IMG/VR virus record: IMGVR_UViG_3300021960_008509
Location: 1 to 52,689 of that record
From: a virus
Length of the DNA stretch: 52,689 nucleotides
Direction: 5' to 3' (one strand)
Shown here: positions 1-52,689 of the stretch, piece after piece
Position numbering within the stretch: position 1 is the stretch's first letter
Layout: every line of letters begins with the position of its first letter
Program-made: the position numbers and the translations under genes
The notes under the pieces: generated by a model
Database searches by the model: none
The model's input: the letters and a program-made list of their open reading frames with translations, nothing else
What the model was told of the DNA's origin: nothing

Positions 1-681
1 TTGGGTGACCTACCATCGCTGTTAGAAGAACTCAAAGCAGAAGCAGTCAAGGTGAATGCTGAGTTGTCTAAGAAACTTGGAATCAACCAGTCAGTTGCCA
101 TCACTTGTGTAAAACCCTCTGGTACGGTCTCACAGCTCGTTGACGCGGCATCTGGGATACACGCACGACATAACCCTTACTACATTCGTACTGTACGTGG
201 AGACAAGAAAGATCCTCTAACCAACTTTATGATCGATAAAGGGTTCCCTGTTGAAGACGATGCGATGAACCCTGCAAACACCGTTGTGTTTTCATTCCCT
301 GTGAAGGTAGACAAGGGTGCAGTATTCCGCACTGATATGACGGCGATTGAACAGTTAGAGATGTGGTTGATCTACCAGAAGCATTGGTGCGAACACAAAC
401 CATCCGTTACTATCTCTGTCAAAGAGCACGAGTGGATGGATGTGGGTGCGTGGACATATGCTAACTTTGACTACATGAGCGGTGTATCGTTCTTACCGTT
501 CTCTGAGCATACATATAAGCAAGCACCTTATCAGGATACTGATGAAGCAGGATACAAAGAGTTGTTGAACATTATGCCAAAGGATATCAACTGGGCAGAT
601 CTAGCAGAATACGAACTAAGCGATACCACGGTGGGTAGTCAAGAACTAGCATGTGCTGCTGGCAATTGTGAAATCGTATAA
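1..681 (+). CDS. nrdJ: Class II (cobalamin-dependent) ribonucleotide reductase, C-terminal part
   Basis: The reading frame is open from the first base, so this is the 3' end of a longer gene; its TTG at base 1 is probably not the start. It keeps the late part of the catalytic barrel (CVKPSGTVSQL near residue 37, FDYMSGVSFLPF near 157) and ends in CAAGNCEIV, whose C218 and C223 make the CX4C redox pair that re-reduces the active site. The family converts ribonucleotides to deoxyribonucleotides using adenosylcobalamin. Its stop codon overlaps the start of the next gene (TAATG), so the two are translationally coupled. The class II call rests on overall resemblance and the C-terminal pair; the upstream part is outside the window. 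Confidence 0.83.
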   Translation: MGDLPSLLEELKAEAVKVNAELSKKLGINQSVAITCVKPSGTVSQLVDAASGIHARHNPYYIRTVRGDKKDPLTNFMIDKGFPVEDDAMNPANTVVFSFPVKVDKGAVFRTDMTAIEQLEMWLIYQKHWCEHKPSVTISVKEHEWMDVGAWTYANFDYMSGVSFLPFSEHTYKQAPYQDTDEAGYKELLNIMPKDINWADLAEYELSDTTVGSQELACAAGNCEIV

Positions 682-821
682 TGGAGGAGTTCGATTATTC
701 TTTAAATTGTCCTTCGTGTGATGCAGCAGTTGACATTAGAGTTCGTCACGAAGACGAACTTCCGGTGTTTTGTCCTATGTGCGGAGAAGACGTTAATGAA
801 AGCTGGAAAGTGACTGATTAA
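681..821 (+). CDS. Small zinc-ribbon protein (46 aa)
   Basis: The ATG at 681 overlaps the nrdJ stop and the frame closes with TAA at 819-821. The product carries two CxxC pairs, CPSC near residues 10-13 and CPMC near 31-34, separated by an acidic stretch, which is a standard zinc-ribbon layout. Tight coupling to nrdJ suggests co-expression, and a link to nucleotide metabolism is only an inference. Small zinc ribbons of this sort are common in T4-like phages and usually have no known function. Confidence 0.7.
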   Translation: MEEFDYSLNCPSCDAAVDIRVRHEDELPVFCPMCGEDVNESWKVTD

Positions 822-824
822 CGC

Positions 825-2396
825 ATGTCGTGTAAATTCTTTACTTATAAAGGCCATGACAGTTCTATAACTGAATATGTACCAAATGAGAACTTTATTA
901 TACATGATTTGTCAAAGATATCCGGTATAAAACATTTTTTTTACCGCCAAAGAAAAGATCATTACGAAGAACTTAAAACCAAGATTACTTCGGGTCAACT
1001 TTGTATGACCAAATGGGGTACCAAAGTATTGGGTCCTAATCATAGTGATGTTGGGGGGGAACAAAATTGGTCTCGGGACCCCAAAGACCGATCTTTTTTA
1101 GATCATCATGAATGTCATGCTTGGGGGGCATTTGCTCAATCACCCTTCAAACATGATCGGGCATTCATTCTAGCATACGATGGTGGTGGTGATTCCAACT
1201 GTACTTTATCCTGTGGCATCGATGCAAAGAAAGGATTGACCACTATTGATCGTCCAACTGCTAGTGAAAATATTATAAACCATTCACCCGATTGCATTAC
1301 TCGAATATGGTCAGAGTTTGGATTGCAAGGCGGTTTCAAAAAATCCATAGGTGTACCCCAAGGCAATACCGCCAATTATTGCCTAGACATTTCTGGTAAG
1401 ATTATGGGGTTAAGTGCTTACGGTAAGGAACATCATCAGATAGAATCCTATATTAACAACCTGATGATGTATGGGGCATTCGGGAACAATGCTTTTGTAA
1501 GTTCTAGGCATATTGGGTCATTGCTAGATTTGTTTGAAGCAGACGAAAAAGACGTTGCGTATGCTTTACAAAAAAACCTAGAAAATGTTGTGCTTTCATA
1601 TTTGAAACAATTCGATTTCAATGAATGGAATAATAATCTAATCCTTACGGGTGGTTGTGCATTAAATGTTTTAGTGAATGAGTTGATACGAGAAAACTTT
1701 CCCAACGTTGACGTTTGGGTACCTCCCAATCCAGATGATAGCGGAATTTCTCACGGTGTTGCCGTATATGATCTATGGTCTAAGGGTAACCCCGATTGGA
1801 GTCTACCAGTTATTGGCGCACCTCTTAATGACATTCCTCTCTTAGAAACTCACATCCGTACCAAAGAGTGCATTCAAATATCAGAGATCTCGGATTTAAT
1901 CGATTCAGGAAAGATATTGGGCATTATTGAAGGCGAGTATGAAATAGGCCCTCGTGCATTGGGGCGGAGGTCTATCATATGTGATCCTTCTAGGGTTAAC
2001 ATGAAAGATGTTCTCAACTCAAAGGTCAAGTTCCGTGAATGGTATCGCCCGTTTGCTCCTTTTGTAAGAAAAGAAAATGTTGAAAAATATTTTGAAACTT
2101 TAGACTATCGATGGCACGACTTCATGAGTTTTGCGGTTAAGGTGCGAGGAGATACTGACAGGTTTCCGGCAATAACTCATGTAGACAATACAGCACGAAT
2201 TCAGACTGTAAGCGAAGGTTCTGGTTTTTTCTATGATATTTTGGGACACACTCAAAGCGAAGTGTTGTTGAATACATCCTTTAACATTCAAGGCAAACCT
2301 ACCTTAAACAGTATCGAAGATGCTCTTTGGATACTGGACAACACCGAACTTGATCATGTTCTTGTGGTGCATGAAGGCAATTACTACCTTTTCTAA
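825..2396 (+). CDS. Carbamoyltransferase (NodU/TobZ family)
   Basis: The family uses carbamoyl phosphate and ATP to put a carbamoyl group on a hydroxyl, usually of a sugar. Visible family landmarks are GHDSS near residue 10, the metal-binding HHECH motif at 94-98, AYDGGGD at 117-123, LTGGCALN in the Kae1-like half, GPRALGRRSI, EWYRPFAPFV and LLNTSFNIQGKP in the C-terminal carbamoyltransferase domain. At 523 residues it is near the normal length, with both domains and no obvious lesion. The start at 825 lies 3 bases after the zinc-ribbon gene. The sugar clusters further along suggest a glycan as acceptor, but the substrate cannot be read from the sequence. Confidence 0.85.
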   Translation: MSCKFFTYKGHDSSITEYVPNENFIIHDLSKISGIKHFFYRQRKDHYEELKTKITSGQLCMTKWGTKVLGPNHSDVGGEQNWSRDPKDRSFLDHHECHAWGAFAQSPFKHDRAFILAYDGGGDSNCTLSCGIDAKKGLTTIDRPTASENIINHSPDCITRIWSEFGLQGGFKKSIGVPQGNTANYCLDISGKIMGLSAYGKEHHQIESYINNLMMYGAFGNNAFVSSRHIGSLLDLFEADEKDVAYALQKNLENVVLSYLKQFDFNEWNNNLILTGGCALNVLVNELIRENFPNVDVWVPPNPDDSGISHGVAVYDLWSKGNPDWSLPVIGAPLNDIPLLETHIRTKECIQISEISDLIDSGKILGIIEGEYEIGPRALGRRSIICDPSRVNMKDVLNSKVKFREWYRPFAPFVRKENVEKYFETLDYRWHDFMSFAVKVRGDTDRFPAITHVDNTARIQTVSEGSGFFYDILGHTQSEVLLNTSFNIQGKPTLNSIEDALWILDNTELDHVLVVHEGNYYLF

Positions 2397-2413
2397 ATCA
2401 TATAAGTAATGTC

Positions 2414-2827
2414 ATGAGTTGGCAATACAATAGCGTTTTATACGAACCTACAGAAGAAGAACTCTCTTCTTTGATAGGATTTGTCTATTGTATTGAAGAA
2501 AAAACTACCGGAAAAAAGTATATTGGCAAGAAAGGATTCTGGCGCAATAAGATCCTACCTGTCACCAAATCTCGCAAGAGACGCAAGCACACGCTCGTAG
2601 AGAGCGATTGGAGGACTTACCATGGTTCTAGTGCCCTATTAAAAGAAAACGTATTACTTAACGGAGAAGATATATATAATAGGGTAATATTGAGATTATG
2701 TAAGACTAAAGGTGAAATGTCGTACTTCGAAGCGAAAGAACAGTTTGATCGAGATGTGCTTTTAAAGGATGATTATTACAACGAATTTATTGGATGCAAG
2801 ATACATTCTAAACATTTAAAATTATAA
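2414..2827 (+). CDS. GIY-YIG-like nuclease domain protein
   Basis: The 137-residue product has a GIY-YIG-type core: GFVYCIEE near residue 22 followed by KKYIGKKGF near 35, then a basic stretch (KSRKRRKH) and DWRTYHGSS near 65, an arrangement seen in many phage GIY-YIG proteins. The fold cuts DNA in homing enzymes and repair nucleases. There is no clear DNA-recognition domain beyond the core, so it may be a free-standing phage nuclease rather than a homing enzyme. Catalytic competence is not certain. Confidence 0.7.
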   Translation: MSWQYNSVLYEPTEEELSSLIGFVYCIEEKTTGKKYIGKKGFWRNKILPVTKSRKRRKHTLVESDWRTYHGSSALLKENVLLNGEDIYNRVILRLCKTKGEMSYFEAKEQFDRDVLLKDDYYNEFIGCKIHSKHLKL

Positions 2828-2830
2828 ATA
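2823..2830 (+). promoter_or_regulatory. T4-type late promoter box TATAAATA
   Basis: An exact TATAAATA lies 28 bases before the ATG of the zeta-like kinase and overlaps the end of the GIY-YIG gene. This is the consensus recognised by the T4 late sigma factor gp55 with gp33, and a gp33 homologue is encoded at 26665. Confidence 0.6.
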
Positions 2831-2858
2831 TTAACTGATTCAATAAGATTAATTAACC

Positions 2859-3557
2859 ATGTTAAGATTTTCACAACACATTCTCTCCGAAGGTGTCAAC
2901 GACCCCGCAATCTTCAAAGCAATCTTTCTCGCCGGTGGTCCTGGCAGTGGCAAATCATTCATCGCAGGTAAGACTGGGTTACCAGCACTGGGATATCGCG
3001 TTGTCAACTCTGACGATGCATTCGAAGCATCAATGAAGAAAGCCGGTATCGCATTAGACCCCGAAGGTATCTTCTCTGACAAGGGTCAAGAACTCCGTGG
3101 TCGAGCAAAGACTCTCACTGGTAAGAAACAAGAACTCTATCTCAAAGGTCGTTTAGGTCTTGTCATTGATGGCACAGGTCGTGATCATGCGAAAGTGGCG
3201 CAACAAGCAAAGATGATGAAGAAGATGGGTTACGATGTCGCAATGATATTCGTAAACACCGACAAAGACACCGCACTGCAACGCAACCGTGATCGTGAAC
3301 GCTCACTACCTGACGCAGAGGTTGCTAAGATGTGGGACACTATCCAACAGAACGTTGGTCTGTTGCAAAACATTTTTGGTAAGAAAAACTTTTTAGTAGT
3401 CGATAACTCTGACGGCAAGGACTACAAGAAAGAGACGTTACGTGCATATAGAGACGCGGTGAAGTTTACCAATAAACCACCTGAGTCAAAAGATGCTAGA
3501 GCGTGGATTGCTAGTCAGAAGAAGGGTCGAGCAGTGCAACAGAAACTGCCCATTTAA
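2859..3557 (+). CDS. Zeta-toxin-like P-loop kinase
   Basis: The 232-residue protein has a Walker A motif, GGPGSGKS, at residues 26-33, followed by an NSDD motif, a GLVIDGTGRD strand near 106-115 and an arginine-rich NRDRERSLP segment that resembles the lid of zeta-type kinases. Zeta proteins phosphorylate UDP-N-acetylglucosamine, whereas related phage proteins have other or unknown substrates. No antitoxin partner is seen beside it. The exact late promoter box just upstream suggests late expression, which would be odd for a nucleotide-metabolism enzyme. Confidence 0.68.
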   Translation: MLRFSQHILSEGVNDPAIFKAIFLAGGPGSGKSFIAGKTGLPALGYRVVNSDDAFEASMKKAGIALDPEGIFSDKGQELRGRAKTLTGKKQELYLKGRLGLVIDGTGRDHAKVAQQAKMMKKMGYDVAMIFVNTDKDTALQRNRDRERSLPDAEVAKMWDTIQQNVGLLQNIFGKKNFLVVDNSDGKDYKKETLRAYRDAVKFTNKPPESKDARAWIASQKKGRAVQQKLPI

Positions 3558-3565
3558 ATAAAAAC

Positions 3566-3594
3566 TTGACAAATGGTTCTAGATGTGTTACCCT
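3566..3594 (+). promoter_or_regulatory. Sigma70-like promoter (TTGACA-N17-TACCCT)
   Basis: A consensus -35 TTGACA at 3566-3571 is followed after 17 bases by TACCCT at 3589-3594, which keeps the key T, A and final T of a -10 box. It lies in the short gap before the 3624 gene and has the same 17-base spacing as the other early promoters in the window. Confidence 0.6.
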
Positions 3595-3623
3595 AGAGCT
3601 ATAGTTCGAAGAGAGAATATACT

Positions 3624-4058
3624 ATGGTTAATTACGTACAGCGACAAGTATTTGAAATATTAGAAAAGTTTGTTACATGCAAAACAAGAAAAGAAAAAAT
3701 CGAACATCTGCAATTAAACAATATCATGCCTCTTAAAGATGTACTTAGGGGTACGTTTGACGACAAAATTCAATGGAATCTTCCTCCTGGTAAACCACCG
3801 TACACTGCTAATAGACCAGAAAGTACACCATCCACACTTCTTAAACAACACAAAAAGTTTAAATATTTTGTGAAAGGATTTCGCGAATCCGAATCTCTCA
3901 TTCCCGTTAAACGAGAAAGAATGTTTATAGATATGCTTGAATCAATTCATCATGAAGATGCTAAGATATTAATATCTATGATAAATAAAAAACCACCAGT
4001 GAAGGGATTAACTAAAAAAATAGTAGAGGAGGCTTTCCCCAATTTAATCTCAACTTAA
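3624..4058 (+). CDS. Conserved T4-like phage protein (DUF6433-like)
   Basis: The 144-residue product resembles a small protein family seen in marine T4-like phages that I associate with DUF6433: a helical N-terminus with KTRKEKIEHL, a central LPPGKPPY motif near residue 53, and an RMFIDMLESIHHEDAKILISM helix near the C-terminus. No catalytic motif is visible and the function is unknown. It is the first gene after the promoter at 3566, which fits early expression. Confidence 0.6.
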   Translation: MVNYVQRQVFEILEKFVTCKTRKEKIEHLQLNNIMPLKDVLRGTFDDKIQWNLPPGKPPYTANRPESTPSTLLKQHKKFKYFVKGFRESESLIPVKRERMFIDMLESIHHEDAKILISMINKKPPVKGLTKKIVEEAFPNLIST

Positions 4059-4093
4059 TTATGTGAATACCCAAATCGATAACAAGGAGACTT

Positions 4094-4258
4094 ATGCCTA
4101 TGGTAACAAACCAAATAGAACGACTAAAAAAAGACTCTAGGGAACTTGGACATTATATTCACAAGTTAAATAAAAAAGGTAAAGGCGATGCAGCACATAG
4201 AATGGTTAAGAAACAAGCATTCTTAGATGCCGCCATACAACAAGTCACGAGGGGGTGA
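4094..4258 (+). CDS. Small hypothetical protein (54 aa)
   Basis: The start at 4094 is backed by a strong ribosome site, AAGGAGA at 4083-4089. The protein is lysine-rich and predicted helical (IERLKKDSRELGHYIHKL), ending in VTRG. No family is recognised. It lies directly before a perfect hairpin and may be the last gene of the short transcript begun at 3566. Confidence 0.6.
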   Translation: MPMVTNQIERLKKDSRELGHYIHKLNKKGKGDAAHRMVKKQAFLDAAIQQVTRG

Positions 4259-4271
4259 TCCTTATCTAATC

Positions 4272-4302
4272 GGATCCCTCTCAAAATAGAGGGATCCATT
4301 TT
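4272..4302 (+). terminator. Perfect 10-bp hairpin, probable terminator
   Basis: GGATCCCTCT at 4272-4281 pairs perfectly with AGAGGGATCC at 4288-4297 across a 6-base loop (CAAAAT), followed by ATTTTA. The stem is strong, but the T run is short, so it may be a weak terminator or an mRNA processing or stability element instead. Confidence 0.5.
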
Positions 4303-4313
4303 AGGATATTATT

Positions 4314-4547
4314 ATGCCAACATACGATATGAAAAATAAAGAGACAGGCGAAATTAAAGAAATGTTTCTGAAAATTAGCGAAAAAGATACACTAGAAAAA
4401 GAAGGGGTTTGGGTGCAAACGCATCTTGAACCAATGAAAATTGTACGTACTACAACTTCATCTTTATCTAAAACTTCTAATGCATGGAGAGACCACTTGA
4501 AACATATTAAATCTACCTCGGGTCGCTCTAACACAATTAAAATTTAA
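4314..4547 (+). CDS. Small conserved phage protein, FmdB-like N-terminus
   Basis: The 77-residue protein starts MPTYDMKNKETGE, which resembles the opening of FmdB-type zinc ribbon proteins (MPTYEYKC...), but it has no cysteines, so no zinc site can form. Versions of this gene occur in T4-like marine phages. The stop overlaps the start of phoH (TAATG), which implies coupled translation. Function unknown. Confidence 0.6.
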   Translation: MPTYDMKNKETGEIKEMFLKISEKDTLEKEGVWVQTHLEPMKIVRTTTSSLSKTSNAWRDHLKHIKSTSGRSNTIKI

Positions 4548-5251
4548 TGCGAGGATCACAACCCCCACATCAACAACCGGATATGCGGATCCGTCTTGAC
4601 CAGATGGATACCATCGAACCTATCACACCTCATCAAACAGATGCATGGAAAGGTTGGAGAGACGGTGACCATCTCGCCATGACTGGGACTGCCGGTACAG
4701 GCAAAACGTTCCTTGCCATGTATCTTGCACTCGAAGAAGTGATGGACAAAAGCACCCCATACGATACCTTGCGTATCATTCGGTCTGTAGTACCAACCCG
4801 CGAGATTGGATTTCTTCCCGGAACTGTAGAAGAAAAGTTGAACTCTTACACGGGACCATATCGAGCTGCAGCAACCGAGTTATTCAATGATCCCAAAGCA
4901 TATGATAAGTTGGTGCACAATAATTTCGTCACGTTTGAAAGTACCTCATTTCTACGTGGTATTACATATGATAGCAGTATCATAATAGTTGATGAGATGC
5001 AAAACATGACCCTGCATGAGTTAGATTCTGTTATCACGCGAGTGGGTCAAGCAACCAAGATCGTATTTTGTGGTGATTACTATCAGAGCGATTTCAAACA
5101 AGAGAAAGACAAGAACGGTGTAAACCAGTTTTTAAGTATCCTAGACAACATGAAGAGTTTCACGCATGTTGAGTTTGGGTGGGAAGATATAGTCAGGAGT
5201 GATTTTGTTCGTGACTATATAATGACAAAAGAATGGATGGGAATCAGATGA
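4547..5251 (+). CDS. phoH: PhoH-like ATPase
   Basis: This is a 234-residue P-loop ATPase with Walker A GTAGTGKT at residues 47-54, a VVPTREIGFLPGT motif near 81-93 and a Walker B SIIIVDEMQ at 144-152, followed by FCGDYYQSDF. Those are the hallmarks of the PhoH family, which is widespread in marine phages and related to helicase-type and RNA-linked ATPases. Its phage role is not settled. The gene overlaps its upstream neighbour by one base and the lysozyme gene by four. Confidence 0.88.
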   Translation: MRGSQPPHQQPDMRIRLDQMDTIEPITPHQTDAWKGWRDGDHLAMTGTAGTGKTFLAMYLALEEVMDKSTPYDTLRIIRSVVPTREIGFLPGTVEEKLNSYTGPYRAAATELFNDPKAYDKLVHNNFVTFESTSFLRGITYDSSIIIVDEMQNMTLHELDSVITRVGQATKIVFCGDYYQSDFKQEKDKNGVNQFLSILDNMKSFTHVEFGWEDIVRSDFVRDYIMTKEWMGIR

Positions 5252-5694
5252 ACAGAGAAGAAATTTTTGAAACATTAAAAGTAGACGAGGGTGTCAAGTA
5301 TGAAATATATGCAGACCATCTCGGTTACCACACCTTTGGCGTGGGGCACCTTGTTACCAACGAAGATACCGAATGGGGACAAGAGTTCGGAACGCCAGTC
5401 TCCGAAGAGAGAGTATGGGAATGCTTCGACAAAGACCTTGACACCTCAATCAGCGAGTGTCATGTGTTATACGGCCAAGGGGTCTTTGAAGAGTTTCCCG
5501 AGACCGTCAAGCAGGTCGTGGTTAATATGATGTTCAACATGGGCAGACCTCGGTTGTCTAAGTTCAAGAAATTCAATGCAGCACTCCTTGCTAATGATTG
5601 GAAGGAAGCAGCAGTTGAAGGGCGTGACTCACGATGGCACAAGCAGGTGACCAATCGTGCTGAACGTTTGATGGTAAAACTCGAAGATATCTAA
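5248..5694 (+). CDS. T4-type lysozyme (glycoside hydrolase family 24)
   Basis: I take the ATG at 5248, which makes an ATGA overlap with the phoH stop and has GGATGGG upstream; an in-frame ATG at 5233 would add five residues. The product (148 residues) follows T4 lysozyme closely at the N-terminus: VDEGVKYEIYADHLGYHTFGVGH, broken here as E14 (general acid), D23 and T29 by count. It cleaves the glycan strands of peptidoglycan, most likely for host lysis. There is no signal peptide, and no adjacent holin was recognised. Confidence 0.87.
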   Translation: MNREEIFETLKVDEGVKYEIYADHLGYHTFGVGHLVTNEDTEWGQEFGTPVSEERVWECFDKDLDTSISECHVLYGQGVFEEFPETVKQVVVNMMFNMGRPRLSKFKKFNAALLANDWKEAAVEGRDSRWHKQVTNRAERLMVKLEDI

Positions 5695-5717
5695 AAAGAG
5701 TTATAAGGGTAATTGAA

Positions 5718-5876
5718 ATGGCAAAGTATGGGAAATTTGATCCCCGTAACAAAAAGAAAAATAAAGATAAAAGATATATCGTTGATACAAAACGGGCAAA
5801 TAAATCGAAACCTACTGATTACAACGAAAATATCGAGAAAATTTTAGATTTAGAATTGAAAAAAAAATATTCTTGA
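5718..5876 (+). CDS. Small basic hypothetical protein (52 aa)
   Basis: ATG at 5718 with a possible ribosome site (AAGGG near 5705) opens a 52-codon frame. The product is very lysine-rich (NKKKNKDKRY) and has a helical tail, IEKILDLELKKK. It may bind nucleic acid, but that is only composition. No family is recognised. It fills most of the gap between lysozyme and the sugar cluster. Confidence 0.5.
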   Translation: MAKYGKFDPRNKKKNKDKRYIVDTKRANKSKPTDYNENIEKILDLELKKKYS

Positions 5877-5886
5877 GTAGATAATA

Positions 5887-6747
5887 TTGAACCCTTACGT
5901 CACAGATGTGAACGGCGATAAGTGGCTTTGTAAGGGTAACACTTTGTTATTTCGAGGCACATCAGGCATTAATGATTGTTTGATGGGTCTTAACACTGCC
6001 TACTTTTTGTCGCACATGCTTCAAAAACAAATTCATCTCCACTTCTATTGGTGGCACGATGAAGACTACTTGTTTCATTGTGAAGACCCAGAAACTATTA
6101 TAGAACGCACGAACTACCTCGAATCATTTTACCTCAACTATGGATCTGTAAAAGTCTCACATTTCTCCAATGTAGATGTGGATTTTTTTAACAAAGACTT
6201 ACATATTAATATCGAAAGGGGTGATCGTCTTGGTACACAGACCGCATTGTCTGGCGTTAACTCGTGGTTCATGAACGATAAAGTATCCTATGAAACGAAA
6301 GTCAATCCTAACTTAATTGTATTGTGGAGACCGATTCGCGCTATCGGTACTGTTCGGAAAGAAAAGCTTTCTTACGACAATGAGTATTGGAACGGAGTCA
6401 TTTGGATGCTTAAGCATAATGGGTTCGAGGTGCAGGAGATTGACTATCGCACTCCTATCCGCGAAGTCATGTATTTAATACCAAGATGTGCCGCAGTCAT
6501 TGGGTACCAAGGATTGTATCAATACATATCTCGAAATTTGTATAAACCGTCTATCATTGTAGCAGACCATGTTCTGATACGCAATCACAATCCCCATGCC
6601 GTCATTTTCAAAGCACCTAAGCATGACACAAAAGACCGAAACTTTATGGACTACATAAGAGTATTGAGGAAAAAATTACCTGATATGACAGGTAAAGCAA
6701 TTTTCACTAGACGAAAATTGAAAGGAGTTGTATATGGCAAAAAATAG
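5887..6747 (+). CDS. Putative glycosyltransferase, first gene of the sugar cluster
   Basis: The 286-residue protein has no clear DxD motif, but its second half (LIVLWRPIRAIG near 143, then GVIWMLKHNGFEV and AAVIGYQGLYQYISRNLYKPSIIV) looks like the C-terminal Rossmann half of a GT-B enzyme, where a GxQG/GYQG loop binds the nucleotide sugar. The start is uncertain: TTG at 5887 is the most upstream choice and GTG at 5908 is possible. It overlaps the next glycosyltransferase gene by 14 bases. The functional call is mostly from fold feel and context. Confidence 0.5.
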   Translation: MNPYVTDVNGDKWLCKGNTLLFRGTSGINDCLMGLNTAYFLSHMLQKQIHLHFYWWHDEDYLFHCEDPETIIERTNYLESFYLNYGSVKVSHFSNVDVDFFNKDLHINIERGDRLGTQTALSGVNSWFMNDKVSYETKVNPNLIVLWRPIRAIGTVRKEKLSYDNEYWNGVIWMLKHNGFEVQEIDYRTPIREVMYLIPRCAAVIGYQGLYQYISRNLYKPSIIVADHVLIRNHNPHAVIFKAPKHDTKDRNFMDYIRVLRKKLPDMTGKAIFTRRKLKGVVYGKK

Positions 6748-7348
6748 AAAACCAGCAGTCCATATGATTGTCATCAAAGATAATCCTGTTTCAGAATACT
6801 ATGCTGACATTAGCATTAAATCTTGGGAAAGGTTTGGATTTAAGGTGGTTGTTGTAGATGCAGTGACACCGGAAACTTTAGATGAATATAAAGATTTGAA
6901 AGAGTTGAATTTTGGTACTAAGATGTCTGGTCGAGGATCTCCGAGAGAATTTACACCAACTGAAAAAGCAATATGGGCAAGTCATCATAAAGTATGGCGA
7001 ATGGCAACTTTAAAAAAATCTAGTACCATTCTTGCCGAACACGATGCTATTCTACTGGAAGACTTCGATGAGTCTAGATGTTTAGTGAATGACAAAATTT
7101 GTGCGGGTCTTTCACATTGTGGTTATCTGTCTAAACACCCCGAAAAGGGTAAACGGATCAGCGCGGGTGCATGTTACATTATGTCGCAAGACATGGCAAA
7201 ATATTTTCGACAGTGTGTACCTAAGAACATTACTTCCAACAGTGACAATTATATACATCAGATGATTACCCAAAACGGTATTTGGTTGCATCAACATGTT
7301 ACTCAATTTTATGATGCAACTGTAGGCACAACTATCGATCATGGATGA
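6734..7348 (+). CDS. Family 25-like glycosyltransferase (paralogue A)
   Basis: The start at ATG 6734 is chosen because AAGGAG at 6722-6727 sits six bases upstream; a TTG at 6728 would give two extra residues. The 204-residue protein has the layout of LPS-type GT25 enzymes: VHMIVIKDN at the N-terminus, FTPTEKAIWASHHKVWRM near the middle, and STILAEHDAIL with an EHD acidic motif. It shares FTPTEKAIW exactly with the glycosyltransferase at 43766, so the two are paralogues. It overlaps both neighbours and probably acts in the cytoplasm on a lipid- or protein-linked glycan. Confidence 0.68.
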   Translation: MAKNRKPAVHMIVIKDNPVSEYYADISIKSWERFGFKVVVVDAVTPETLDEYKDLKELNFGTKMSGRGSPREFTPTEKAIWASHHKVWRMATLKKSSTILAEHDAILLEDFDESRCLVNDKICAGLSHCGYLSKHPEKGKRISAGACYIMSQDMAKYFRQCVPKNITSNSDNYIHQMITQNGIWLHQHVTQFYDATVGTTIDHG

Positions 7349-8030
7349 TCTGAAAGTATTCATCGGATGGGATCCTCGCGAGGTAGAAGCTTATGAAGTA
7401 TGTCGAGCATCTATATTAGAACATTCTCCCAATACTAGCATTACTCCCATAATAAAGGATCAGTTGTGGGAATATACGCGTGAAGATATAAATGCTACCT
7501 CTGAGTTTACACTGACTCGTTTCTTTGTTCCCTTCTTAAGTCAATATGAAGGGTTTTCATTGTTCATGGACTGTGATATACTATGTACCACGGACATCAG
7601 AAACATACTGAATGAAGTAGATCCAAACCACATGGTCAGTTGTATAAAACATGACTATATACCTAAGTCAAATACAAAAATGGATAATCAAGTACAGTCC
7701 GTATATCCCAGAAAAAACTGGTCTTCGGTAATGGTGTTTAATAATGAGAAATGTAAAATACTTTCTCCAGATATCGTGAACAATTCAACACCTTCTTATC
7801 TACATAGATTCAAATGGGCATCAGACCACGCCATAGGTTTTTTACCTCACACGTGGAATTACCTTGTGGGGTATTATGATGATATAGAACTTCCCAGTTT
7901 AATTCACTATACTGACGGTGGACCTTGGTTTGATAATTATAAAGATTGTGACTTTGCAAAAGAATGGATAGACAAATATGAAGAGATTAATATATCAGGT
8001 GTATTTGGGAGAAAAAAACAACCTGTATGA
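7341..8030 (+). CDS. GT-A glycosyltransferase (GT8-like)
   Basis: The 229-residue protein opens LKVFIGWDPREVEAYEVC, typical of small phage and bacterial GT8-like enzymes, and carries SLFMDCDILC with a DxD metal-binding motif near residue 78. Later motifs are WSSVMVFNN and ALIHYTDG-like PSLIHYTDGGPW, which fit the acceptor and metal-binding C-terminal region. It transfers a sugar from a nucleotide donor; which sugar is unknown. It overlaps the next gene by 53 bases. Confidence 0.75.
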   Translation: MDDLKVFIGWDPREVEAYEVCRASILEHSPNTSITPIIKDQLWEYTREDINATSEFTLTRFFVPFLSQYEGFSLFMDCDILCTTDIRNILNEVDPNHMVSCIKHDYIPKSNTKMDNQVQSVYPRKNWSSVMVFNNEKCKILSPDIVNNSTPSYLHRFKWASDHAIGFLPHTWNYLVGYYDDIELPSLIHYTDGGPWFDNYKDCDFAKEWIDKYEEINISGVFGRKKQPV

Positions 8031-8757
8031 TTTTTGTACTGAAAGTGTGAAAGACTATGCAAAGAAAAATAACATAGACCATTATCTTCAAACTAAACCC
8101 TTACTTAGAATTAAACCAAATCCCTTTAGTAATGGGCGCAGTGAAAATGCTACTCGAAAACATGGAGGGTTCCTTCCTATTTACGAAAAAGAAAATGCGT
8201 TCGGATTTATTGATGATTATGATCAGATTGCAATCGTTGATGCCGACATATTCATACGTCCTGGTTCACCCAACTTGTTCAATAACTTCGGAGATAAATA
8301 TCCGTTTGGGGCAGTTGTCGAAAGAGATATGCCACTACAACCATGGTACGTAGAAAAAATACGCAACTACTCTCAGATGCAATATTCTACATTGCGAGAT
8401 GTAGATTGGAAATGGAATAGAAAAGGAGGAGAGTTCTACAACATGGGGTTAATGGTTATGAATTGTGAGTTGTTTAAACCTTATCTTCTAGGACAAACTC
8501 CAGCAGAATTTTTTAATCGTCCTGAATTCCAACGGTTTATCGATGGTGTAGGTGCATGGAAATGGAGTACAGATCAAACACTTTTAAACTGGTGGGTTAA
8601 AAAGCAAAACATCCCAGTGAAACAATTAAATTGGCGCTGGAACGGTTTGTTTTCTGCCAACAGTAATATTACGGAATGTCATTTCGTACATTTCTTTTTA
8701 CGTAGTAAATTGCCCAATAAGGGAAATAATATTGACGAATTGATGATGAGGATATAA
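7978..8757 (+). CDS. GT-A glycosyltransferase (paralogue family LIYQ)
   Basis: The 259-residue protein starts MKRLIYQVYLGEK, matching the N-termini of the genes at 10826 (MKNIILQHYTG) and 11509 (MSKNLIYQCWEG). This supports the start at 7978 although it lies 53 bases inside the previous gene. A DAD motif (IAIVDADIFI near residue 80) is the expected nucleotide-sugar/metal site, and FYNMGLMVMN and HFVHFF are later family-like segments. No substrate can be named. Confidence 0.7.
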   Translation: MKRLIYQVYLGEKNNLYDFCTESVKDYAKKNNIDHYLQTKPLLRIKPNPFSNGRSENATRKHGGFLPIYEKENAFGFIDDYDQIAIVDADIFIRPGSPNLFNNFGDKYPFGAVVERDMPLQPWYVEKIRNYSQMQYSTLRDVDWKWNRKGGEFYNMGLMVMNCELFKPYLLGQTPAEFFNRPEFQRFIDGVGAWKWSTDQTLLNWWVKKQNIPVKQLNWRWNGLFSANSNITECHFVHFFLRSKLPNKGNNIDELMMRI

Positions 8758-8761
8758 CCAT

Positions 8762-9694
8762 ATGAAAGTTATGATAACCGGTGGAGCAGGATTTATTGCT
8801 TTTCATCTAGCAAACCAACTAATAGATGAAGGACATACGGTTTGTGGATTCGATAATTTCAATGATTATTATGACCCTGCATTAAAACGCAAACGGGTTA
8901 TGCTTCTTGAGGAAAGAGGTATTCCTGTTTCTGAAATTGACTTGAAAGATGCAGATGCAGTTAGTCGTTATGTTGAAGAAGAAGTCCCCGACACAGTAAT
9001 TCATTTGGGAGCATATGCTAACCCTCGTCATGGAGCAGAATTTCCTGAACTCTATTTAGATAATAATTGTATGGGGTCGCTTAATCTTATTCGGGCTCTT
9101 GAAAAACACAACATTCGTAATGTCATATATGCTTCAACCTCGTGTGTTATGCACGGCAACCCATTACCATGGAGAGAATTTGAGATGCTTGCTCCTCAGA
9201 TAAATCCATATGGTTATTCTAAGATGGTGAACGAGTCTCAATTTGCTATATCAACCATACCCAACGCTGTTGGTTTAAGGTTCTTTACGGTCTATGGTCC
9301 TTGGGGTAGACCTGATATGGCATTGTTTGATTTTACAAAAAAAATACTTGACGGAAACCCTATTACGTTGTATAATTATGGAGACATGAAACGAGATTTC
9401 ACTTACGTGGATGATATCGTACAAGGTATTATTTTAGTGATGAATAATATGACAGAAAGAGACATGTATAATATTGGTCGAGGCGAACCAGTAGAACTTG
9501 AAAGGTTCGTTGATGCAATTGAAACATCTCTGGGGGTTAAGGCAATACGAGAATATGGACCTCAACATCCGGCAGATGCCAAAGACACATGGAGCGACAC
9601 CACTAAATTGCAGAAACTTGGGTATAATCCACAAACCTCTATAGAAGAAGGCGTGAATAAATTTGTGCAATGGTATAGGAGATATCACAATTGA
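8762..9694 (+). CDS. NAD-dependent epimerase, UDP-glucuronate 4-epimerase-like
   Basis: This 310-residue extended short-chain dehydrogenase has the NAD-binding TGGAGFIAFHL at residues 6-16 and the catalytic pair Y150 and K154 (YGYSK). The segment DNFNDYYDPALKRKR at 31-45 is close to the typical DNLNDYYD...LK of UDP-glucuronate 4-epimerases, so conversion of UDP-glucuronate to UDP-galacturonate is the best guess; UDP-glucose 4-epimerase is the alternative. It ends in an overlap (TTGA) with the SQD1-like gene, so the two enzymes are made together. An internal promoter-like sequence lies at 9348-9376. Confidence 0.8.
   Translation: MKVMITGGAGFIAFHLANQLIDEGHTVCGFDNFNDYYDPALKRKRVMLLEERGIPVSEIDLKDADAVSRYVEEEVPDTVIHLGAYANPRHGAEFPELYLDNNCMGSLNLIRALEKHNIRNVIYASTSCVMHGNPLPWREFEMLAPQINPYGYSKMVNESQFAISTIPNAVGLRFFTVYGPWGRPDMALFDFTKKILDGNPITLYNYGDMKRDFTYVDDIVQGIILVMNNMTERDMYNIGRGEPVELERFVDAIETSLGVKAIREYGPQHPADAKDTWSDTTKLQKLGYNPQTSIEEGVNKFVQWYRRYHN
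9348..9376 (+). promoter_or_regulatory. Sigma70-like promoter (TTGACG-N17-TATAAT), inside a gene
   Basis: TTGACG at 9348-9353, a 17-base spacer and TATAAT at 9371-9376 match 11 of 12 consensus positions. It lies inside the epimerase gene about 315 bases before the SQD1-like gene, so it could boost the downstream sugar genes. Confidence 0.5.
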
Positions 9695-10821
9695 AAATTA
9701 TAGTACTGGGCGGCGATGGATTTTGCGGTTGGCCAACCTCTTTAAAACTTGCAAGAGAAGGTCATCAAATTCTTATTCTGGACAATCTTTCTCGGAGAAT
9801 GATTGACGAAGAATTGAAAACCAATTCTCTCACCGATATCCAAAACATTGAAACCAGAATTTCAGTTGCCCAGAGTTGTGCGATGGAGATTGAGTTTAAA
9901 CGAGTTGATTTGAGGCATTACGATTCGATAGTAGATGCCATCGAAGAATTCCAACCAGATGCCATAGTTCATTTTGCAGAGCAAAGAAGTGCCCCTTATT
10001 CCATGATTGGATCTAAAGAGCGTCGATTCACTGTAGAGAATAATATGTGTACGACTCACAATGTATTGAATGCAATTGTGGAAGTTAAACCAGACACCCA
10101 TCTTGTCCATCTTGGTACGATGGGTGTATATGGATACAGTAAAGATTTCGGTTCAATACCTGAAGGATATTTGAATATTAAGGTCAATTCTACTGAGAAG
10201 GATGTTGATATATTATATCCTACTCAACCAGGAAGTGTCTATCACATGACTAAATCTTTGGATCAATTATTGTTTCAGTTTTATGTGAAGAACTGGGGTC
10301 TTAAAATTACAGATTTACATCAGGGTATTGTATGGGGAACTCAAACCGAAGAAACAATGTTAGATCCTGCACTGGTCAATCGATTTGATTATGATGGTAT
10401 TTTTGGAACTGTACTCAATCGTTTCATAGTACAGGCCGCCAACAAACATCCTATCACCGTCTATGGTACCGGAGGACAAAAACGCGCATTCATTCATATT
10501 TCAGATACGGCAAAATGTATCCAACTTGCATGTGAGAATCCTCCATATGGCGAACAGAAAAAAACACGTATATTCAATCAAGTTGCTGAAGTAAAACAGG
10601 TCAAAGAATTAGCATTCATGTGCGCTAAAGACACCATTGATTATGTTACCAACCCTCGAAAAGAACTCAGTGAAAACGATTTAGAAGTAAGTAACGAAGG
10701 CCTTCGGTCTTTAGGATTTGAACCTACATTGTTGTCTGAAGAGTTAATGAACGAGGTTTCGTTTATTGCAAAACAAGGGGAGTTTAAAAAAGAAACTGTA
10801 TTGACTTCTCCTAACTGGTAA
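9691..10821 (+). CDS. UDP-sulfoquinovose synthase-like enzyme (SQD1 family)
   Basis: The 376-residue protein matches the SQD1/SqdB family over its full length: IVLGGDGFCGWPT at residues 4-16, VHFAEQRSAPYSM at 93-105, LGTMGVYG at 141-148, YHMTK at 184-188, LHQGIVWG near 209, RFDYDGIFGTVLNRFIVQAA near 231 and ITVYGTGGQKRAFI near 255. The catalytic T143, Y184 and K188 correspond to the plant enzyme's Thr, Tyr and Lys. The family makes UDP-sulfoquinovose from UDP-glucose and sulfite. The start is a TTG overlapping the previous stop, with AGGAGA just upstream. A related family member acting on another sugar is possible. Confidence 0.82.
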   Translation: MKIIVLGGDGFCGWPTSLKLAREGHQILILDNLSRRMIDEELKTNSLTDIQNIETRISVAQSCAMEIEFKRVDLRHYDSIVDAIEEFQPDAIVHFAEQRSAPYSMIGSKERRFTVENNMCTTHNVLNAIVEVKPDTHLVHLGTMGVYGYSKDFGSIPEGYLNIKVNSTEKDVDILYPTQPGSVYHMTKSLDQLLFQFYVKNWGLKITDLHQGIVWGTQTEETMLDPALVNRFDYDGIFGTVLNRFIVQAANKHPITVYGTGGQKRAFIHISDTAKCIQLACENPPYGEQKKTRIFNQVAEVKQVKELAFMCAKDTIDYVTNPRKELSENDLEVSNEGLRSLGFEPTLLSEELMNEVSFIAKQGEFKKETVLTSPNW

Positions 10822-10825
10822 TCCT

Positions 10826-11512
10826 ATGAAAAATATAATATTACAACACTACACCGGAACTTTAGGTGATCTTGAAATTTTATCTTCAAATAATATGCAG
10901 AAATATGCGAACAGCATAGGAGCAGATTATCATTTAATTCGAGGAGATAAATTTCACAAAGGCCTACGTCCTCCCTTGCAAAAATTGCATATGTTGAATA
11001 AAGAATTTGATGAATATGACAACACCGTTATGGTTGATATTGACGGGTTCGCACGAACTGAAGAAAATATATTTACTTATACCGGCATTGGACAACACAA
11101 CTGGATTCAAGAAAAATTGAGATCTGAACTAGCGCAAAAATTTCCTTTATGGTGTTCAGTGAAGTGTCCTTACTGGGGTGGATTCATATACAAACTATCT
11201 AGGGATCTTCGTGTTCGTTTCCGAGAAGTATTATGGAAAGATCCAGCAGTTTTGCAAAGACACAATCCAAGAAACAACAAAGGAGACGAAGGTGTCATGC
11301 ATTCTTTGGCAACGAAACTGAAAATGAATGAAAAGAATGTATACTTTAATGGATACGAATGGGGACATCCAGGTTTTTGGTGGGAAGGAATGGAACAATC
11401 TAAATTTATACATGTTCGAGATAAAATAGATGTAGATAGCAAAGGGAATGGCATTAAAGCACCTAAAATCGAATCATATCGAAAATTGAATGCAATGGGA
11501 ATTATTGAATGA
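10826..11512 (+). CDS. Glycosyltransferase-like protein (LIYQ paralogue family)
   Basis: The 228-residue protein begins MKNIILQHYTGTLG and shares the opening strand and the QKYANSIGAD helix with the gene at 11509 (KSYAERIGAD). An acidic TVMVDIDGF segment near residue 67 takes the place of the DxD metal site. It overlaps the next gene by four bases (ATGA). It is likely a GT-A enzyme for the same glycan, but the donor and acceptor are unknown. Confidence 0.6.
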   Translation: MKNIILQHYTGTLGDLEILSSNNMQKYANSIGADYHLIRGDKFHKGLRPPLQKLHMLNKEFDEYDNTVMVDIDGFARTEENIFTYTGIGQHNWIQEKLRSELAQKFPLWCSVKCPYWGGFIYKLSRDLRVRFREVLWKDPAVLQRHNPRNNKGDEGVMHSLATKLKMNEKNVYFNGYEWGHPGFWWEGMEQSKFIHVRDKIDVDSKGNGIKAPKIESYRKLNAMGIIE

Positions 11513-12327
11513 GTAAAAATTTAATATATCAATGTTGGGAAGGTACCCCTAGACCATCTGCACATTACGGTAGTGATGTTATGAAATCATATGCTGAACG
11601 CATCGGTGCAGACTACGAGTTCGATATTAACTCTGGATTCATTAAACGTTTTCGTGGTATGGGCCCTGAGAGAAGATATTACGGTACACTTAAACCAATC
11701 TATGAAGATAGGTTTTTAGAATATGATAAAGTAATGTATGTGGATACTGATATTTTTCCAGTCGAAGGATTAAAAGAAAATATTTTCGATACCTTTAATC
11801 AAGACATAGGAATGTGTACAGAACCTACTATGCCAGATATCCGCGCTAAACGCGCAGATGAAATGCTTTGGCATCGAATGTTGAAAAACAAATACAATAC
11901 CGAATGTGCTAAAAGAGAAGACGGTAAGTACCTTGTTTACAATGCGGGTCTTGTAATGTGGAGCAATCAGGGATTGAAACATTCTCGCAGTAAATGGGGT
12001 TCGGTTTCTAATTATGTTTTCGATGTTAAGCATGCAGGTATTACTAAAGAGATTTACAAAACAGATCAGAACTACATTCATGCTATGGTATTTTCTTCTA
12101 ATATGTCATTACAATCATTAGACAATGAATGGAATAGATATATCACATGGAACAATTGGAGATTGCCAGATCGTAAAGTTATTGATCCGAGAACCCCAAA
12201 CACTAAATTTGTACATGTGCAAATGCGCGGAGCAGATGATCTGGACAATGACACTCATTGGCGAGTGGTAAACAAACCGGTGTCTGAATGGGGCATTGAT
12301 AAGTGGGGGAAACCTTTCGAATGTTAA
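11509..12327 (+). CDS. GT-A glycosyltransferase (LIYQ paralogue family)
   Basis: The 272-residue protein has the family opening NLIYQCWEG, a clear DxD metal motif in KVMYVDTDIFPVEG near residue 78, a YNAGLVMWSNQG segment and TKFVHVQMRGADD near the end. These fit a GT8-like retaining or inverting enzyme with a GT-A fold. It starts four bases inside the 10826 gene and its end overlaps the sulfotransferase by seven bases, so it belongs to one transcript. Confidence 0.72.
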   Translation: MSKNLIYQCWEGTPRPSAHYGSDVMKSYAERIGADYEFDINSGFIKRFRGMGPERRYYGTLKPIYEDRFLEYDKVMYVDTDIFPVEGLKENIFDTFNQDIGMCTEPTMPDIRAKRADEMLWHRMLKNKYNTECAKREDGKYLVYNAGLVMWSNQGLKHSRSKWGSVSNYVFDVKHAGITKEIYKTDQNYIHAMVFSSNMSLQSLDNEWNRYITWNNWRLPDRKVIDPRTPNTKFVHVQMRGADDLDNDTHWRVVNKPVSEWGIDKWGKPFEC

Positions 12328-12854
12328 GTAAAAAACTAATAGTCATAGGTTTGTCTCGTACTGGTACGACTACTATACACCAATATTTAAGGTCTAGACA
12401 TTTAGTTTCTCTTCATTATCCATCCAAAGCACAGTTATATGATAATAGATACGATTCTATTTCAGACCTTCCTGCTTCACTCTACTTTAAAGATCTAGAT
12501 AAGTATTGGAAGAAACGTTGTAATTTTTTATATCTTACTAGACCAATTGAAGATTGGGTAGAATCTGTCCTTTGGAAATTTGGTGATAAACCGATTCCTC
12601 CAGATCCGTTTCATCGAGAACTTAGAGAGAGAGCGTATGGTTCTCAGCTTCCAACCCGCGAAGCATTCATAGATGCGTACCATAAACACGAAGAACAGGT
12701 GTTTAAGTATTTTAAGGATCGTCCGAAGGATCTACTTACCATGAGTTTATTTACAGATGATCAAACTAAATCTTTAAATACATTGTGTGAATTTATAGGA
12801 ATAAAAAATAACGGCATACCCTTTCCGCATGCTAATAAAAGGAAACAAAAATGA
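12321..12854 (+). CDS. P-loop sulfotransferase
   Basis: I choose ATG 12321, giving 177 residues that start MLSKKLIVIG; a GTG at 12303 is the longer option. The 5'-phosphosulfate loop is GLSRTGTTTI at residues 10-19 and the 3'-phosphate segment is LYLTRPIEDWVES near 66. The tail, IPFPHANKRK, is typical of small bacterial sulfotransferases of this group. The family moves a sulfuryl group from PAPS to a hydroxyl, often on a sugar. Sitting two genes after the SQD1-like enzyme, it supports a sulfur-bearing glycan. Confidence 0.78.
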   Translation: MLSKKLIVIGLSRTGTTTIHQYLRSRHLVSLHYPSKAQLYDNRYDSISDLPASLYFKDLDKYWKKRCNFLYLTRPIEDWVESVLWKFGDKPIPPDPFHRELRERAYGSQLPTREAFIDAYHKHEEQVFKYFKDRPKDLLTMSLFTDDQTKSLNTLCEFIGIKNNGIPFPHANKRKQK

Positions 12855-13558
12855 CAGAAAAAATGCGTAAAGTATTTAATAAGAATGGCTGTGATAAAGG
12901 TGACGGCATGCACGGTCATGGATACTGGAGAGTCTACGGTCCTAAGATGGAAAAGGATTATGACAACGAAGTTAATATTCTGGAGATCGGAATCTGGAAA
13001 GGTAAGTCGATGAAGTCTTTTCATGAGATATTCCCTAATGCTCAACTTTATGGCATTGATGTTTTCACTCGAATCCCATCGAACGAGATTGCCATTTTAA
13101 AAGAAGAACGTGTTCATTGGTCAGAGGGAGATTCTAGAAATCCTGAAAGTGTGGCAAGAATGTTTAATGATGAAAACTGGGGGAGTGATATTCAGTTCGA
13201 TTATATTATTGATGATGGGGAGCATACTCCTATTGCCAATCTTAAAACTTTTAAAAACTTTTATCCTTATTTAAAACCGGGCGGTAAATATTTTATTGAA
13301 GACATTTGGAAAATAGATGACATGACTACGGCAGAATTGTCATTTAATTATTTGACTAAAAATAACAATCGTAACCGCAATAAACAGAACCCCATTTTGT
13401 ACAATGAACTAGTGGATTATGCTGAAACACAAGGGAAAGTAGAACATCACGATTTAAGATTCAGAAATGCTATTATTAATGGGAACCTAATTAGGAAACC
13501 GGATCACAAGCACGGATCAATTGATAGTTACATCATTGAGATTACTAAACCGCTATGA
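12851..13558 (+). CDS. SAM-dependent O-methyltransferase
   Basis: The 235-residue protein has the class I methyltransferase core: ILEIGIWKGKSMKSF near residue 43 (motif I), LYGIDVF (motif II) and DYIIDDGEHTP near 118, a DDG-H pattern found in macrocin-type and cephalosporin-hydroxylase-like sugar O-methyltransferases. LKPGGKYFIEDIW follows. Overlaps of four bases with both neighbours place it in the sugar operon, where methylation of a sugar hydroxyl is the likely job. Confidence 0.75.
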   Translation: MTEKMRKVFNKNGCDKGDGMHGHGYWRVYGPKMEKDYDNEVNILEIGIWKGKSMKSFHEIFPNAQLYGIDVFTRIPSNEIAILKEERVHWSEGDSRNPESVARMFNDENWGSDIQFDYIIDDGEHTPIANLKTFKNFYPYLKPGGKYFIEDIWKIDDMTTAELSFNYLTKNNNRNRNKQNPILYNELVDYAETQGKVEHHDLRFRNAIINGNLIRKPDHKHGSIDSYIIEITKPL

Positions 13559-14259
13559 TAAATGCTTTTATAATTACTCTTAAAGGGGATTCAGAAAGTT
13601 TGATCAATGCTCAAAAGTGCAAAGAGAGTGCTCCATCTAATGTGTGGGCAGATATCTTTGCTGCCTGTACTCCCGAAGAAGTAACAACCAGATTTAAATC
13701 GTACCAGATTCAGTGGAACTATCCATGGACAAAAAAGGTACATGATCTTCAAAGTGGATTGATCAAAACGCCCTATCAAACGGCAGATCCAAAGAAACGA
13801 ATGGCATGTTTCTTTTCCCACTGGATGCTTTGGCATAGGTGCTTTACCAAAAACGAACCTATTATAGTTTTAGAACAAGATGCGTTGTTTCTTTCATCGG
13901 ATACCCTCGTTGATTTCAAGACACTAGATGATGCAAAAGAAACTGTGATCTCTCTTAATCGACCTGAAGTAGGAGCAACACCTAATGCAGCAGACTATCG
14001 AGCGCAAGTCGAACATCAAGGAAAAGGAGTCAATAAAGTACCATGGGTTAGAGATCGAAACCAACCCAATGGTCTGCCTGGAAATTCTGCATACTATATC
14101 AAACCAGCAGGTGCAAAAAAACTACTCACACTTACCAAGGAGTTTGGAGCATGGCCCAACGACTCCCTCATGTGTAAACAACTTATGCCTAAAGATCTGG
14201 GGTGTCTATTCCCCTTTGTTACTACTAATCAAAAAACTAAATCGACTACTACATTATGA
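13555..14259 (+). CDS. Family 25-like glycosyltransferase (paralogue B)
   Basis: The 234-residue protein shows the GT25 pattern: NAFIITLKGD at the start, RMACFFSHWMLWHRC near residue 82, then PIIVLEQDALF with an EQD acidic motif near 105, and a NSAYYIKPAGAKKL segment near 180. These proteins add a sugar during LPS or glycan assembly. Four-base overlaps on both sides show tight coupling with the methyltransferase and the next GT25-like gene. Confidence 0.7.
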   Translation: MINAFIITLKGDSESLINAQKCKESAPSNVWADIFAACTPEEVTTRFKSYQIQWNYPWTKKVHDLQSGLIKTPYQTADPKKRMACFFSHWMLWHRCFTKNEPIIVLEQDALFLSSDTLVDFKTLDDAKETVISLNRPEVGATPNAADYRAQVEHQGKGVNKVPWVRDRNQPNGLPGNSAYYIKPAGAKKLLTLTKEFGAWPNDSLMCKQLMPKDLGCLFPFVTTNQKTKSTTTL

Positions 14260-14906
14260 AGTCGTTCGTTATAACAATTAAAGGTAATTCACATAGCGAA
14301 GATGCTTCACGGAGGTGTATTAAAAGCATAAAGAATTTTGATGTGAACGTCTTTGATGCAGTGACACCTACAGACAATCCTTTAAAACTTTTGGAAAATG
14401 AAGGTATCCCTCATGTCGGATTTACCCGAGACGATTCGGAATATACAGTAGTAGAACCTTGTATTTCTGCATTCCTATCACACTATTCCCTGTGGAAAAA
14501 ATGCATAGAAGATGACGAGGAATACCAAATTTTTGAACATGATGCCGTTGCAATAACGAATATTCCTGAGTGGATTTCTTATGATAAAGTTATCTCTCTG
14601 GGACAACCGAGTTACGGTAAATTTAGGACTCCAGAGTTTCTAGGCAGTGGTCCTCTTACATCTAAACCTTATTTTCCGGGTGCTCATGCCTATCGTTTGA
14701 AACCTAAAGGGGCAAAGATACTTGTAGACACCGCCAAAACGTACTGCCGAACAACTGATATATATTTAGATATAAGAAGATTTCCTTTTCTTCAGGAGTT
14801 CTATCCATGGCCAGTAGTGGCAAGAGATGGGTTTACTACATTACAGAAAGAAAAAGGATGTCTTGCCAAGCACGGATATAGTGATAAGTATGAGATATTA
14901 ACATGA
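14256..14906 (+). CDS. Family 25-like glycosyltransferase (paralogue C)
   Basis: The 216-residue protein aligns by eye with its neighbour at 13555: KSFVITIKGNSHS at the start, CISAFLSHYSLWKKC near residue 67, YQIFEHDAVA with an EHD motif near 89, and FPGAHAYRLKPKGAKIL near 145. The neighbours probably arose by duplication and then diverged to different linkages. It overlaps both flanking genes by four bases. Confidence 0.7.
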   Translation: MKSFVITIKGNSHSEDASRRCIKSIKNFDVNVFDAVTPTDNPLKLLENEGIPHVGFTRDDSEYTVVEPCISAFLSHYSLWKKCIEDDEEYQIFEHDAVAITNIPEWISYDKVISLGQPSYGKFRTPEFLGSGPLTSKPYFPGAHAYRLKPKGAKILVDTAKTYCRTTDIYLDIRRFPFLQEFYPWPVVARDGFTTLQKEKGCLAKHGYSDKYEILT

Positions 14907-15562
14907 CTTTACCTAGAGCATTTGTAACAGGATGTGATTCTAATACCGAGTGGATGCTTCCTTGGTTTTTAAAAAACTATTTAAAACACAACGACACTCC
15001 CATTGTATTTGCAGATTTTGGAGTAACCGAATCGACCCGCTTATTTGTGAATTCAAGTGCATTTGTCGAAACCGTTAAAATTCCTAAACAGAAACACAAT
15101 GGGTGGTTTCTAAAACCTCGTACTCTGAGAGATGTACAGGTCGATGAATTGTGTTGGTTAGACACGGACGTTGAAGTATTGGGTGACCTTAGCGGTATTT
15201 TTAAATATGTGGAAAAAGATAAACTGGCAATGGCAGAAGATCGCCCATGGACTAAGCGAACCGGAGAACATTGGCACAATAGTGGGGTGATTGCAATGAA
15301 GGGTAAACCGCAAATCCTAACTCGATGGATAGAAAGTTGTGCAAAGAATCCGGCAAGAGGAGATCAAGAGACCCTTCATGAACTACTATCCTTTCCTCCT
15401 TTGCTCAAAACTATGCACGTGAATACCGTACCTAATATATACAATTGGTTGAGAGTTCAATTAGAAAACGACAGAGAAGACAATCCAAACAAGTTAGCAA
15501 TGCATTGGACGGGACACAAAGGCAAACTAACCATAGAGAAGAAGATTTATAATGAAACATAG
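14903..15562 (+). CDS. Putative GT-A glycosyltransferase
   Basis: The 219-residue protein begins RAFVTGCDSNTEWMLPWFLKNY, a pattern shared by small GT-A proteins, and carries ELCWLDTDVEVLGD near residue 83, a clear DxD metal site. HNSGVIAMKG and NKLAMHWTGH are later landmarks. It overlaps the next gene by eleven bases. The enzyme class is supported by the motif, but not the substrate. Confidence 0.65.
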   Translation: MTLPRAFVTGCDSNTEWMLPWFLKNYLKHNDTPIVFADFGVTESTRLFVNSSAFVETVKIPKQKHNGWFLKPRTLRDVQVDELCWLDTDVEVLGDLSGIFKYVEKDKLAMAEDRPWTKRTGEHWHNSGVIAMKGKPQILTRWIESCAKNPARGDQETLHELLSFPPLLKTMHVNTVPNIYNWLRVQLENDREDNPNKLAMHWTGHKGKLTIEKKIYNET

Positions 15563-16328
15563 AGTATGGCATATAATTGGTAACGGGGATATGGCACATC
15601 TTTATCAAGAAAAGAAAAGAGTGGGGAACAAATTAATATGTAATCAACCTCCGTTTGAAATCAGTCCGTCTGAAATATTTGCAACTTGTATGGTCGATTT
15701 TAAAATGATGGCTGCCCTCACTGAAGGTTCGATTACTATCGATGCTTACCGGTGGGTGTTAGGAACTCGCCCCAGAATTTGGATGTATGAGCGTCCAGAT
15801 TTCTATCTTAAATATGCTCCCAACGTTCGAGAGTTCTACACTCACGTTCCTGATTATGCTTATAATGCAACTAACTTCAATTGTGGTCATATGGCAACTC
15901 ACTATGCAGCAAGTCGGCATAAAGCAGATGAAATTCATTTATACGGTTGCGATACTGTCTTCGATTTTAATATGCGTAGTGTGACAGATTTTTATCTTTC
16001 AAGTGATCGTACTGATACTAACAACTATCGTTTGCTCAATACTTGGAGACCAGTATGGAGAGATATAATTCGAGAACATCCTCAAACAAAGTTCATTTTT
16101 CACCACAATCATGATGCTCTAAAAATTCCCCGACTTGACAACATGGAAGTAATCGTGTATAATAAACCTTTAAGCACAATTCAAAACAAAAAAGATACCA
16201 GTGATATTTCTGATGGACGCGGTATGGAAAAACAGAAAATCACGGGTAATGGTATTGAATATACCAAAAAGCAAAGTATCCTTGCAGGAAAATTTGCACG
16301 TAGAGGTTATAAGAATCATGAACTTTAA
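15552..16328 (+). CDS. Unassigned protein at the end of the sugar cluster
   Basis: The 258-residue protein starts HRVWHIIGNGDMAHLYQ and has a central EIHLYGCDTVFDF near residue 134. A GNG loop near the N-terminus and an LYGCD strand are loosely like sialyltransferase-type (GT42/GT29) and MptE-like folds, but no decisive motif is present. The lysine-rich tail overlaps the exonuclease start by eleven bases. It also holds a perfect consensus promoter at 16135-16163. Confidence 0.45.
   Translation: MKHRVWHIIGNGDMAHLYQEKKRVGNKLICNQPPFEISPSEIFATCMVDFKMMAALTEGSITIDAYRWVLGTRPRIWMYERPDFYLKYAPNVREFYTHVPDYAYNATNFNCGHMATHYAASRHKADEIHLYGCDTVFDFNMRSVTDFYLSSDRTDTNNYRLLNTWRPVWRDIIREHPQTKFIFHHNHDALKIPRLDNMEVIVYNKPLSTIQNKKDTSDISDGRGMEKQKITGNGIEYTKKQSILAGKFARRGYKNHEL
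16135..16163 (+). promoter_or_regulatory. Perfect sigma70 promoter (TTGACA-N17-TATAAT)
   Basis: TTGACA at 16135-16140 and TATAAT at 16158-16163 are separated by exactly 17 bases, matching all 12 consensus positions. It lies inside the last sugar-cluster gene, about 155 bases before the exonuclease, and so can drive exonuclease, heme oxygenase and bilin reductase as an early transcript separate from the sugar genes. Confidence 0.75.
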
Positions 16329-17025
16329 ACACGAACCAACCGATCTGGGTTACACTGACATGATCGCACACACTACGGAAGATGGACGTACTTACGAACA
16401 TCCGGTTGAGCGTAAGTCGTACCCTTCTATCACTACGGTACTTTCTATTTTAAGTGAGGCCTCGATTGCCAAATGGAGAAAGAGCGTAGGAGAAGAGGTT
16501 GCCAACCAAATTTCCTCTCGTGCATCTCGAAGAGGTACTTCAGTGCATGAGTGTATCGAGAGGTATATTAATAATGAATCTCTTGCAGATCTTCGAAAAG
16601 CATATACTCCGGATATCATGGCAAGTCTCAAATCTATTCGAGGTGTTCTCGACGAAAGAATAGGAAAAGTTTATGGACAAGAACTACCGCTTTATTCGGA
16701 TCATTTATCTGTTGCTGGGCGCGTTGATTGTGTTGCTGAGTTTGACGGAAAAATATCGATTATTGATTTCAAAACCAGCAGAAAGTATAAAAAACGAGAA
16801 TGGATTACCAATTACTTTGCCCAAGAAGCCGCATATGCGATTATGTGGGAAGAACGAACCGGAGTGCCAATTACCCAACTCGTTACCATAATCGCAGTTG
16901 ATGAGATGACGTTCAACGGACCTCCAGGTCATCAAGTCTATATTGAACACAGAGATAATTGGACCACAAAACTTAAGGAAACGATCTGTGAATATAATAA
17001 AAGAGCGCACCCGAGATTTGCATGA
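16318..17025 (+). CDS. PD-(D/E)XK exonuclease (Cas4/MGME1-like)
   Basis: The start at ATG 16318 (MNFKHEPTDLG) is preferred over upstream in-frame starts because those fall deep inside the previous gene. The 235-residue protein shows the nuclease motifs in order: GTSVHECIE near residue 74, AGRVDCVAEF near 137, IIDFKTSRK near 152 and FAQEAAYAIMWEE near 170. The D, DFK and Q residues fit a metal-dependent single-strand exonuclease of the RecB/Cas4 type, probably for phage recombination or DNA turnover. It overlaps heme oxygenase by 38 bases. Confidence 0.8.
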   Translation: MNFKHEPTDLGYTDMIAHTTEDGRTYEHPVERKSYPSITTVLSILSEASIAKWRKSVGEEVANQISSRASRRGTSVHECIERYINNESLADLRKAYTPDIMASLKSIRGVLDERIGKVYGQELPLYSDHLSVAGRVDCVAEFDGKISIIDFKTSRKYKKREWITNYFAQEAAYAIMWEERTGVPITQLVTIIAVDEMTFNGPPGHQVYIEHRDNWTTKLKETICEYNKRAHPRFA

Positions 17026-17533
17026 AGATCTTGAACGTTTACCTTTCAATCAAAAAATGTTTCGAAGTGAACAAACTATACCAGAACGTATTGGTTATTT
17101 ACTGGGACTACAGTCTATTTTTGTGTGCTTGGATCAGTACGTACCTACTGAGTTAAGACGTTATGATAACATTAAAAATGACATTGCCAAACTTAAAGAA
17201 ATGTCTGGAATGACAGGAGATGCGGTTTCTCAATTACTTCCGTGGGCTTCAATTGGTTACTGTACCTATCTGGATTATATTACCGATGATATAGAACCTC
17301 ACGTCTACCTAAATTATATGGGTCTGATGTTTGGTGGTCAGATTATGAAAAAGAGATACCCCCAGTATCCAATGTCTGTATATGATTTTGATGACGATTT
17401 ATCCAAACTTAAATTGTGGATTAGAGAAGAAGTTTGTGAAGAAAATGACAAATTTATTGATGAAGTTAAGATGGGGTTTAAGTGGAATATGGCAATGATG
17501 GAAGAACTTGGGAATGAGCATGGTGTGGAATGA
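16988..17533 (+). CDS. ho: Heme oxygenase
   Basis: I choose GTG 16988 because AAGGAAA lies about eight bases upstream; a TTG at 16943 would give 15 more residues. The 181-residue product shows the heme oxygenase pattern: IKERTRDLHEDLE with the likely proximal heme ligand H12, a GYLLGLQSIF helix near 36, and MGLMFGGQIMKK near 111-122, equivalent to the distal SGGQxxKK helix. The enzyme opens heme to biliverdin, CO and iron, using electrons from ferredoxin. It is shorter than cyanobacterial HO1 (about 240). It overlaps the bilin reductase gene, a direct sign that biliverdin is passed on. Confidence 0.85.
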   Translation: MNIIKERTRDLHEDLERLPFNQKMFRSEQTIPERIGYLLGLQSIFVCLDQYVPTELRRYDNIKNDIAKLKEMSGMTGDAVSQLLPWASIGYCTYLDYITDDIEPHVYLNYMGLMFGGQIMKKRYPQYPMSVYDFDDDLSKLKLWIREEVCEENDKFIDEVKMGFKWNMAMMEELGNEHGVE

Positions 17534-18188
17534 GTTTATTGATTTCAGCGAATATGCTAAGATTATGATGGAGGGGCACTGTGGTAAGCCTACCCTGACG
17601 ATCAATGGTCCACACACGGACATACGATACACATCGAAAAAGACCGACCTCGCGAATATATCCATCATTGACTGTCGCGAGACAAAGAAGATGTGGATGA
17701 TGCATGTGGCATGTTTCTCAAAAGACGATTATCCCATGCCCATATACGGGTTTGATATCATTTGTGGTAAGAACAAAGTCACCGGATGTTTTCATGACAT
17801 GTCACCAGTCTCCAAAAACTACTCCCAAGCATTCAAAGATTTTATCACCAATGTGACTCCCTATATTCCTAAACGAACCAGAGAACTACCACCATGGGCA
17901 AAGGAAATATTCTCTGATCATATGGTAGTCGCAGGAGCAACCGATGACATTCAAGAGATCAAAAACCTCGTACACATGGGAAAAGAAAATCTTCATGCGT
18001 GGTTCAAAGAACTTGACACTCTGATGAACACTACGGTTGATTGGGTGCACCTTAAAAACTACAAAGAGAACCGCACTAAGTACTGTAAGAACCAGTTGGA
18101 AAATACCAACTCGAAAAATGTTATGATATCACTAGGGTTAGCGGAAGATTATGTCAACAAATTCAAAAAACAACAGTTCCCTTATTAG
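17514..18188 (+). CDS. pcyX: Ferredoxin-dependent bilin reductase (PcyA/PcyX-like)
   Basis: ATG 17514 is taken as start; TTG 17508 and ATG 17520 are alternatives. The 224-residue protein matches the bilin reductase core: MMHVACFSKDDYPMPIYGFDIICG followed by FHDMSPV. The histidine H64 and aspartate D81 are 17 apart, the same spacing as the catalytic His88 and Asp105 of PcyA, while ungapped counting gives no Glu at the PcyA Glu76 position. That pattern fits the viral four-electron reductases (PcyX/PebS) that make phycoerythrobilin from biliverdin. It overlaps heme oxygenase by 20 bases. The PcyX subgroup is an inference; membership in the bilin reductase family is well supported. Confidence 0.85.
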   Translation: MSMVWNEFIDFSEYAKIMMEGHCGKPTLTINGPHTDIRYTSKKTDLANISIIDCRETKKMWMMHVACFSKDDYPMPIYGFDIICGKNKVTGCFHDMSPVSKNYSQAFKDFITNVTPYIPKRTRELPPWAKEIFSDHMVVAGATDDIQEIKNLVHMGKENLHAWFKELDTLMNTTVDWVHLKNYKENRTKYCKNQLENTNSKNVMISLGLAEDYVNKFKKQQFPY

Positions 18189-18199
18189 GATTTAATAAA

Positions 18200-18445
18200 A
18201 TGGATATCAACGATTTCGGATTCACAGCGGTGAATGAAGACGAACTAGAAGTAGTACAAACTGCCAAGGAACAAGCATCTAACACACTTGAATTGCACGA
18301 TAGATTACATGCATTATACAATGCCGTTCAACCTCTACTAACTAATCTCAAAGCAAATCCCGAGAAAGATTATATCTATTGGCCTAACAGAATGACCAAG
18401 GTCGAAGAGTTCTCCGACATGCTCGATAAGATATATCGCGGATGA
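18200..18445 (+). CDS. Conserved T4-like phage protein (81 aa)
   Basis: The protein starts MDINDFGFTAVNEDEL and continues with a helical segment and NLKANPEKDYIYWPNRMTKVEEF near residues 50-72. Small proteins with this pattern are frequent in T4-like marine phages, and I know of no assigned function. Its stop overlaps the DUF454 gene by four bases (ATGA). It probably belongs to the same transcript as heme oxygenase and bilin reductase. Confidence 0.65.
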   Translation: MDINDFGFTAVNEDELEVVQTAKEQASNTLELHDRLHALYNAVQPLLTNLKANPEKDYIYWPNRMTKVEEFSDMLDKIYRG

Positions 18446-18840
18446 AAAAAGCAATGTGGTACTCACTCGGTATGATATCTCTTGCTCTCGCATATATTGG
18501 ATTTGTCACACCCGGTATACCATTCTCAATATTTCTTGTATTCTCTGCATACTGTTTCTCTAAGTCATCAAAACGTATGCATGACTATCTGTATAATCAC
18601 AAACATTTCGGACCATTTCTCACAAATTTCATAGAGAAAAGAATATTTCCAACCAAAGCAAAATATGCCATGGTCACAGTCATGTCATCCTCTCTACTCT
18701 TTCTATGGTTCACAACGTATAATCTCATCGCATTGCTATGGTCAACAGGATTCATGGCAATGGTTGCAGTATATTGCTGGACACAATATCCTGGTTCTGA
18801 AGAAGAATATCAAAAGAGAAAACACAAAAACGTTTCATAA
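18442..18840 (+). CDS. DUF454 (YbaN-like) inner membrane protein
   Basis: The 132-residue protein has the DUF454 pattern: LALAYIGFVTPGIPFSIFLVFSAY across the first two membrane segments, CFSKSSKRMHDYLYNHKHFGPFL between them and the next, and two more hydrophobic segments near residues 75-112. The family sits in the bacterial inner membrane and its function is unknown. A phage copy beside heme oxygenase and bilin reductase is unusual. The start overlaps the previous stop (ATGA). Confidence 0.8.
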   Translation: MKKAMWYSLGMISLALAYIGFVTPGIPFSIFLVFSAYCFSKSSKRMHDYLYNHKHFGPFLTNFIEKRIFPTKAKYAMVTVMSSSLLFLWFTTYNLIALLWSTGFMAMVAVYCWTQYPGSEEEYQKRKHKNVS

Positions 18841-18872
18841 AATATACATTGTAAATTATAAGAAACAATATA

Positions 18873-19598
18873 ATGCTTAAGAAACATTTTATACACATAC
18901 CTAAAAATGGTGGAATGACTATCGTCAAGGAACCCACCATTTCTCAGTATATTATTAGAAGTACTTCTAAGCACATGAAAGATTCCATATATGTAAATGA
19001 AGTGAAGACTATGATGACTTCGCAGAAAGAACCTTCATATGGATGGAATCATGCTCGATGGAGAGACCTACACCCCATGGTTCAAAGTGCACGACCACAC
19101 TTTGCTATTCTTCGTAATCCTTGGACACGTGCAGTGTCACGATGGAAGTTTGTGAACGATCAGTTTGACATTAACCATGGTAAGAATAATATGATGAATA
19201 ATCATACAACTTATCGAAGTATGTCCTTTAATGAATGGTTAGAAGAAAGACATGTTTATGGGAGTCTGCCTTATTATTGGCATCGGGCAGGTAGGGGGTG
19301 GTCTCTACAGAAAGATTATGTCACCTCGGAAGAAGGAGAGGTCATGGTCGATTGTATGAGGCTTGAACATCTCAACGAAGACTTACCCAAGTATTTAAAA
19401 ATCGAAATGAACCGTATCAAACGTAGTAATGTGACCAACAAAGAAAGGATTGACTATCGTTCTTTTTACACTCCCCGAACTCGAAAAATTATTGAAGATT
19501 GGTATGGAGAAGACATTGAATTCTTTGGATTTTCCTTTGATGGACCCGCAACGAAGAATATCTGGAATATAACGTATTCCAGATATTCATGTAAATAA
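18873..19598 (+). CDS. Sulfotransferase (Gal/HS-sulfotransferase-like)
   Basis: The 241-residue protein has the 5'-phosphosulfate loop FIHIPKNGGMTI at residues 6-17 and the 3'-phosphate motif FAILRNPWTRAVSRWKF near 78. The tail motif IDYRSFYTPRTRKII...YGEDIEFFGF is typical of this carbohydrate sulfotransferase family. It would move sulfate from PAPS to a sugar. It is unlike the sulfotransferase at 12321 in sequence, so the two probably have different targets. A 14-bp perfect inverted repeat covers its last codons. Confidence 0.8.
   Translation: MLKKHFIHIPKNGGMTIVKEPTISQYIIRSTSKHMKDSIYVNEVKTMMTSQKEPSYGWNHARWRDLHPMVQSARPHFAILRNPWTRAVSRWKFVNDQFDINHGKNNMMNNHTTYRSMSFNEWLEERHVYGSLPYYWHRAGRGWSLQKDYVTSEEGEVMVDCMRLEHLNEDLPKYLKIEMNRIKRSNVTNKERIDYRSFYTPRTRKIIEDWYGEDIEFFGFSFDGPATKNIWNITYSRYSCK
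19556..19588 (+). repeat. Perfect 14-bp inverted repeat at gene end
   Basis: GAATATCTGGAATA (19556-19569) and TATTCCAGATATTC (19575-19588) are exact complements around a 5-base loop, TAACG. The stem overlaps the last codons of the sulfotransferase, whose stop is at 19596-19598. There is no T run after it, so it is not a standard terminator. It may protect the mRNA 3' end, act in factor-dependent termination, or be a protein-binding palindrome just upstream of the promoter at 19602. Confidence 0.6.
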
Positions 19599-19601
19599 CC
19601 C

Positions 19602-19630
19602 TTGCGTTATTCCTTATTATATGTCATAAT
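19602..19630 (+). promoter_or_regulatory. Sigma70-like promoter (TTGCGT-N17-CATAAT)
   Basis: TTGCGT at 19602-19607 and CATAAT at 19625-19630 are 17 bases apart, in the only real gap (63 bases) of this part. They match nine of twelve consensus positions. It would drive the small membrane protein and thermonuclease genes. Confidence 0.5.
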
Positions 19631-19661
19631 AGATTTGTAATTAAGGATAAGGAATAGAGAT

Positions 19662-19856
19662 ATGGATGAAAAACGTTATAAATTGAACCATGAAGTAGGT
19701 TCCGTGTACATTCCGCCGGAACGTCGCAAAACGATTCATGAATTTCGGTTTGATGGTACAGAGTTCGATGAAACTTTCATTCAAGGTGTTATAGGATCAT
19801 TTATCGGTTCTATGGTTATCTTCGGTGCCTTCTTGGCAATTGTGGTAATACTATGA
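19662..19856 (+). CDS. Small membrane protein (64 aa)
   Basis: The first 40 residues are polar (YKLNHEVGSVYIPPERRK) and the last 23 form a single hydrophobic segment, VIGSFIGSMVIFGAFLAIVVIL. This gives a C-terminally anchored protein with its N-terminus likely in the cytoplasm. A strong ribosome site (AAGGATAAGGA) lies upstream. Function unknown; a role in lysis or superinfection control is possible but not shown. Confidence 0.6.
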   Translation: MDEKRYKLNHEVGSVYIPPERRKTIHEFRFDGTEFDETFIQGVIGSFIGSMVIFGAFLAIVVIL

Positions 19857-20068
19857 GAGTGCGTCAGGAGATCACTGTGTGGGACAAGACAGATTATCGA
19901 GTACCTGCACACATTTACCTCACCTCGGGTACATGGCTCTTAGGATACATTCCAGAAGGTACAACTAAGGCATTAATGTTCGATGCTCCCAAGAAACAGT
20001 GGTCGGTGTCGCGCCGTAAATTCAGAGATCTTACTAAAACTGAAATGAGAGCATATACTTTTGTATAA
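19853..20068 (+). CDS. Hypothetical protein (71 aa)
   Basis: The gene overlaps the small membrane protein by four bases (ATGA). The product is rich in aromatic and basic residues with probable beta strands (HIYLTSGTWLLGYIPEG, then KKQWSVSRRKFRDLTKTEM). No family is recognised with confidence, though small proteins like this occur in T4-like phages. Confidence 0.55.
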   Translation: MRVRQEITVWDKTDYRVPAHIYLTSGTWLLGYIPEGTTKALMFDAPKKQWSVSRRKFRDLTKTEMRAYTFV

Positions 20069-20091
20069 GTACTCTCTTTGAGGAGAGATTT

Positions 20092-20517
20092 ATGCATGAA
20101 TATAAATGTAAGGTTCGAAAGGTTGTTGATGGTGATACTGTCGATGTTGACATTGATCTTGGTTTTGGTGTATGGTACCTTGATCAGCGTGTTCGCCTTT
20201 ATGGGATTGATACTCCTGAGTCTCGTACACGAGATAAAGTGGAGAAAATCTATGGGAAGGCCGCCGGAAGATTCCTGAAAACAATGCTTGGCAAAGAGTG
20301 CACCATGAGAACCCACAAAGATGCAAAGGGTAAATTTGGTCGCATTCTCGGAGAGTTCATAGTGTATGATATCGAAACTGATGCATGGGTAACTGTCAAT
20401 CAATTAATGATCGACAAACATCTCGCAGTCGAGTATCATGGACAGAGTAAAGATGATATAGAAGGAGAGCATCTAAAGAACCGAGAACTATTGGAATCAA
20501 TATATCTTGAGCAATAA
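20092..20517 (+). CDS. Thermonuclease-like nuclease (SNase fold)
   Basis: The 141-residue protein has the staphylococcal-nuclease core: KVRKVVDGDTVDVDIDL at residues 7-23 with the calcium-binding aspartates, RVRLYGIDTPE at 33-43 with the catalytic arginine R35, and KFGRILGEF in the second half. It cuts DNA or RNA with calcium. No signal peptide is seen, so it acts inside the cell, perhaps on host nucleic acid. AGGAG at about 20080-20084 supports the ATG at 20092. Confidence 0.82.
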   Translation: MHEYKCKVRKVVDGDTVDVDIDLGFGVWYLDQRVRLYGIDTPESRTRDKVEKIYGKAAGRFLKTMLGKECTMRTHKDAKGKFGRILGEFIVYDIETDAWVTVNQLMIDKHLAVEYHGQSKDDIEGEHLKNRELLESIYLEQ

Positions 20518-21256
20518 TGATGTTAGAGAACCTTGGCCGCGGACATGGCAAGAAGAAATTAAATCAGAATTCCGAAAATACAAAAAGACTTTTTTAAAGA
20601 AACCCACTATTCAAAGAACTATGCATCCGATGGGAGCATATACTCAGTACTGGGACTACATAAAAGAGAGATATGACTTGACCCGTGCCGCAGTAGATTC
20701 TAACGTAGGATCTCCTACAGTTCGTTCTATGCAAGGTGATTTGTCTCTGGTGAGCATGCAATGCGTTTTGTATCGTATGCTCATGGAAGAGTATGGACTA
20801 ATTGATTTCGATTCCATTGTAGAACTTGGTGGAGGGTATGGTAACAATGCTCGATTCCAAAGACGATTAGGATTCGAAGGACCCATTCGAATTCTTGATC
20901 TTCCGGTGATGTCTGACATACAAAAATATTTCATCAAAGAAAATAACTTGCGTGATGTTTCTTGTGTTTCATATGATGAATTTAACGTGAGACCAGAGAC
21001 AGATAACGCTTTGTTTTTTGCTACGTTCAGTCTAAACGAAATACCAATGGACGATCGAATACACTTAACACGTACAATCAATATGTTTAAATACATTTTC
21101 ATTACATATAAACCAAACTCATTTGGCATGGATAATATAGAATATTTCCGAATTTTCATTGAATCATTGAACTCGCTTGGTTTTGATATGTTAGACAAAC
21201 CTCACCCCCTCACCAATTCTAAAACCAGAATAATAATAGGTAAACGAAATGACTAA
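20507..21256 (+). CDS. Putative sugar O-methyltransferase
   Basis: The 249-residue protein uses a TTG at 20507 that overlaps the thermonuclease end by eleven bases; the next ATG would remove 38 residues. It has a SAM-binding motif, IVELGGGYGNNARFQ near residue 103, then IRILDLPVMSDIQ, and a TFSLNEIP segment that is common in the small putative sugar O-methyltransferase family. A glycan is the likely target given the sugar genes nearby, but that is an inference. Confidence 0.62.
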   Translation: MSNNDVREPWPRTWQEEIKSEFRKYKKTFLKKPTIQRTMHPMGAYTQYWDYIKERYDLTRAAVDSNVGSPTVRSMQGDLSLVSMQCVLYRMLMEEYGLIDFDSIVELGGGYGNNARFQRRLGFEGPIRILDLPVMSDIQKYFIKENNLRDVSCVSYDEFNVRPETDNALFFATFSLNEIPMDDRIHLTRTINMFKYIFITYKPNSFGMDNIEYFRIFIESLNSLGFDMLDKPHPLTNSKTRIIIGKRND

Positions 21257-21836
21257 TTACATGGTGTCCTTGGGCATGGACAATGCCCCCGCAACAAAAA
21301 TAAGAAATACTGGACAGAGAAATGTAACATTCCCCTTTGATTGGAGTGTCACACCGATTGCCACGGCGCTGGATCACCTTCGAACTGGATTTGGCAACTG
21401 GCCGTTCCAGACCGATGATGATAATTCGCATTTGGTATACATGGAACCAGTTCTTCATAAGTTAGTGGATGATAGTATACATGATCCGGCAGTAAGCGAT
21501 GCCGTTGTTACTCCGGTATTTTGTACCAGAACAAATACTTTCTTTCCTCATGATTTTTCTGTGCAATCTGATTATATCGCCGTCAAAAACAAATACATTG
21601 AACGTTTGAAGAGAATGTATGATTTGTTCCAAGACACAAATAATACCTTTACATTTGTCGCATATAATGGTATACTAAACCCTAATTCATGGACAGCACA
21701 AAAATTTAATGAACTGGGTTTTGTATGGAGTAATACCGGTTATGATCAATGGCAAGAAGAACTTGCAAGTGCTCTAACCGAAGGCACACTGAATGGTGTG
21801 TTGGACGGACGGTACACCACTATAACCAATTATTAA
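21249..21836 (+). CDS. DUF1796-like putative papain-like protein
   Basis: The opening VSLGMDNAPATKIRNTGQRN followed by FPFDWSVTP resembles DUF1796 (SLGxxC...R......PFDW), a family predicted to be papain-like cysteine peptidases or glycan-related enzymes. In this copy the usual cysteine after SLG is not present (SLGMDN), so peptidase chemistry is doubtful. DUF1796 proteins are often found in phage and capsule sugar clusters. The gene overlaps the methyltransferase by eight bases. Confidence 0.6.
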   Translation: MTNYMVSLGMDNAPATKIRNTGQRNVTFPFDWSVTPIATALDHLRTGFGNWPFQTDDDNSHLVYMEPVLHKLVDDSIHDPAVSDAVVTPVFCTRTNTFFPHDFSVQSDYIAVKNKYIERLKRMYDLFQDTNNTFTFVAYNGILNPNSWTAQKFNELGFVWSNTGYDQWQEELASALTEGTLNGVLDGRYTTITNY

Positions 21837-21858
21837 TATGGAGTAAGAGTTTAATATT

Positions 21859-22029
21859 ATGGAATTAAGAGACGTTTTTAAAGACGAATTTATTGAAGGA
21901 ATAGTTATTGATTTTCTTAAAGAAGATTTAGATATGAATGAAGATACAAATTTAGTAAATGCATTACATACTGTGATTGCATACTATAGTGTTCCTGGCG
22001 AATATGAGAATGGAAAATATGACAACTAA
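21859..22029 (+). CDS. Small acidic hypothetical protein (56 aa)
   Basis: The ATG at 21859 opens a 56-codon frame that ends at 22029, overlapping thyX by eleven bases. The product is acidic and helical (MELRDVFKDEFIEGIVIDFL). The spacing and overlap pattern match the surrounding genes, but I do not recognise a family. Confidence 0.5.
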   Translation: MELRDVFKDEFIEGIVIDFLKEDLDMNEDTNLVNALHTVIAYYSVPGEYENGKYDN

Positions 22030-22699
22030 GGTTAGTCTAGTTGGTATGACAACACCGAGCGCAAGCACCGGTTGTAATAGTGCTGCTGAGTTGATTGCCT
22101 ATGCAGCACGTGTAAGCAATCCGAATAATCAAAACAATACCAAGACAGCAAAGAAGTTGCTTGGGTATCTGATCAAAGAGGGTCACTGGTCACCGTTTGA
22201 AATGGTCAGTGTAACGATGGAGATTACTACGACTCGTGATATCAGTCGGCAGATCCTGCGGCATCGATCCTTTTCGTTTCAGGAATTCTCTCAGCGGTAT
22301 GCGGTCTCAGAGTCCTTTACGACCAATCGTGAGGCACGTAAACAGCACCCTACCAATAGACAGTTGTCCTTGGTAGATGACGATAGTGAGCGTCAGAGGA
22401 AGGCACAAGAGGTCTTCAGCGAGATGCAGAGCGAAGTCTCTAGGGTAGCAAAAGACTACTATGAGATGGCACTCAACACAGGTATCGCCAAGGAACAAGC
22501 AAGAGCGTTGTTACCCGAAGGATTGACCGAGACCACTCTGTATATGTCTGGCACTCTACGCTCATGGGTTCACTACTGTGAGTTGCGAATGGGTCATGGT
22601 ACACAAAAAGAACATATGGACGTTGCTAAGATTGCTTGGGATATTCTCAGAGTTCATTTCCCCGATGTAACTGGGGCAGTTGAGGAAATGAATGTTTAA
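22019..22699 (+). CDS. thyX: FAD-dependent thymidylate synthase ThyX
   Basis: The 226-residue protein carries the ThyX signature RHRX7S as R81-H82-R83 and S91 (RHRSFSFQEFS), plus KEGHWSPFE near residue 53 and the C-terminal LRSWVHYCELRMG. It makes dTMP from dUMP using methylene-tetrahydrofolate, FAD and NADPH, and complements nrdJ in supplying phage deoxynucleotides. I take ATG 22019 (MTTKVSLVG), with GGAAA close upstream; ATG 22004 or 22010 are possible. Confidence 0.92.
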   Translation: MTTKVSLVGMTTPSASTGCNSAAELIAYAARVSNPNNQNNTKTAKKLLGYLIKEGHWSPFEMVSVTMEITTTRDISRQILRHRSFSFQEFSQRYAVSESFTTNREARKQHPTNRQLSLVDDDSERQRKAQEVFSEMQSEVSRVAKDYYEMALNTGIAKEQARALLPEGLTETTLYMSGTLRSWVHYCELRMGHGTQKEHMDVAKIAWDILRVHFPDVTGAVEEMNV

Positions 22700-23489
22700 T
22701 CTTAATGCTGAAATATTCGAGAGTCCTATTCCCCATCTTATCGTTCGCGATTTTGTGACTGATAAAAAAACTCTCGACTATCTTCGGCATAACACCGAAT
22801 CTAATGAGTATCTAAACAGAATCGGCGCAGGTAATCTTGAACGCTTCGAAGTTGTAAGTGGTAAACATTTGAGAAGTGGTCAATTAAAATATTGGAAAAC
22901 CAGTTCTTATCGACATCCAGTAATGCCCACCGACGATTTTTCGATAGAGTTTAATTCTATCATCGATGAGTTTTTAATAACTTTATTAGAGTCTCACTCT
23001 GTAGATAAAATGGTCAAGTCTGCATTTGATCCTGTTCTCAAACAAGAATTCGAAAAGTTTGATGAGGATTGGAACGATCCAAAGTTTAAAAATTATTCTT
23101 ACGGTGCATATAACGCATGCACCTCTGCAAAGAATTTAATAGGGTGGCATTTAGATAACGGCGATAAGTATGTGGTTGGGTTCTGTTATTTCAAAGAAGA
23201 AAGTGATGCTGCAACAGATGGCAGATTGTCTCTGTCCAACGGGGAGACCGAAAAAATATTCCCTATTGAAGACAACGTATTGATTCTATGGCCCAACCTT
23301 ACAAACGCATGGCATAAAGCAGGTATTCGATATCCGACTAACAATCTCAGACGTTTAGTAAACTTAACTTGGAAAAGTTCTTCCGGAAAATATCATGACT
23401 ATAAAACAATTAGATCGAATAAAGTGGTTGATAAGAACGAACTATATGATACTAAAGAATTTGGATTCAAAAAGGTTAATAAAATATGA
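22692..23489 (+). CDS. 2-oxoglutarate/Fe(II)-dependent oxygenase
   Basis: The 265-residue protein shows the iron-binding triad of the family: IGWHLDNGDKYVV near residue 153 gives the HxD pair, NAWHKAGIRYP near 212 the distal histidine, and RRLVNLTW the arginine that holds 2-oxoglutarate. Such enzymes hydroxylate small molecules, proteins or nucleic acids. They are common in marine T4-like phages, with unknown targets. It overlaps thyX by eight bases. Confidence 0.75.
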   Translation: MFNLNAEIFESPIPHLIVRDFVTDKKTLDYLRHNTESNEYLNRIGAGNLERFEVVSGKHLRSGQLKYWKTSSYRHPVMPTDDFSIEFNSIIDEFLITLLESHSVDKMVKSAFDPVLKQEFEKFDEDWNDPKFKNYSYGAYNACTSAKNLIGWHLDNGDKYVVGFCYFKEESDAATDGRLSLSNGETEKIFPIEDNVLILWPNLTNAWHKAGIRYPTNNLRRLVNLTWKSSSGKYHDYKTIRSNKVVDKNELYDTKEFGFKKVNKI

Positions 23490-23638
23490 ATGGTAAAAAA
23501 GCAAAACAACTTCGTAAGGTCGGAAAGGTTGACAAGAAAGATAAAAAGTTGTATAATAGTTTAACAAGTGAGCAAAAAACTATTCTTGGTATGCTTTATA
23601 CTCACATCATAAACAAAAATAAAACAGAAGAAGAATAA
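23486..23638 (+). CDS. Small basic hypothetical protein (50 aa)
   Basis: The ATG at 23486 makes an ATGA overlap with the previous stop. The product is lysine-rich at the N-terminus (KKAKQLRKVGKVDKKDKK) and then forms a helix (SEQKTILGMLYTHIINK). A perfect consensus promoter lies inside the gene, so the codon choice here may be shaped by two functions. No family is recognised. Confidence 0.5.
   Translation: MNGKKAKQLRKVGKVDKKDKKLYNSLTSEQKTILGMLYTHIINKNKTEEE
23529..23557 (+). promoter_or_regulatory. Perfect sigma70 promoter (TTGACA-N17-TATAAT)
   Basis: TTGACA at 23529-23534 and TATAAT at 23552-23557 are spaced by 17 bases, matching all 12 consensus positions. It lies within the 50-residue gene and about 85 bases before the methyltransferase at 23643, which it would drive together with the genes after it. 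Confidence 0.75.
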
Positions 23639-23642
23639 GCGT

Positions 23643-24254
23643 ATGGCAACTTATCTAGAACTAGGTGCTAATCGAAAGCGAGCACTGAACTGGGACGCAG
23701 TAAATATTTCCAGCAACTATGGTGATAAAGGTATCATTCTTCAAGATCTCACTGAGTTACCGATTCGAGGTTGTCCTGGGAATTTCTATGATGGTGTGTA
23801 TTCAGAACATTTCATCGAACACTTCTACCGCTATCAAGGCGTAAATCTATTCAAAGAGGCCTATCGAGTGTTAAAACCAGGTGGCAAGATTCGCACTGTA
23901 TGGCCGTCATATGATTACGTTGAGTATTTGGTGAGCGATGAAGATTTGTCAAACGATCCTTTTGTACAGCACTACTATCAACGGTACTGTGTTCAAGAAA
24001 GGTTTCAGGCAAAAGGGCACGAACGAAAGCGCCCACAAGAACAAGTTGCTCTTGGTTTGTTGCATCAGAAAGGCGAGCACCTTTATTTGTGGCGTGTCGA
24101 AGAGATGAAAGAGACTCTGACGGCTCTGGGTTTCGACAACGTGAAAGAGTGCCAATACGGGAAGAGTTCTGTTACTGGTTTCAATGGCATCGACTCACCC
24201 GGCGAGATTCGAGCAATGCACAGCACCGTTATAGAAGCAAGTAAACCATGGTAA
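23643..24254 (+). CDS. SAM-dependent methyltransferase (type 11-like)
   Basis: The 203-residue protein starts ATYLELGANRKRALNWDAVN, a pattern seen in small phage methyltransferases, and has DGVYSEHFIEHF near residue 50 and EAYRVLKPGGKIRTVWP near 72, which are the last core motifs of a class I methyltransferase. The N-terminal GxGxG loop is degenerate. The substrate is unknown; sugar or lipid is plausible. It is the first gene after the promoter at 23529. Confidence 0.7.
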   Translation: MATYLELGANRKRALNWDAVNISSNYGDKGIILQDLTELPIRGCPGNFYDGVYSEHFIEHFYRYQGVNLFKEAYRVLKPGGKIRTVWPSYDYVEYLVSDEDLSNDPFVQHYYQRYCVQERFQAKGHERKRPQEQVALGLLHQKGEHLYLWRVEEMKETLTALGFDNVKECQYGKSSVTGFNGIDSPGEIRAMHSTVIEASKPW

Positions 24255-24258
24255 CAAT

Positions 24259-24849
24259 ATGAATGTATTCTATTTAAACAAAGATCCAAAAAAATGTGCA
24301 TCAGAACATAACGATAAACATGTCGTTAAAATGTGTTGTGAATATGCACAACTTATGTCTACCGCACATCGTGTGTTAGATGGTAATGTTTGGTTAGGAG
24401 TCAATTCACGAGGTCATAAACTTAAGCGATGGTTTCTAGAAGACGGAGAATTAAATTCTAGATTGTACAAAGCATCTCATGTCAACCACCCATCTAATAT
24501 ATGGGTAAGAGAATCTATGGCAAACTACGAGTGGTTGTACAAGATGTGGAGACACTTATGTCAAGAATACACTTATCGATACGATAAAGTGCATAAATCT
24601 CAACGAGATTTAGAAAGTATGCTCATTGTACCCCCAATGTTGATTAAAGATGATAAATTTACAGAACCACCTCCAGCAATGGCAGCATTTCCTGAATGTA
24701 TCGTGGAAGGGGATTCAATAACATCTTATCGTAATTATTACTGGGTAGCCAAAAAAGATTTTAGTAAATGGACTAAACGCAAACAACCGGAGTGGTGGAA
24801 TGAACGGGAAAGGATCGAAACCAAGACCCCTGTCTGTGTCACAGAATGA
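24259..24849 (+). CDS. Conserved phage protein of unknown function
   Basis: The 196-residue protein has an unusual set of conserved-looking residues: MNVFYLNKDPKKCASEHNDKHVVKM at the start, broken here as YLNKDP and HNDKHVVK, then YAQLMSTAHR and SYRNYYWVAKKDF near the C-terminus. Proteins of this kind are frequent in marine phages and podoviruses, and a nuclease or glycosylase-like role has been suspected from the His-rich core, but I cannot assign one. The end overlaps the next gene by 50 bases. Confidence 0.6.
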   Translation: MNVFYLNKDPKKCASEHNDKHVVKMCCEYAQLMSTAHRVLDGNVWLGVNSRGHKLKRWFLEDGELNSRLYKASHVNHPSNIWVRESMANYEWLYKMWRHLCQEYTYRYDKVHKSQRDLESMLIVPPMLIKDDKFTEPPPAMAAFPECIVEGDSITSYRNYYWVAKKDFSKWTKRKQPEWWNERERIETKTPVCVTE

Positions 24850-25114
24850 ATTTGATGCACAGTGGGACCTTATCTTTGGAGGTAAAGGTATGAAATATGA
24901 TGAACATAAAACGAAAGTAAACATCAATGAAAAGATATCTTCTCATTGGTCAGAGAACGGCAGGAAAGAAGCAATCGTGATGAAGAGTGAATCGGGTTAT
25001 TCGGTTGAACTGTATGAACAGTCACGTTATATCAGAACGGTGGAATGTTTTGACAAGGCATTAAATTATGCTGAAGATGTTGCAGAGAACTTTTGCTTGG
25101 GGATGCTATCATGA
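24800..25114 (+). CDS. Hypothetical protein with MNGKGSKPRP start
   Basis: The 104-residue protein opens MNGKGSKPRPLSVSQNEFDAQWD, a pattern that recurs in short phage proteins, followed by a separate region (ISSHWSENGRKEAIVMKSESGYSVELYEQ) of probable beta strands. The start is supported by that conserved opening even though it lies 50 bases inside the previous gene. It overlaps the dehydrogenase by four bases. Function unknown. Confidence 0.6.
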   Translation: MNGKGSKPRPLSVSQNEFDAQWDLIFGGKGMKYDEHKTKVNINEKISSHWSENGRKEAIVMKSESGYSVELYEQSRYIRTVECFDKALNYAEDVAENFCLGMLS

Positions 25115-25941
25115 AAATCGTAGTTGCGGGTTATGGTCCAGTAGGACAAGCAGTAGAATGTGCACTCAACAGACATCCATCTGAAGCACTCGATATATAC
25201 ATCGACGATCCGGCAAAAGGTCATACGTATCAGATGAGTCAGGGTCTTTATTCTGCCAACGTGCCTACGGGTATATCCGATCCGGATGCCGTAATCGTTT
25301 GTGTGGCAACACCCATGGGCGAGGAAGATGGGTCCTGCAATACTGATCATGTAGAAGAAGTCTTTATAAAGTATGGTAATCGTAAGACAAAGTTTCTAAT
25401 CAAGAGTGCAGTAGATCCTGTGTGGTTATCTAACTGGGCAAACTCTCATACGAAAGATAGTTTCACATCTTCTCCTGAATTTCTTCGAGGCAGTCATGCC
25501 CACGGTGATCCAGGTCAAGAATTTCTTGGTCAGGAGTTTGCGATTTATGGGGGCAGTGATTGTAGGTACTGGGATGAATTGTTTCGTGCATGTTTACCTA
25601 ACTTAAAGGATGTAAAATATTGTACCCTCGAACAGGCAGCATTCTCTAAATATGTTGAGAACTGTTTCCTTGCCACCAAAGTGACGTTTTTTAATGAGAT
25701 GTATAAAATTTTTAATGATATAGGATTTGAAGGATTTGATCAGATGGTAGATGCAATCACACTTGATCCTCGTATAGGAAGATCCCACACTCAGGTGCCA
25801 GGCCCAGACGGTAAGTTTGGATATGGGGGACATTGTTTTCCAAAAGATATGGCAGCACTTAGAAGTCTTACCCTTTCATCTCCACTCTTGGACGTAGTTG
25901 TAGATATAAACGAGGAAATTAGATGCCAGCAAGAAAAGTAA
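25111..25941 (+). CDS. Short UDP-glucose/GDP-mannose dehydrogenase-like enzyme
   Basis: The start is ATG 25111 (MKIVVAGYGPVGQ), which overlaps the previous stop. The NAD-binding motif is GYGPVG at residues 7-12; SPEFLRGSHAHGD near 122, FSKYVENCFLATKVTFFNE near 180 with the catalytic lysine, and GGHCFPKD near 240 with the catalytic cysteine follow. Family members oxidise UDP-glucose or UDP-ManNAc to uronic acids and are usually 390-440 residues. This one is 276 and lacks the C-terminal nucleotide-sugar domain, which suggests altered activity. Products could feed the 4-epimerase at 8762. Confidence 0.78.
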   Translation: MKIVVAGYGPVGQAVECALNRHPSEALDIYIDDPAKGHTYQMSQGLYSANVPTGISDPDAVIVCVATPMGEEDGSCNTDHVEEVFIKYGNRKTKFLIKSAVDPVWLSNWANSHTKDSFTSSPEFLRGSHAHGDPGQEFLGQEFAIYGGSDCRYWDELFRACLPNLKDVKYCTLEQAAFSKYVENCFLATKVTFFNEMYKIFNDIGFEGFDQMVDAITLDPRIGRSHTQVPGPDGKFGYGGHCFPKDMAALRSLTLSSPLLDVVVDINEEIRCQQEK

Positions 25942-26675
25942 AGACTACGCCCCGAAAAAAACAAGTCTCTTTAATTCCCGAACCTAATTGGGATAGGCTG
26001 AAGAAAGCAAAAAGCGAAGAAGTGAGAGAAAAAGCATTTCGCGAATGTGAAGACTATGTTCATCAGGAAGTTCCTGATCGAGAACAACTTCACTGGTTGA
26101 AAAAATGGTTGCGAGATGAGTCTGGTTGGGATAATGCACATCAAAATAGTGTTACTATACCAGATGTTTTTCTCCTTGCCTATGCTAAATCTGGATGGAA
26201 AGCAATTAAACTGGGTTATATGCCCAATAAGATTAGAGAGAGTCTGACCAAAAATCTCAATCCTTTACTTCAGAATGCGGAAGAACTCAAGAGTAAAAAC
26301 ACTGCGGAACCTCCGATTCATCCTACGGTTTCTTCCCGAGACAAAGAGGATTATTTACATCCCGACAAGGTAAAGAAATGGATTGCCGTATGGAAAGATT
26401 ACCTCCGTGCAAACAAGGTTAATGCTGATTCGAAAGATTCTAAATTACGTATGGATTACCAATCCGCAGAAAATTATATCCACAACATGAACAACTATCT
26501 CCGAAGCGGTATTTGGAGTGATTTGTTCTATGGTGAGAATAGAGAACATCGTACTATGTGGGTTTCTAAATCAATGGCATATGACTCAGAAGGTATGGTC
26601 AAACGAACTATAGGTGTATTTTATCCTGACATCGGATTTGTTTGGGGCAAGGAAGGAGAATTTTATGAATCTTGA
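25923..26675 (+). CDS. Conserved T4-like protein upstream of gp33
   Basis: The 250-residue protein has a basic start (PARKVKTTPRKKQ), a helical centre (DREQLHWLKKWLRDESGW) and a C-terminal MWVSKSMAYDSEGMVKRTIGVFYPDIGFVWG. It lies where T4-like phages keep genes tied to replication and late transcription, but it does not look like the gp59 helicase loader. The function is unknown. It overlaps the dehydrogenase end by 19 bases and gp33 by 11. Confidence 0.55.
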   Translation: MPARKVKTTPRKKQVSLIPEPNWDRLKKAKSEEVREKAFRECEDYVHQEVPDREQLHWLKKWLRDESGWDNAHQNSVTIPDVFLLAYAKSGWKAIKLGYMPNKIRESLTKNLNPLLQNAEELKSKNTAEPPIHPTVSSRDKEDYLHPDKVKKWIAVWKDYLRANKVNADSKDSKLRMDYQSAENYIHNMNNYLRSGIWSDLFYGENREHRTMWVSKSMAYDSEGMVKRTIGVFYPDIGFVWGKEGEFYES

Positions 26676-26907
26676 TGGTTTAATGCTTACTAAACAAAAA
26701 TTTTCGAAGATGGTTGAGAGCGAAGTTATTGCCACTCGCTCCAGTTACGTAGATGCTATTCTTTCCTTATGCGAAAAGTATAACATCGATCCAGAAGACA
26801 TGAAGAGGTATGTTTCACCGGTAATACTTAATAAATTAACTGTTGAAGCAAAAAAGAATAATCTATTAAAAGTTAAACATCATAAAAATGAGTTGACATT
26901 TGATTAG
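26665..26907 (+). CDS. 33: Late-transcription co-activator gp33
   Basis: ATG 26665 is preceded by AAGGAGAA. The 80-residue product resembles T4 gp33: FSKMVESEVIATRSSYVDAI, then LCEKYNIDPEDMKRYVSPVIL and KLTVEAKKNNLLK, which parallel the gp33 segments ending in FIPSGIIEKI and SEAIDENLL. gp33 binds the RNA polymerase flap and couples late promoters to the sliding clamp. This fits the exact TATAAATA late boxes in the window. It lies directly before gp32, as in T4-like phages. Confidence 0.75.
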   Translation: MNLDGLMLTKQKFSKMVESEVIATRSSYVDAILSLCEKYNIDPEDMKRYVSPVILNKLTVEAKKNNLLKVKHHKNELTFD

Positions 26908-26921
26908 ATTTGTGGTACTAT
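26893..26921 (+). promoter_or_regulatory. Sigma70-like promoter for gp32 (TTGACA-N17-TACTAT)
   Basis: TTGACA at 26893-26898 and TACTAT at 26916-26921 are 17 bases apart, matching ten of twelve consensus positions. It overlaps the end of gp33 and starts a leader of about 60 bases before gp32. Confidence 0.68.
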
Positions 26922-26948
26922 ATACTAGTATATTATGAATAATGTGAA

Positions 26949-26981
26949 AATACAATACTCTGTTAATACAATACAATAAGG
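26949..26981 (+). promoter_or_regulatory. A/T-rich leader with AATACAATAC repeats, possible gp32 operator
   Basis: AATACAATAC occurs at 26949-26958 and again at 26965-26974, then AATAAGG leads into the ribosome site. T4 gp32 represses its own mRNA by binding an unstructured A/U-rich leader, so these repeats are a candidate operator. No pseudoknot was identified by eye. Confidence 0.4.
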
Positions 26982-26989
26982 AAAATAAA

Positions 26990-27889
26990 ATGAGTTTTAA
27001 AAACTTAAAGCGCGACCGCGCAAATTCAATCTCCAAACTAGTCGGTGCGGCAAGTGCCACTAATGGATCTGCTGAAAAAAAATCATATGTCGATGATCGC
27101 TTCTGGAAACCTACTGTTGATAAGGCAGGTAACGGTTATGCTGTAATTCGATTCCTCCCTGCGACTGAAGGTAGTGAACTACCATGGGTACGCTTCTGGG
27201 ATCATGGTTTCAAAGGTCCAACCGGACAATGGTATATCGAGAAGTCATTAACTTCTATCGGTCAACAGGATCCAGTATCCGAAGCAAATACCAAACTCTG
27301 GAATTCTGGAGATGAGCGTGACAAGGATATTGCACGTGAACGTAAACGTCGGCTGCATTATGTCTCGAACATTTTAGTTGAATCTGATTCGAGCAACCCT
27401 CAAAACGAAGGTCAGGTCTTTCTGTTTACCTATGGTAAGAAGATCTTTGATAAGGTTATGGATGTCATGCAACCACAGTTTGCTGATGAAGATCCTATCA
27501 ATCCTTTTGATTTCTGGGAAGGAGCATCCTTTAAACTCAAGATTCGTAATGTCGAAGGATATCGTAACTACGACAAATCAGAGTTTGCTAAATCAAGCAC
27601 ACTTTCTGAGAGCGATGAAGAGTTAGAAGAGATCTATGAACGAATCTATGATCTAGGTGAGTTTGAAGATCCGAGTGGTCCCCACTACAAGACATATGAT
27701 GAGTTGTCTCAACGACTTAACATGGTACTTGGTGTTGCACCTTCACGCACAACGTTTAGTGAAACCGCAGACTTTGCTGCTCCGGCAGAACCTAAATCTG
27801 CTCCCGCGCCGACAATGGCAACGGAAGATGCGGATGAAGGTGAGGAGGACACGATGTCTTACTTTGCTAAACTTGCAGCAGAAGATTAA
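26990..27889 (+). CDS. 32: Single-strand DNA binding protein gp32
   Basis: The 299-residue protein follows T4 gp32: a basic start (SFKNLKRDRANSISKL) for cooperativity, the OB-fold core FWKPTVDKAGNGYAVIRFLP near residue 34 and WDHGFKGPTGQWYIE near 68, then an acidic tail (ATEDADEGEED) that recruits replication partners. The three cysteines and histidine of the T4 zinc site are absent from the IEKSLTSIGQQDPVSEANTKLW region, as in cyanophage gp32. It coats single-stranded DNA in replication, recombination and repair. A strong terminator follows. Confidence 0.9.
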   Translation: MSFKNLKRDRANSISKLVGAASATNGSAEKKSYVDDRFWKPTVDKAGNGYAVIRFLPATEGSELPWVRFWDHGFKGPTGQWYIEKSLTSIGQQDPVSEANTKLWNSGDERDKDIARERKRRLHYVSNILVESDSSNPQNEGQVFLFTYGKKIFDKVMDVMQPQFADEDPINPFDFWEGASFKLKIRNVEGYRNYDKSEFAKSSTLSESDEELEEIYERIYDLGEFEDPSGPHYKTYDELSQRLNMVLGVAPSRTTFSETADFAAPAEPKSAPAPTMATEDADEGEEDTMSYFAKLAAED

Positions 27890-27913
27890 GGCGCGAGTTA
27901 TCTCTGCCTTGCT

Positions 27914-27938
27914 AAGGGACCTTCGGGTCCCTTTTTTT
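27914..27938 (+). terminator. Rho-independent terminator after gp32
   Basis: AAGGGACC and GGTCCCTT form an 8-bp stem closed by a TTCG tetraloop (27922-27925), followed by a T run to 27938. It ends the plus-strand transcript between gp32 and the convergent minus-strand tail genes. The other strand has no comparable T run, so it mainly serves gp32. Confidence 0.9.
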
Positions 27939-29301
27939 ATCCCCAATTGTTCTTCTTTCCTTCCCTTTTTGCCGCAGGATCTTCCGCGGCTCCCGCATCA
28001 ACTGTTGTTTGACTATTGGTGGTCACGGTGTTTGTAGAGTTATCTGAAACGTTAGTAGATCCATTTCTCTCTGCATCTCTAAGTGCTTGCTGCTCTTTTC
28101 TAAGTCTTTCCTGTTCTTCTCTTTGTTCGATGCGTTTATTTCGGGCAATGATAGTGGGGTTCTCGTCATCCGGAGTATTGAAGTAATCGAAGATGGCACC
28201 AATTTTATCATCAAACCATGTTGCAATCAGATCAGTAAGTCCTCGGATACCATCTAGTATCATTTCAGTAAACGAAAATTCGTCCAATCTTTTCATGAAA
28301 TTGCCGAGAAAGGTTTCTTCATTGTACGTACCGTCTTCATTGAATGAATCCGGAAAGAATAATTTGGCAACACCTTTGGTAATTAGACCTATTGCACCTA
28401 CTACAAGATCTAGAAGACCCCCAATAAAAGATCCTGATGCCCCTCCAATAAATCCAAATGCTGCTCGAATAGATTTAGACACCCATCCTTCATCCTTTGC
28501 ATCTGCTTGCTCTACACCAAAGATTGCTTCTTTGATCCCATCATAGACAGCCATACCCCATGCCACAACACGAAGCAATGCACTGTTCAAAAACCCCCCG
28601 ACAATTTTTCCTATACGAGAATTCTTTATATAATCTGCAATTTTACCTGCTTGTTCTCCAACCACCGTACCTATCTTCGTAGCAAATGCTCCAATCCTAT
28701 CACCGGCACTGGTCATGAAGGTAGTTAAAGGTTTTAAAAAGTTTTGAACTGCCCAACCCAATCTCATAAATTTAGTCTGAAATTTATTTAAGTTGGACTT
28801 CATCATCTTACCAGTTTCGGGATCTTGCATTGCGCCATTCCATGGAATCCTTTTACCATTGAGGTCAGTCAAACCAAGTTTGTGAGTGATAGCATTTCGA
28901 ATGTTCCGAATGACGTTTCGTATCCTGTCTGAAACCATAGTGCCAATCTTACCAATGTTCATTGCTCCCTTGATCTTGGCAGTCATATCTTTCATACCAA
29001 CAAGACCAAAGTTAGATGCCATGAACCCCGCAATGACGCTTGCCAGAGTAGGAAAAGACATCATGTCTTTCAGACTGCCCCCCAGACTGCTCATACTAGA
29101 TGCAACAGACCCCTTGTCGGTTGCAGTGTCAGGTACATCATTGCCCGTCAATCGATCCTTTCGCATCTGTTCGAAAAACTCATTGAAATTACGATTAATC
29201 TGTTGTAATTCTATATTGTTTTCAGAGGTCAGATTAAGAGTCTGTTCACTGGTTCCCCGTAACGAACCTATCGCACTTGCGAGAACTGCATCGTTAGCCA
29301 T
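27937..29301 (-). CDS. Tail tape-measure protein candidate (gp29-like)
   Basis: The 454-residue protein has an N-terminal helical part (NNIELQQINRNFNEFFEQMRKDR), a long hydrophobic, glycine-rich middle (TLASVIAGFMASNFGLVGM and FIGGASGSFIGGLLDLVVGAIGLI) and a charged coiled-coil-like tail (EQREEQERLRKEQQALRDAE). Membrane-like segments flanked by helices fit a tape measure, and its position right after the gp26/gp51-type chaperone genes is where tape-measure genes lie. T4 gp29 is 590 residues; this would predict a shorter tail. No sequence match with gp29 is claimed. Confidence 0.6.
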   Translation of the reverse strand: MANDAVLASAIGSLRGTSEQTLNLTSENNIELQQINRNFNEFFEQMRKDRLTGNDVPDTATDKGSVASSMSSLGGSLKDMMSFPTLASVIAGFMASNFGLVGMKDMTAKIKGAMNIGKIGTMVSDRIRNVIRNIRNAITHKLGLTDLNGKRIPWNGAMQDPETGKMMKSNLNKFQTKFMRLGWAVQNFLKPLTTFMTSAGDRIGAFATKIGTVVGEQAGKIADYIKNSRIGKIVGGFLNSALLRVVAWGMAVYDGIKEAIFGVEQADAKDEGWVSKSIRAAFGFIGGASGSFIGGLLDLVVGAIGLITKGVAKLFFPDSFNEDGTYNEETFLGNFMKRLDEFSFTEMILDGIRGLTDLIATWFDDKIGAIFDYFNTPDDENPTIIARNKRIEQREEQERLRKEQQALRDAERNGSTNVSDNSTNTVTTNSQTTVDAGAAEDPAAKREGKKNNWG

Positions 29302-29485
29302 TATTTTGTTTCCTTTTCTCGTTCTCTTCTTCTATTTTTTGGTTCAACAGTATGATATAAATTTCCCTCTCCCAAGGCATCATATGATCTAACTCATATA
29401 ATGAAAATTTCTCGTGGTACAACAATTCAAAATTAGTCTTATAATGATTCGCGAGATTATCATGAGAGAGGCATATTAAAAAAAA
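29294..29485 (-). CDS. gp51-like tail/baseplate chaperone frame, read by -1 frameshift from gp26
   Basis: On the minus strand, a 63-codon frame in the -1 phase to gp26 is open only from the T8 run at 29478-29485 onward; a TAG stop lies just before it. It encodes NHYKTNFELLYHEKFSLYEL and MMPWEREIYIILLNQKIEEE, a pattern typical of the short gp51-like proteins after gp26 in T4-like phages. There is no ATG or GTG before the conserved part; only ATA or TTG could start it. The stop overlaps the tape-measure candidate's start. A -1 slip at T_TTT_TTT would fuse it to gp26. Confidence 0.65.
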   Translation of the reverse strand, partial: FFLICLSHDNLANHYKTNFELLYHEKFSLYELDHMMPWEREIYIILLNQKIEEENEKRKQNNG

Positions 29486-30189
29486 CTATTGATTCCTTCT
29501 AGTGTATGTTGGTTCTTTGCACTGCACGATGAGCAATCAAACTTAATATCGTGCTTCAACTTGGGCATCGTGTTAACGAAATCCGATACTAAGGAAAATT
29601 GTTTCGCATTCATCGAGTTAATAAAATCTGTTAACTCTTCGTTAGTACAATCTTCTGCCAGAGTTCTTTCGTCTTCATGAGACACCGCATGAATACATTT
29701 TGTTGCAATACTAAACGTACTTTCGATTTGGTTTTTTTCTAACGCTTCCATATCCAATTCACATATGTCCGTGTAAGAAGGGTATTTCAATTCAACGGTA
29801 GTATCTTCGTTTAACTGTACCGGGTCTTGCCAATCGTTGGGCACCTTTACCGTTAGTTTATCAAGAGCAATCGATACCTCGTTTGGCACTTTACACTCAG
29901 AACAAGGCATAGTCATATCAACACTTTCACCAACACTTTTGGCACGAACCTGAGTGAACATGTATTCTACATCAAAGGTTGTAAGAGAGTTCGGATCAAT
30001 CTTATCTTGTATGCAATTAATAAGTGTGTTCAGAATTGCGCTCATTGCCTGTTTAGTATCTTGTTGTTCTGCCGCAATCATCAATACCTTTTCTTCTTTT
30101 ACCAAATAAGGTCGGTATTTAATCTTTTTCTTACTCGACGGTATTGTCAAATTGTATATGGGTGCATCATTGAGTTTAGGTAATGCCAT
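29476..30189 (-). CDS. 26: Baseplate hub assembly chaperone gp26-like
   Basis: The 237-residue protein starts ALPKLNDAPIYNLTIPSSKK and continues with KYRPYLVKEEKVLMIAAEQQD, a hallmark of the T4 gp26 family. Two CxxC pairs (CSEC near residue 95 and CSSC near 222) could hold zinc. It helps assemble the baseplate hub and is probably not in the finished virion. The gene ends in an eight-base T run that carries a likely -1 frameshift into a gp51-like frame. Confidence 0.82.
   Translation of the reverse strand: MALPKLNDAPIYNLTIPSSKKKIKYRPYLVKEEKVLMIAAEQQDTKQAMSAILNTLINCIQDKIDPNSLTTFDVEYMFTQVRAKSVGESVDMTMPCSECKVPNEVSIALDKLTVKVPNDWQDPVQLNEDTTVELKYPSYTDICELDMEALEKNQIESTFSIATKCIHAVSHEDERTLAEDCTNEELTDFINSMNAKQFSLVSDFVNTMPKLKHDIKFDCSSCSAKNQHTLEGINSFF
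29478..29485 (-). other. Slippery T8 run, probable programmed -1 frameshift site
   Basis: gp26 ends AGT TTT TTT TAA on the minus strand. A -1 slip on T_TTT_TTT moves ribosomes from the terminal TAA into the gp51-like frame. The downstream frame begins exactly here. Confidence 0.6.
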
Positions 30190-30196
30190 ATTGTAA

Positions 30197-30901
30197 TCAT
30201 CCTATTTTAAATTTATCAAATATATCAAATAAACTATCGAGAAATCCCGATGGTTGGTCCGTTGACTGGGTGACCCAATCTTTATATGAAAAGGAAACAT
30301 TAATATCTATTAACCCATCCATATTATCATCAGACATTGTTACTCCGACAACTGCCGCAGGATATGCCTCTAGAATTCTGACTTTGTATGCTACCTTATC
30401 GTTGGTGACAAGATCAAGATCGATCTCTCCCTGCCTAAAGTTGATAGGTCCAATAGTCGGAAGACGATTCTTAATAAATGTAGGTAAAGGTAAATCAAAT
30501 TCTTTCTTGAAAAGAGGTAATCCTACACCTTTTTTTAGAATAGAGATTTCAATATCTCGTACATAATCGTTGTAATAACCTACTTCTCCGGTATCTCGAT
30601 TGACTGCCGAAGCTTGCCATGCATTGAAATATGTCAAGACTGCCGGATCATTCATCACTCGGAAAGTCATCGACAATTCGCCTACTGCTTGACCATGGAC
30701 AATGTTTCTCGTGAACATACCTATTTGTCTTTGGGTAGTGTTTAAGTTACGACCCGGAACAGAAACGTTTTTACAGACAAGGTTTAGTTCTTCAGACCCT
30801 ATCACACTTGAGGGAGGTAGTTTAACGAGGTACAGGTTTCCTCGCATCAACCCTCCACGATTAGTGATAACTCCCATTAATTGATCTATGCTATTGGTCA
30901 T
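30197..30901 (-). CDS. 54: Baseplate-tail tube initiator (gp54-like)
   Basis: The 234-residue protein has the tail-tube type fold pattern: GNLYLVKLPPSS, CKNVSVPGRNLNTTQRQIG near residue 43, GELSMTFRVMNDPAVLTYFNAWQ near 74 and a C-terminal IDINVSFSYKDWVTQ. This matches gp54 and gp19-type tube proteins. I prefer gp54 because it lies with hub genes and gp48 starts the divergent transcript. gp19 cannot be fully excluded. The start is directly beside the stop of the upstream gene. Confidence 0.7.
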   Translation of the reverse strand: MTNSIDQLMGVITNRGGLMRGNLYLVKLPPSSVIGSEELNLVCKNVSVPGRNLNTTQRQIGMFTRNIVHGQAVGELSMTFRVMNDPAVLTYFNAWQASAVNRDTGEVGYYNDYVRDIEISILKKGVGLPLFKKEFDLPLPTFIKNRLPTIGPINFRQGEIDLDLVTNDKVAYKVRILEAYPAAVVGVTMSDDNMDGLIDINVSFSYKDWVTQSTDQPSGFLDSLFDIFDKFKIG

Positions 30902-31483
30902 TTAGATCTTTCCTCTAGAATCTTTCCAAACTTGTTGTTGACTTGCCTGAGAAAATTGTTGGGTTGGTAGAAAGGTGGCAATTTCCCACTCTGGTGCAGG
31001 AACATATGCAAGACTCCCTTCAACTTGTTTCGTTAAGTAGTGCTTAAAACAGGGTTTAAAATATTTCAACTTTGAGGCACGTTTTAAGTATTCGTATGAT
31101 AGTTCGAATCGTGTAGTTTCATCATACTTGTTGTTATTTGTTTGGTCCATCAACCCGTCAAGAAACTTTGCGCGTAGTGTCATCGGAAGATAATGAAGGT
31201 TGAGACCGTAGAATCCTCCTTTAATCGACTCCACAAAAATGATGAGGGGAAAATTATCCCAGTAAGGAAGGGTTGCCTTTGTCTTGGGGTCGTAGAAAAA
31301 CATATACATTCCCCCAACACCACCTCGATTCCGCATGATAATTTCATCTTCTCGCATTAAACTGCGCCTATTTACGCGCATATTCGACACTTTCTTGCGG
31401 AACCAGTCACGAGACTGCCTAGTGCGCGGTGTAATACCAGCACGAAATGCTTCTTGTTCTACTGTTTGAAAGAGATTACTCAT
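30902..31483 (-). CDS. Conserved T4-like virion or packaging protein, unassigned
   Basis: The 193-residue protein has an arginine-rich start (RTRQSRDWFRKKVSNMRVNRR) and a central MYMFFYDPKTKATLPYWDNF near residue 59, FPLIIFVE, and a GFYGLNLHYLP block near 90, then SYEYLKRASKLKYFKPCFKHYL. This pattern recurs in T4-like marine phages next to gp4. An end-protection (gp2-like) role is a possibility I cannot confirm. It sits between gp4 and gp54 and probably acts in head completion or tail assembly. Confidence 0.5.
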   Translation of the reverse strand: MSNLFQTVEQEAFRAGITPRTRQSRDWFRKKVSNMRVNRRSLMREDEIIMRNRGGVGGMYMFFYDPKTKATLPYWDNFPLIIFVESIKGGFYGLNLHYLPMTLRAKFLDGLMDQTNNNKYDETTRFELSYEYLKRASKLKYFKPCFKHYLTKQVEGSLAYVPAPEWEIATFLPTQQFSQASQQQVWKDSRGKI

Positions 31484-31488
31484 AACTG

Positions 31489-31977
31489 TTATTTATTCTT
31501 TTTCTTACTGAATTTAGGAAGTGGTTTCATTTTTTTATAAGGTTTTGGCATGATACCCATTGCGGTTAAAGTTTTTTCTGTCCAAATCTCAAATCCCCAC
31601 CCTCGATCTTTAGCATATTCCCTCGCCGCCTCCCACTTATTCTGGTTTTTAACAAACGTATAACCTTCAGTGATATATCTTTTGGTTCGCTTGTCACCCT
31701 TTGGCGGCTTGGTTTCTTTGTCCGGTTTGACTTCAATCAAAGTTGTTTTATTCCTCACAGTAGTAATTTTGAAGTCCATAAAATATCGATGATATCTTTT
31801 ATCTATATCATAGTAGTAAGGTATTACGGTTTCTTCACTACTCCAAGATTTAATATCGGACGAATTATCGAAATGTACCATACAATGCCGTTCCCACATA
31901 CTACGAAAATAGACTTTTGTAGGATCCCCGATATACTTTTCGGGGTTTTTTGGTTTGTATCTTCCTGAGTATGCCAT
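31489..31977 (-). CDS. 4: Head completion protein gp4
   Basis: The 162-residue protein starts MAYSGRYKPKNPEKYIGDPT and continues with VYFRSMWERHCMVHFD and SWSSEETVIPYYYD, as in T4 gp4. RYFMDFKI and TTLIEVKPDKE resemble a TnsA/PD-(D/E)XK nuclease core, with D, E and K residues in place. The protein finishes the filled head before tail joining. It is the first gene of the minus-strand tail block, divergent from gp48. Confidence 0.88.
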   Translation of the reverse strand: MAYSGRYKPKNPEKYIGDPTKVYFRSMWERHCMVHFDNSSDIKSWSSEETVIPYYYDIDKRYHRYFMDFKITTVRNKTTLIEVKPDKETKPPKGDKRTKRYITEGYTFVKNQNKWEAAREYAKDRGWGFEIWTEKTLTAMGIMPKPYKKMKPLPKFSKKKNK

Positions 31978-31984
31978 AAAAGGG

Positions 31985-31992
31985 TATAAATA
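31985..31992 (+). promoter_or_regulatory. T4-type late promoter box TATAAATA for gp48 operon
   Basis: An exact TATAAATA lies 32 bases before the gp48 ATG, in the 47-base gap between divergent gp4 and gp48. It would serve the plus-strand baseplate transcript. A weaker CTAAATATA lies on the other strand near 32008-32015. Confidence 0.7.
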
Positions 31993-32024
31993 ATGATCAT
32001 CAACTTCTATATTTAGGCACTTTT

Positions 32025-33026
32025 ATGGCAAGGTTAAAATATCCTTTGGAACGACAAGGAGAATATAAAGGACGAATTGTCTTCGAATTGCTTGAAGTAC
32101 AACCTTTGGAAGCGGGTTCCATTGCAGAATTAGGGTTTGTCTCAAAAGTGTTTAGTGAAAATACTCTTAGTCGAATTCGAAAAAATACCGATGGTGGTGA
32201 GTCTGAAAGTGAAGAAGAACTGACAGAATCCGAGAAGGAAAAATTAAAAGCAGATCTTAAAGCAGCAGATAAACAATTGCAGGGAGACGAAAACCGATCA
32301 TACGAAAAAACAGGAACGACTAGAAACAGCGGTGATCGTGTTGTTCTTTATCTGCCTCCGTCAATTTCGATTCAAGATGCTGTAACTTATGAGAATCTAA
32401 ACTTGGGTTTTATAGGTGGTGGTGTAGAGGCAGGTGTTAAGGGTGGAGGAAGTGTTGTTGGAAGCGCCGTAAATGCGGCAGGAGCAGGAATCAGTTCATT
32501 CATATCTGCTATGGGGGCAGGTAAAGCATTAGACGGGCCCATGGCACGTCTTGCTCTAACTCAAGCAGCCTCTCAAGGCGGAGATCAAATAGGGGGAGCG
32601 GTACGAGGATTGACAAGGACGGCCGTTAATCCTAATGCCCGAACTTTGTTCCGTGAGGTTCCAATACGTTCTATACCATTTTCTTTTCGCATGGTGGCAA
32701 CCAGCAAAAGAGAAGCAGAAGAAATTAAAAAAATTGTTAAGTTCTTTAGAACTGAAATGTATCCCGAAGAAATTAAAACTCAGTTAGCAGGAACGGAGTT
32801 GTCCGTGGGGTACAAATTTCCCAATCCGTTTAAGATCAAAATGCAGTACGATAAGAAAACGGTTGCGACTCAGTTCCTTGATTGTTACCTTCAATCATTT
32901 AGTGCAACTTATAATCAAAACGGTCCTGTCATGCATTCGGACGGTAACTTTGTGGAGGTTGATATATCAATGACGTTTATAGAGACTCGTGCATTGTCTA
33001 GAAGTAAAATAGAAGAGGGATTGTAA
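32025..33026 (+). CDS. 48: Baseplate tail tube cap gp48
   Basis: The 333-residue protein starts ARLKYPLERQGEYKGRIVFE and ends with the conserved gp48 block: NARTLFREVPIRSIPFSFRM near residue 204, SKREAEEIKKIVKFFR, then LQSFSATYNQNGPVMHSDG and SMTFIETRALSR. A charged insert (ESESEEELTESEKEKLK) and a glycine-rich GVEAGVKGGGSVVG stretch lie between. It caps the baseplate and begins the tail tube with gp54. It is the first gene after the late box at 31985. Confidence 0.85.
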   Translation: MARLKYPLERQGEYKGRIVFELLEVQPLEAGSIAELGFVSKVFSENTLSRIRKNTDGGESESEEELTESEKEKLKADLKAADKQLQGDENRSYEKTGTTRNSGDRVVLYLPPSISIQDAVTYENLNLGFIGGGVEAGVKGGGSVVGSAVNAAGAGISSFISAMGAGKALDGPMARLALTQAASQGGDQIGGAVRGLTRTAVNPNARTLFREVPIRSIPFSFRMVATSKREAEEIKKIVKFFRTEMYPEEIKTQLAGTELSVGYKFPNPFKIKMQYDKKTVATQFLDCYLQSFSATYNQNGPVMHSDGNFVEVDISMTFIETRALSRSKIEEGL

Positions 33027-33027
33027 G

Positions 33028-33933
33028 ATGCCGTATTTTAAAAATTTTCCTCTTACCCCATATCGTTTTGGGGATAATGCTACGAGTACATTTTTTCAGA
33101 ATGCTTCTCTTTATGTTGATCTTATCGATAATATATCTGATGAGTTGACGTTTTATAATAAAGAAACTATATTAGACGGGGATCGTCCTGATACACTTTC
33201 ATGGAAACTCTATGGAACAACCGATCATTACTGGACATTCTTTTTACTCAATCCGACTCTCCGAGAAACCGACTGGCCTAAACCTTACGAAGAGTTAGAT
33301 AATATCACTGCTAATCTTTATCCAGGAGTATTCATTGACTATGACAACGTAAACAGTTACAGTAGTGGAACCTATACCAAACAGCAATTTTTTGATTTGT
33401 TTGATCCTTCAATTGACCAAACGATTACCATGGGTCTTTCTTCCGGCAAATTTAATAGTGTGTCTATGAATGCTAGACGCAATCATGATCTTGCCCAAGT
33501 ATACCTAGAACCAGTATCAAGTTCATTCACAACACGAGATCCATATGCTCAGTATGAAAACTCCGCATTCAAACCCGGAGACAGTGATGGATACTCTATT
33601 GAAACAAGTTTGTCTGACAATATGACAGGTCTTCGCTTTAAAGATTTTGTTTATCCTCAGATAGACAAAACTATAACAGTGGGTGGTCTGACAATTACTT
33701 TTTCTTCGATAGAGTTAGTATCAGAGGCAATTCATCACTTCGAAAACTCTTCAAAAGAATGGTCTGATGTGACTTATACTTCTAATGTAACTTATACGTA
33801 TGGATCACTTGCACCCGTAACACATTTAGAACATGTCACTAACCTTAATAATAAACAAAAAGAAATTATTGTATTTAAACCCGATGTCATTGATAAGGTT
33901 GTTCAAGAATTTCAGAAAGCAGTGAAAGCCTAA
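33028..33933 (+). CDS. 53: Baseplate wedge protein gp53
   Basis: The 301-residue protein opens YFKNFPLTPYRFGD and has the LysM-like gp53 segment: LDGDRPDTLSWKLYGTTDHYWTFFLLN near residues 48-75, where the enzyme-free wedge protein binds its neighbours. T4 gp53 has 196 residues, so this copy has about 100 extra, mainly after residue 110. It joins the wedges around the hub. It overlaps gp27 by one base (TAATG). Confidence 0.78.
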   Translation: MPYFKNFPLTPYRFGDNATSTFFQNASLYVDLIDNISDELTFYNKETILDGDRPDTLSWKLYGTTDHYWTFFLLNPTLRETDWPKPYEELDNITANLYPGVFIDYDNVNSYSSGTYTKQQFFDLFDPSIDQTITMGLSSGKFNSVSMNARRNHDLAQVYLEPVSSSFTTRDPYAQYENSAFKPGDSDGYSIETSLSDNMTGLRFKDFVYPQIDKTITVGGLTITFSSIELVSEAIHHFENSSKEWSDVTYTSNVTYTYGSLAPVTHLEHVTNLNNKQKEIIVFKPDVIDKVVQEFQKAVKA

Positions 33934-35270
33934 TGGCAGTCACTCCTACTTTAGAGCAAGAATTTAAATTTGTTGAAGCATTTATTTCAGCAGATAGGTT
34001 AGGTGAGGAAGAAATAGATGTCACTCAGCGTATCTATGAATTAGTCATATATGAAAGCATGGAAACTCCATACCTCGAAGGAGAGGTTGCCATATCAGAT
34101 GATGCGGCATTGATGGAAAAAATAAAGATTCAAGGGACCGAACTCTTAACGGTGTCGCTTACTGGAGTAGAACGAGGCCTCGATCCAAAAATTGCTAAGA
34201 CCTTTGTCATGTATAATATGAAACGGGCAGTACGAGGAACAGATAATACTAACGTGTACTTATTTGATCTTATAGAACCTCATGCATATTATAATGAACT
34301 GAAAACATATAGTCGCGCATACACCGGCAAAATTGAAAATGTAATTACTCAGATTATTAACTCTGAACTGGGACAAAAAGTTGATCAATCATATCTAATC
34401 AAAGAAGGATCTGCTCAAAACATTATCAAATACCTTGTCCCTTATCTCACCCCTCTTGAAGCATGTGACATATTAAGAGATCGAGCAACAACTCGAAACG
34501 GATCTCCCTTTTTTCTTTATGCTTCTTTATATGACAATGCACTCCGACTTGGAGACTTGGACAAAATTTTACAACAGAACGCATACAACAAAAAACTTCC
34601 CATGATTTATTCGGGTGCCGCAGTTGCCAACACCGAAGATCAAGATCAGATGCGTAAAGCATCGATTATTAAAAATGTTACTCGAAGAAATCAAAACGAC
34701 ACGCGAAGTGATTTCGAACAAGGTAGTATCAGTTCTTTCTACACCAACACTGATTTGTCAACTGGTATATCATATCGAACTCACACAAGAATACAAGACG
34801 TTCTAAACTCTATGGAAACTGGAAAGATTATCCAGAGTAAAGATCAGTCTATATATGATGAGGATCAAAAACACGAGGGTAAGCGAGTAGACACTTTCAA
34901 TCCTGTCTATCATCATCAGATTAGTTCTTCCAACTCTTTTGGAAATATTCGAAGTATTCACGATGAACCCAATGCGGATTCGTTTTCTTTAAAAGTACGT
35001 AATTATATGCTTCGAGATGCCCTCTATAAAAACATGATAAATGTCTCAATATCCGGAGTAACCATGATGGCGGCTAGTGCGGGTGTTGGGGATATCATTC
35101 GTCTCAATTTTTTAAAGGGTTCTAATACAACAGAAGGTGAAAAGGATCCTTTGGATAAAAGACAGTCTGGTGATTATATTATATATCGGGCAAAACATAT
35201 GTTTAGACAGACTACTCACAATGTATCTGTTGGGGCAACGCGAATTGTTTACACCGAGGATCTGAACTAA
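33933..35270 (+). CDS. 27: Baseplate hub protein gp27
   Basis: The 445-residue protein has the gp27/GpD-like hub pattern: FKFVEAFISADRLG, ITQRIYELVIYESMETPYLEG near residue 37, then LFDLIEPHAYYNELKTYSRAY and a GDIIRLNFLKGS strand near the end. The length is close to the T4 protein (391). It forms the trimeric hub that holds the gp5 spike, whose genes follow directly. The start overlaps the gp53 stop. Confidence 0.82.
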   Translation: MAVTPTLEQEFKFVEAFISADRLGEEEIDVTQRIYELVIYESMETPYLEGEVAISDDAALMEKIKIQGTELLTVSLTGVERGLDPKIAKTFVMYNMKRAVRGTDNTNVYLFDLIEPHAYYNELKTYSRAYTGKIENVITQIINSELGQKVDQSYLIKEGSAQNIIKYLVPYLTPLEACDILRDRATTRNGSPFFLYASLYDNALRLGDLDKILQQNAYNKKLPMIYSGAAVANTEDQDQMRKASIIKNVTRRNQNDTRSDFEQGSISSFYTNTDLSTGISYRTHTRIQDVLNSMETGKIIQSKDQSIYDEDQKHEGKRVDTFNPVYHHQISSSNSFGNIRSIHDEPNADSFSLKVRNYMLRDALYKNMINVSISGVTMMAASAGVGDIIRLNFLKGSNTTEGEKDPLDKRQSGDYIIYRAKHMFRQTTHNVSVGATRIVYTEDLN

Positions 35271-35271
35271 G

Positions 35272-36147
35272 ATGAGCATGACTCCTTACACAATTCCCAA
35301 AGACTTTTATGGTGATCGTAATCGGTGGTTTATCGGTACTATAGTAAATGCTACACCTCCTGCCGGATACGAGGGACGTGTCCGAGTACGTATACATGGT
35401 GTGCATAGTATATACACTGGAGACGTAAAGGAAAGTGATCTACCATGGGCACAAGTGTTGATACCAACCACAGAGGGTGGCATTTCGGGTCTGGGTCGCA
35501 TACCTCAAATTTCTGCTGGTGCAAGTGTATTCGGCATCTTCCTTGATGGTAAAACTTCTCAGTTGCCATTAGTCCTTGGATCCGTTCCTCGAAATGAATT
35601 ACCTTCTACCACACAACAACGGGCAGGTCAAGATATAAATTCATTTCAATTTAATCAAGAAAAACTATTGAATGTTGTCACTGTCTCTTTACTGGGAGAC
35701 ACTTCACGTACAGGTTTACCAACGGTTACAAAGATCTTACGGCGATCTCAAGCAATGCAATTCTTTATTGACAATGGATATCGTCCTGTACATGCGGCAG
35801 GTATCGTAGGTAACCTCGAAGCCGCATCTAAATTTTATCTCTATGAAGATGATGAAACGAAGGAGAGACAGGGGATTGCCCAATGGTCTAATCTATCAGA
35901 TAACCGACTTGGAGAACTGAAATCTTTCTCTGGTTTTTATGAACCTTCATCAGATTGGAAAACTTATTCGGTACAGTTATCGTTTGTTCTTTTTGAATTG
36001 CGTAACAAAAGAAACCTTGCCAATGTAAAATTATTGTCATCTGATAATGTACAAGATGCGGGAGATGCATTTAACAAATACTATATGAAACAGGGTCTAG
36101 AGTATACTTCTCTATGTGAAGAAGCACTTGATGGAGTGAACAATTAA
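35272..36147 (+). CDS. 5: gp5-type hub: OB fold plus phage tail lysozyme domain
   Basis: The 291-residue protein has an N-terminal OB-fold domain (WFIGTIVNATPPAGYEGRVRV near residue 19, LPLVLGSVP near 98) as in gp5 and VgrG, then a phage tail lysozyme domain (AAGIVGNLEAASKF near 175 and QGIAQWSNLSDNRLGEL). The T4 gp5 has a GH24 lysozyme and a beta-helix in one chain; here the chain stops after the lysozyme. The stop overlaps the amidase gene by one base (TAATG). Confidence 0.78.
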   Translation: MSMTPYTIPKDFYGDRNRWFIGTIVNATPPAGYEGRVRVRIHGVHSIYTGDVKESDLPWAQVLIPTTEGGISGLGRIPQISAGASVFGIFLDGKTSQLPLVLGSVPRNELPSTTQQRAGQDINSFQFNQEKLLNVVTVSLLGDTSRTGLPTVTKILRRSQAMQFFIDNGYRPVHAAGIVGNLEAASKFYLYEDDETKERQGIAQWSNLSDNRLGELKSFSGFYEPSSDWKTYSVQLSFVLFELRNKRNLANVKLLSSDNVQDAGDAFNKYYMKQGLEYTSLCEEALDGVNN

Positions 36148-37934
36148 TGTCTAAGACAGAAATAAAAAACCAGATTAAAGAGGTGGCGGGAAAAGTACAG
36201 GAATATTCTGCTGTCAAAACTGCCGCAACAGATGCCAAAAACAAACTGACTGATAGTATCAATACCAAAGTTGGGGCGAGTGCAGGTAAGATAGTTGGGG
36301 GAATTAAAAGTCTTACCTCAGAAATATCGGGTGCCAAAGATAAACTAGATTCTCTTGTCGATAACCCAGTCGCGGGGTTGTTAGACGCTGAGACAAATGA
36401 TATCTTGGGTGGCGCGATAAACGATAAGTTAGACACCGTGGTTGCCAAAGTATTTACGGTACCTCAACTCAAATATGAAGAGTTTGCCGGAGGTAAGTTT
36501 TACCCTACAGCACAATGGGCAGATAGTGCAGTTCAAACACTTTCGACGGCAATGGGTGCGGTAACAAAGACTGCACAGGGCAGTGTGACGGTTCCGGGTG
36601 CACCTGCCGGTTTAACCAAAGCAATGAAAGAATTGGAAGGAAAGGTTGGTGCATTCGATAGTGGTGATGCTCTCAGTAAACTGGCATCTAAAGCAGCAGC
36701 AGTCAAAGACATAGTAATTGCAAGCATTCCGGCAGATCCGCCGGGTATGTTAAATAACGTGTCAGTAGGCAGAGATGGAATCTCCTTAAACATCACTGAC
36801 GCGTTGCAACAAAACTTTACGGGTCCAATAAACGAGGCCATTGGGTTGGTCGATGATTTCAAAGACAATCCTCTCAAAATTTTAGATGATAAATTGGATA
36901 ACGCATTAGGAGATATAACCGGAAAGTTAGGATCCGATATTAAGAACGCAGTCGATCAGGTCGAGGGTGCAATTAATAGTATAGTAGATAAAGCAAATGA
37001 ATTTGTTGATAATGTGTCCGAAGATCTTAATCAATTCGGAATGGGTCTGTTGCAGGGATTTAATTTAGACGGATTGGAAGAGGCAAAGAAAACAGTTAAA
37101 GATCTTGGTCCTGACATGCGACCAATTGAAATAAATGAAGTGATTGCCAAAGCACAGGGTAGTGAACAAGAACTGTCCGAAGCAGTCAACATTGTTCGAG
37201 AAAAAGGTAACAGTAAAAAAAGCAACGAAGAAATTAAATTTGATCTGTCACAACTCGATACTACGATTGCAGGATCTTCGGTGATTAGTAACGAGAGCAG
37301 TGCGTTTGCTGATCCGTTTAACCTTACAGAAGCATATACTTCTTGGGCAAAGGCAGACCCGAGGTTTTATTATATTTCATCGTTCGAAGAACTAGAAGCA
37401 GAATTTAACAAGAGAACTAGAGACATCACTGAAATGGTGATTCACTGGACCGAAACATTCACTAACAAAAATATCGGAAGTGAAGAAATTGACTCAATAC
37501 AAAAAGATCTTGGGGGCAAGGGTATAGGTTATCATTATGTGATACGAAGAGATGGTTCTTTGCAACGTGGTCGCCCCTTAAATATTGAAGGTGAACATGC
37601 TTCTATTAACGGACATAATGAATATAGTATAGGAATAGTCTTTGTAGGTGGTTTAAATTGTTCAAGTGAAACTCCCAACCCCGAACAGTATTTGTCTAGT
37701 GCTTCATTGACACGAGCACAGATGAATACTTTCTATGATGTTTGTTCTGCATTCTACAATGCTTATCCTGGTGGTCAGATCATTGGTCATAATGATATCG
37801 ATGTGACAGTGAGTGATCCGGGCTTTGACGTAAGAGATTATGTTTTTGATGTATTCAATAAAAAAACTTTATTCACAGATCCTTTGACCGAAGGTCCGTT
37901 CAGTCCGACAGATTTAATTGGTAAGGAAGTATAA
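36147..37934 (+). CDS. Hub-associated protein with N-acetylmuramoyl-L-alanine amidase domain
   Basis: The 595-residue protein has about 420 residues of helical, coiled-coil-like sequence and then an Amidase_2/PGRP-type domain. Zinc ligands fit H in EMVIHWTET near 432, H in IGHNDID near 550 and D in SDPGFDV, the AmpD-type set. The enzyme cuts the bond between muramic acid and the peptide. Its place between two gp5 pieces suggests virion-borne peptidoglycan cutting at entry, not lysis. Confidence 0.78.
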   Translation: MSKTEIKNQIKEVAGKVQEYSAVKTAATDAKNKLTDSINTKVGASAGKIVGGIKSLTSEISGAKDKLDSLVDNPVAGLLDAETNDILGGAINDKLDTVVAKVFTVPQLKYEEFAGGKFYPTAQWADSAVQTLSTAMGAVTKTAQGSVTVPGAPAGLTKAMKELEGKVGAFDSGDALSKLASKAAAVKDIVIASIPADPPGMLNNVSVGRDGISLNITDALQQNFTGPINEAIGLVDDFKDNPLKILDDKLDNALGDITGKLGSDIKNAVDQVEGAINSIVDKANEFVDNVSEDLNQFGMGLLQGFNLDGLEEAKKTVKDLGPDMRPIEINEVIAKAQGSEQELSEAVNIVREKGNSKKSNEEIKFDLSQLDTTIAGSSVISNESSAFADPFNLTEAYTSWAKADPRFYYISSFEELEAEFNKRTRDITEMVIHWTETFTNKNIGSEEIDSIQKDLGGKGIGYHYVIRRDGSLQRGRPLNIEGEHASINGHNEYSIGIVFVGGLNCSSETPNPEQYLSSASLTRAQMNTFYDVCSAFYNAYPGGQIIGHNDIDVTVSDPGFDVRDYVFDVFNKKTLFTDPLTEGPFSPTDLIGKEV

Positions 37935-37937
37935 TAT

Positions 37938-39476
37938 ATGACTACTGAACTTGACAATAAAAACAAACGAGAAGCAGTTACGGGTGATGCTCGGGAAATA
38001 ACCGAAGGTATTCCTCGGGATGGGTTCAATGATGCGACAGGTGAGTTTCCTAACCAAGATTACTTTTATGGATCCTCGATCAATAAAGCAGCAAAAGGTG
38101 AGAAGATCAATGCTTTGTTTTCAGGAGGAGGAGACTATGGTGTTCCGACTTTACTTCCTGAACAACGTCCTTCTCAGTATCCTTTTAATCAAGTAAATGA
38201 ATCTAAAAGCGGTCATGTTGTTGAAATAGACGATACTCCCGGTGGCGAGCGCATCTTAATTCGTCATCGATTGGGACATGGATTAGAACTACGCGCAGAC
38301 GGAAGTGTTTTGTTTTCCTCTGTTAACAATAAAGTAGAAATCACTGGAGGTGATGAAACTATTATTGTGGAAGGAAACGGTAATCTAGTGTACAGTGGTG
38401 ACCTTAATTTACATGTGACCGGAGATTATAATGTTACCGTAGATGGTAATTATAATGTCAAGACCGCAGGTAATAAAACCGAAGAAATACACCGTAATCA
38501 TATTAAGACAATTGAAGAGAATCAGAACTATATTGTGAAAGGTGATCGAAGTGCAAAAATTATTGGAACTTCTACCGACACAATATTTGGGGACAATCAT
38601 TGGTTAGTCAAAGGTTTACAGAAGAATTATGTTGAAGGTTTGATCGAATTCAACAGTGGTAAATCAATTTTATCAACATCCGTAGAGAAGTATACAATCA
38701 CTTCTCAAGAGATACGAATTACTGGGCATACTCTAGAAGCAACTGCCGCTCTCGGTATAATTGGAGGGGAACAGGTCGATCATTTTGGTAAGATGTTCGG
38801 TGGTCCTGCCAAAGGATTGGGTGGGGGTACTACCTTCTATGGTACTCTGGTCGGTAAAGCAAGCAATGCTATTGTGTCAGACTTTGCAGAGGAAGCAGGA
38901 AAAGCATCCCATGCTCGACAGGCAGCACATGCTCGACGGGCAGATCTGGCGCTGGTTGCCAAAGAAGCAGTAGACACATGGAAGGATACTCTTTCTGCGG
39001 ATCCTGCGGCGGGCAAGGACTTTGGCGATTACGATTCGGTCGGCCCCCCCGAAACTTATCCGACTATTTTTAACTATGTTCAGATTCCACCGACTGCTCC
39101 GATGCCTACCAGTGCCACTATCATTGGAAAAATATCGGGCAGTGAGTATGCGGTACAGAACGTGAAAATTGATATTGCGTCAACCGATCCCGACTCGATC
39201 AAATTAAAAATACTACGTAGTGATGACTATGATGAACTGTTTACTTTTGACCCTACTATACATGAGATTAGATCCAAATTAAGAGACAAAACTAATCGAG
39301 AAAACGGTAAGTTCACTTCGTTTTTGGTTGCAGAAGGCAAGTTAAATTCTGAATTCAAAAGGGTGGTGCCTAAAAAGATCAATCGTTCGGTCAATAAAAA
39401 ATCAGTTTCAAGGTTTGGATTTAAGTTTATAGGCAATAATCCTGCGGATAAGAAGAGCAAGAGGTTTACAGTATGA
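37938..39476 (+). CDS. gp5 C-terminal spike: beta-helix needle protein
   Basis: The 512-residue protein has a gp5/VgrG-like needle part: GHVVEIDDTPGGERILIRH near residue 93, then repeated short beta units (VEITGGDETIIVEGNGN, VTGDYNVTVDGNYNVKTAGN) that build a triangular beta-helix. A less regular C-terminal part of about 200 residues follows, with an alanine-rich KASHARQAAHARRADLALVA segment. It is probably the membrane-piercing needle, made as a separate chain. Confidence 0.75.
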   Translation: MTTELDNKNKREAVTGDAREITEGIPRDGFNDATGEFPNQDYFYGSSINKAAKGEKINALFSGGGDYGVPTLLPEQRPSQYPFNQVNESKSGHVVEIDDTPGGERILIRHRLGHGLELRADGSVLFSSVNNKVEITGGDETIIVEGNGNLVYSGDLNLHVTGDYNVTVDGNYNVKTAGNKTEEIHRNHIKTIEENQNYIVKGDRSAKIIGTSTDTIFGDNHWLVKGLQKNYVEGLIEFNSGKSILSTSVEKYTITSQEIRITGHTLEATAALGIIGGEQVDHFGKMFGGPAKGLGGGTTFYGTLVGKASNAIVSDFAEEAGKASHARQAAHARRADLALVAKEAVDTWKDTLSADPAAGKDFGDYDSVGPPETYPTIFNYVQIPPTAPMPTSATIIGKISGSEYAVQNVKIDIASTDPDSIKLKILRSDDYDELFTFDPTIHEIRSKLRDKTNRENGKFTSFLVAEGKLNSEFKRVVPKKINRSVNKKSVSRFGFKFIGNNPADKKSKRFTV

Positions 39477-40051
39477 TTTACTTGGCAGATCCCGTTTACA
39501 ATCCTAATTTTGTTACGGACTTTACTAGTGCCACTAAACTTGGCCGTGGTATTACGATGGGCAAATTCCTTGGAAGTCGAGGAACAAGGACTCAGTTGAT
39601 ACAATTAACTACTGACATTCCTCAACTTGCACGAAACCTTTACCTTCATGCCGAACTTCTGACTAATGCCAAGAAAAATCCGGATTTCGGAACTGTACGG
39701 ATCACTGTAAGTGAGGGAGTATATCTTCCGGCAATCAACGAAACTCCAAGCGGAGTCAATAAACTTAAAGTCGATGGTCGCGCCGTGGTCTATCAAGTCA
39801 TTAACAAGAAAGGAAAGACTGACATTCCTAAGACGTATGATCTTGCCAACTACTGGAAGGATTATGCCGACTATGATCGATTGTCTATTGACTACGATAC
39901 ATACGATCCCTCCGGAGAATTGACTGCACAGTTAGTAGTAGAAATGCCAATGGTTCCGGAAACTTTCGATCTCCAGTTTAAAAGTGCAATTGATACTTAT
40001 TACAACGGAGAATTGCAGTCGAAGAATGAATTAATAGAAATCCTAGAATAA
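39473..40051 (+). CDS. Unassigned baseplate-region structural protein
   Basis: The 192-residue protein lies between the spike gene and gp25 and overlaps the former by four bases. It looks beta-rich (TVRITVSEGVYLPAINETPSG, YQVINKKGKTDIPKTYDLANYW). I do not recognise a family. Its position points to a hub or baseplate accessory protein. Confidence 0.5.
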   Translation: MIYLADPVYNPNFVTDFTSATKLGRGITMGKFLGSRGTRTQLIQLTTDIPQLARNLYLHAELLTNAKKNPDFGTVRITVSEGVYLPAINETPSGVNKLKVDGRAVVYQVINKKGKTDIPKTYDLANYWKDYADYDRLSIDYDTYDPSGELTAQLVVEMPMVPETFDLQFKSAIDTYYNGELQSKNELIEILE

Positions 40052-40054
40052 ATG

Positions 40055-40062
40055 TATAAATA
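40055..40062 (+). promoter_or_regulatory. T4-type late box TATAAATA very close to gp25
   Basis: An exact TATAAATA ends only five bases before the gp25 ATG at 40068. Late transcripts start a few bases after the box, so this one would give a leaderless or nearly leaderless gp25 mRNA, or serve genes further on. Confidence 0.5.
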
Positions 40063-40067
40063 AGCAT

Positions 40068-40517
40068 ATGGCAAAAATACAAAGTACAGAAGACAAAAAC
40101 TTACAGTCAGTATCTCTAGTTACTAACAGAAAACTAGTTTACTCTGATCTAGACTTATCTTTTGCCGTAAATACTACGGCAAGTGATGATATCTTTAAGA
40201 AAACTGATGCTGCGGCAGTCAAACAAGCAGTTAAAAATCTTTTATTAAGTAATGAATGCGATAAACCTTTTCGTCCGAGATATGGGGCAAACCTAACTAA
40301 AATGTTATTTGACTTGGTAGATGATGAAGATGCCGAAGACGATATTCGCGAACGGATATATCAGGTCATTGACCAGTACGAACCTCGTGCGTCCATTGAA
40401 GAATTAGAAGTAAATCTTGCACCAGATCAGAATAGATTACAAGTAAAATTAACTTTTCGTGTGTTGAACATTGATCAGACCGAAACTCTAGAAACTACTG
40501 TTACGAGGTACAGATGA
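40068..40517 (+). CDS. 25: Baseplate wedge protein gp25
   Basis: The 149-residue protein matches the gp25 family: VYSDLDLSFAVN near residue 24, DDIFKKTDAAAVKQAVKNLLLS, the RPRYGANLTKMLFD segment near 69 and the conserved YEPRASIEELEV near 104 with the EPR motif. gp25 binds gp6 at the core of the wedge and is shared with type VI secretion (TssE). No strong ribosome site precedes it. It overlaps gp6 by four bases. Confidence 0.88.
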   Translation: MAKIQSTEDKNLQSVSLVTNRKLVYSDLDLSFAVNTTASDDIFKKTDAAAVKQAVKNLLLSNECDKPFRPRYGANLTKMLFDLVDDEDAEDDIRERIYQVIDQYEPRASIEELEVNLAPDQNRLQVKLTFRVLNIDQTETLETTVTRYR

Positions 40518-42334
40518 CGGAAACTACTATAAAATCGACCGGACTAGACTTCAATTCGATTAAAAACAATCTTAAAACGTTTTTTAAATCTACCGAAGAG
40601 TTTAACGATTACAATTTTGAAGCAAGCGGTCTTTCCAATCTTCTGGATGTTCTTGCATACAACACACACTATAACGGATTGATTGCTAACTTTGCTTTGA
40701 ACGAAAGTTATTTAAGTACAGCACAGTTACGTAGTAGTATGGTAGGTCTTGCCGGAGCATTAGGTTATAATGTTAGGAGTCAAACTGCCGCAAAGGCCAT
40801 TGTCCGATTACAAGTCACTGATGTTGCCGGACCTTCAATATATACCTTACCCTCTGGAACCACCTTTACCACTACCGTAGAAGGAACTGCATTTACATTT
40901 CAGACACGAGAAACTTATAATGCAACCAAAGACGGAAGTGGAAACTATCAATTTGTTGATGCAGATGGTAATAAAGATCTCTATATTACAGAAGGCATCG
41001 AAAAAACTAAAATCTTTCTGGCGGGTCCTGCAAGTGAGACCGATACTTACGTCATTCCTGATGAGTCTATGGACTCTTCGACTGCGATAATCAAAGTCTA
41101 CAATTCTGCAACTTCACCTACATACGTGGCCTATCAAAACATTGATGTTATCACAACGATTGATGAGAATACTCGAATCTATGTGTTGAAAGAATCACCC
41201 AACGGTTACTACGAGGTTACTTTTGGTAATGGTTCGACTCTCGGTATCTCTCCGGTTTCAGGAGAAAAGATTGAAGTTAGTTATCTTTCTTGCGGTGGAC
41301 CAACTGCTAATGGAGGAATTAACTTTACTCCAACCAGTGAATTCCCACTTGCTGGAGGAGGCACCACTCCCATTACTGTCATAAGAGTGCAGAAAAGTGC
41401 TGGTGGTAGTGACAAAGAAGTTATCGAGTCTATTCGAAAGAATGCGCCCTACCTCTATGCGTCACAAAACCGAATGGTAACTGCGGCAGATTATTCGACT
41501 CTTGTACTTCGAAATTTTGGTCAGTACATTGATGATATTAAAGCATGGGGAGGGGAGGATAATATACCTCAAAACATTGGGGCAGTATACTTGTCTATCT
41601 CATTCAAAGAAGGGGTAAATATTCCGGCACAAAAGACGGCAATTACGGCATATGCCAAAGACCTATCGGTTGCCAGCTTTGAAGTTAAATATACCGATCC
41701 TATTATTACTTACTTAGAAATCACTCCAGTATTTCAATTCAATTCAAGACTATCAAGCGTGACCAATCTTCAAGCACAGACACTAGTCGATAATTCAGTA
41801 AGTAAATATTTCACTGCCAACATTGGAAAGTTTGATCAATCTTTTAGACGATCTAATCTTTTGACTTTGATTGATGATACTGATGTCGGGATCTTATCCT
41901 CTCGGGCAATCGTTCGAATGCAACAACGCCTTGCCTCGACAGATATAAACTTTACTGTTGGGAAAGATTATACATTTACTTTTCCTGGATCAATTCTCTC
42001 AGATTTGGATGATGAAACAATTCTTGAGACGAGTGATTTCACCTTTTCAAACCGAACTTGTGCCATTCGAAATAGAATTGGATCAAACATCCTTGAAATA
42101 TTTGATCGGGGTAGTGCTACGGTGCTCACGACCAATACGGGTTATTTTGATCCTCAAAGAGGTATTGTATATATTCAAGGGTTTGCACCTCAAGCATTGT
42201 CCGGTGGTGATTCTTACCTGCGAGTGTCTGTCCTCTCAGGCAACCAAGGGAACATCAATACGGTTCGAGAAAATGTTCTTGCTCTAGATGCTATTAGATC
42301 GTCTTCTTCGGCAGTCATTACAACTTCAGTATAA
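40514..42334 (+). CDS. 6: Baseplate wedge protein gp6
   Basis: The 606-residue protein has the gp6/GpJ pattern: LDFNSIKNNLKTFFKST near residue 10, LLDVLAYNTHYNGLIANFALNES near 43, then RSSMVGLAGALGYNVRSQTAAKA near 72. Later, RMVTAADYSTLVLRNFGQYI near 318 is also typical. It forms the inner ring of the baseplate with gp25 and gp53, and T4 gp6 has a similar length (660). A late box lies over its stop codon. Confidence 0.88.
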   Translation: MTETTIKSTGLDFNSIKNNLKTFFKSTEEFNDYNFEASGLSNLLDVLAYNTHYNGLIANFALNESYLSTAQLRSSMVGLAGALGYNVRSQTAAKAIVRLQVTDVAGPSIYTLPSGTTFTTTVEGTAFTFQTRETYNATKDGSGNYQFVDADGNKDLYITEGIEKTKIFLAGPASETDTYVIPDESMDSSTAIIKVYNSATSPTYVAYQNIDVITTIDENTRIYVLKESPNGYYEVTFGNGSTLGISPVSGEKIEVSYLSCGGPTANGGINFTPTSEFPLAGGGTTPITVIRVQKSAGGSDKEVIESIRKNAPYLYASQNRMVTAADYSTLVLRNFGQYIDDIKAWGGEDNIPQNIGAVYLSISFKEGVNIPAQKTAITAYAKDLSVASFEVKYTDPIITYLEITPVFQFNSRLSSVTNLQAQTLVDNSVSKYFTANIGKFDQSFRRSNLLTLIDDTDVGILSSRAIVRMQQRLASTDINFTVGKDYTFTFPGSILSDLDDETILETSDFTFSNRTCAIRNRIGSNILEIFDRGSATVLTTNTGYFDPQRGIVYIQGFAPQALSGGDSYLRVSVLSGNQGNINTVRENVLALDAIRSSSSAVITTSV

Positions 42335-42337
42335 ATA
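42330..42337 (+). promoter_or_regulatory. T4-type late promoter box TATAAATA for gp8
   Basis: An exact TATAAATA overlaps the gp6 stop and lies 23 bases before the gp8 ATG at 42361, with GGAAGG directly after the box. Confidence 0.68.
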
Positions 42338-42360
42338 GGAAGGTAAACGGAAAATAAGAT

Positions 42361-43764
42361 ATGAGCGATCCAAAAGCAACCATTACCCAAGAACTGAAAA
42401 CCACCTTGGTTGACCTTCTTCAGAAAGACCTTGATTCGGCAGACAATAGTTATTATATTGCGCTCGGACGATCCAAAGCATGGCCTGGAAATAACGATGT
42501 TCCCGAACAACCAGAAGCATCGGGCACCGCATCGATTAAAGACCTTCGTGCGTCATTTCAATCCTATAAGATTTCTGCCAACAATACGGCAATCATAACT
42601 AATACTTCATGGGATGTTAGCGGTACGACCTCGTATTTTCCGTTCGATGACAAATACAGCACACAGTCCAATGAATATTACGTAATAAATGATAGCGATG
42701 AAGTTTTCGTCTGTGTTGAAAACGGAAGGAATCTGATTACTGGTGCAATAGTTCCTAGCACGATACGTCCCAGTGCACCCACCAAAACTGTGGCAGATCC
42801 TAGCCAATCGCCTCCCAACGATCAAATACGTACCTTCAAGACCTCTGATGGATATCACTGGCGGTACTTGTACAAAGCAAGTCCTTTTGCGTCAACTCAA
42901 TTTAAAACCAACACTTTGATGCCGGTCAAACGCGTTCGAGGTGCTCCTACATTAGAAGAAGAAATTGAACAGCAACAGATGCAAGACAGTTCTTTTGCAG
43001 GAGAAATCTTATCAATTCAGGTTGTTGCCGGAGGGTCTAATTACAGTGCTCCTACGGTTACTTTCAGTGGCAATGGTACTGCTAATGACGGAGAAGGTAA
43101 TCTTTTAGGTTTTTCTGCCATCCAATCGGGGGGTGTTATTACTCACATTGGTTTAGATTCAGACGGAGTAGGTAAAATTGTACACGGTAGTGGATACACT
43201 GATGTTCAACTCACCGTTACAGACGGGGGTTCGGGGTCAGGTGCAATCGTAAGACCAGTTATCGGTAATCTCAATAAAGATCCTCGGGCAACCTTAAGAA
43301 GTAACGGTTTGTTGATTAAAACGGATTTTCAGAACTCCGAATTAAATACTATTTTGGCAGAGAACGATTTCCGAACAGTAGCACTCATACGTAATCCAAG
43401 TCAATATGGAGGAGGTTCGTTAACTGCTAATACGGCAAATGCTTTGAGTGCTTTATCCTTGACCGGAATCAGTGGTACGTTTATTGAAGATGAATTGATA
43501 TCACAAGCGGCTACGGGTAGTCAAGGATATGTTGTAAATTTGGACGGAAGTACTCTGTATTACGTACAAGACATTTCTGTGGGTATCCAAGCATTTGATA
43601 ACTCTTTGGTCACTACGGCAAGTGGTGGTCAGGGTACTGTTACTGGGACTATCAATCCAGATGTTGACGTATTTTCAGGAGATATTCTCTATATAAGTAA
43701 CGATAGTGATACGCCCAGAAATTCATCACAAACTGAAGAAATAAGATTGATAGTAAATTTTTAA
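42361..43764 (+). CDS. 8: Baseplate wedge protein gp8
   Basis: The 467-residue protein has YYIALGRSKAWPGNND near residue 31, resembling FITFGRSEPW of T4 gp8, and ends EEIRLIVNF like EEINILFTF. Between these is DGYHWRYLYKASPF near 163. A glycine-rich beta insertion near 215-305 (VVAGGSNYSAPTVTFSGN, GSGYTDVQLTV) makes it longer than T4 gp8 (334). It is part of the outer wedge. The next gene, a glycosyltransferase, starts two bases on. Confidence 0.8.
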   Translation: MSDPKATITQELKTTLVDLLQKDLDSADNSYYIALGRSKAWPGNNDVPEQPEASGTASIKDLRASFQSYKISANNTAIITNTSWDVSGTTSYFPFDDKYSTQSNEYYVINDSDEVFVCVENGRNLITGAIVPSTIRPSAPTKTVADPSQSPPNDQIRTFKTSDGYHWRYLYKASPFASTQFKTNTLMPVKRVRGAPTLEEEIEQQQMQDSSFAGEILSIQVVAGGSNYSAPTVTFSGNGTANDGEGNLLGFSAIQSGGVITHIGLDSDGVGKIVHGSGYTDVQLTVTDGGSGSGAIVRPVIGNLNKDPRATLRSNGLLIKTDFQNSELNTILAENDFRTVALIRNPSQYGGGSLTANTANALSALSLTGISGTFIEDELISQAATGSQGYVVNLDGSTLYYVQDISVGIQAFDNSLVTTASGGQGTVTGTINPDVDVFSGDILYISNDSDTPRNSSQTEEIRLIVNF

Positions 43765-43765
43765 T

Positions 43766-44440
43766 ATGAGTATAAGACGTAGTAGACCTGAATTTAAACT
43801 TAAAGTTTATCCAGATGTTTATATGATATCGATGTCGGATGACGAGAAATCTCAATATTTTAAAAATTTAGTACTTCCCAGTTGGGAAAAATTTGGAGTA
43901 AAGGTTAATCATTTTGAAGCAATCACTCCGAAAGATTTTAGTAAATATAACAATACCCCGATTAGTTACGGTTTAAACTGTTATAAAAACAGTACAAAAG
44001 TAGGAACGGCAAACAGGAAATTTACACCAACAGAAAAAGCAATATGGTTCTCTGCATACGAATGTTGGAAAATGTGTGTAAAAGAAAATAAAGCATTTAT
44101 ATTCATAGAACATGATTGTGAATTACTTAAATTGCCTCCTATAAATCTATTACGAGACAATGAAATGATTTTATTATGTAACTGGAGAGGTAAAAGAGCA
44201 AATCCAATGACAGGATATTATCTAACACCTCCAATTGCAAAGATGTTAATTGAAATGCTTGTTTTACCGACACACTACAATGTAGATGCATGGGTACAAG
44301 AAATGGCAATTAACGTAGGTAGATTCGAAACCTCACATATGCGGGTGGTAAAGTGGGAAGATGAAGAAGGACGACAAATAAGCACGATAGATCATCGTGC
44401 AGAAAAGATAGATCAAAAATACTTAGACTTTAAGGGATAG
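43766..44440 (+). CDS. Family 25-like glycosyltransferase inside the baseplate block (paralogue D)
   Basis: The 224-residue protein shares FTPTEKAIW and the surrounding helix with the glycosyltransferase at 6734, and both have SWE(K/R)FG near residue 40 and an (E)HD acidic motif (FIFIEHDCELL near 110). It is the fourth GT25-like gene in the window but lies between gp8 and the large DUF4815 tail protein. The local sequence is more AT-rich than its neighbours by eye, hinting at a later insertion. It might glycosylate a tail protein. Confidence 0.72.
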   Translation: MSIRRSRPEFKLKVYPDVYMISMSDDEKSQYFKNLVLPSWEKFGVKVNHFEAITPKDFSKYNNTPISYGLNCYKNSTKVGTANRKFTPTEKAIWFSAYECWKMCVKENKAFIFIEHDCELLKLPPINLLRDNEMILLCNWRGKRANPMTGYYLTPPIAKMLIEMLVLPTHYNVDAWVQEMAINVGRFETSHMRVVKWEDEEGRQISTIDHRAEKIDQKYLDFKG

Positions 44441-44448
44441 GGAACACC

Positions 44449-47400
44449 ATGGCGAATTTCACCAAAAACACATTTTCGCAGACATACTTCGATGATTGGG
44501 ATAAGAATAATAATTATCATCGTGTATTATTCAACAGTGGTCGGGCACTTCAAGCAAGAGAGTTGACTCAAATGCAGAGCATCATCAATGGTGAGATGCA
44601 ACGATTGGGTAACAACATATACAAGGAAGGCGCGGCGGTATCTGCTGGTGAAATTACTGTCAACGCTACCTATCAGTTTGTTAAAATAACAACCTCGATT
44701 GAAAACGTTGTAGTCGGGGAAGAAATTGAGCAGCAGTCTGCTCCTTCTGGTATCAAGGCAATTGTTCTTGAAAAGGATTCAGTAAACAACATCTTATATG
44801 TACGGTATGTCTCTGACGGTACGGCAACGATAGGCACAGAATCGGTTCGTTTTTCTCAGGGAGGTACTCTCCTTTCCCCCAATGCTGGTTCTTTGACGAT
44901 AACAAATGCTGGGGCAGGAGCAGATGTAGGGAGTGCATGTAAAGTAACCATAGGTGAAGGTGATTTCTATACTATGGGTCACTTCGTGCATGCGCGTGAG
45001 CAGTCTATTATTCTTGGACCAGTTCCTCGAAATCCTGCCAATGCTGTGCTTGGTTTTAAAGTAAACCAAAGTGTCACAACTGTCAATTCTGATTCCGATG
45101 GTTATGGTGGTGCGATTGGAAGTCAACTTTATGATAACTGGGGTGGCACTTCTAATACTTCAGCACCCGGAGCAGATCGATATACAATTCGTTTAGATAT
45201 AATAGAAGCAAGTGCCGTTACATCAGATGATACCTTCCTATTCATTTGTCGTATAGAAAACGGTAAACTCACTGAGCAAGTACAGGAAATTGATGCTTAC
45301 AACAAGATCAATGATTTGCTTGCCACAAGAACTAAAGAAGAATCTGGTAACTATCTGGTTGCACCTTTTACTGCACATTATGAAGATGACAACAATGCAG
45401 ATTCGGATTTGACAATGGTTCTGTCAGCGGGTACGGCATATGTTAACGGTTATCGAATCGATAAACAAGTGCCCACTAAAATTCGTGTACCTCGTCCAAA
45501 TGCAACCGAAACAATAAACAATGGTGGTATTGGTATTGCTCATGGGCAGTATGTAAACGTCACTATGCCTACAGGATTGTCCAGCGGTCAATTCCCATTG
45601 ATCAGTGCTAATAGCAGTACTGTTCTGGAAGTAGATCTTCGATCCGCGGCCGGATACGGCGGGAGTACAATAGGTAGTGCTACGGTAACCGACATAACTA
45701 AAGTTGGAGGAGGCGTTTTTAAGTTACACCTTACTCGAATTATAATGACTGGGGCAAACAAGTTTAGTGCCGTTCGGTCTATCGGATCCTCAGCTGCAAT
45801 TGTAGCAGACGTTGAATTGACCGGGTCTTTATGTGTTCTTCAGGGTGGGGCAAATACAAGTTATCTATACCCCTATCCTTATGCACGTCCGGCTCTGGCA
45901 ACAGCAACAGACATTTCTTATACTTACACAACTACTACGGCATCACAGGCAACGACTGCTGGAGGTGTGTTTGACTCTACATCTGGCGCTGCCGCCAACG
46001 ATTTGAATGCGACTCGATCTGAAATTTACGTAAATCCAGAATCTTGGATTGTATATCAAGACGGGATAGGAATTGTTCAAGGCGTGACACCTGTAATCGC
46101 GGCAAATGGATTGTCATACATAATTTCTGGTCTTACCGGTTCAACTAATACTTCAGTATGTTTAAAAATTAAACGTTCTGCACCAGTACGAAGAACCAAG
46201 CAATTGTTAACTAAGACGGCAATTGCCTACACTATTTCTGCCGGTGGTATTACATTTAATGAAACTGATATTGCTCAAGTGTCTTTGGTTTCTCAGAGTG
46301 GGGTTGATATTACTAGTGACTTTACTTTATATAATGGTCAGCAAGACACCTTCTATGAAAAAGGACGATTGATTTTAAATGCGGGAATTGCTCATACCGG
46401 TTCTATCGATGTGACTTACACTCACTACGATCATAGTGATGGTGATTTCTTCGACTTTTCATCTTTCTCTAACATCGACTACGAAGACCTTCCTAATCAT
46501 CGTATGACCAGTGGTGAGATCCGATCTCTTCGAGATTATATCGATTTTCGTCCTTACTATGACGGTTCAAGCATGTCCTCAACGACTGATGCGGCAAAAC
46601 CACCTGCCAACGGAACTTCAGTTGAATTCGACGCTAAATTTTACCTTGGTCGCGCAGACAAAATTCTGATCACAGAAGACGGGGAAGTTAAAGTTTTGAT
46701 GGGGCAACAGGCAAGGGAGCCTCAGTTTAAACAGACTCCTAACAACTCCATGGAATTGTATAAGGTCGTAATGAATCCTTATACAATAAATCCAGACGAT
46801 TTATCTATGTACCCATTGGAGCATAAAGTTTACACTATGCCCGATATTGCAGAGTTAGATCGACGATTGAGTCTTCTTGAAGAACTCTCTACTCTAACAG
46901 GTATTGAGTTAGCAACTAAGTTAAACACTGATTTAGATTCAGACGGTCTAGAAAGACCAGAATCTGGTTATATTGTCGATCCACTTGATGATCAAGGTGT
47001 AGCAGATACCAACCTTATAGACTATTGTGCCTCTTTGGATCCCGAAAGCAAACTTGTTCGTCCATGTTTTGATGAAGAAAACCTCCGTTTAATTTATCAA
47101 CCAGATGATGGAGCAGTTTTTGGTGGCGCATCTTATCAGAACACCTCGAAGAATGTAACTCAATCGGGTGATAATGTATATTTAAATTATACTACTGCTG
47201 AATGGCAAAAACAAGATCGTGCATCTACAAGTGTGGCAATCAATAAAACAAATGAAGTGGATAACATAGGTAAGATGATCCTTTCTCCTTCAAGTGATGA
47301 ATGGAAAGGTACCTATTGGGATACTTCTCCGGTTCTTGCAGGAAAAAGAAGACTTGATAATCGATCACAAACCTTGTGGAATAACTGGGAATGGGGTTGG

Positions 47401-49938
47401 TTAGGTCGTTCGGTAGAAGATCAGGTGCAGCCCTACTCTCGTCCTAATCCTTTGTCAACCACACCGTCTGGACAGAACTTTGCTTTCTCGGGTTGCGAAT
47501 CTACCGTAGATCTAAGTTCAGGTTCGACCTCACGCGCAACCAATTTAACTACTAACGGTTCAGTTCGAAGAGTGGTCAGTTCAGACACAATTCGACAAAG
47601 AGTCGGTAATCGTGTAATTGATATGGCACTCGTCCCTTGGATTAGGTCTCGTAAGATTTTCTTCAAAGCGGAAGGGATGCGACCCAACACAACATACAAT
47701 GCTTTTTTTGATGGTATAAATGTAACCGCCTGGTGTAACGGTAATGATACTTTTACTCGATATGCTGCAACTACAGATGACGTAGGCAATCAATACGAAA
47801 ACCTCTCGGGGCATCCAAGTGTGAATGCTATCACTTCCAACTCGGAAGGTAAAATTGAAGGGTCCTTCATTATACCTAATCAAAGACCGGTAATGACTGG
47901 GGTGGCGAATCGCGCACTTCGAAGATCACAAGCAAGTTCTGGTTTACGTTTCCGTGCGGGTGTTCGAGAATTCAAACTTGTGGATAACACGAGTGGCGAT
48001 ATCACTAATGCTGGAAGTCATAGTCGCTCATACTACGCGGTAGTTGGAGCAATTAATAATGCTAGAAACCATGTGCTGTCTAATCGGTACCTTGAACCCT
48101 CTTGGTCGGTATTGAGTCCTATGTCTGGACCATCAGATCGAGGTCAACGTCCCGGTGGTGTACATGCGAAAAGTGTTGATCAAACACTCGATGCTCTTTC
48201 AAGCACAGACATCAAATTGCTTTCTCCGCATCTTTCAGGATCTTACGGTCCTGATACTTCAGGTTTAGAAGGAAGCATTGGTAATATTGATATCAGTCGC
48301 ATTCTCAAAGACTATGTTGATGTAGATATCAATTACTTTGGATCTGATGCAACCACGGTACGTGAAATTGGAGAAAGTTCGACACCATTTGCTCAGAGTT
48401 TTCGTGTTGATAATGCTCATGGAGTGGTACTTTCTAGTGTTGATTTGTTCTTTAAATCAAGACCAAGCACATCGATTCCAATTATTATGGAAATTCGACC
48501 GATGGAAAATGGCCGCCCATCCCTTTTAGAAAGTGTACCGGGATCAACAGTGGTTGTTGCACGTGCTTCAGTTGCAATTCCTAGTACCGAAACAATGACG
48601 GTTATTAAAGCAACCCCAACCGTATTCACTTTTGACGAACCAGTGTACCTTTCTCCTTGGCAAGAATATGCTATCTGTCTGAAGACGCAATCTTCGGACT
48701 ATGAAATATATATTTCTAAGACGGGTGAGTTTGAACTGGGTACTGATAAACAAGTAACAACTTCACCTTTGGTGGGTTCATTATTCTATGCTCGAAATAG
48801 TACGTCTACTGTACAAAATGAAGCAGATTTGATGTTCAAACTTAACCGATGTGTTTTCGACACGAACGGGAGTTTAGTTCTACGTAATTCGGTCGCACCT
48901 TCAAAACTTCTTCTTAACAATCCTATTCGTACTAACGGAACTAGCACGATTTATGTAACCCATCCTTGTCATGGTCTGCATGTTGGAGAGACTGCAACCA
49001 TATCGGGGGCAATTGATACTGGCGGCATCAGCGCAGCAAATATTAATGGAAGTCGAACAGTTACCGGAATAGATGGTAAAGGATATCAGGTGGTTGCAGG
49101 GGCGAGCGCAAGTTCTACGACGAAAGGAGGCGGCGCAAACGTACTGAGTGCAAGAAACATTCATTTCGAGGTTTTCAATCCTTACATTGAATCTGTTCTG
49201 CCTATTGGAACAACTACTGAAACCTTTGCTAGGTATACTCAAGGACGTTCATTATCAGATCCTCTCACTACTAAGTTTGTGAAGGATGTTAACTACACGA
49301 AAGTACAATCAAAACAAAATCTCGCGTTTAATGATTATCCTCGTATGATTGCAATGAGAAGCGAAGAGACTGATGCCAATGGCACTGCAACTAATAATGG
49401 TACTATTGCAGGATCTTCGACCTTCTCTTTGGATGTTAAAATTGATTTGAAGAGTATTAGTGATTATGTCAGTCCAATAGTTGATCTGCAAAGATGTTCT
49501 GCAATTCTTGTACAATCATGTGTTGATGACGATTCTATCACCCCTCCAATTTACAATGTGGCAGAAACGGAACCTGATGGAGGTTCTGCATTGGCTAAGC
49601 ATATTACTGCGCCTATTACGGTAAACGAAGATGCGGTTGGTCTTTCTATTAAGTTTGATACCCAATTGCCACTTCAAAGTAGTTTAGATACATACTATAG
49701 AGTTGCAACAGGTGGTGAGGACCTTTTGAGTAAAAATTGGGTGCAATATAATGCATTAACAGAAATACCTAAGAGTTCGAATCCTAATAACTTTGTTCCG
49801 GTTACGTTGTTACCAGGAGGAGTGGCAGGAAACCTTGCCGGATTTAATCAGGCACAAGTAAAATTTGTTATGAAATCACAGAACTCTGTTTCTGTCCCTG
49901 CTCTAAGAGACATAAGTATTAAGTTACTTGCTGTATGA
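44449..49938 (+). CDS. Very large tail/baseplate protein with DUF4815 domain (1829 aa)
   Basis: The start (ANFTKNTFSQTYFDDWDKNNNYHRV) and RVLFNSGRALQARELTQMQS near residues 25-44 are typical of the DUF4815 proteins in T4-like marine phages. Later regions include DLPNHRMTSGEIRSLRDYIDFRPYYDG near 665, TGIELATKLNTDLDSDGLERP near 815 and a beta-rich C-terminal half. It probably takes the place of T4 wedge proteins such as gp7/gp10 and connects to fibres. It is one unbroken frame. No late box lies directly before it. Confidence 0.72.
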   Translation: MANFTKNTFSQTYFDDWDKNNNYHRVLFNSGRALQARELTQMQSIINGEMQRLGNNIYKEGAAVSAGEITVNATYQFVKITTSIENVVVGEEIEQQSAPSGIKAIVLEKDSVNNILYVRYVSDGTATIGTESVRFSQGGTLLSPNAGSLTITNAGAGADVGSACKVTIGEGDFYTMGHFVHAREQSIILGPVPRNPANAVLGFKVNQSVTTVNSDSDGYGGAIGSQLYDNWGGTSNTSAPGADRYTIRLDIIEASAVTSDDTFLFICRIENGKLTEQVQEIDAYNKINDLLATRTKEESGNYLVAPFTAHYEDDNNADSDLTMVLSAGTAYVNGYRIDKQVPTKIRVPRPNATETINNGGIGIAHGQYVNVTMPTGLSSGQFPLISANSSTVLEVDLRSAAGYGGSTIGSATVTDITKVGGGVFKLHLTRIIMTGANKFSAVRSIGSSAAIVADVELTGSLCVLQGGANTSYLYPYPYARPALATATDISYTYTTTTASQATTAGGVFDSTSGAAANDLNATRSEIYVNPESWIVYQDGIGIVQGVTPVIAANGLSYIISGLTGSTNTSVCLKIKRSAPVRRTKQLLTKTAIAYTISAGGITFNETDIAQVSLVSQSGVDITSDFTLYNGQQDTFYEKGRLILNAGIAHTGSIDVTYTHYDHSDGDFFDFSSFSNIDYEDLPNHRMTSGEIRSLRDYIDFRPYYDGSSMSSTTDAAKPPANGTSVEFDAKFYLGRADKILITEDGEVKVLMGQQAREPQFKQTPNNSMELYKVVMNPYTINPDDLSMYPLEHKVYTMPDIAELDRRLSLLEELSTLTGIELATKLNTDLDSDGLERPESGYIVDPLDDQGVADTNLIDYCASLDPESKLVRPCFDEENLRLIYQPDDGAVFGGASYQNTSKNVTQSGDNVYLNYTTAEWQKQDRASTSVAINKTNEVDNIGKMILSPSSDEWKGTYWDTSPVLAGKRRLDNRSQTLWNNWEWGWLGRSVEDQVQPYSRPNPLSTTPSGQNFAFSGCESTVDLSSGSTSRATNLTTNGSVRRVVSSDTIRQRVGNRVIDMALVPWIRSRKIFFKAEGMRPNTTYNAFFDGINVTAWCNGNDTFTRYAATTDDVGNQYENLSGHPSVNAITSNSEGKIEGSFIIPNQRPVMTGVANRALRRSQASSGLRFRAGVREFKLVDNTSGDITNAGSHSRSYYAVVGAINNARNHVLSNRYLEPSWSVLSPMSGPSDRGQRPGGVHAKSVDQTLDALSSTDIKLLSPHLSGSYGPDTSGLEGSIGNIDISRILKDYVDVDINYFGSDATTVREIGESSTPFAQSFRVDNAHGVVLSSVDLFFKSRPSTSIPIIMEIRPMENGRPSLLESVPGSTVVVARASVAIPSTETMTVIKATPTVFTFDEPVYLSPWQEYAICLKTQSSDYEIYISKTGEFELGTDKQVTTSPLVGSLFYARNSTSTVQNEADLMFKLNRCVFDTNGSLVLRNSVAPSKLLLNNPIRTNGTSTIYVTHPCHGLHVGETATISGAIDTGGISAANINGSRTVTGIDGKGYQVVAGASASSTTKGGGANVLSARNIHFEVFNPYIESVLPIGTTTETFARYTQGRSLSDPLTTKFVKDVNYTKVQSKQNLAFNDYPRMIAMRSEETDANGTATNNGTIAGSSTFSLDVKIDLKSISDYVSPIVDLQRCSAILVQSCVDDDSITPPIYNVAETEPDGGSALAKHITAPITVNEDAVGLSIKFDTQLPLQSSLDTYYRVATGGEDLLSKNWVQYNALTEIPKSSNPNNFVPVTLLPGGVAGNLAGFNQAQVKFVMKSQNSVSVPALRDISIKLLAV

Positions 49939-50162
49939 TGATGAATAAATATACTGGAATAGAAGGGTGGTCCGAATTAGTAAGAGATAACGAAACTAAT
50001 GCAATTATCAATACTAATTCGGGCGCTATTCATGCAGCAAAGCAGAGGAAGAAACTCCGTAAGCTTGCCCGAGAACAGTTGGATAATCGACTCAACAAAT
50101 TAGAAACCGAAATGCAAGATATAAAAGGCCTCCTTGAAGTTATAGCAAATAAAATCATATAA
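49935..50162 (+). CDS. Small coiled-coil protein (75 aa)
   Basis: The gene begins with three successive ATGs and overlaps the large tail gene by four bases. The C-terminal half is a clear heptad-like helix (LAREQLDNRLNKLETEMQDIKGLLEVIANKI), so a trimerising or assembly role is plausible. No family is recognised. Confidence 0.6.
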   Translation: MMMNKYTGIEGWSELVRDNETNAIINTNSGAIHAAKQRKKLRKLAREQLDNRLNKLETEMQDIKGLLEVIANKII

Positions 50163-50165
50163 ATA
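50158..50165 (+). promoter_or_regulatory. T4-type late promoter box TATAAATA for the fibre gene
   Basis: An exact TATAAATA overlaps the stop of the coiled-coil gene and lies 37 bases before the ATG at 50203. Confidence 0.68.
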
Positions 50166-50202
50166 GAGGTATTGTTGATTTTAGAGAAAGCGTAACTGCA
50201 CA

Positions 50203-52689
50203 ATGGTAGCCCCGTTAAAAATATTAGAGTCTGGATCTTTAAAGGAAATGGTCATTTCCGAAGAAGATTATCTCGCATATCGTGCAGGAATACATTTATC
50301 TACTACTACTGTATCCGATAAGGCCGCGTTAAATATTACTTCGGGGGCAACGGTTGGTACTTATACCGACACCTTCTTCTCTACGGTTACTGTTACTCCT
50401 ACTATTCATAATTTAGGAACAGTCACTGCTACCACAAGATTAGACAAACCCACTCTTTTTGATATTACATGGGGATCTGCACCTTCTGCTCCAACAAGTG
50501 TGGCAGTTGGGGACACTATTCGAATTACCGCAAAGCATGCTCTTACGCTTGGAGTAGGTCAAGATGCGGAAACTTTAGGTCTTTATCTCTCATGGACACG
50601 TAACACATCTTTGCTTAATGATGGCGGTTATGTCATCAGTAATAATATTTCGCCTACTCCTAATCCAGTAGATCCACCTCCAAGATTTGCGACATGGCAA
50701 GCTGCAGCAGCATCGACTGATTATACGGTTACTTGGGATTTGGTACTAACCGAACCCGGAGACTTTGATCTTGAAATTCTTGGAACCATGTCGGAAACCG
50801 ATGATGCACCTCCTGATTTTGCCAGTGCAACGCTGCAACTCCCTACCATAACAGTTGCCGCAGTCAACGAACAAGAAGAACAAGGTAGTACATCTACCAC
50901 GCTATATCAAAACAATAGTGCTATTGTCCCTCAGAGAGGGGAAGCAAACTGGAGAGGATTGACTTACTGGGACAAGGCAACTAAATCTGTTCGTGAAATG
51001 TCCAATACCGAACTTGATATTGTGGTAAAACGTTTAGTTAAAAAAATTATGCACGACGAACTTCCAGGAGTTTTTCGTTTATCAGATACGCAACCTAGTG
51101 GAGATTGGACAACTTTCATCTCTAATATATTTACTGATACTCGTTTAGACGGCACTTCTAATAACTATTCTATATGGATACGTTCTACTGGCATTGAACC
51201 GACAAAATATTCTCCGGCATCAGTCAAAAGATCAAATGGCAATACTGGAGCCTTTCAAGGTCTGCAAGCGGCTCCAGAAAGTACCTTAGAAACTACTTTA
51301 GGGCAACGTGCCAAAGAAGTTATCATGGCAACTGGAATCGGAACCTATCAACTTAGAAGTTCTGTTCAAGGTGCCCCCACTGATGCAGGTGTTTGGGTTC
51401 CTCGGGGTATTGCAGTAGATACTCGAAATGATGTAGGTATCAGTGTAAGTACGGCAGATTATGTTGGAACTTATACTGGGGATTTTGATACAATAATTCA
51501 AGAAGATTATACTGGTACTTTCGAGACTACCGTACTTGAACCGTATATTGGTACCTTTGAGACTGTTGTTCAAGAACCGTATATTGGTACTTTTGAGACG
51601 GAGGCACTTGAACCTTATACGGGTACCTTTGAGACTGTTGTTCAAGAACCGTATACTGGTACTTTCGAGACTACCGTACTTGAACCTTATACGGGTACCT
51701 TTGAGACTACCGTACTAGAACCGTATATTGGTACTTTTGAGACGGAGGTACTTGAACCTTATACGGGTACCTTTGAGACTGTTGTTCAAGAACCGTATAC
51801 TGGTGATTTTACACGTGTTGTCCAAGAAGATGAACCTTATACGGGTAATTTCGAGACAACGGTACAAGAAGACGAACCTTACATCGGTGATTTTGATACG
51901 ACAGTATTAGAACCTTATACTGGTGATTTTACACGTGTTGTCCAAGAAGATGAACCTTATACGGGTAATTTCGAGACAACGGTACAACAACCTTATACTG
52001 GTGACTTTACACGTATTGTACAAGAACCTTATACGGGTAACTTTACGACTACTGCTGTAGAACAATTTCCTTACACTGGTGATTTTACACGTCTTGACCA
52101 AGAACCTTATACGGGTAACTTTACGACTACTGCTGTAGAACAATTTCCTTACACTGGTGATTTTACACGTCTTGACCAAGAACCTTATACGGGTAACTTT
52201 ACGACAGCAGTACAAGAACCTTACACTGGTGATTTTACACGTCTTGCCCAAGAACCTTATACTGGTAACTTTACGACTACTGTTGTAGAACAATTTCCCT
52301 ATACGGGTAACTTTACGACAGCAGTACAAGAACCATATACTGGTAACTTTACGACTACTGCTGTAGAACAATTTCCCTATACTGGTGACTTTACCCGTCT
52401 TGCTCAACAACCTTATACGGGTAATTTCGAGACAACGGTACAACAACCTTATACTGGTGACTTTACCCGTCTTGCTCAACAACCTTATACTGGTGATTTT
52501 GATACGACAGCTGTAGAACAATTTCCCTATACTGGTAACTTTACGACAGCAGTACAAGAACCATATACTGGTAACTTTACGACCACAGTACAAGAAGACG
52601 AACCATATACTGGTAACTTTACGACAGCAGTACAAGAACCATATACAGGTAACTTTACGACCACAGTACAACAACCTTATACTGGTAAC
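50203..52689 (+). CDS. Tail fibre-like protein with PYTG repeats, 3' end outside the window
   Basis: ATG 50203 opens a frame of 829 codons with no stop before the window ends. Residues 1-420 have beta-rich, non-repetitive sequence, with WRGLTYWDKATKSVRE near 250 and TDTRLDGTSNNYSIWI near 312 that resemble phage fibre and neck-whisker type proteins. From about residue 424 the chain is made of 12- or 14-residue units around PYTG(N/D/T)F. The gene follows a late box, as expected for a structural protein. It is likely a long fibre; the receptor-binding tip would be past the window. Confidence 0.72.
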   Translation, partial: MVAPLKILESGSLKEMVISEEDYLAYRAGIHLSTTTVSDKAALNITSGATVGTYTDTFFSTVTVTPTIHNLGTVTATTRLDKPTLFDITWGSAPSAPTSVAVGDTIRITAKHALTLGVGQDAETLGLYLSWTRNTSLLNDGGYVISNNISPTPNPVDPPPRFATWQAAAASTDYTVTWDLVLTEPGDFDLEILGTMSETDDAPPDFASATLQLPTITVAAVNEQEEQGSTSTTLYQNNSAIVPQRGEANWRGLTYWDKATKSVREMSNTELDIVVKRLVKKIMHDELPGVFRLSDTQPSGDWTTFISNIFTDTRLDGTSNNYSIWIRSTGIEPTKYSPASVKRSNGNTGAFQGLQAAPESTLETTLGQRAKEVIMATGIGTYQLRSSVQGAPTDAGVWVPRGIAVDTRNDVGISVSTADYVGTYTGDFDTIIQEDYTGTFETTVLEPYIGTFETVVQEPYIGTFETEALEPYTGTFETVVQEPYTGTFETTVLEPYTGTFETTVLEPYIGTFETEVLEPYTGTFETVVQEPYTGDFTRVVQEDEPYTGNFETTVQEDEPYIGDFDTTVLEPYTGDFTRVVQEDEPYTGNFETTVQQPYTGDFTRIVQEPYTGNFTTTAVEQFPYTGDFTRLDQEPYTGNFTTTAVEQFPYTGDFTRLDQEPYTGNFTTAVQEPYTGDFTRLAQEPYTGNFTTTVVEQFPYTGNFTTAVQEPYTGNFTTTAVEQFPYTGDFTRLAQQPYTGNFETTVQQPYTGDFTRLAQQPYTGDFDTTAVEQFPYTGNFTTAVQEPYTGNFTTTVQEDEPYTGNFTTAVQEPYTGNFTTTVQQPYTGN
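51472..52689 (+). repeat. Coding tandem repeats of a 36- or 42-base unit (PYTG)
   Basis: About 33 copies of the unit fill the end of the fibre gene. The constant core is P-Y-T/I-G followed by N, D or T and F; then ETTVLE, TRLAQQ, TTAVQE or TTTAVEQF. The first copies are of the TFETTVLE type, and later ones mix the DFTR and NFTT types. Whole blocks recur almost unchanged, for example 51801-51860 and 51912-51980, which points to recent unequal exchange. Confidence 0.88.

Follow-up and report, generated by a model that had tools for sequence, protein, structure and literature searches.

Genomic Location and Identity of the Gene Pair

Two overlapping genes for a heme oxygenase (HO) and a ferredoxin-dependent bilin reductase (FDBR) were found in the window (the whole stretch of DNA that was analysed, 52,689 nucleotides), with a gene for a small membrane protein downstream of them:

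16988..17533, plus strand: heme oxygenase (HO), 181 aa, GTG start; identified by PF01126, AlphaFold (AF2) model and Foldseek
17514..18188, plus strand: ferredoxin-dependent bilin reductase (FDBR), 224 aa; identified by PF05996, PcyX structure 5owg, AF2 model and clade position
18442..18840, plus strand: small membrane protein of the DUF454/YbaN family; identified by PF04304 (E = 1.2e-25)

The HO reading frame has an alternative opening at TTG 16943; the starts of its relatives match GTG 16988, and an AAGGA sequence is located about 8 nt 5' of this codon. The 5' end of the HO gene overlaps an exonuclease gene (stop at 17025), and its 3' end overlaps the FDBR gene by 14–20 nt, depending on whether the FDBR starts at ATG 17514 (which gives 224 aa) or at ATG 17520; its stop is at 18188.

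The HO protein matched PF01126 with an E-value of 3.4e-6 (27.4 bits, compared with the curated Pfam cut-off of 23), and its AF2 model had a pLDDT of 95.2. Foldseek comparison with the PDB returned the human, rat, and C. diphtheriae (HmuO) heme oxygenases with TMq values of ~0.8. In both family profile and fold, this protein agrees with HO-1/HmuO-type enzymes. Only two annotated phage HOs were returned when it was used in a viral-fold search. A tblastn search for the HO in a phage collection gave zero matches, the HO of phage Mosig being too distant.

The FDBR protein matched PF05996 with an E-value of 1.4e-13 (51.5 bits; Pfam cut-off 31) and belongs to the phage "ferredoxin oxidoreductase" family of PHROGs. 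Among PDB sequences its best phmmer match was PcyX (5owg, E = 5e-28). The AF2 model had a pLDDT of 91.5, and Foldseek matched it to PcyA, PcyX, PebA, and PebB with a probability of 1.00. The profile match above the cut-off and the fold place this protein inside the bilin reductases, contrary to the placement that would have refuted the first-pass annotation. The first-pass annotation of this DNA had described the locus as an HO gene overlapping a bilin reductase gene, and both identities as well as the overlap were confirmed here.

Purifying selection was observed on both genes, with dN/dS values of 0.07–0.09 for FDBR and 0.09–0.13 for HO in pairs with sufficient, unsaturated divergence; several other HO/FDBR pairs were saturated or had very few changes, and for one pair of very closely related FDBRs the value was 1.7.

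Active Site and Phylogeny of the Bilin Reductase

Three codons of the FDBR gene are relevant to its classification:

17661..17663, plus strand: Ser50 (position of PcyX Asp55 and PcyA Glu76); Ser in 19/19 clade members
17703..17705, plus strand: catalytic His64; invariant in 70/70 phage FDBRs
17754..17756, plus strand: catalytic Asp81; invariant in 70/70 phage FDBRs

Numbered from ATG 17514, His64 and Asp81 are separated by 17 residues, which equals the spacing of His88 and Asp105 in PcyA. Thus, the catalytic pair recognized in the first reading is present at the PcyA spacing, and the PcyA-specific Glu is indeed missing, with Ser50 in its place. The window FDBR resembles PcyA, which is among its best Foldseek matches, in having equivalents of His88 and Asp105, but it does not have the complete Glu76-His88-Asp105 triad. 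It was also placed outside both the alphaproteobacterial PcyA proteins and the cyanobacterial type, which is represented in the tree by cyanophage sequences only. Of the other 51 phage FDBR rows, 28 have Asp, 11 have Lys, and 9 have Glu at the Asp55/Glu76 position, and the few others have different residues; Asp55 was located in the 5owg alignment by its distance before the catalytic His, on the assumption that the chain numbering includes an 8-residue tag.

In a phylogenetic tree of 66 rows, the window protein was found in a clade of 17 sequences which has a support of 100/100 and whose branch is 1.35 changes per site long, and an earlier quick tree recovered the same clade. This clade nests in a larger phage group which also contains the Asp55 PcyX proteins (including that of Mosig), one Lys-type clade, and, at a greater distance, one Glu-type clade. 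Additional residues specific to the window clade are H34, L195, and Q221. Ser50 was rejected as the sole marker of this clade: contig L027 also has Ser, yet its FDBR is located near the Asp55 PcyX proteins and is accompanied by a canonical HO, indicating that Ser arose at least twice.

Two other phage FDBR clades were observed with different residues at the Asp55 position. One of them (L028–L041 and L128–L131) has Lys; in the metagenome-assembled genome (MAG) G007, which contains Lys-type cassettes, three HOs read GELHGG, in which Asp140 is replaced by Glu. The other clade (L094–L123) has Glu and possibly represents the PcyA type of phage CB_2.

The missing Glu had been taken in the first-pass annotation as a sign of the viral four-electron type. 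This assignment did not hold, because characterised PcyX has Asp55, which has been termed a PcyX-specific catalytic residue (PMC11480375), at the position of Ser50, and the window FDBR belongs to a separate clade; it is therefore not established as a four-electron PcyX-type enzyme. With regard to the phylogeny suggested at that stage, the protein does fall inside the phage group that holds PcyX, but it is found neither among the Asp55 PcyX proteins nor with PcyA. Pre-PcyAs, whose products are different ones (PMC10151467), are also among the enzymes without the Glu; the FDBR sequence therefore does not reveal the product, and structure–function relations of FDBRs are considered not reliably predictable (PMC13193486).

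One explanation, to which we assign slightly less than even odds, is that the locus is an ordinary PcyX phycoerythrobilin synthase cassette that differs by sequence drift only. PcyX is the nearest solved structure by sequence, the gene order matches that of the Mosig hemO-pcyX pair, and the window FDBR is inside the phage lineage containing PcyX. In addition, PcyX Asp55 reportedly stands for the PcyA Glu and is said to be dispensable itself for catalysis. On the other hand, the fully supported separate clade with its long branch, the fixed Ser50 together with H34, L195, and Q221, and the different pocket of the partner HO argue for a distinct branch of HO-FDBR cassettes.

Altered Distal Pocket of the Heme Oxygenase

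The pocket of the partner HO was analyzed using its distal helix motif:

17300..17341, plus strand: HO distal helix motif, HVYLNYMGLMFGGQ; identified by motif alignment and residue counts

Positions were mapped to human HO-1, whose residue numbering we take to be established, through the shared H-x-Y-x-x-x-x-G-x-x-x-G-G motif. Based on this alignment, HVYLNYMGLMFGGQ keeps His132, Tyr134, Gly139, Gly143, and Gly144 of human HO-1. In the human enzyme, Tyr58, Arg136, and Asp140 form the distal hydrogen-bond network required for oxygen activation, and according to textbooks it is the Asp140 network on the distal side that makes heme oxygenase an oxygenase and not a peroxidase. All three residues are absent from the window HO, where F45, N109, and L113 replace Tyr58, Arg136, and Asp140, respectively. 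Hence the protein does not have the hydrogen-bond network of the HO-1/HmuO type, and this observation counts against the explanation that we favor below, in which the enzyme makes biliverdin.

The same alteration was observed in all window-type HOs compared (n = 23): the Tyr58 position is Phe in 21 and Met in 2, the Arg136 position is always Asn (23/23), and the Asp140 position is Phe (9), Met (7), Leu (6), or Val (1). The canonical phage HOs (n = 44) have Tyr in 44, Arg in 43, and Asp in 44 at these positions. In the HO tree, the altered type formed one clade (22 rows, support 100), corresponding to a single change. Other parts of the active site are conserved. The proximal His12 and Glu16 are invariant in all 67 phage HOs (23 window-type and 44 canonical), and so are the GxxxGG glycines G112, G116, and G117 in the phage HOs compared. 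The 23 window-type proteins also keep Tyr107 and R146 (equivalent to Arg183), and the distal His (His105) is present in 22 of them. Judging from these alignments, the residues for heme ligation and seating are retained in the remodelled HO clade.

Replacement of the distal residues has different consequences in known enzymes. In human HO-1, Asp140Ala turns the enzyme into a peroxidase (PMC5623701) and Asp140His strongly decreases its activity (PMC7948506). However, plant HO-1 is naturally without the Arg and Asp and is functional via a different network (PMC7948506), so that loss of the network alone is not proof of inactivity. The plant protein GmHO-1 (PMC7948506) resembles the window HO in the absence of both equivalents of Arg136 and Asp140; it uses Ala and His there, whereas the window clade has Asn and a hydrophobic residue, and the motif of the window clade otherwise resembles that of bacterial and mammalian HOs, unlike GmHO-1. 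In view of the purifying selection on it and of its pairing with Glu-bearing FDBRs (see below), the remodelled HO is probably active.

We also searched 399 genomes of one phylum, which gave six HO matches: three from a MAG with cassette-type phage contigs and three from cellular genes, the latter retaining both Arg and Asp. A cellular origin of the remodelled HO was set aside, as none of the six matches in these 399 genomes is of the remodelled type.

Genomic Context and Possible Host

The window contains T4-type structural and replication genes, including those for gp32, the DNA end protector, the baseplate hub and wedge, the tail tube and tail cap, and PhoH, which marks this ocean phage as a T4-like myovirus and agrees with the T4-like phage named in the first reading. 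Genes for ThyX and sulfotransferases, along with sugar-related genes, are also present, and tRNA genes were not found in the window. The two sulfotransferase-family genes (12303–12854 and 18873–19598) are located amid many glycosyltransferases and methyltransferases, and a Nol-like carbamoyltransferase is encoded at 825–2396, a gene that Phage C48C1 has too. Phage C48C1 is the closest named genome; its record is without a host and has no annotated photosynthesis gene in 1–100 kb. For gp32 and ThyX, the closest phage records are the Methylophilales phages Melnitz.

The initial observation that nothing else in the window is photosynthetic was supported, since neither the window nor any of 19 related contigs matched the Photo_RC profile. 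Similarly, neither psbA/photosynthetic reaction-centre protein nor plant-type ferredoxin was found in the window and 12 other altered-HO contigs, one of which is a 152.7-kb relative. AlaS (TIGR01821) was also not found in these contigs, most of which are fragments. The detection of AlaS in 4/7 canonical-HO contigs shows that the AlaS search works; however, because the contigs are mostly fragments, the absence of ferredoxin, reaction-centre protein, and AlaS is weak evidence.

A second explanation, which is possible but in our view somewhat doubtful, is that the cassette serves to free iron and CO from the heme of the host, while the FDBR clears biliverdin and the bilin has no role of its own. 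The absence of a photosynthesis gene, plant-type ferredoxin, and AlaS described above would fit this explanation, and iron supply, as well as a phytochrome role, both of which had been raised in the first reading, have already been discussed for phage bilin cassettes (PMC11480375). However, a dedicated reductase that is kept under purifying selection suggests that the reduced bilin matters, and biliverdin could simply diffuse away.

Pairing and Evolution of the Cassette

To describe the distribution of the cassette, we used searches of viral contigs that were seeded with family sequence patterns and in which the best 80 of 541 were kept, so the counts describe that sample. When the HO profile alone was used, an FDBR gene adjoined the HO gene in 80/80 of these best matches among the 541 confirmed phage contigs, indicating that the pairing is not due to chance. 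Comparison of the window (16988–18185) with contig L002 (5463–6660) revealed that the FDBRs are 89% identical and the HOs only 41%, so the two genes differ in their histories, suggesting that the HO has been exchanged or is evolving faster.

The HO adjoining a Ser-type FDBR of the window clade always belongs to the altered clade. Altered HOs also pair with FDBRs of another clade that bear Glu at the PcyA position (L047, L064, L069, and L077). Such Glu-bearing FDBRs would need biliverdin, and the altered HO beside them therefore most likely makes biliverdin. By sequence, these four FDBRs are also candidates for a new subtype. Additional HemO-FDBR contigs (L125–L131), phage-like by sequence, were found binned to MAGs of Halobacteroidaceae, Neomarinimicrobiota, Rickettsiales, Rhodobacteraceae, and Bacteroidetes.

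It is improbable that the HO-like protein is a heme-binding chaperone, sink, or peroxidase and that the FDBR uses host biliverdin. Such a role would be in line with the loss of Tyr58, Arg136, and Asp140 in 23/23 members and with the fact that single Asp140 mutations impair or convert human HO-1 (PMC5623701, PMC7948506). Nevertheless, HOs of the altered clade occur beside several types of FDBR, each of them dependent on biliverdin, their dN/dS is low, and the conserved Asn109 and Tyr110 suggest a pocket that has been rebuilt rather than decayed.

HemO-FDBR cassettes have been published for marine phages, and the window pair itself is thus of an already known kind. A hemO-pcyX pair is known in several of them, including the pelagiphage Mosig EXVC030M (PMC11480375, citing Ledermann 2016/2018), and phage CB_2 has hemO, a true PcyA, and alaS (PMC11480375). 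The vHemO of CB_2 yields biliverdin IXalpha, and marine phage PcyX yields phycoerythrobilin (PMC11480375). Similar to the window pair, the Mosig genes are found in a T4-like phage, overlap in the order hemO to FDBR, and encode the FDBR fold with the His-Asp pair, and photosynthesis genes were noted neither for Mosig nor for the marine metagenomic hemO-pcyX cassettes. In contrast, the FDBRs of the window and Mosig are 33% identical, belong to different clades, and differ in Ser50 versus Asp55; the two HOs are ~20% identical, and that of the window lacks Tyr58, Arg136, and Asp140 and has DUF454 downstream of its cassette. The hemO-pcyA/X-alaS cassettes of CB_2 and others (PMC11480375) also have hemO adjoining the FDBR gene and occur in aquatic phages, but in the window alaS was not found and the FDBR is without the Glu of the Glu-type phage group. 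The window pair belongs to a separate, apparently undescribed branch of the hemO-FDBR cassettes.

DUF454 Neighbor

The third gene of the locus is separated from the FDBR gene by an 81-aa ORF (18200–18445) in the window. In 14 of 20 deduplicated altered-HO cassettes, a DUF454 gene is located downstream of the FDBR gene and usually overlaps its end; the remaining six lack it, and it was found in none of the canonical cassettes. Besides the window, this neighbor was noted in contigs L002, L004, L007, L010, L014, L021, L047–L049, L056, L058, L060, L061, and L174. The DUF454-cassette link is real within the altered-HO clade. A three-gene unit, in which the membrane protein encoded by the DUF454 gene serves as an anchor for the pathway or handles bilin export or docking, is unlikely and, as a bilin-transport unit, unproven, because 59 other DUF454 genes of viral contigs (L176–L234; mostly 52–58% identical) have no HO or FDBR gene within the ~3 kb examined, none of the 76 genomes examined from the class around G007 has a DUF454 gene adjacent to an HO gene, and six altered-HO cassettes are without DUF454.

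Proposed Function and Significance

Considering the evidence above, the explanation that we favor, with a probability of roughly 0.7, is that the two genes are an auxiliary-metabolism module of the phage, representing a distinct hemO-FDBR branch, which converts heme to biliverdin and then to a reduced bilin. The families, folds, clades, residue replacements, pairing, and purifying selection come from the computations, and we infer both activities, the electron donor, the product, and the use as follows. HO His12 would ligate host heme, seated in its usual orientation, and the heme would be opened to biliverdin IXalpha, CO, and Fe2+ at the expense of electrons supplied by a reductase or by host ferredoxin. 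Because this HO is without Tyr58, Arg136, and Asp140, proton delivery must take another route, for which Asn109, Tyr110, Tyr91, and the Asn/His at the Asn210 position are candidates. The FDBR would then reduce biliverdin via His64 and Asp81 with host ferredoxin. Instead of harvesting light, the pathway may serve the release of heme iron and CO, or supply some host protein with a bilin ligand.

As to the product, phycoerythrobilin (the PcyX-like outcome) is tentatively the single most likely one, although it falls a little short of an even chance. Dihydrobiliverdin or phytochromobilin together come next and should be considered possible. Phycocyanobilin is the least likely and would be quite surprising, because the PcyA Glu is absent. 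A further and rather unlikely scenario is that this phage HO subfamily activates oxygen without Tyr58, Arg136, and Asp140 by a different proton route and, together with an acid-less FDBR, gives a bilin or isomer which is unpredicted by the known FDBR classes and has a non-photosynthetic use.

Beyond the initial reading of this DNA, our analysis revealed a separate FDBR/HO branch and a partner HO without the catalytic distal network. An HO clade that is conserved and apparently constrained, lacks all three residues, and is still paired with FDBRs is a natural experiment on oxygen activation, and an FDBR clade in which the PcyA Glu and the PcyX Asp are both missing puts the product choice of FDBRs to the test. 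Both proteins are small and assayable by published methods. The finding also broadens the question of why bilins are made by phages whose hosts are apparently non-photosynthetic.
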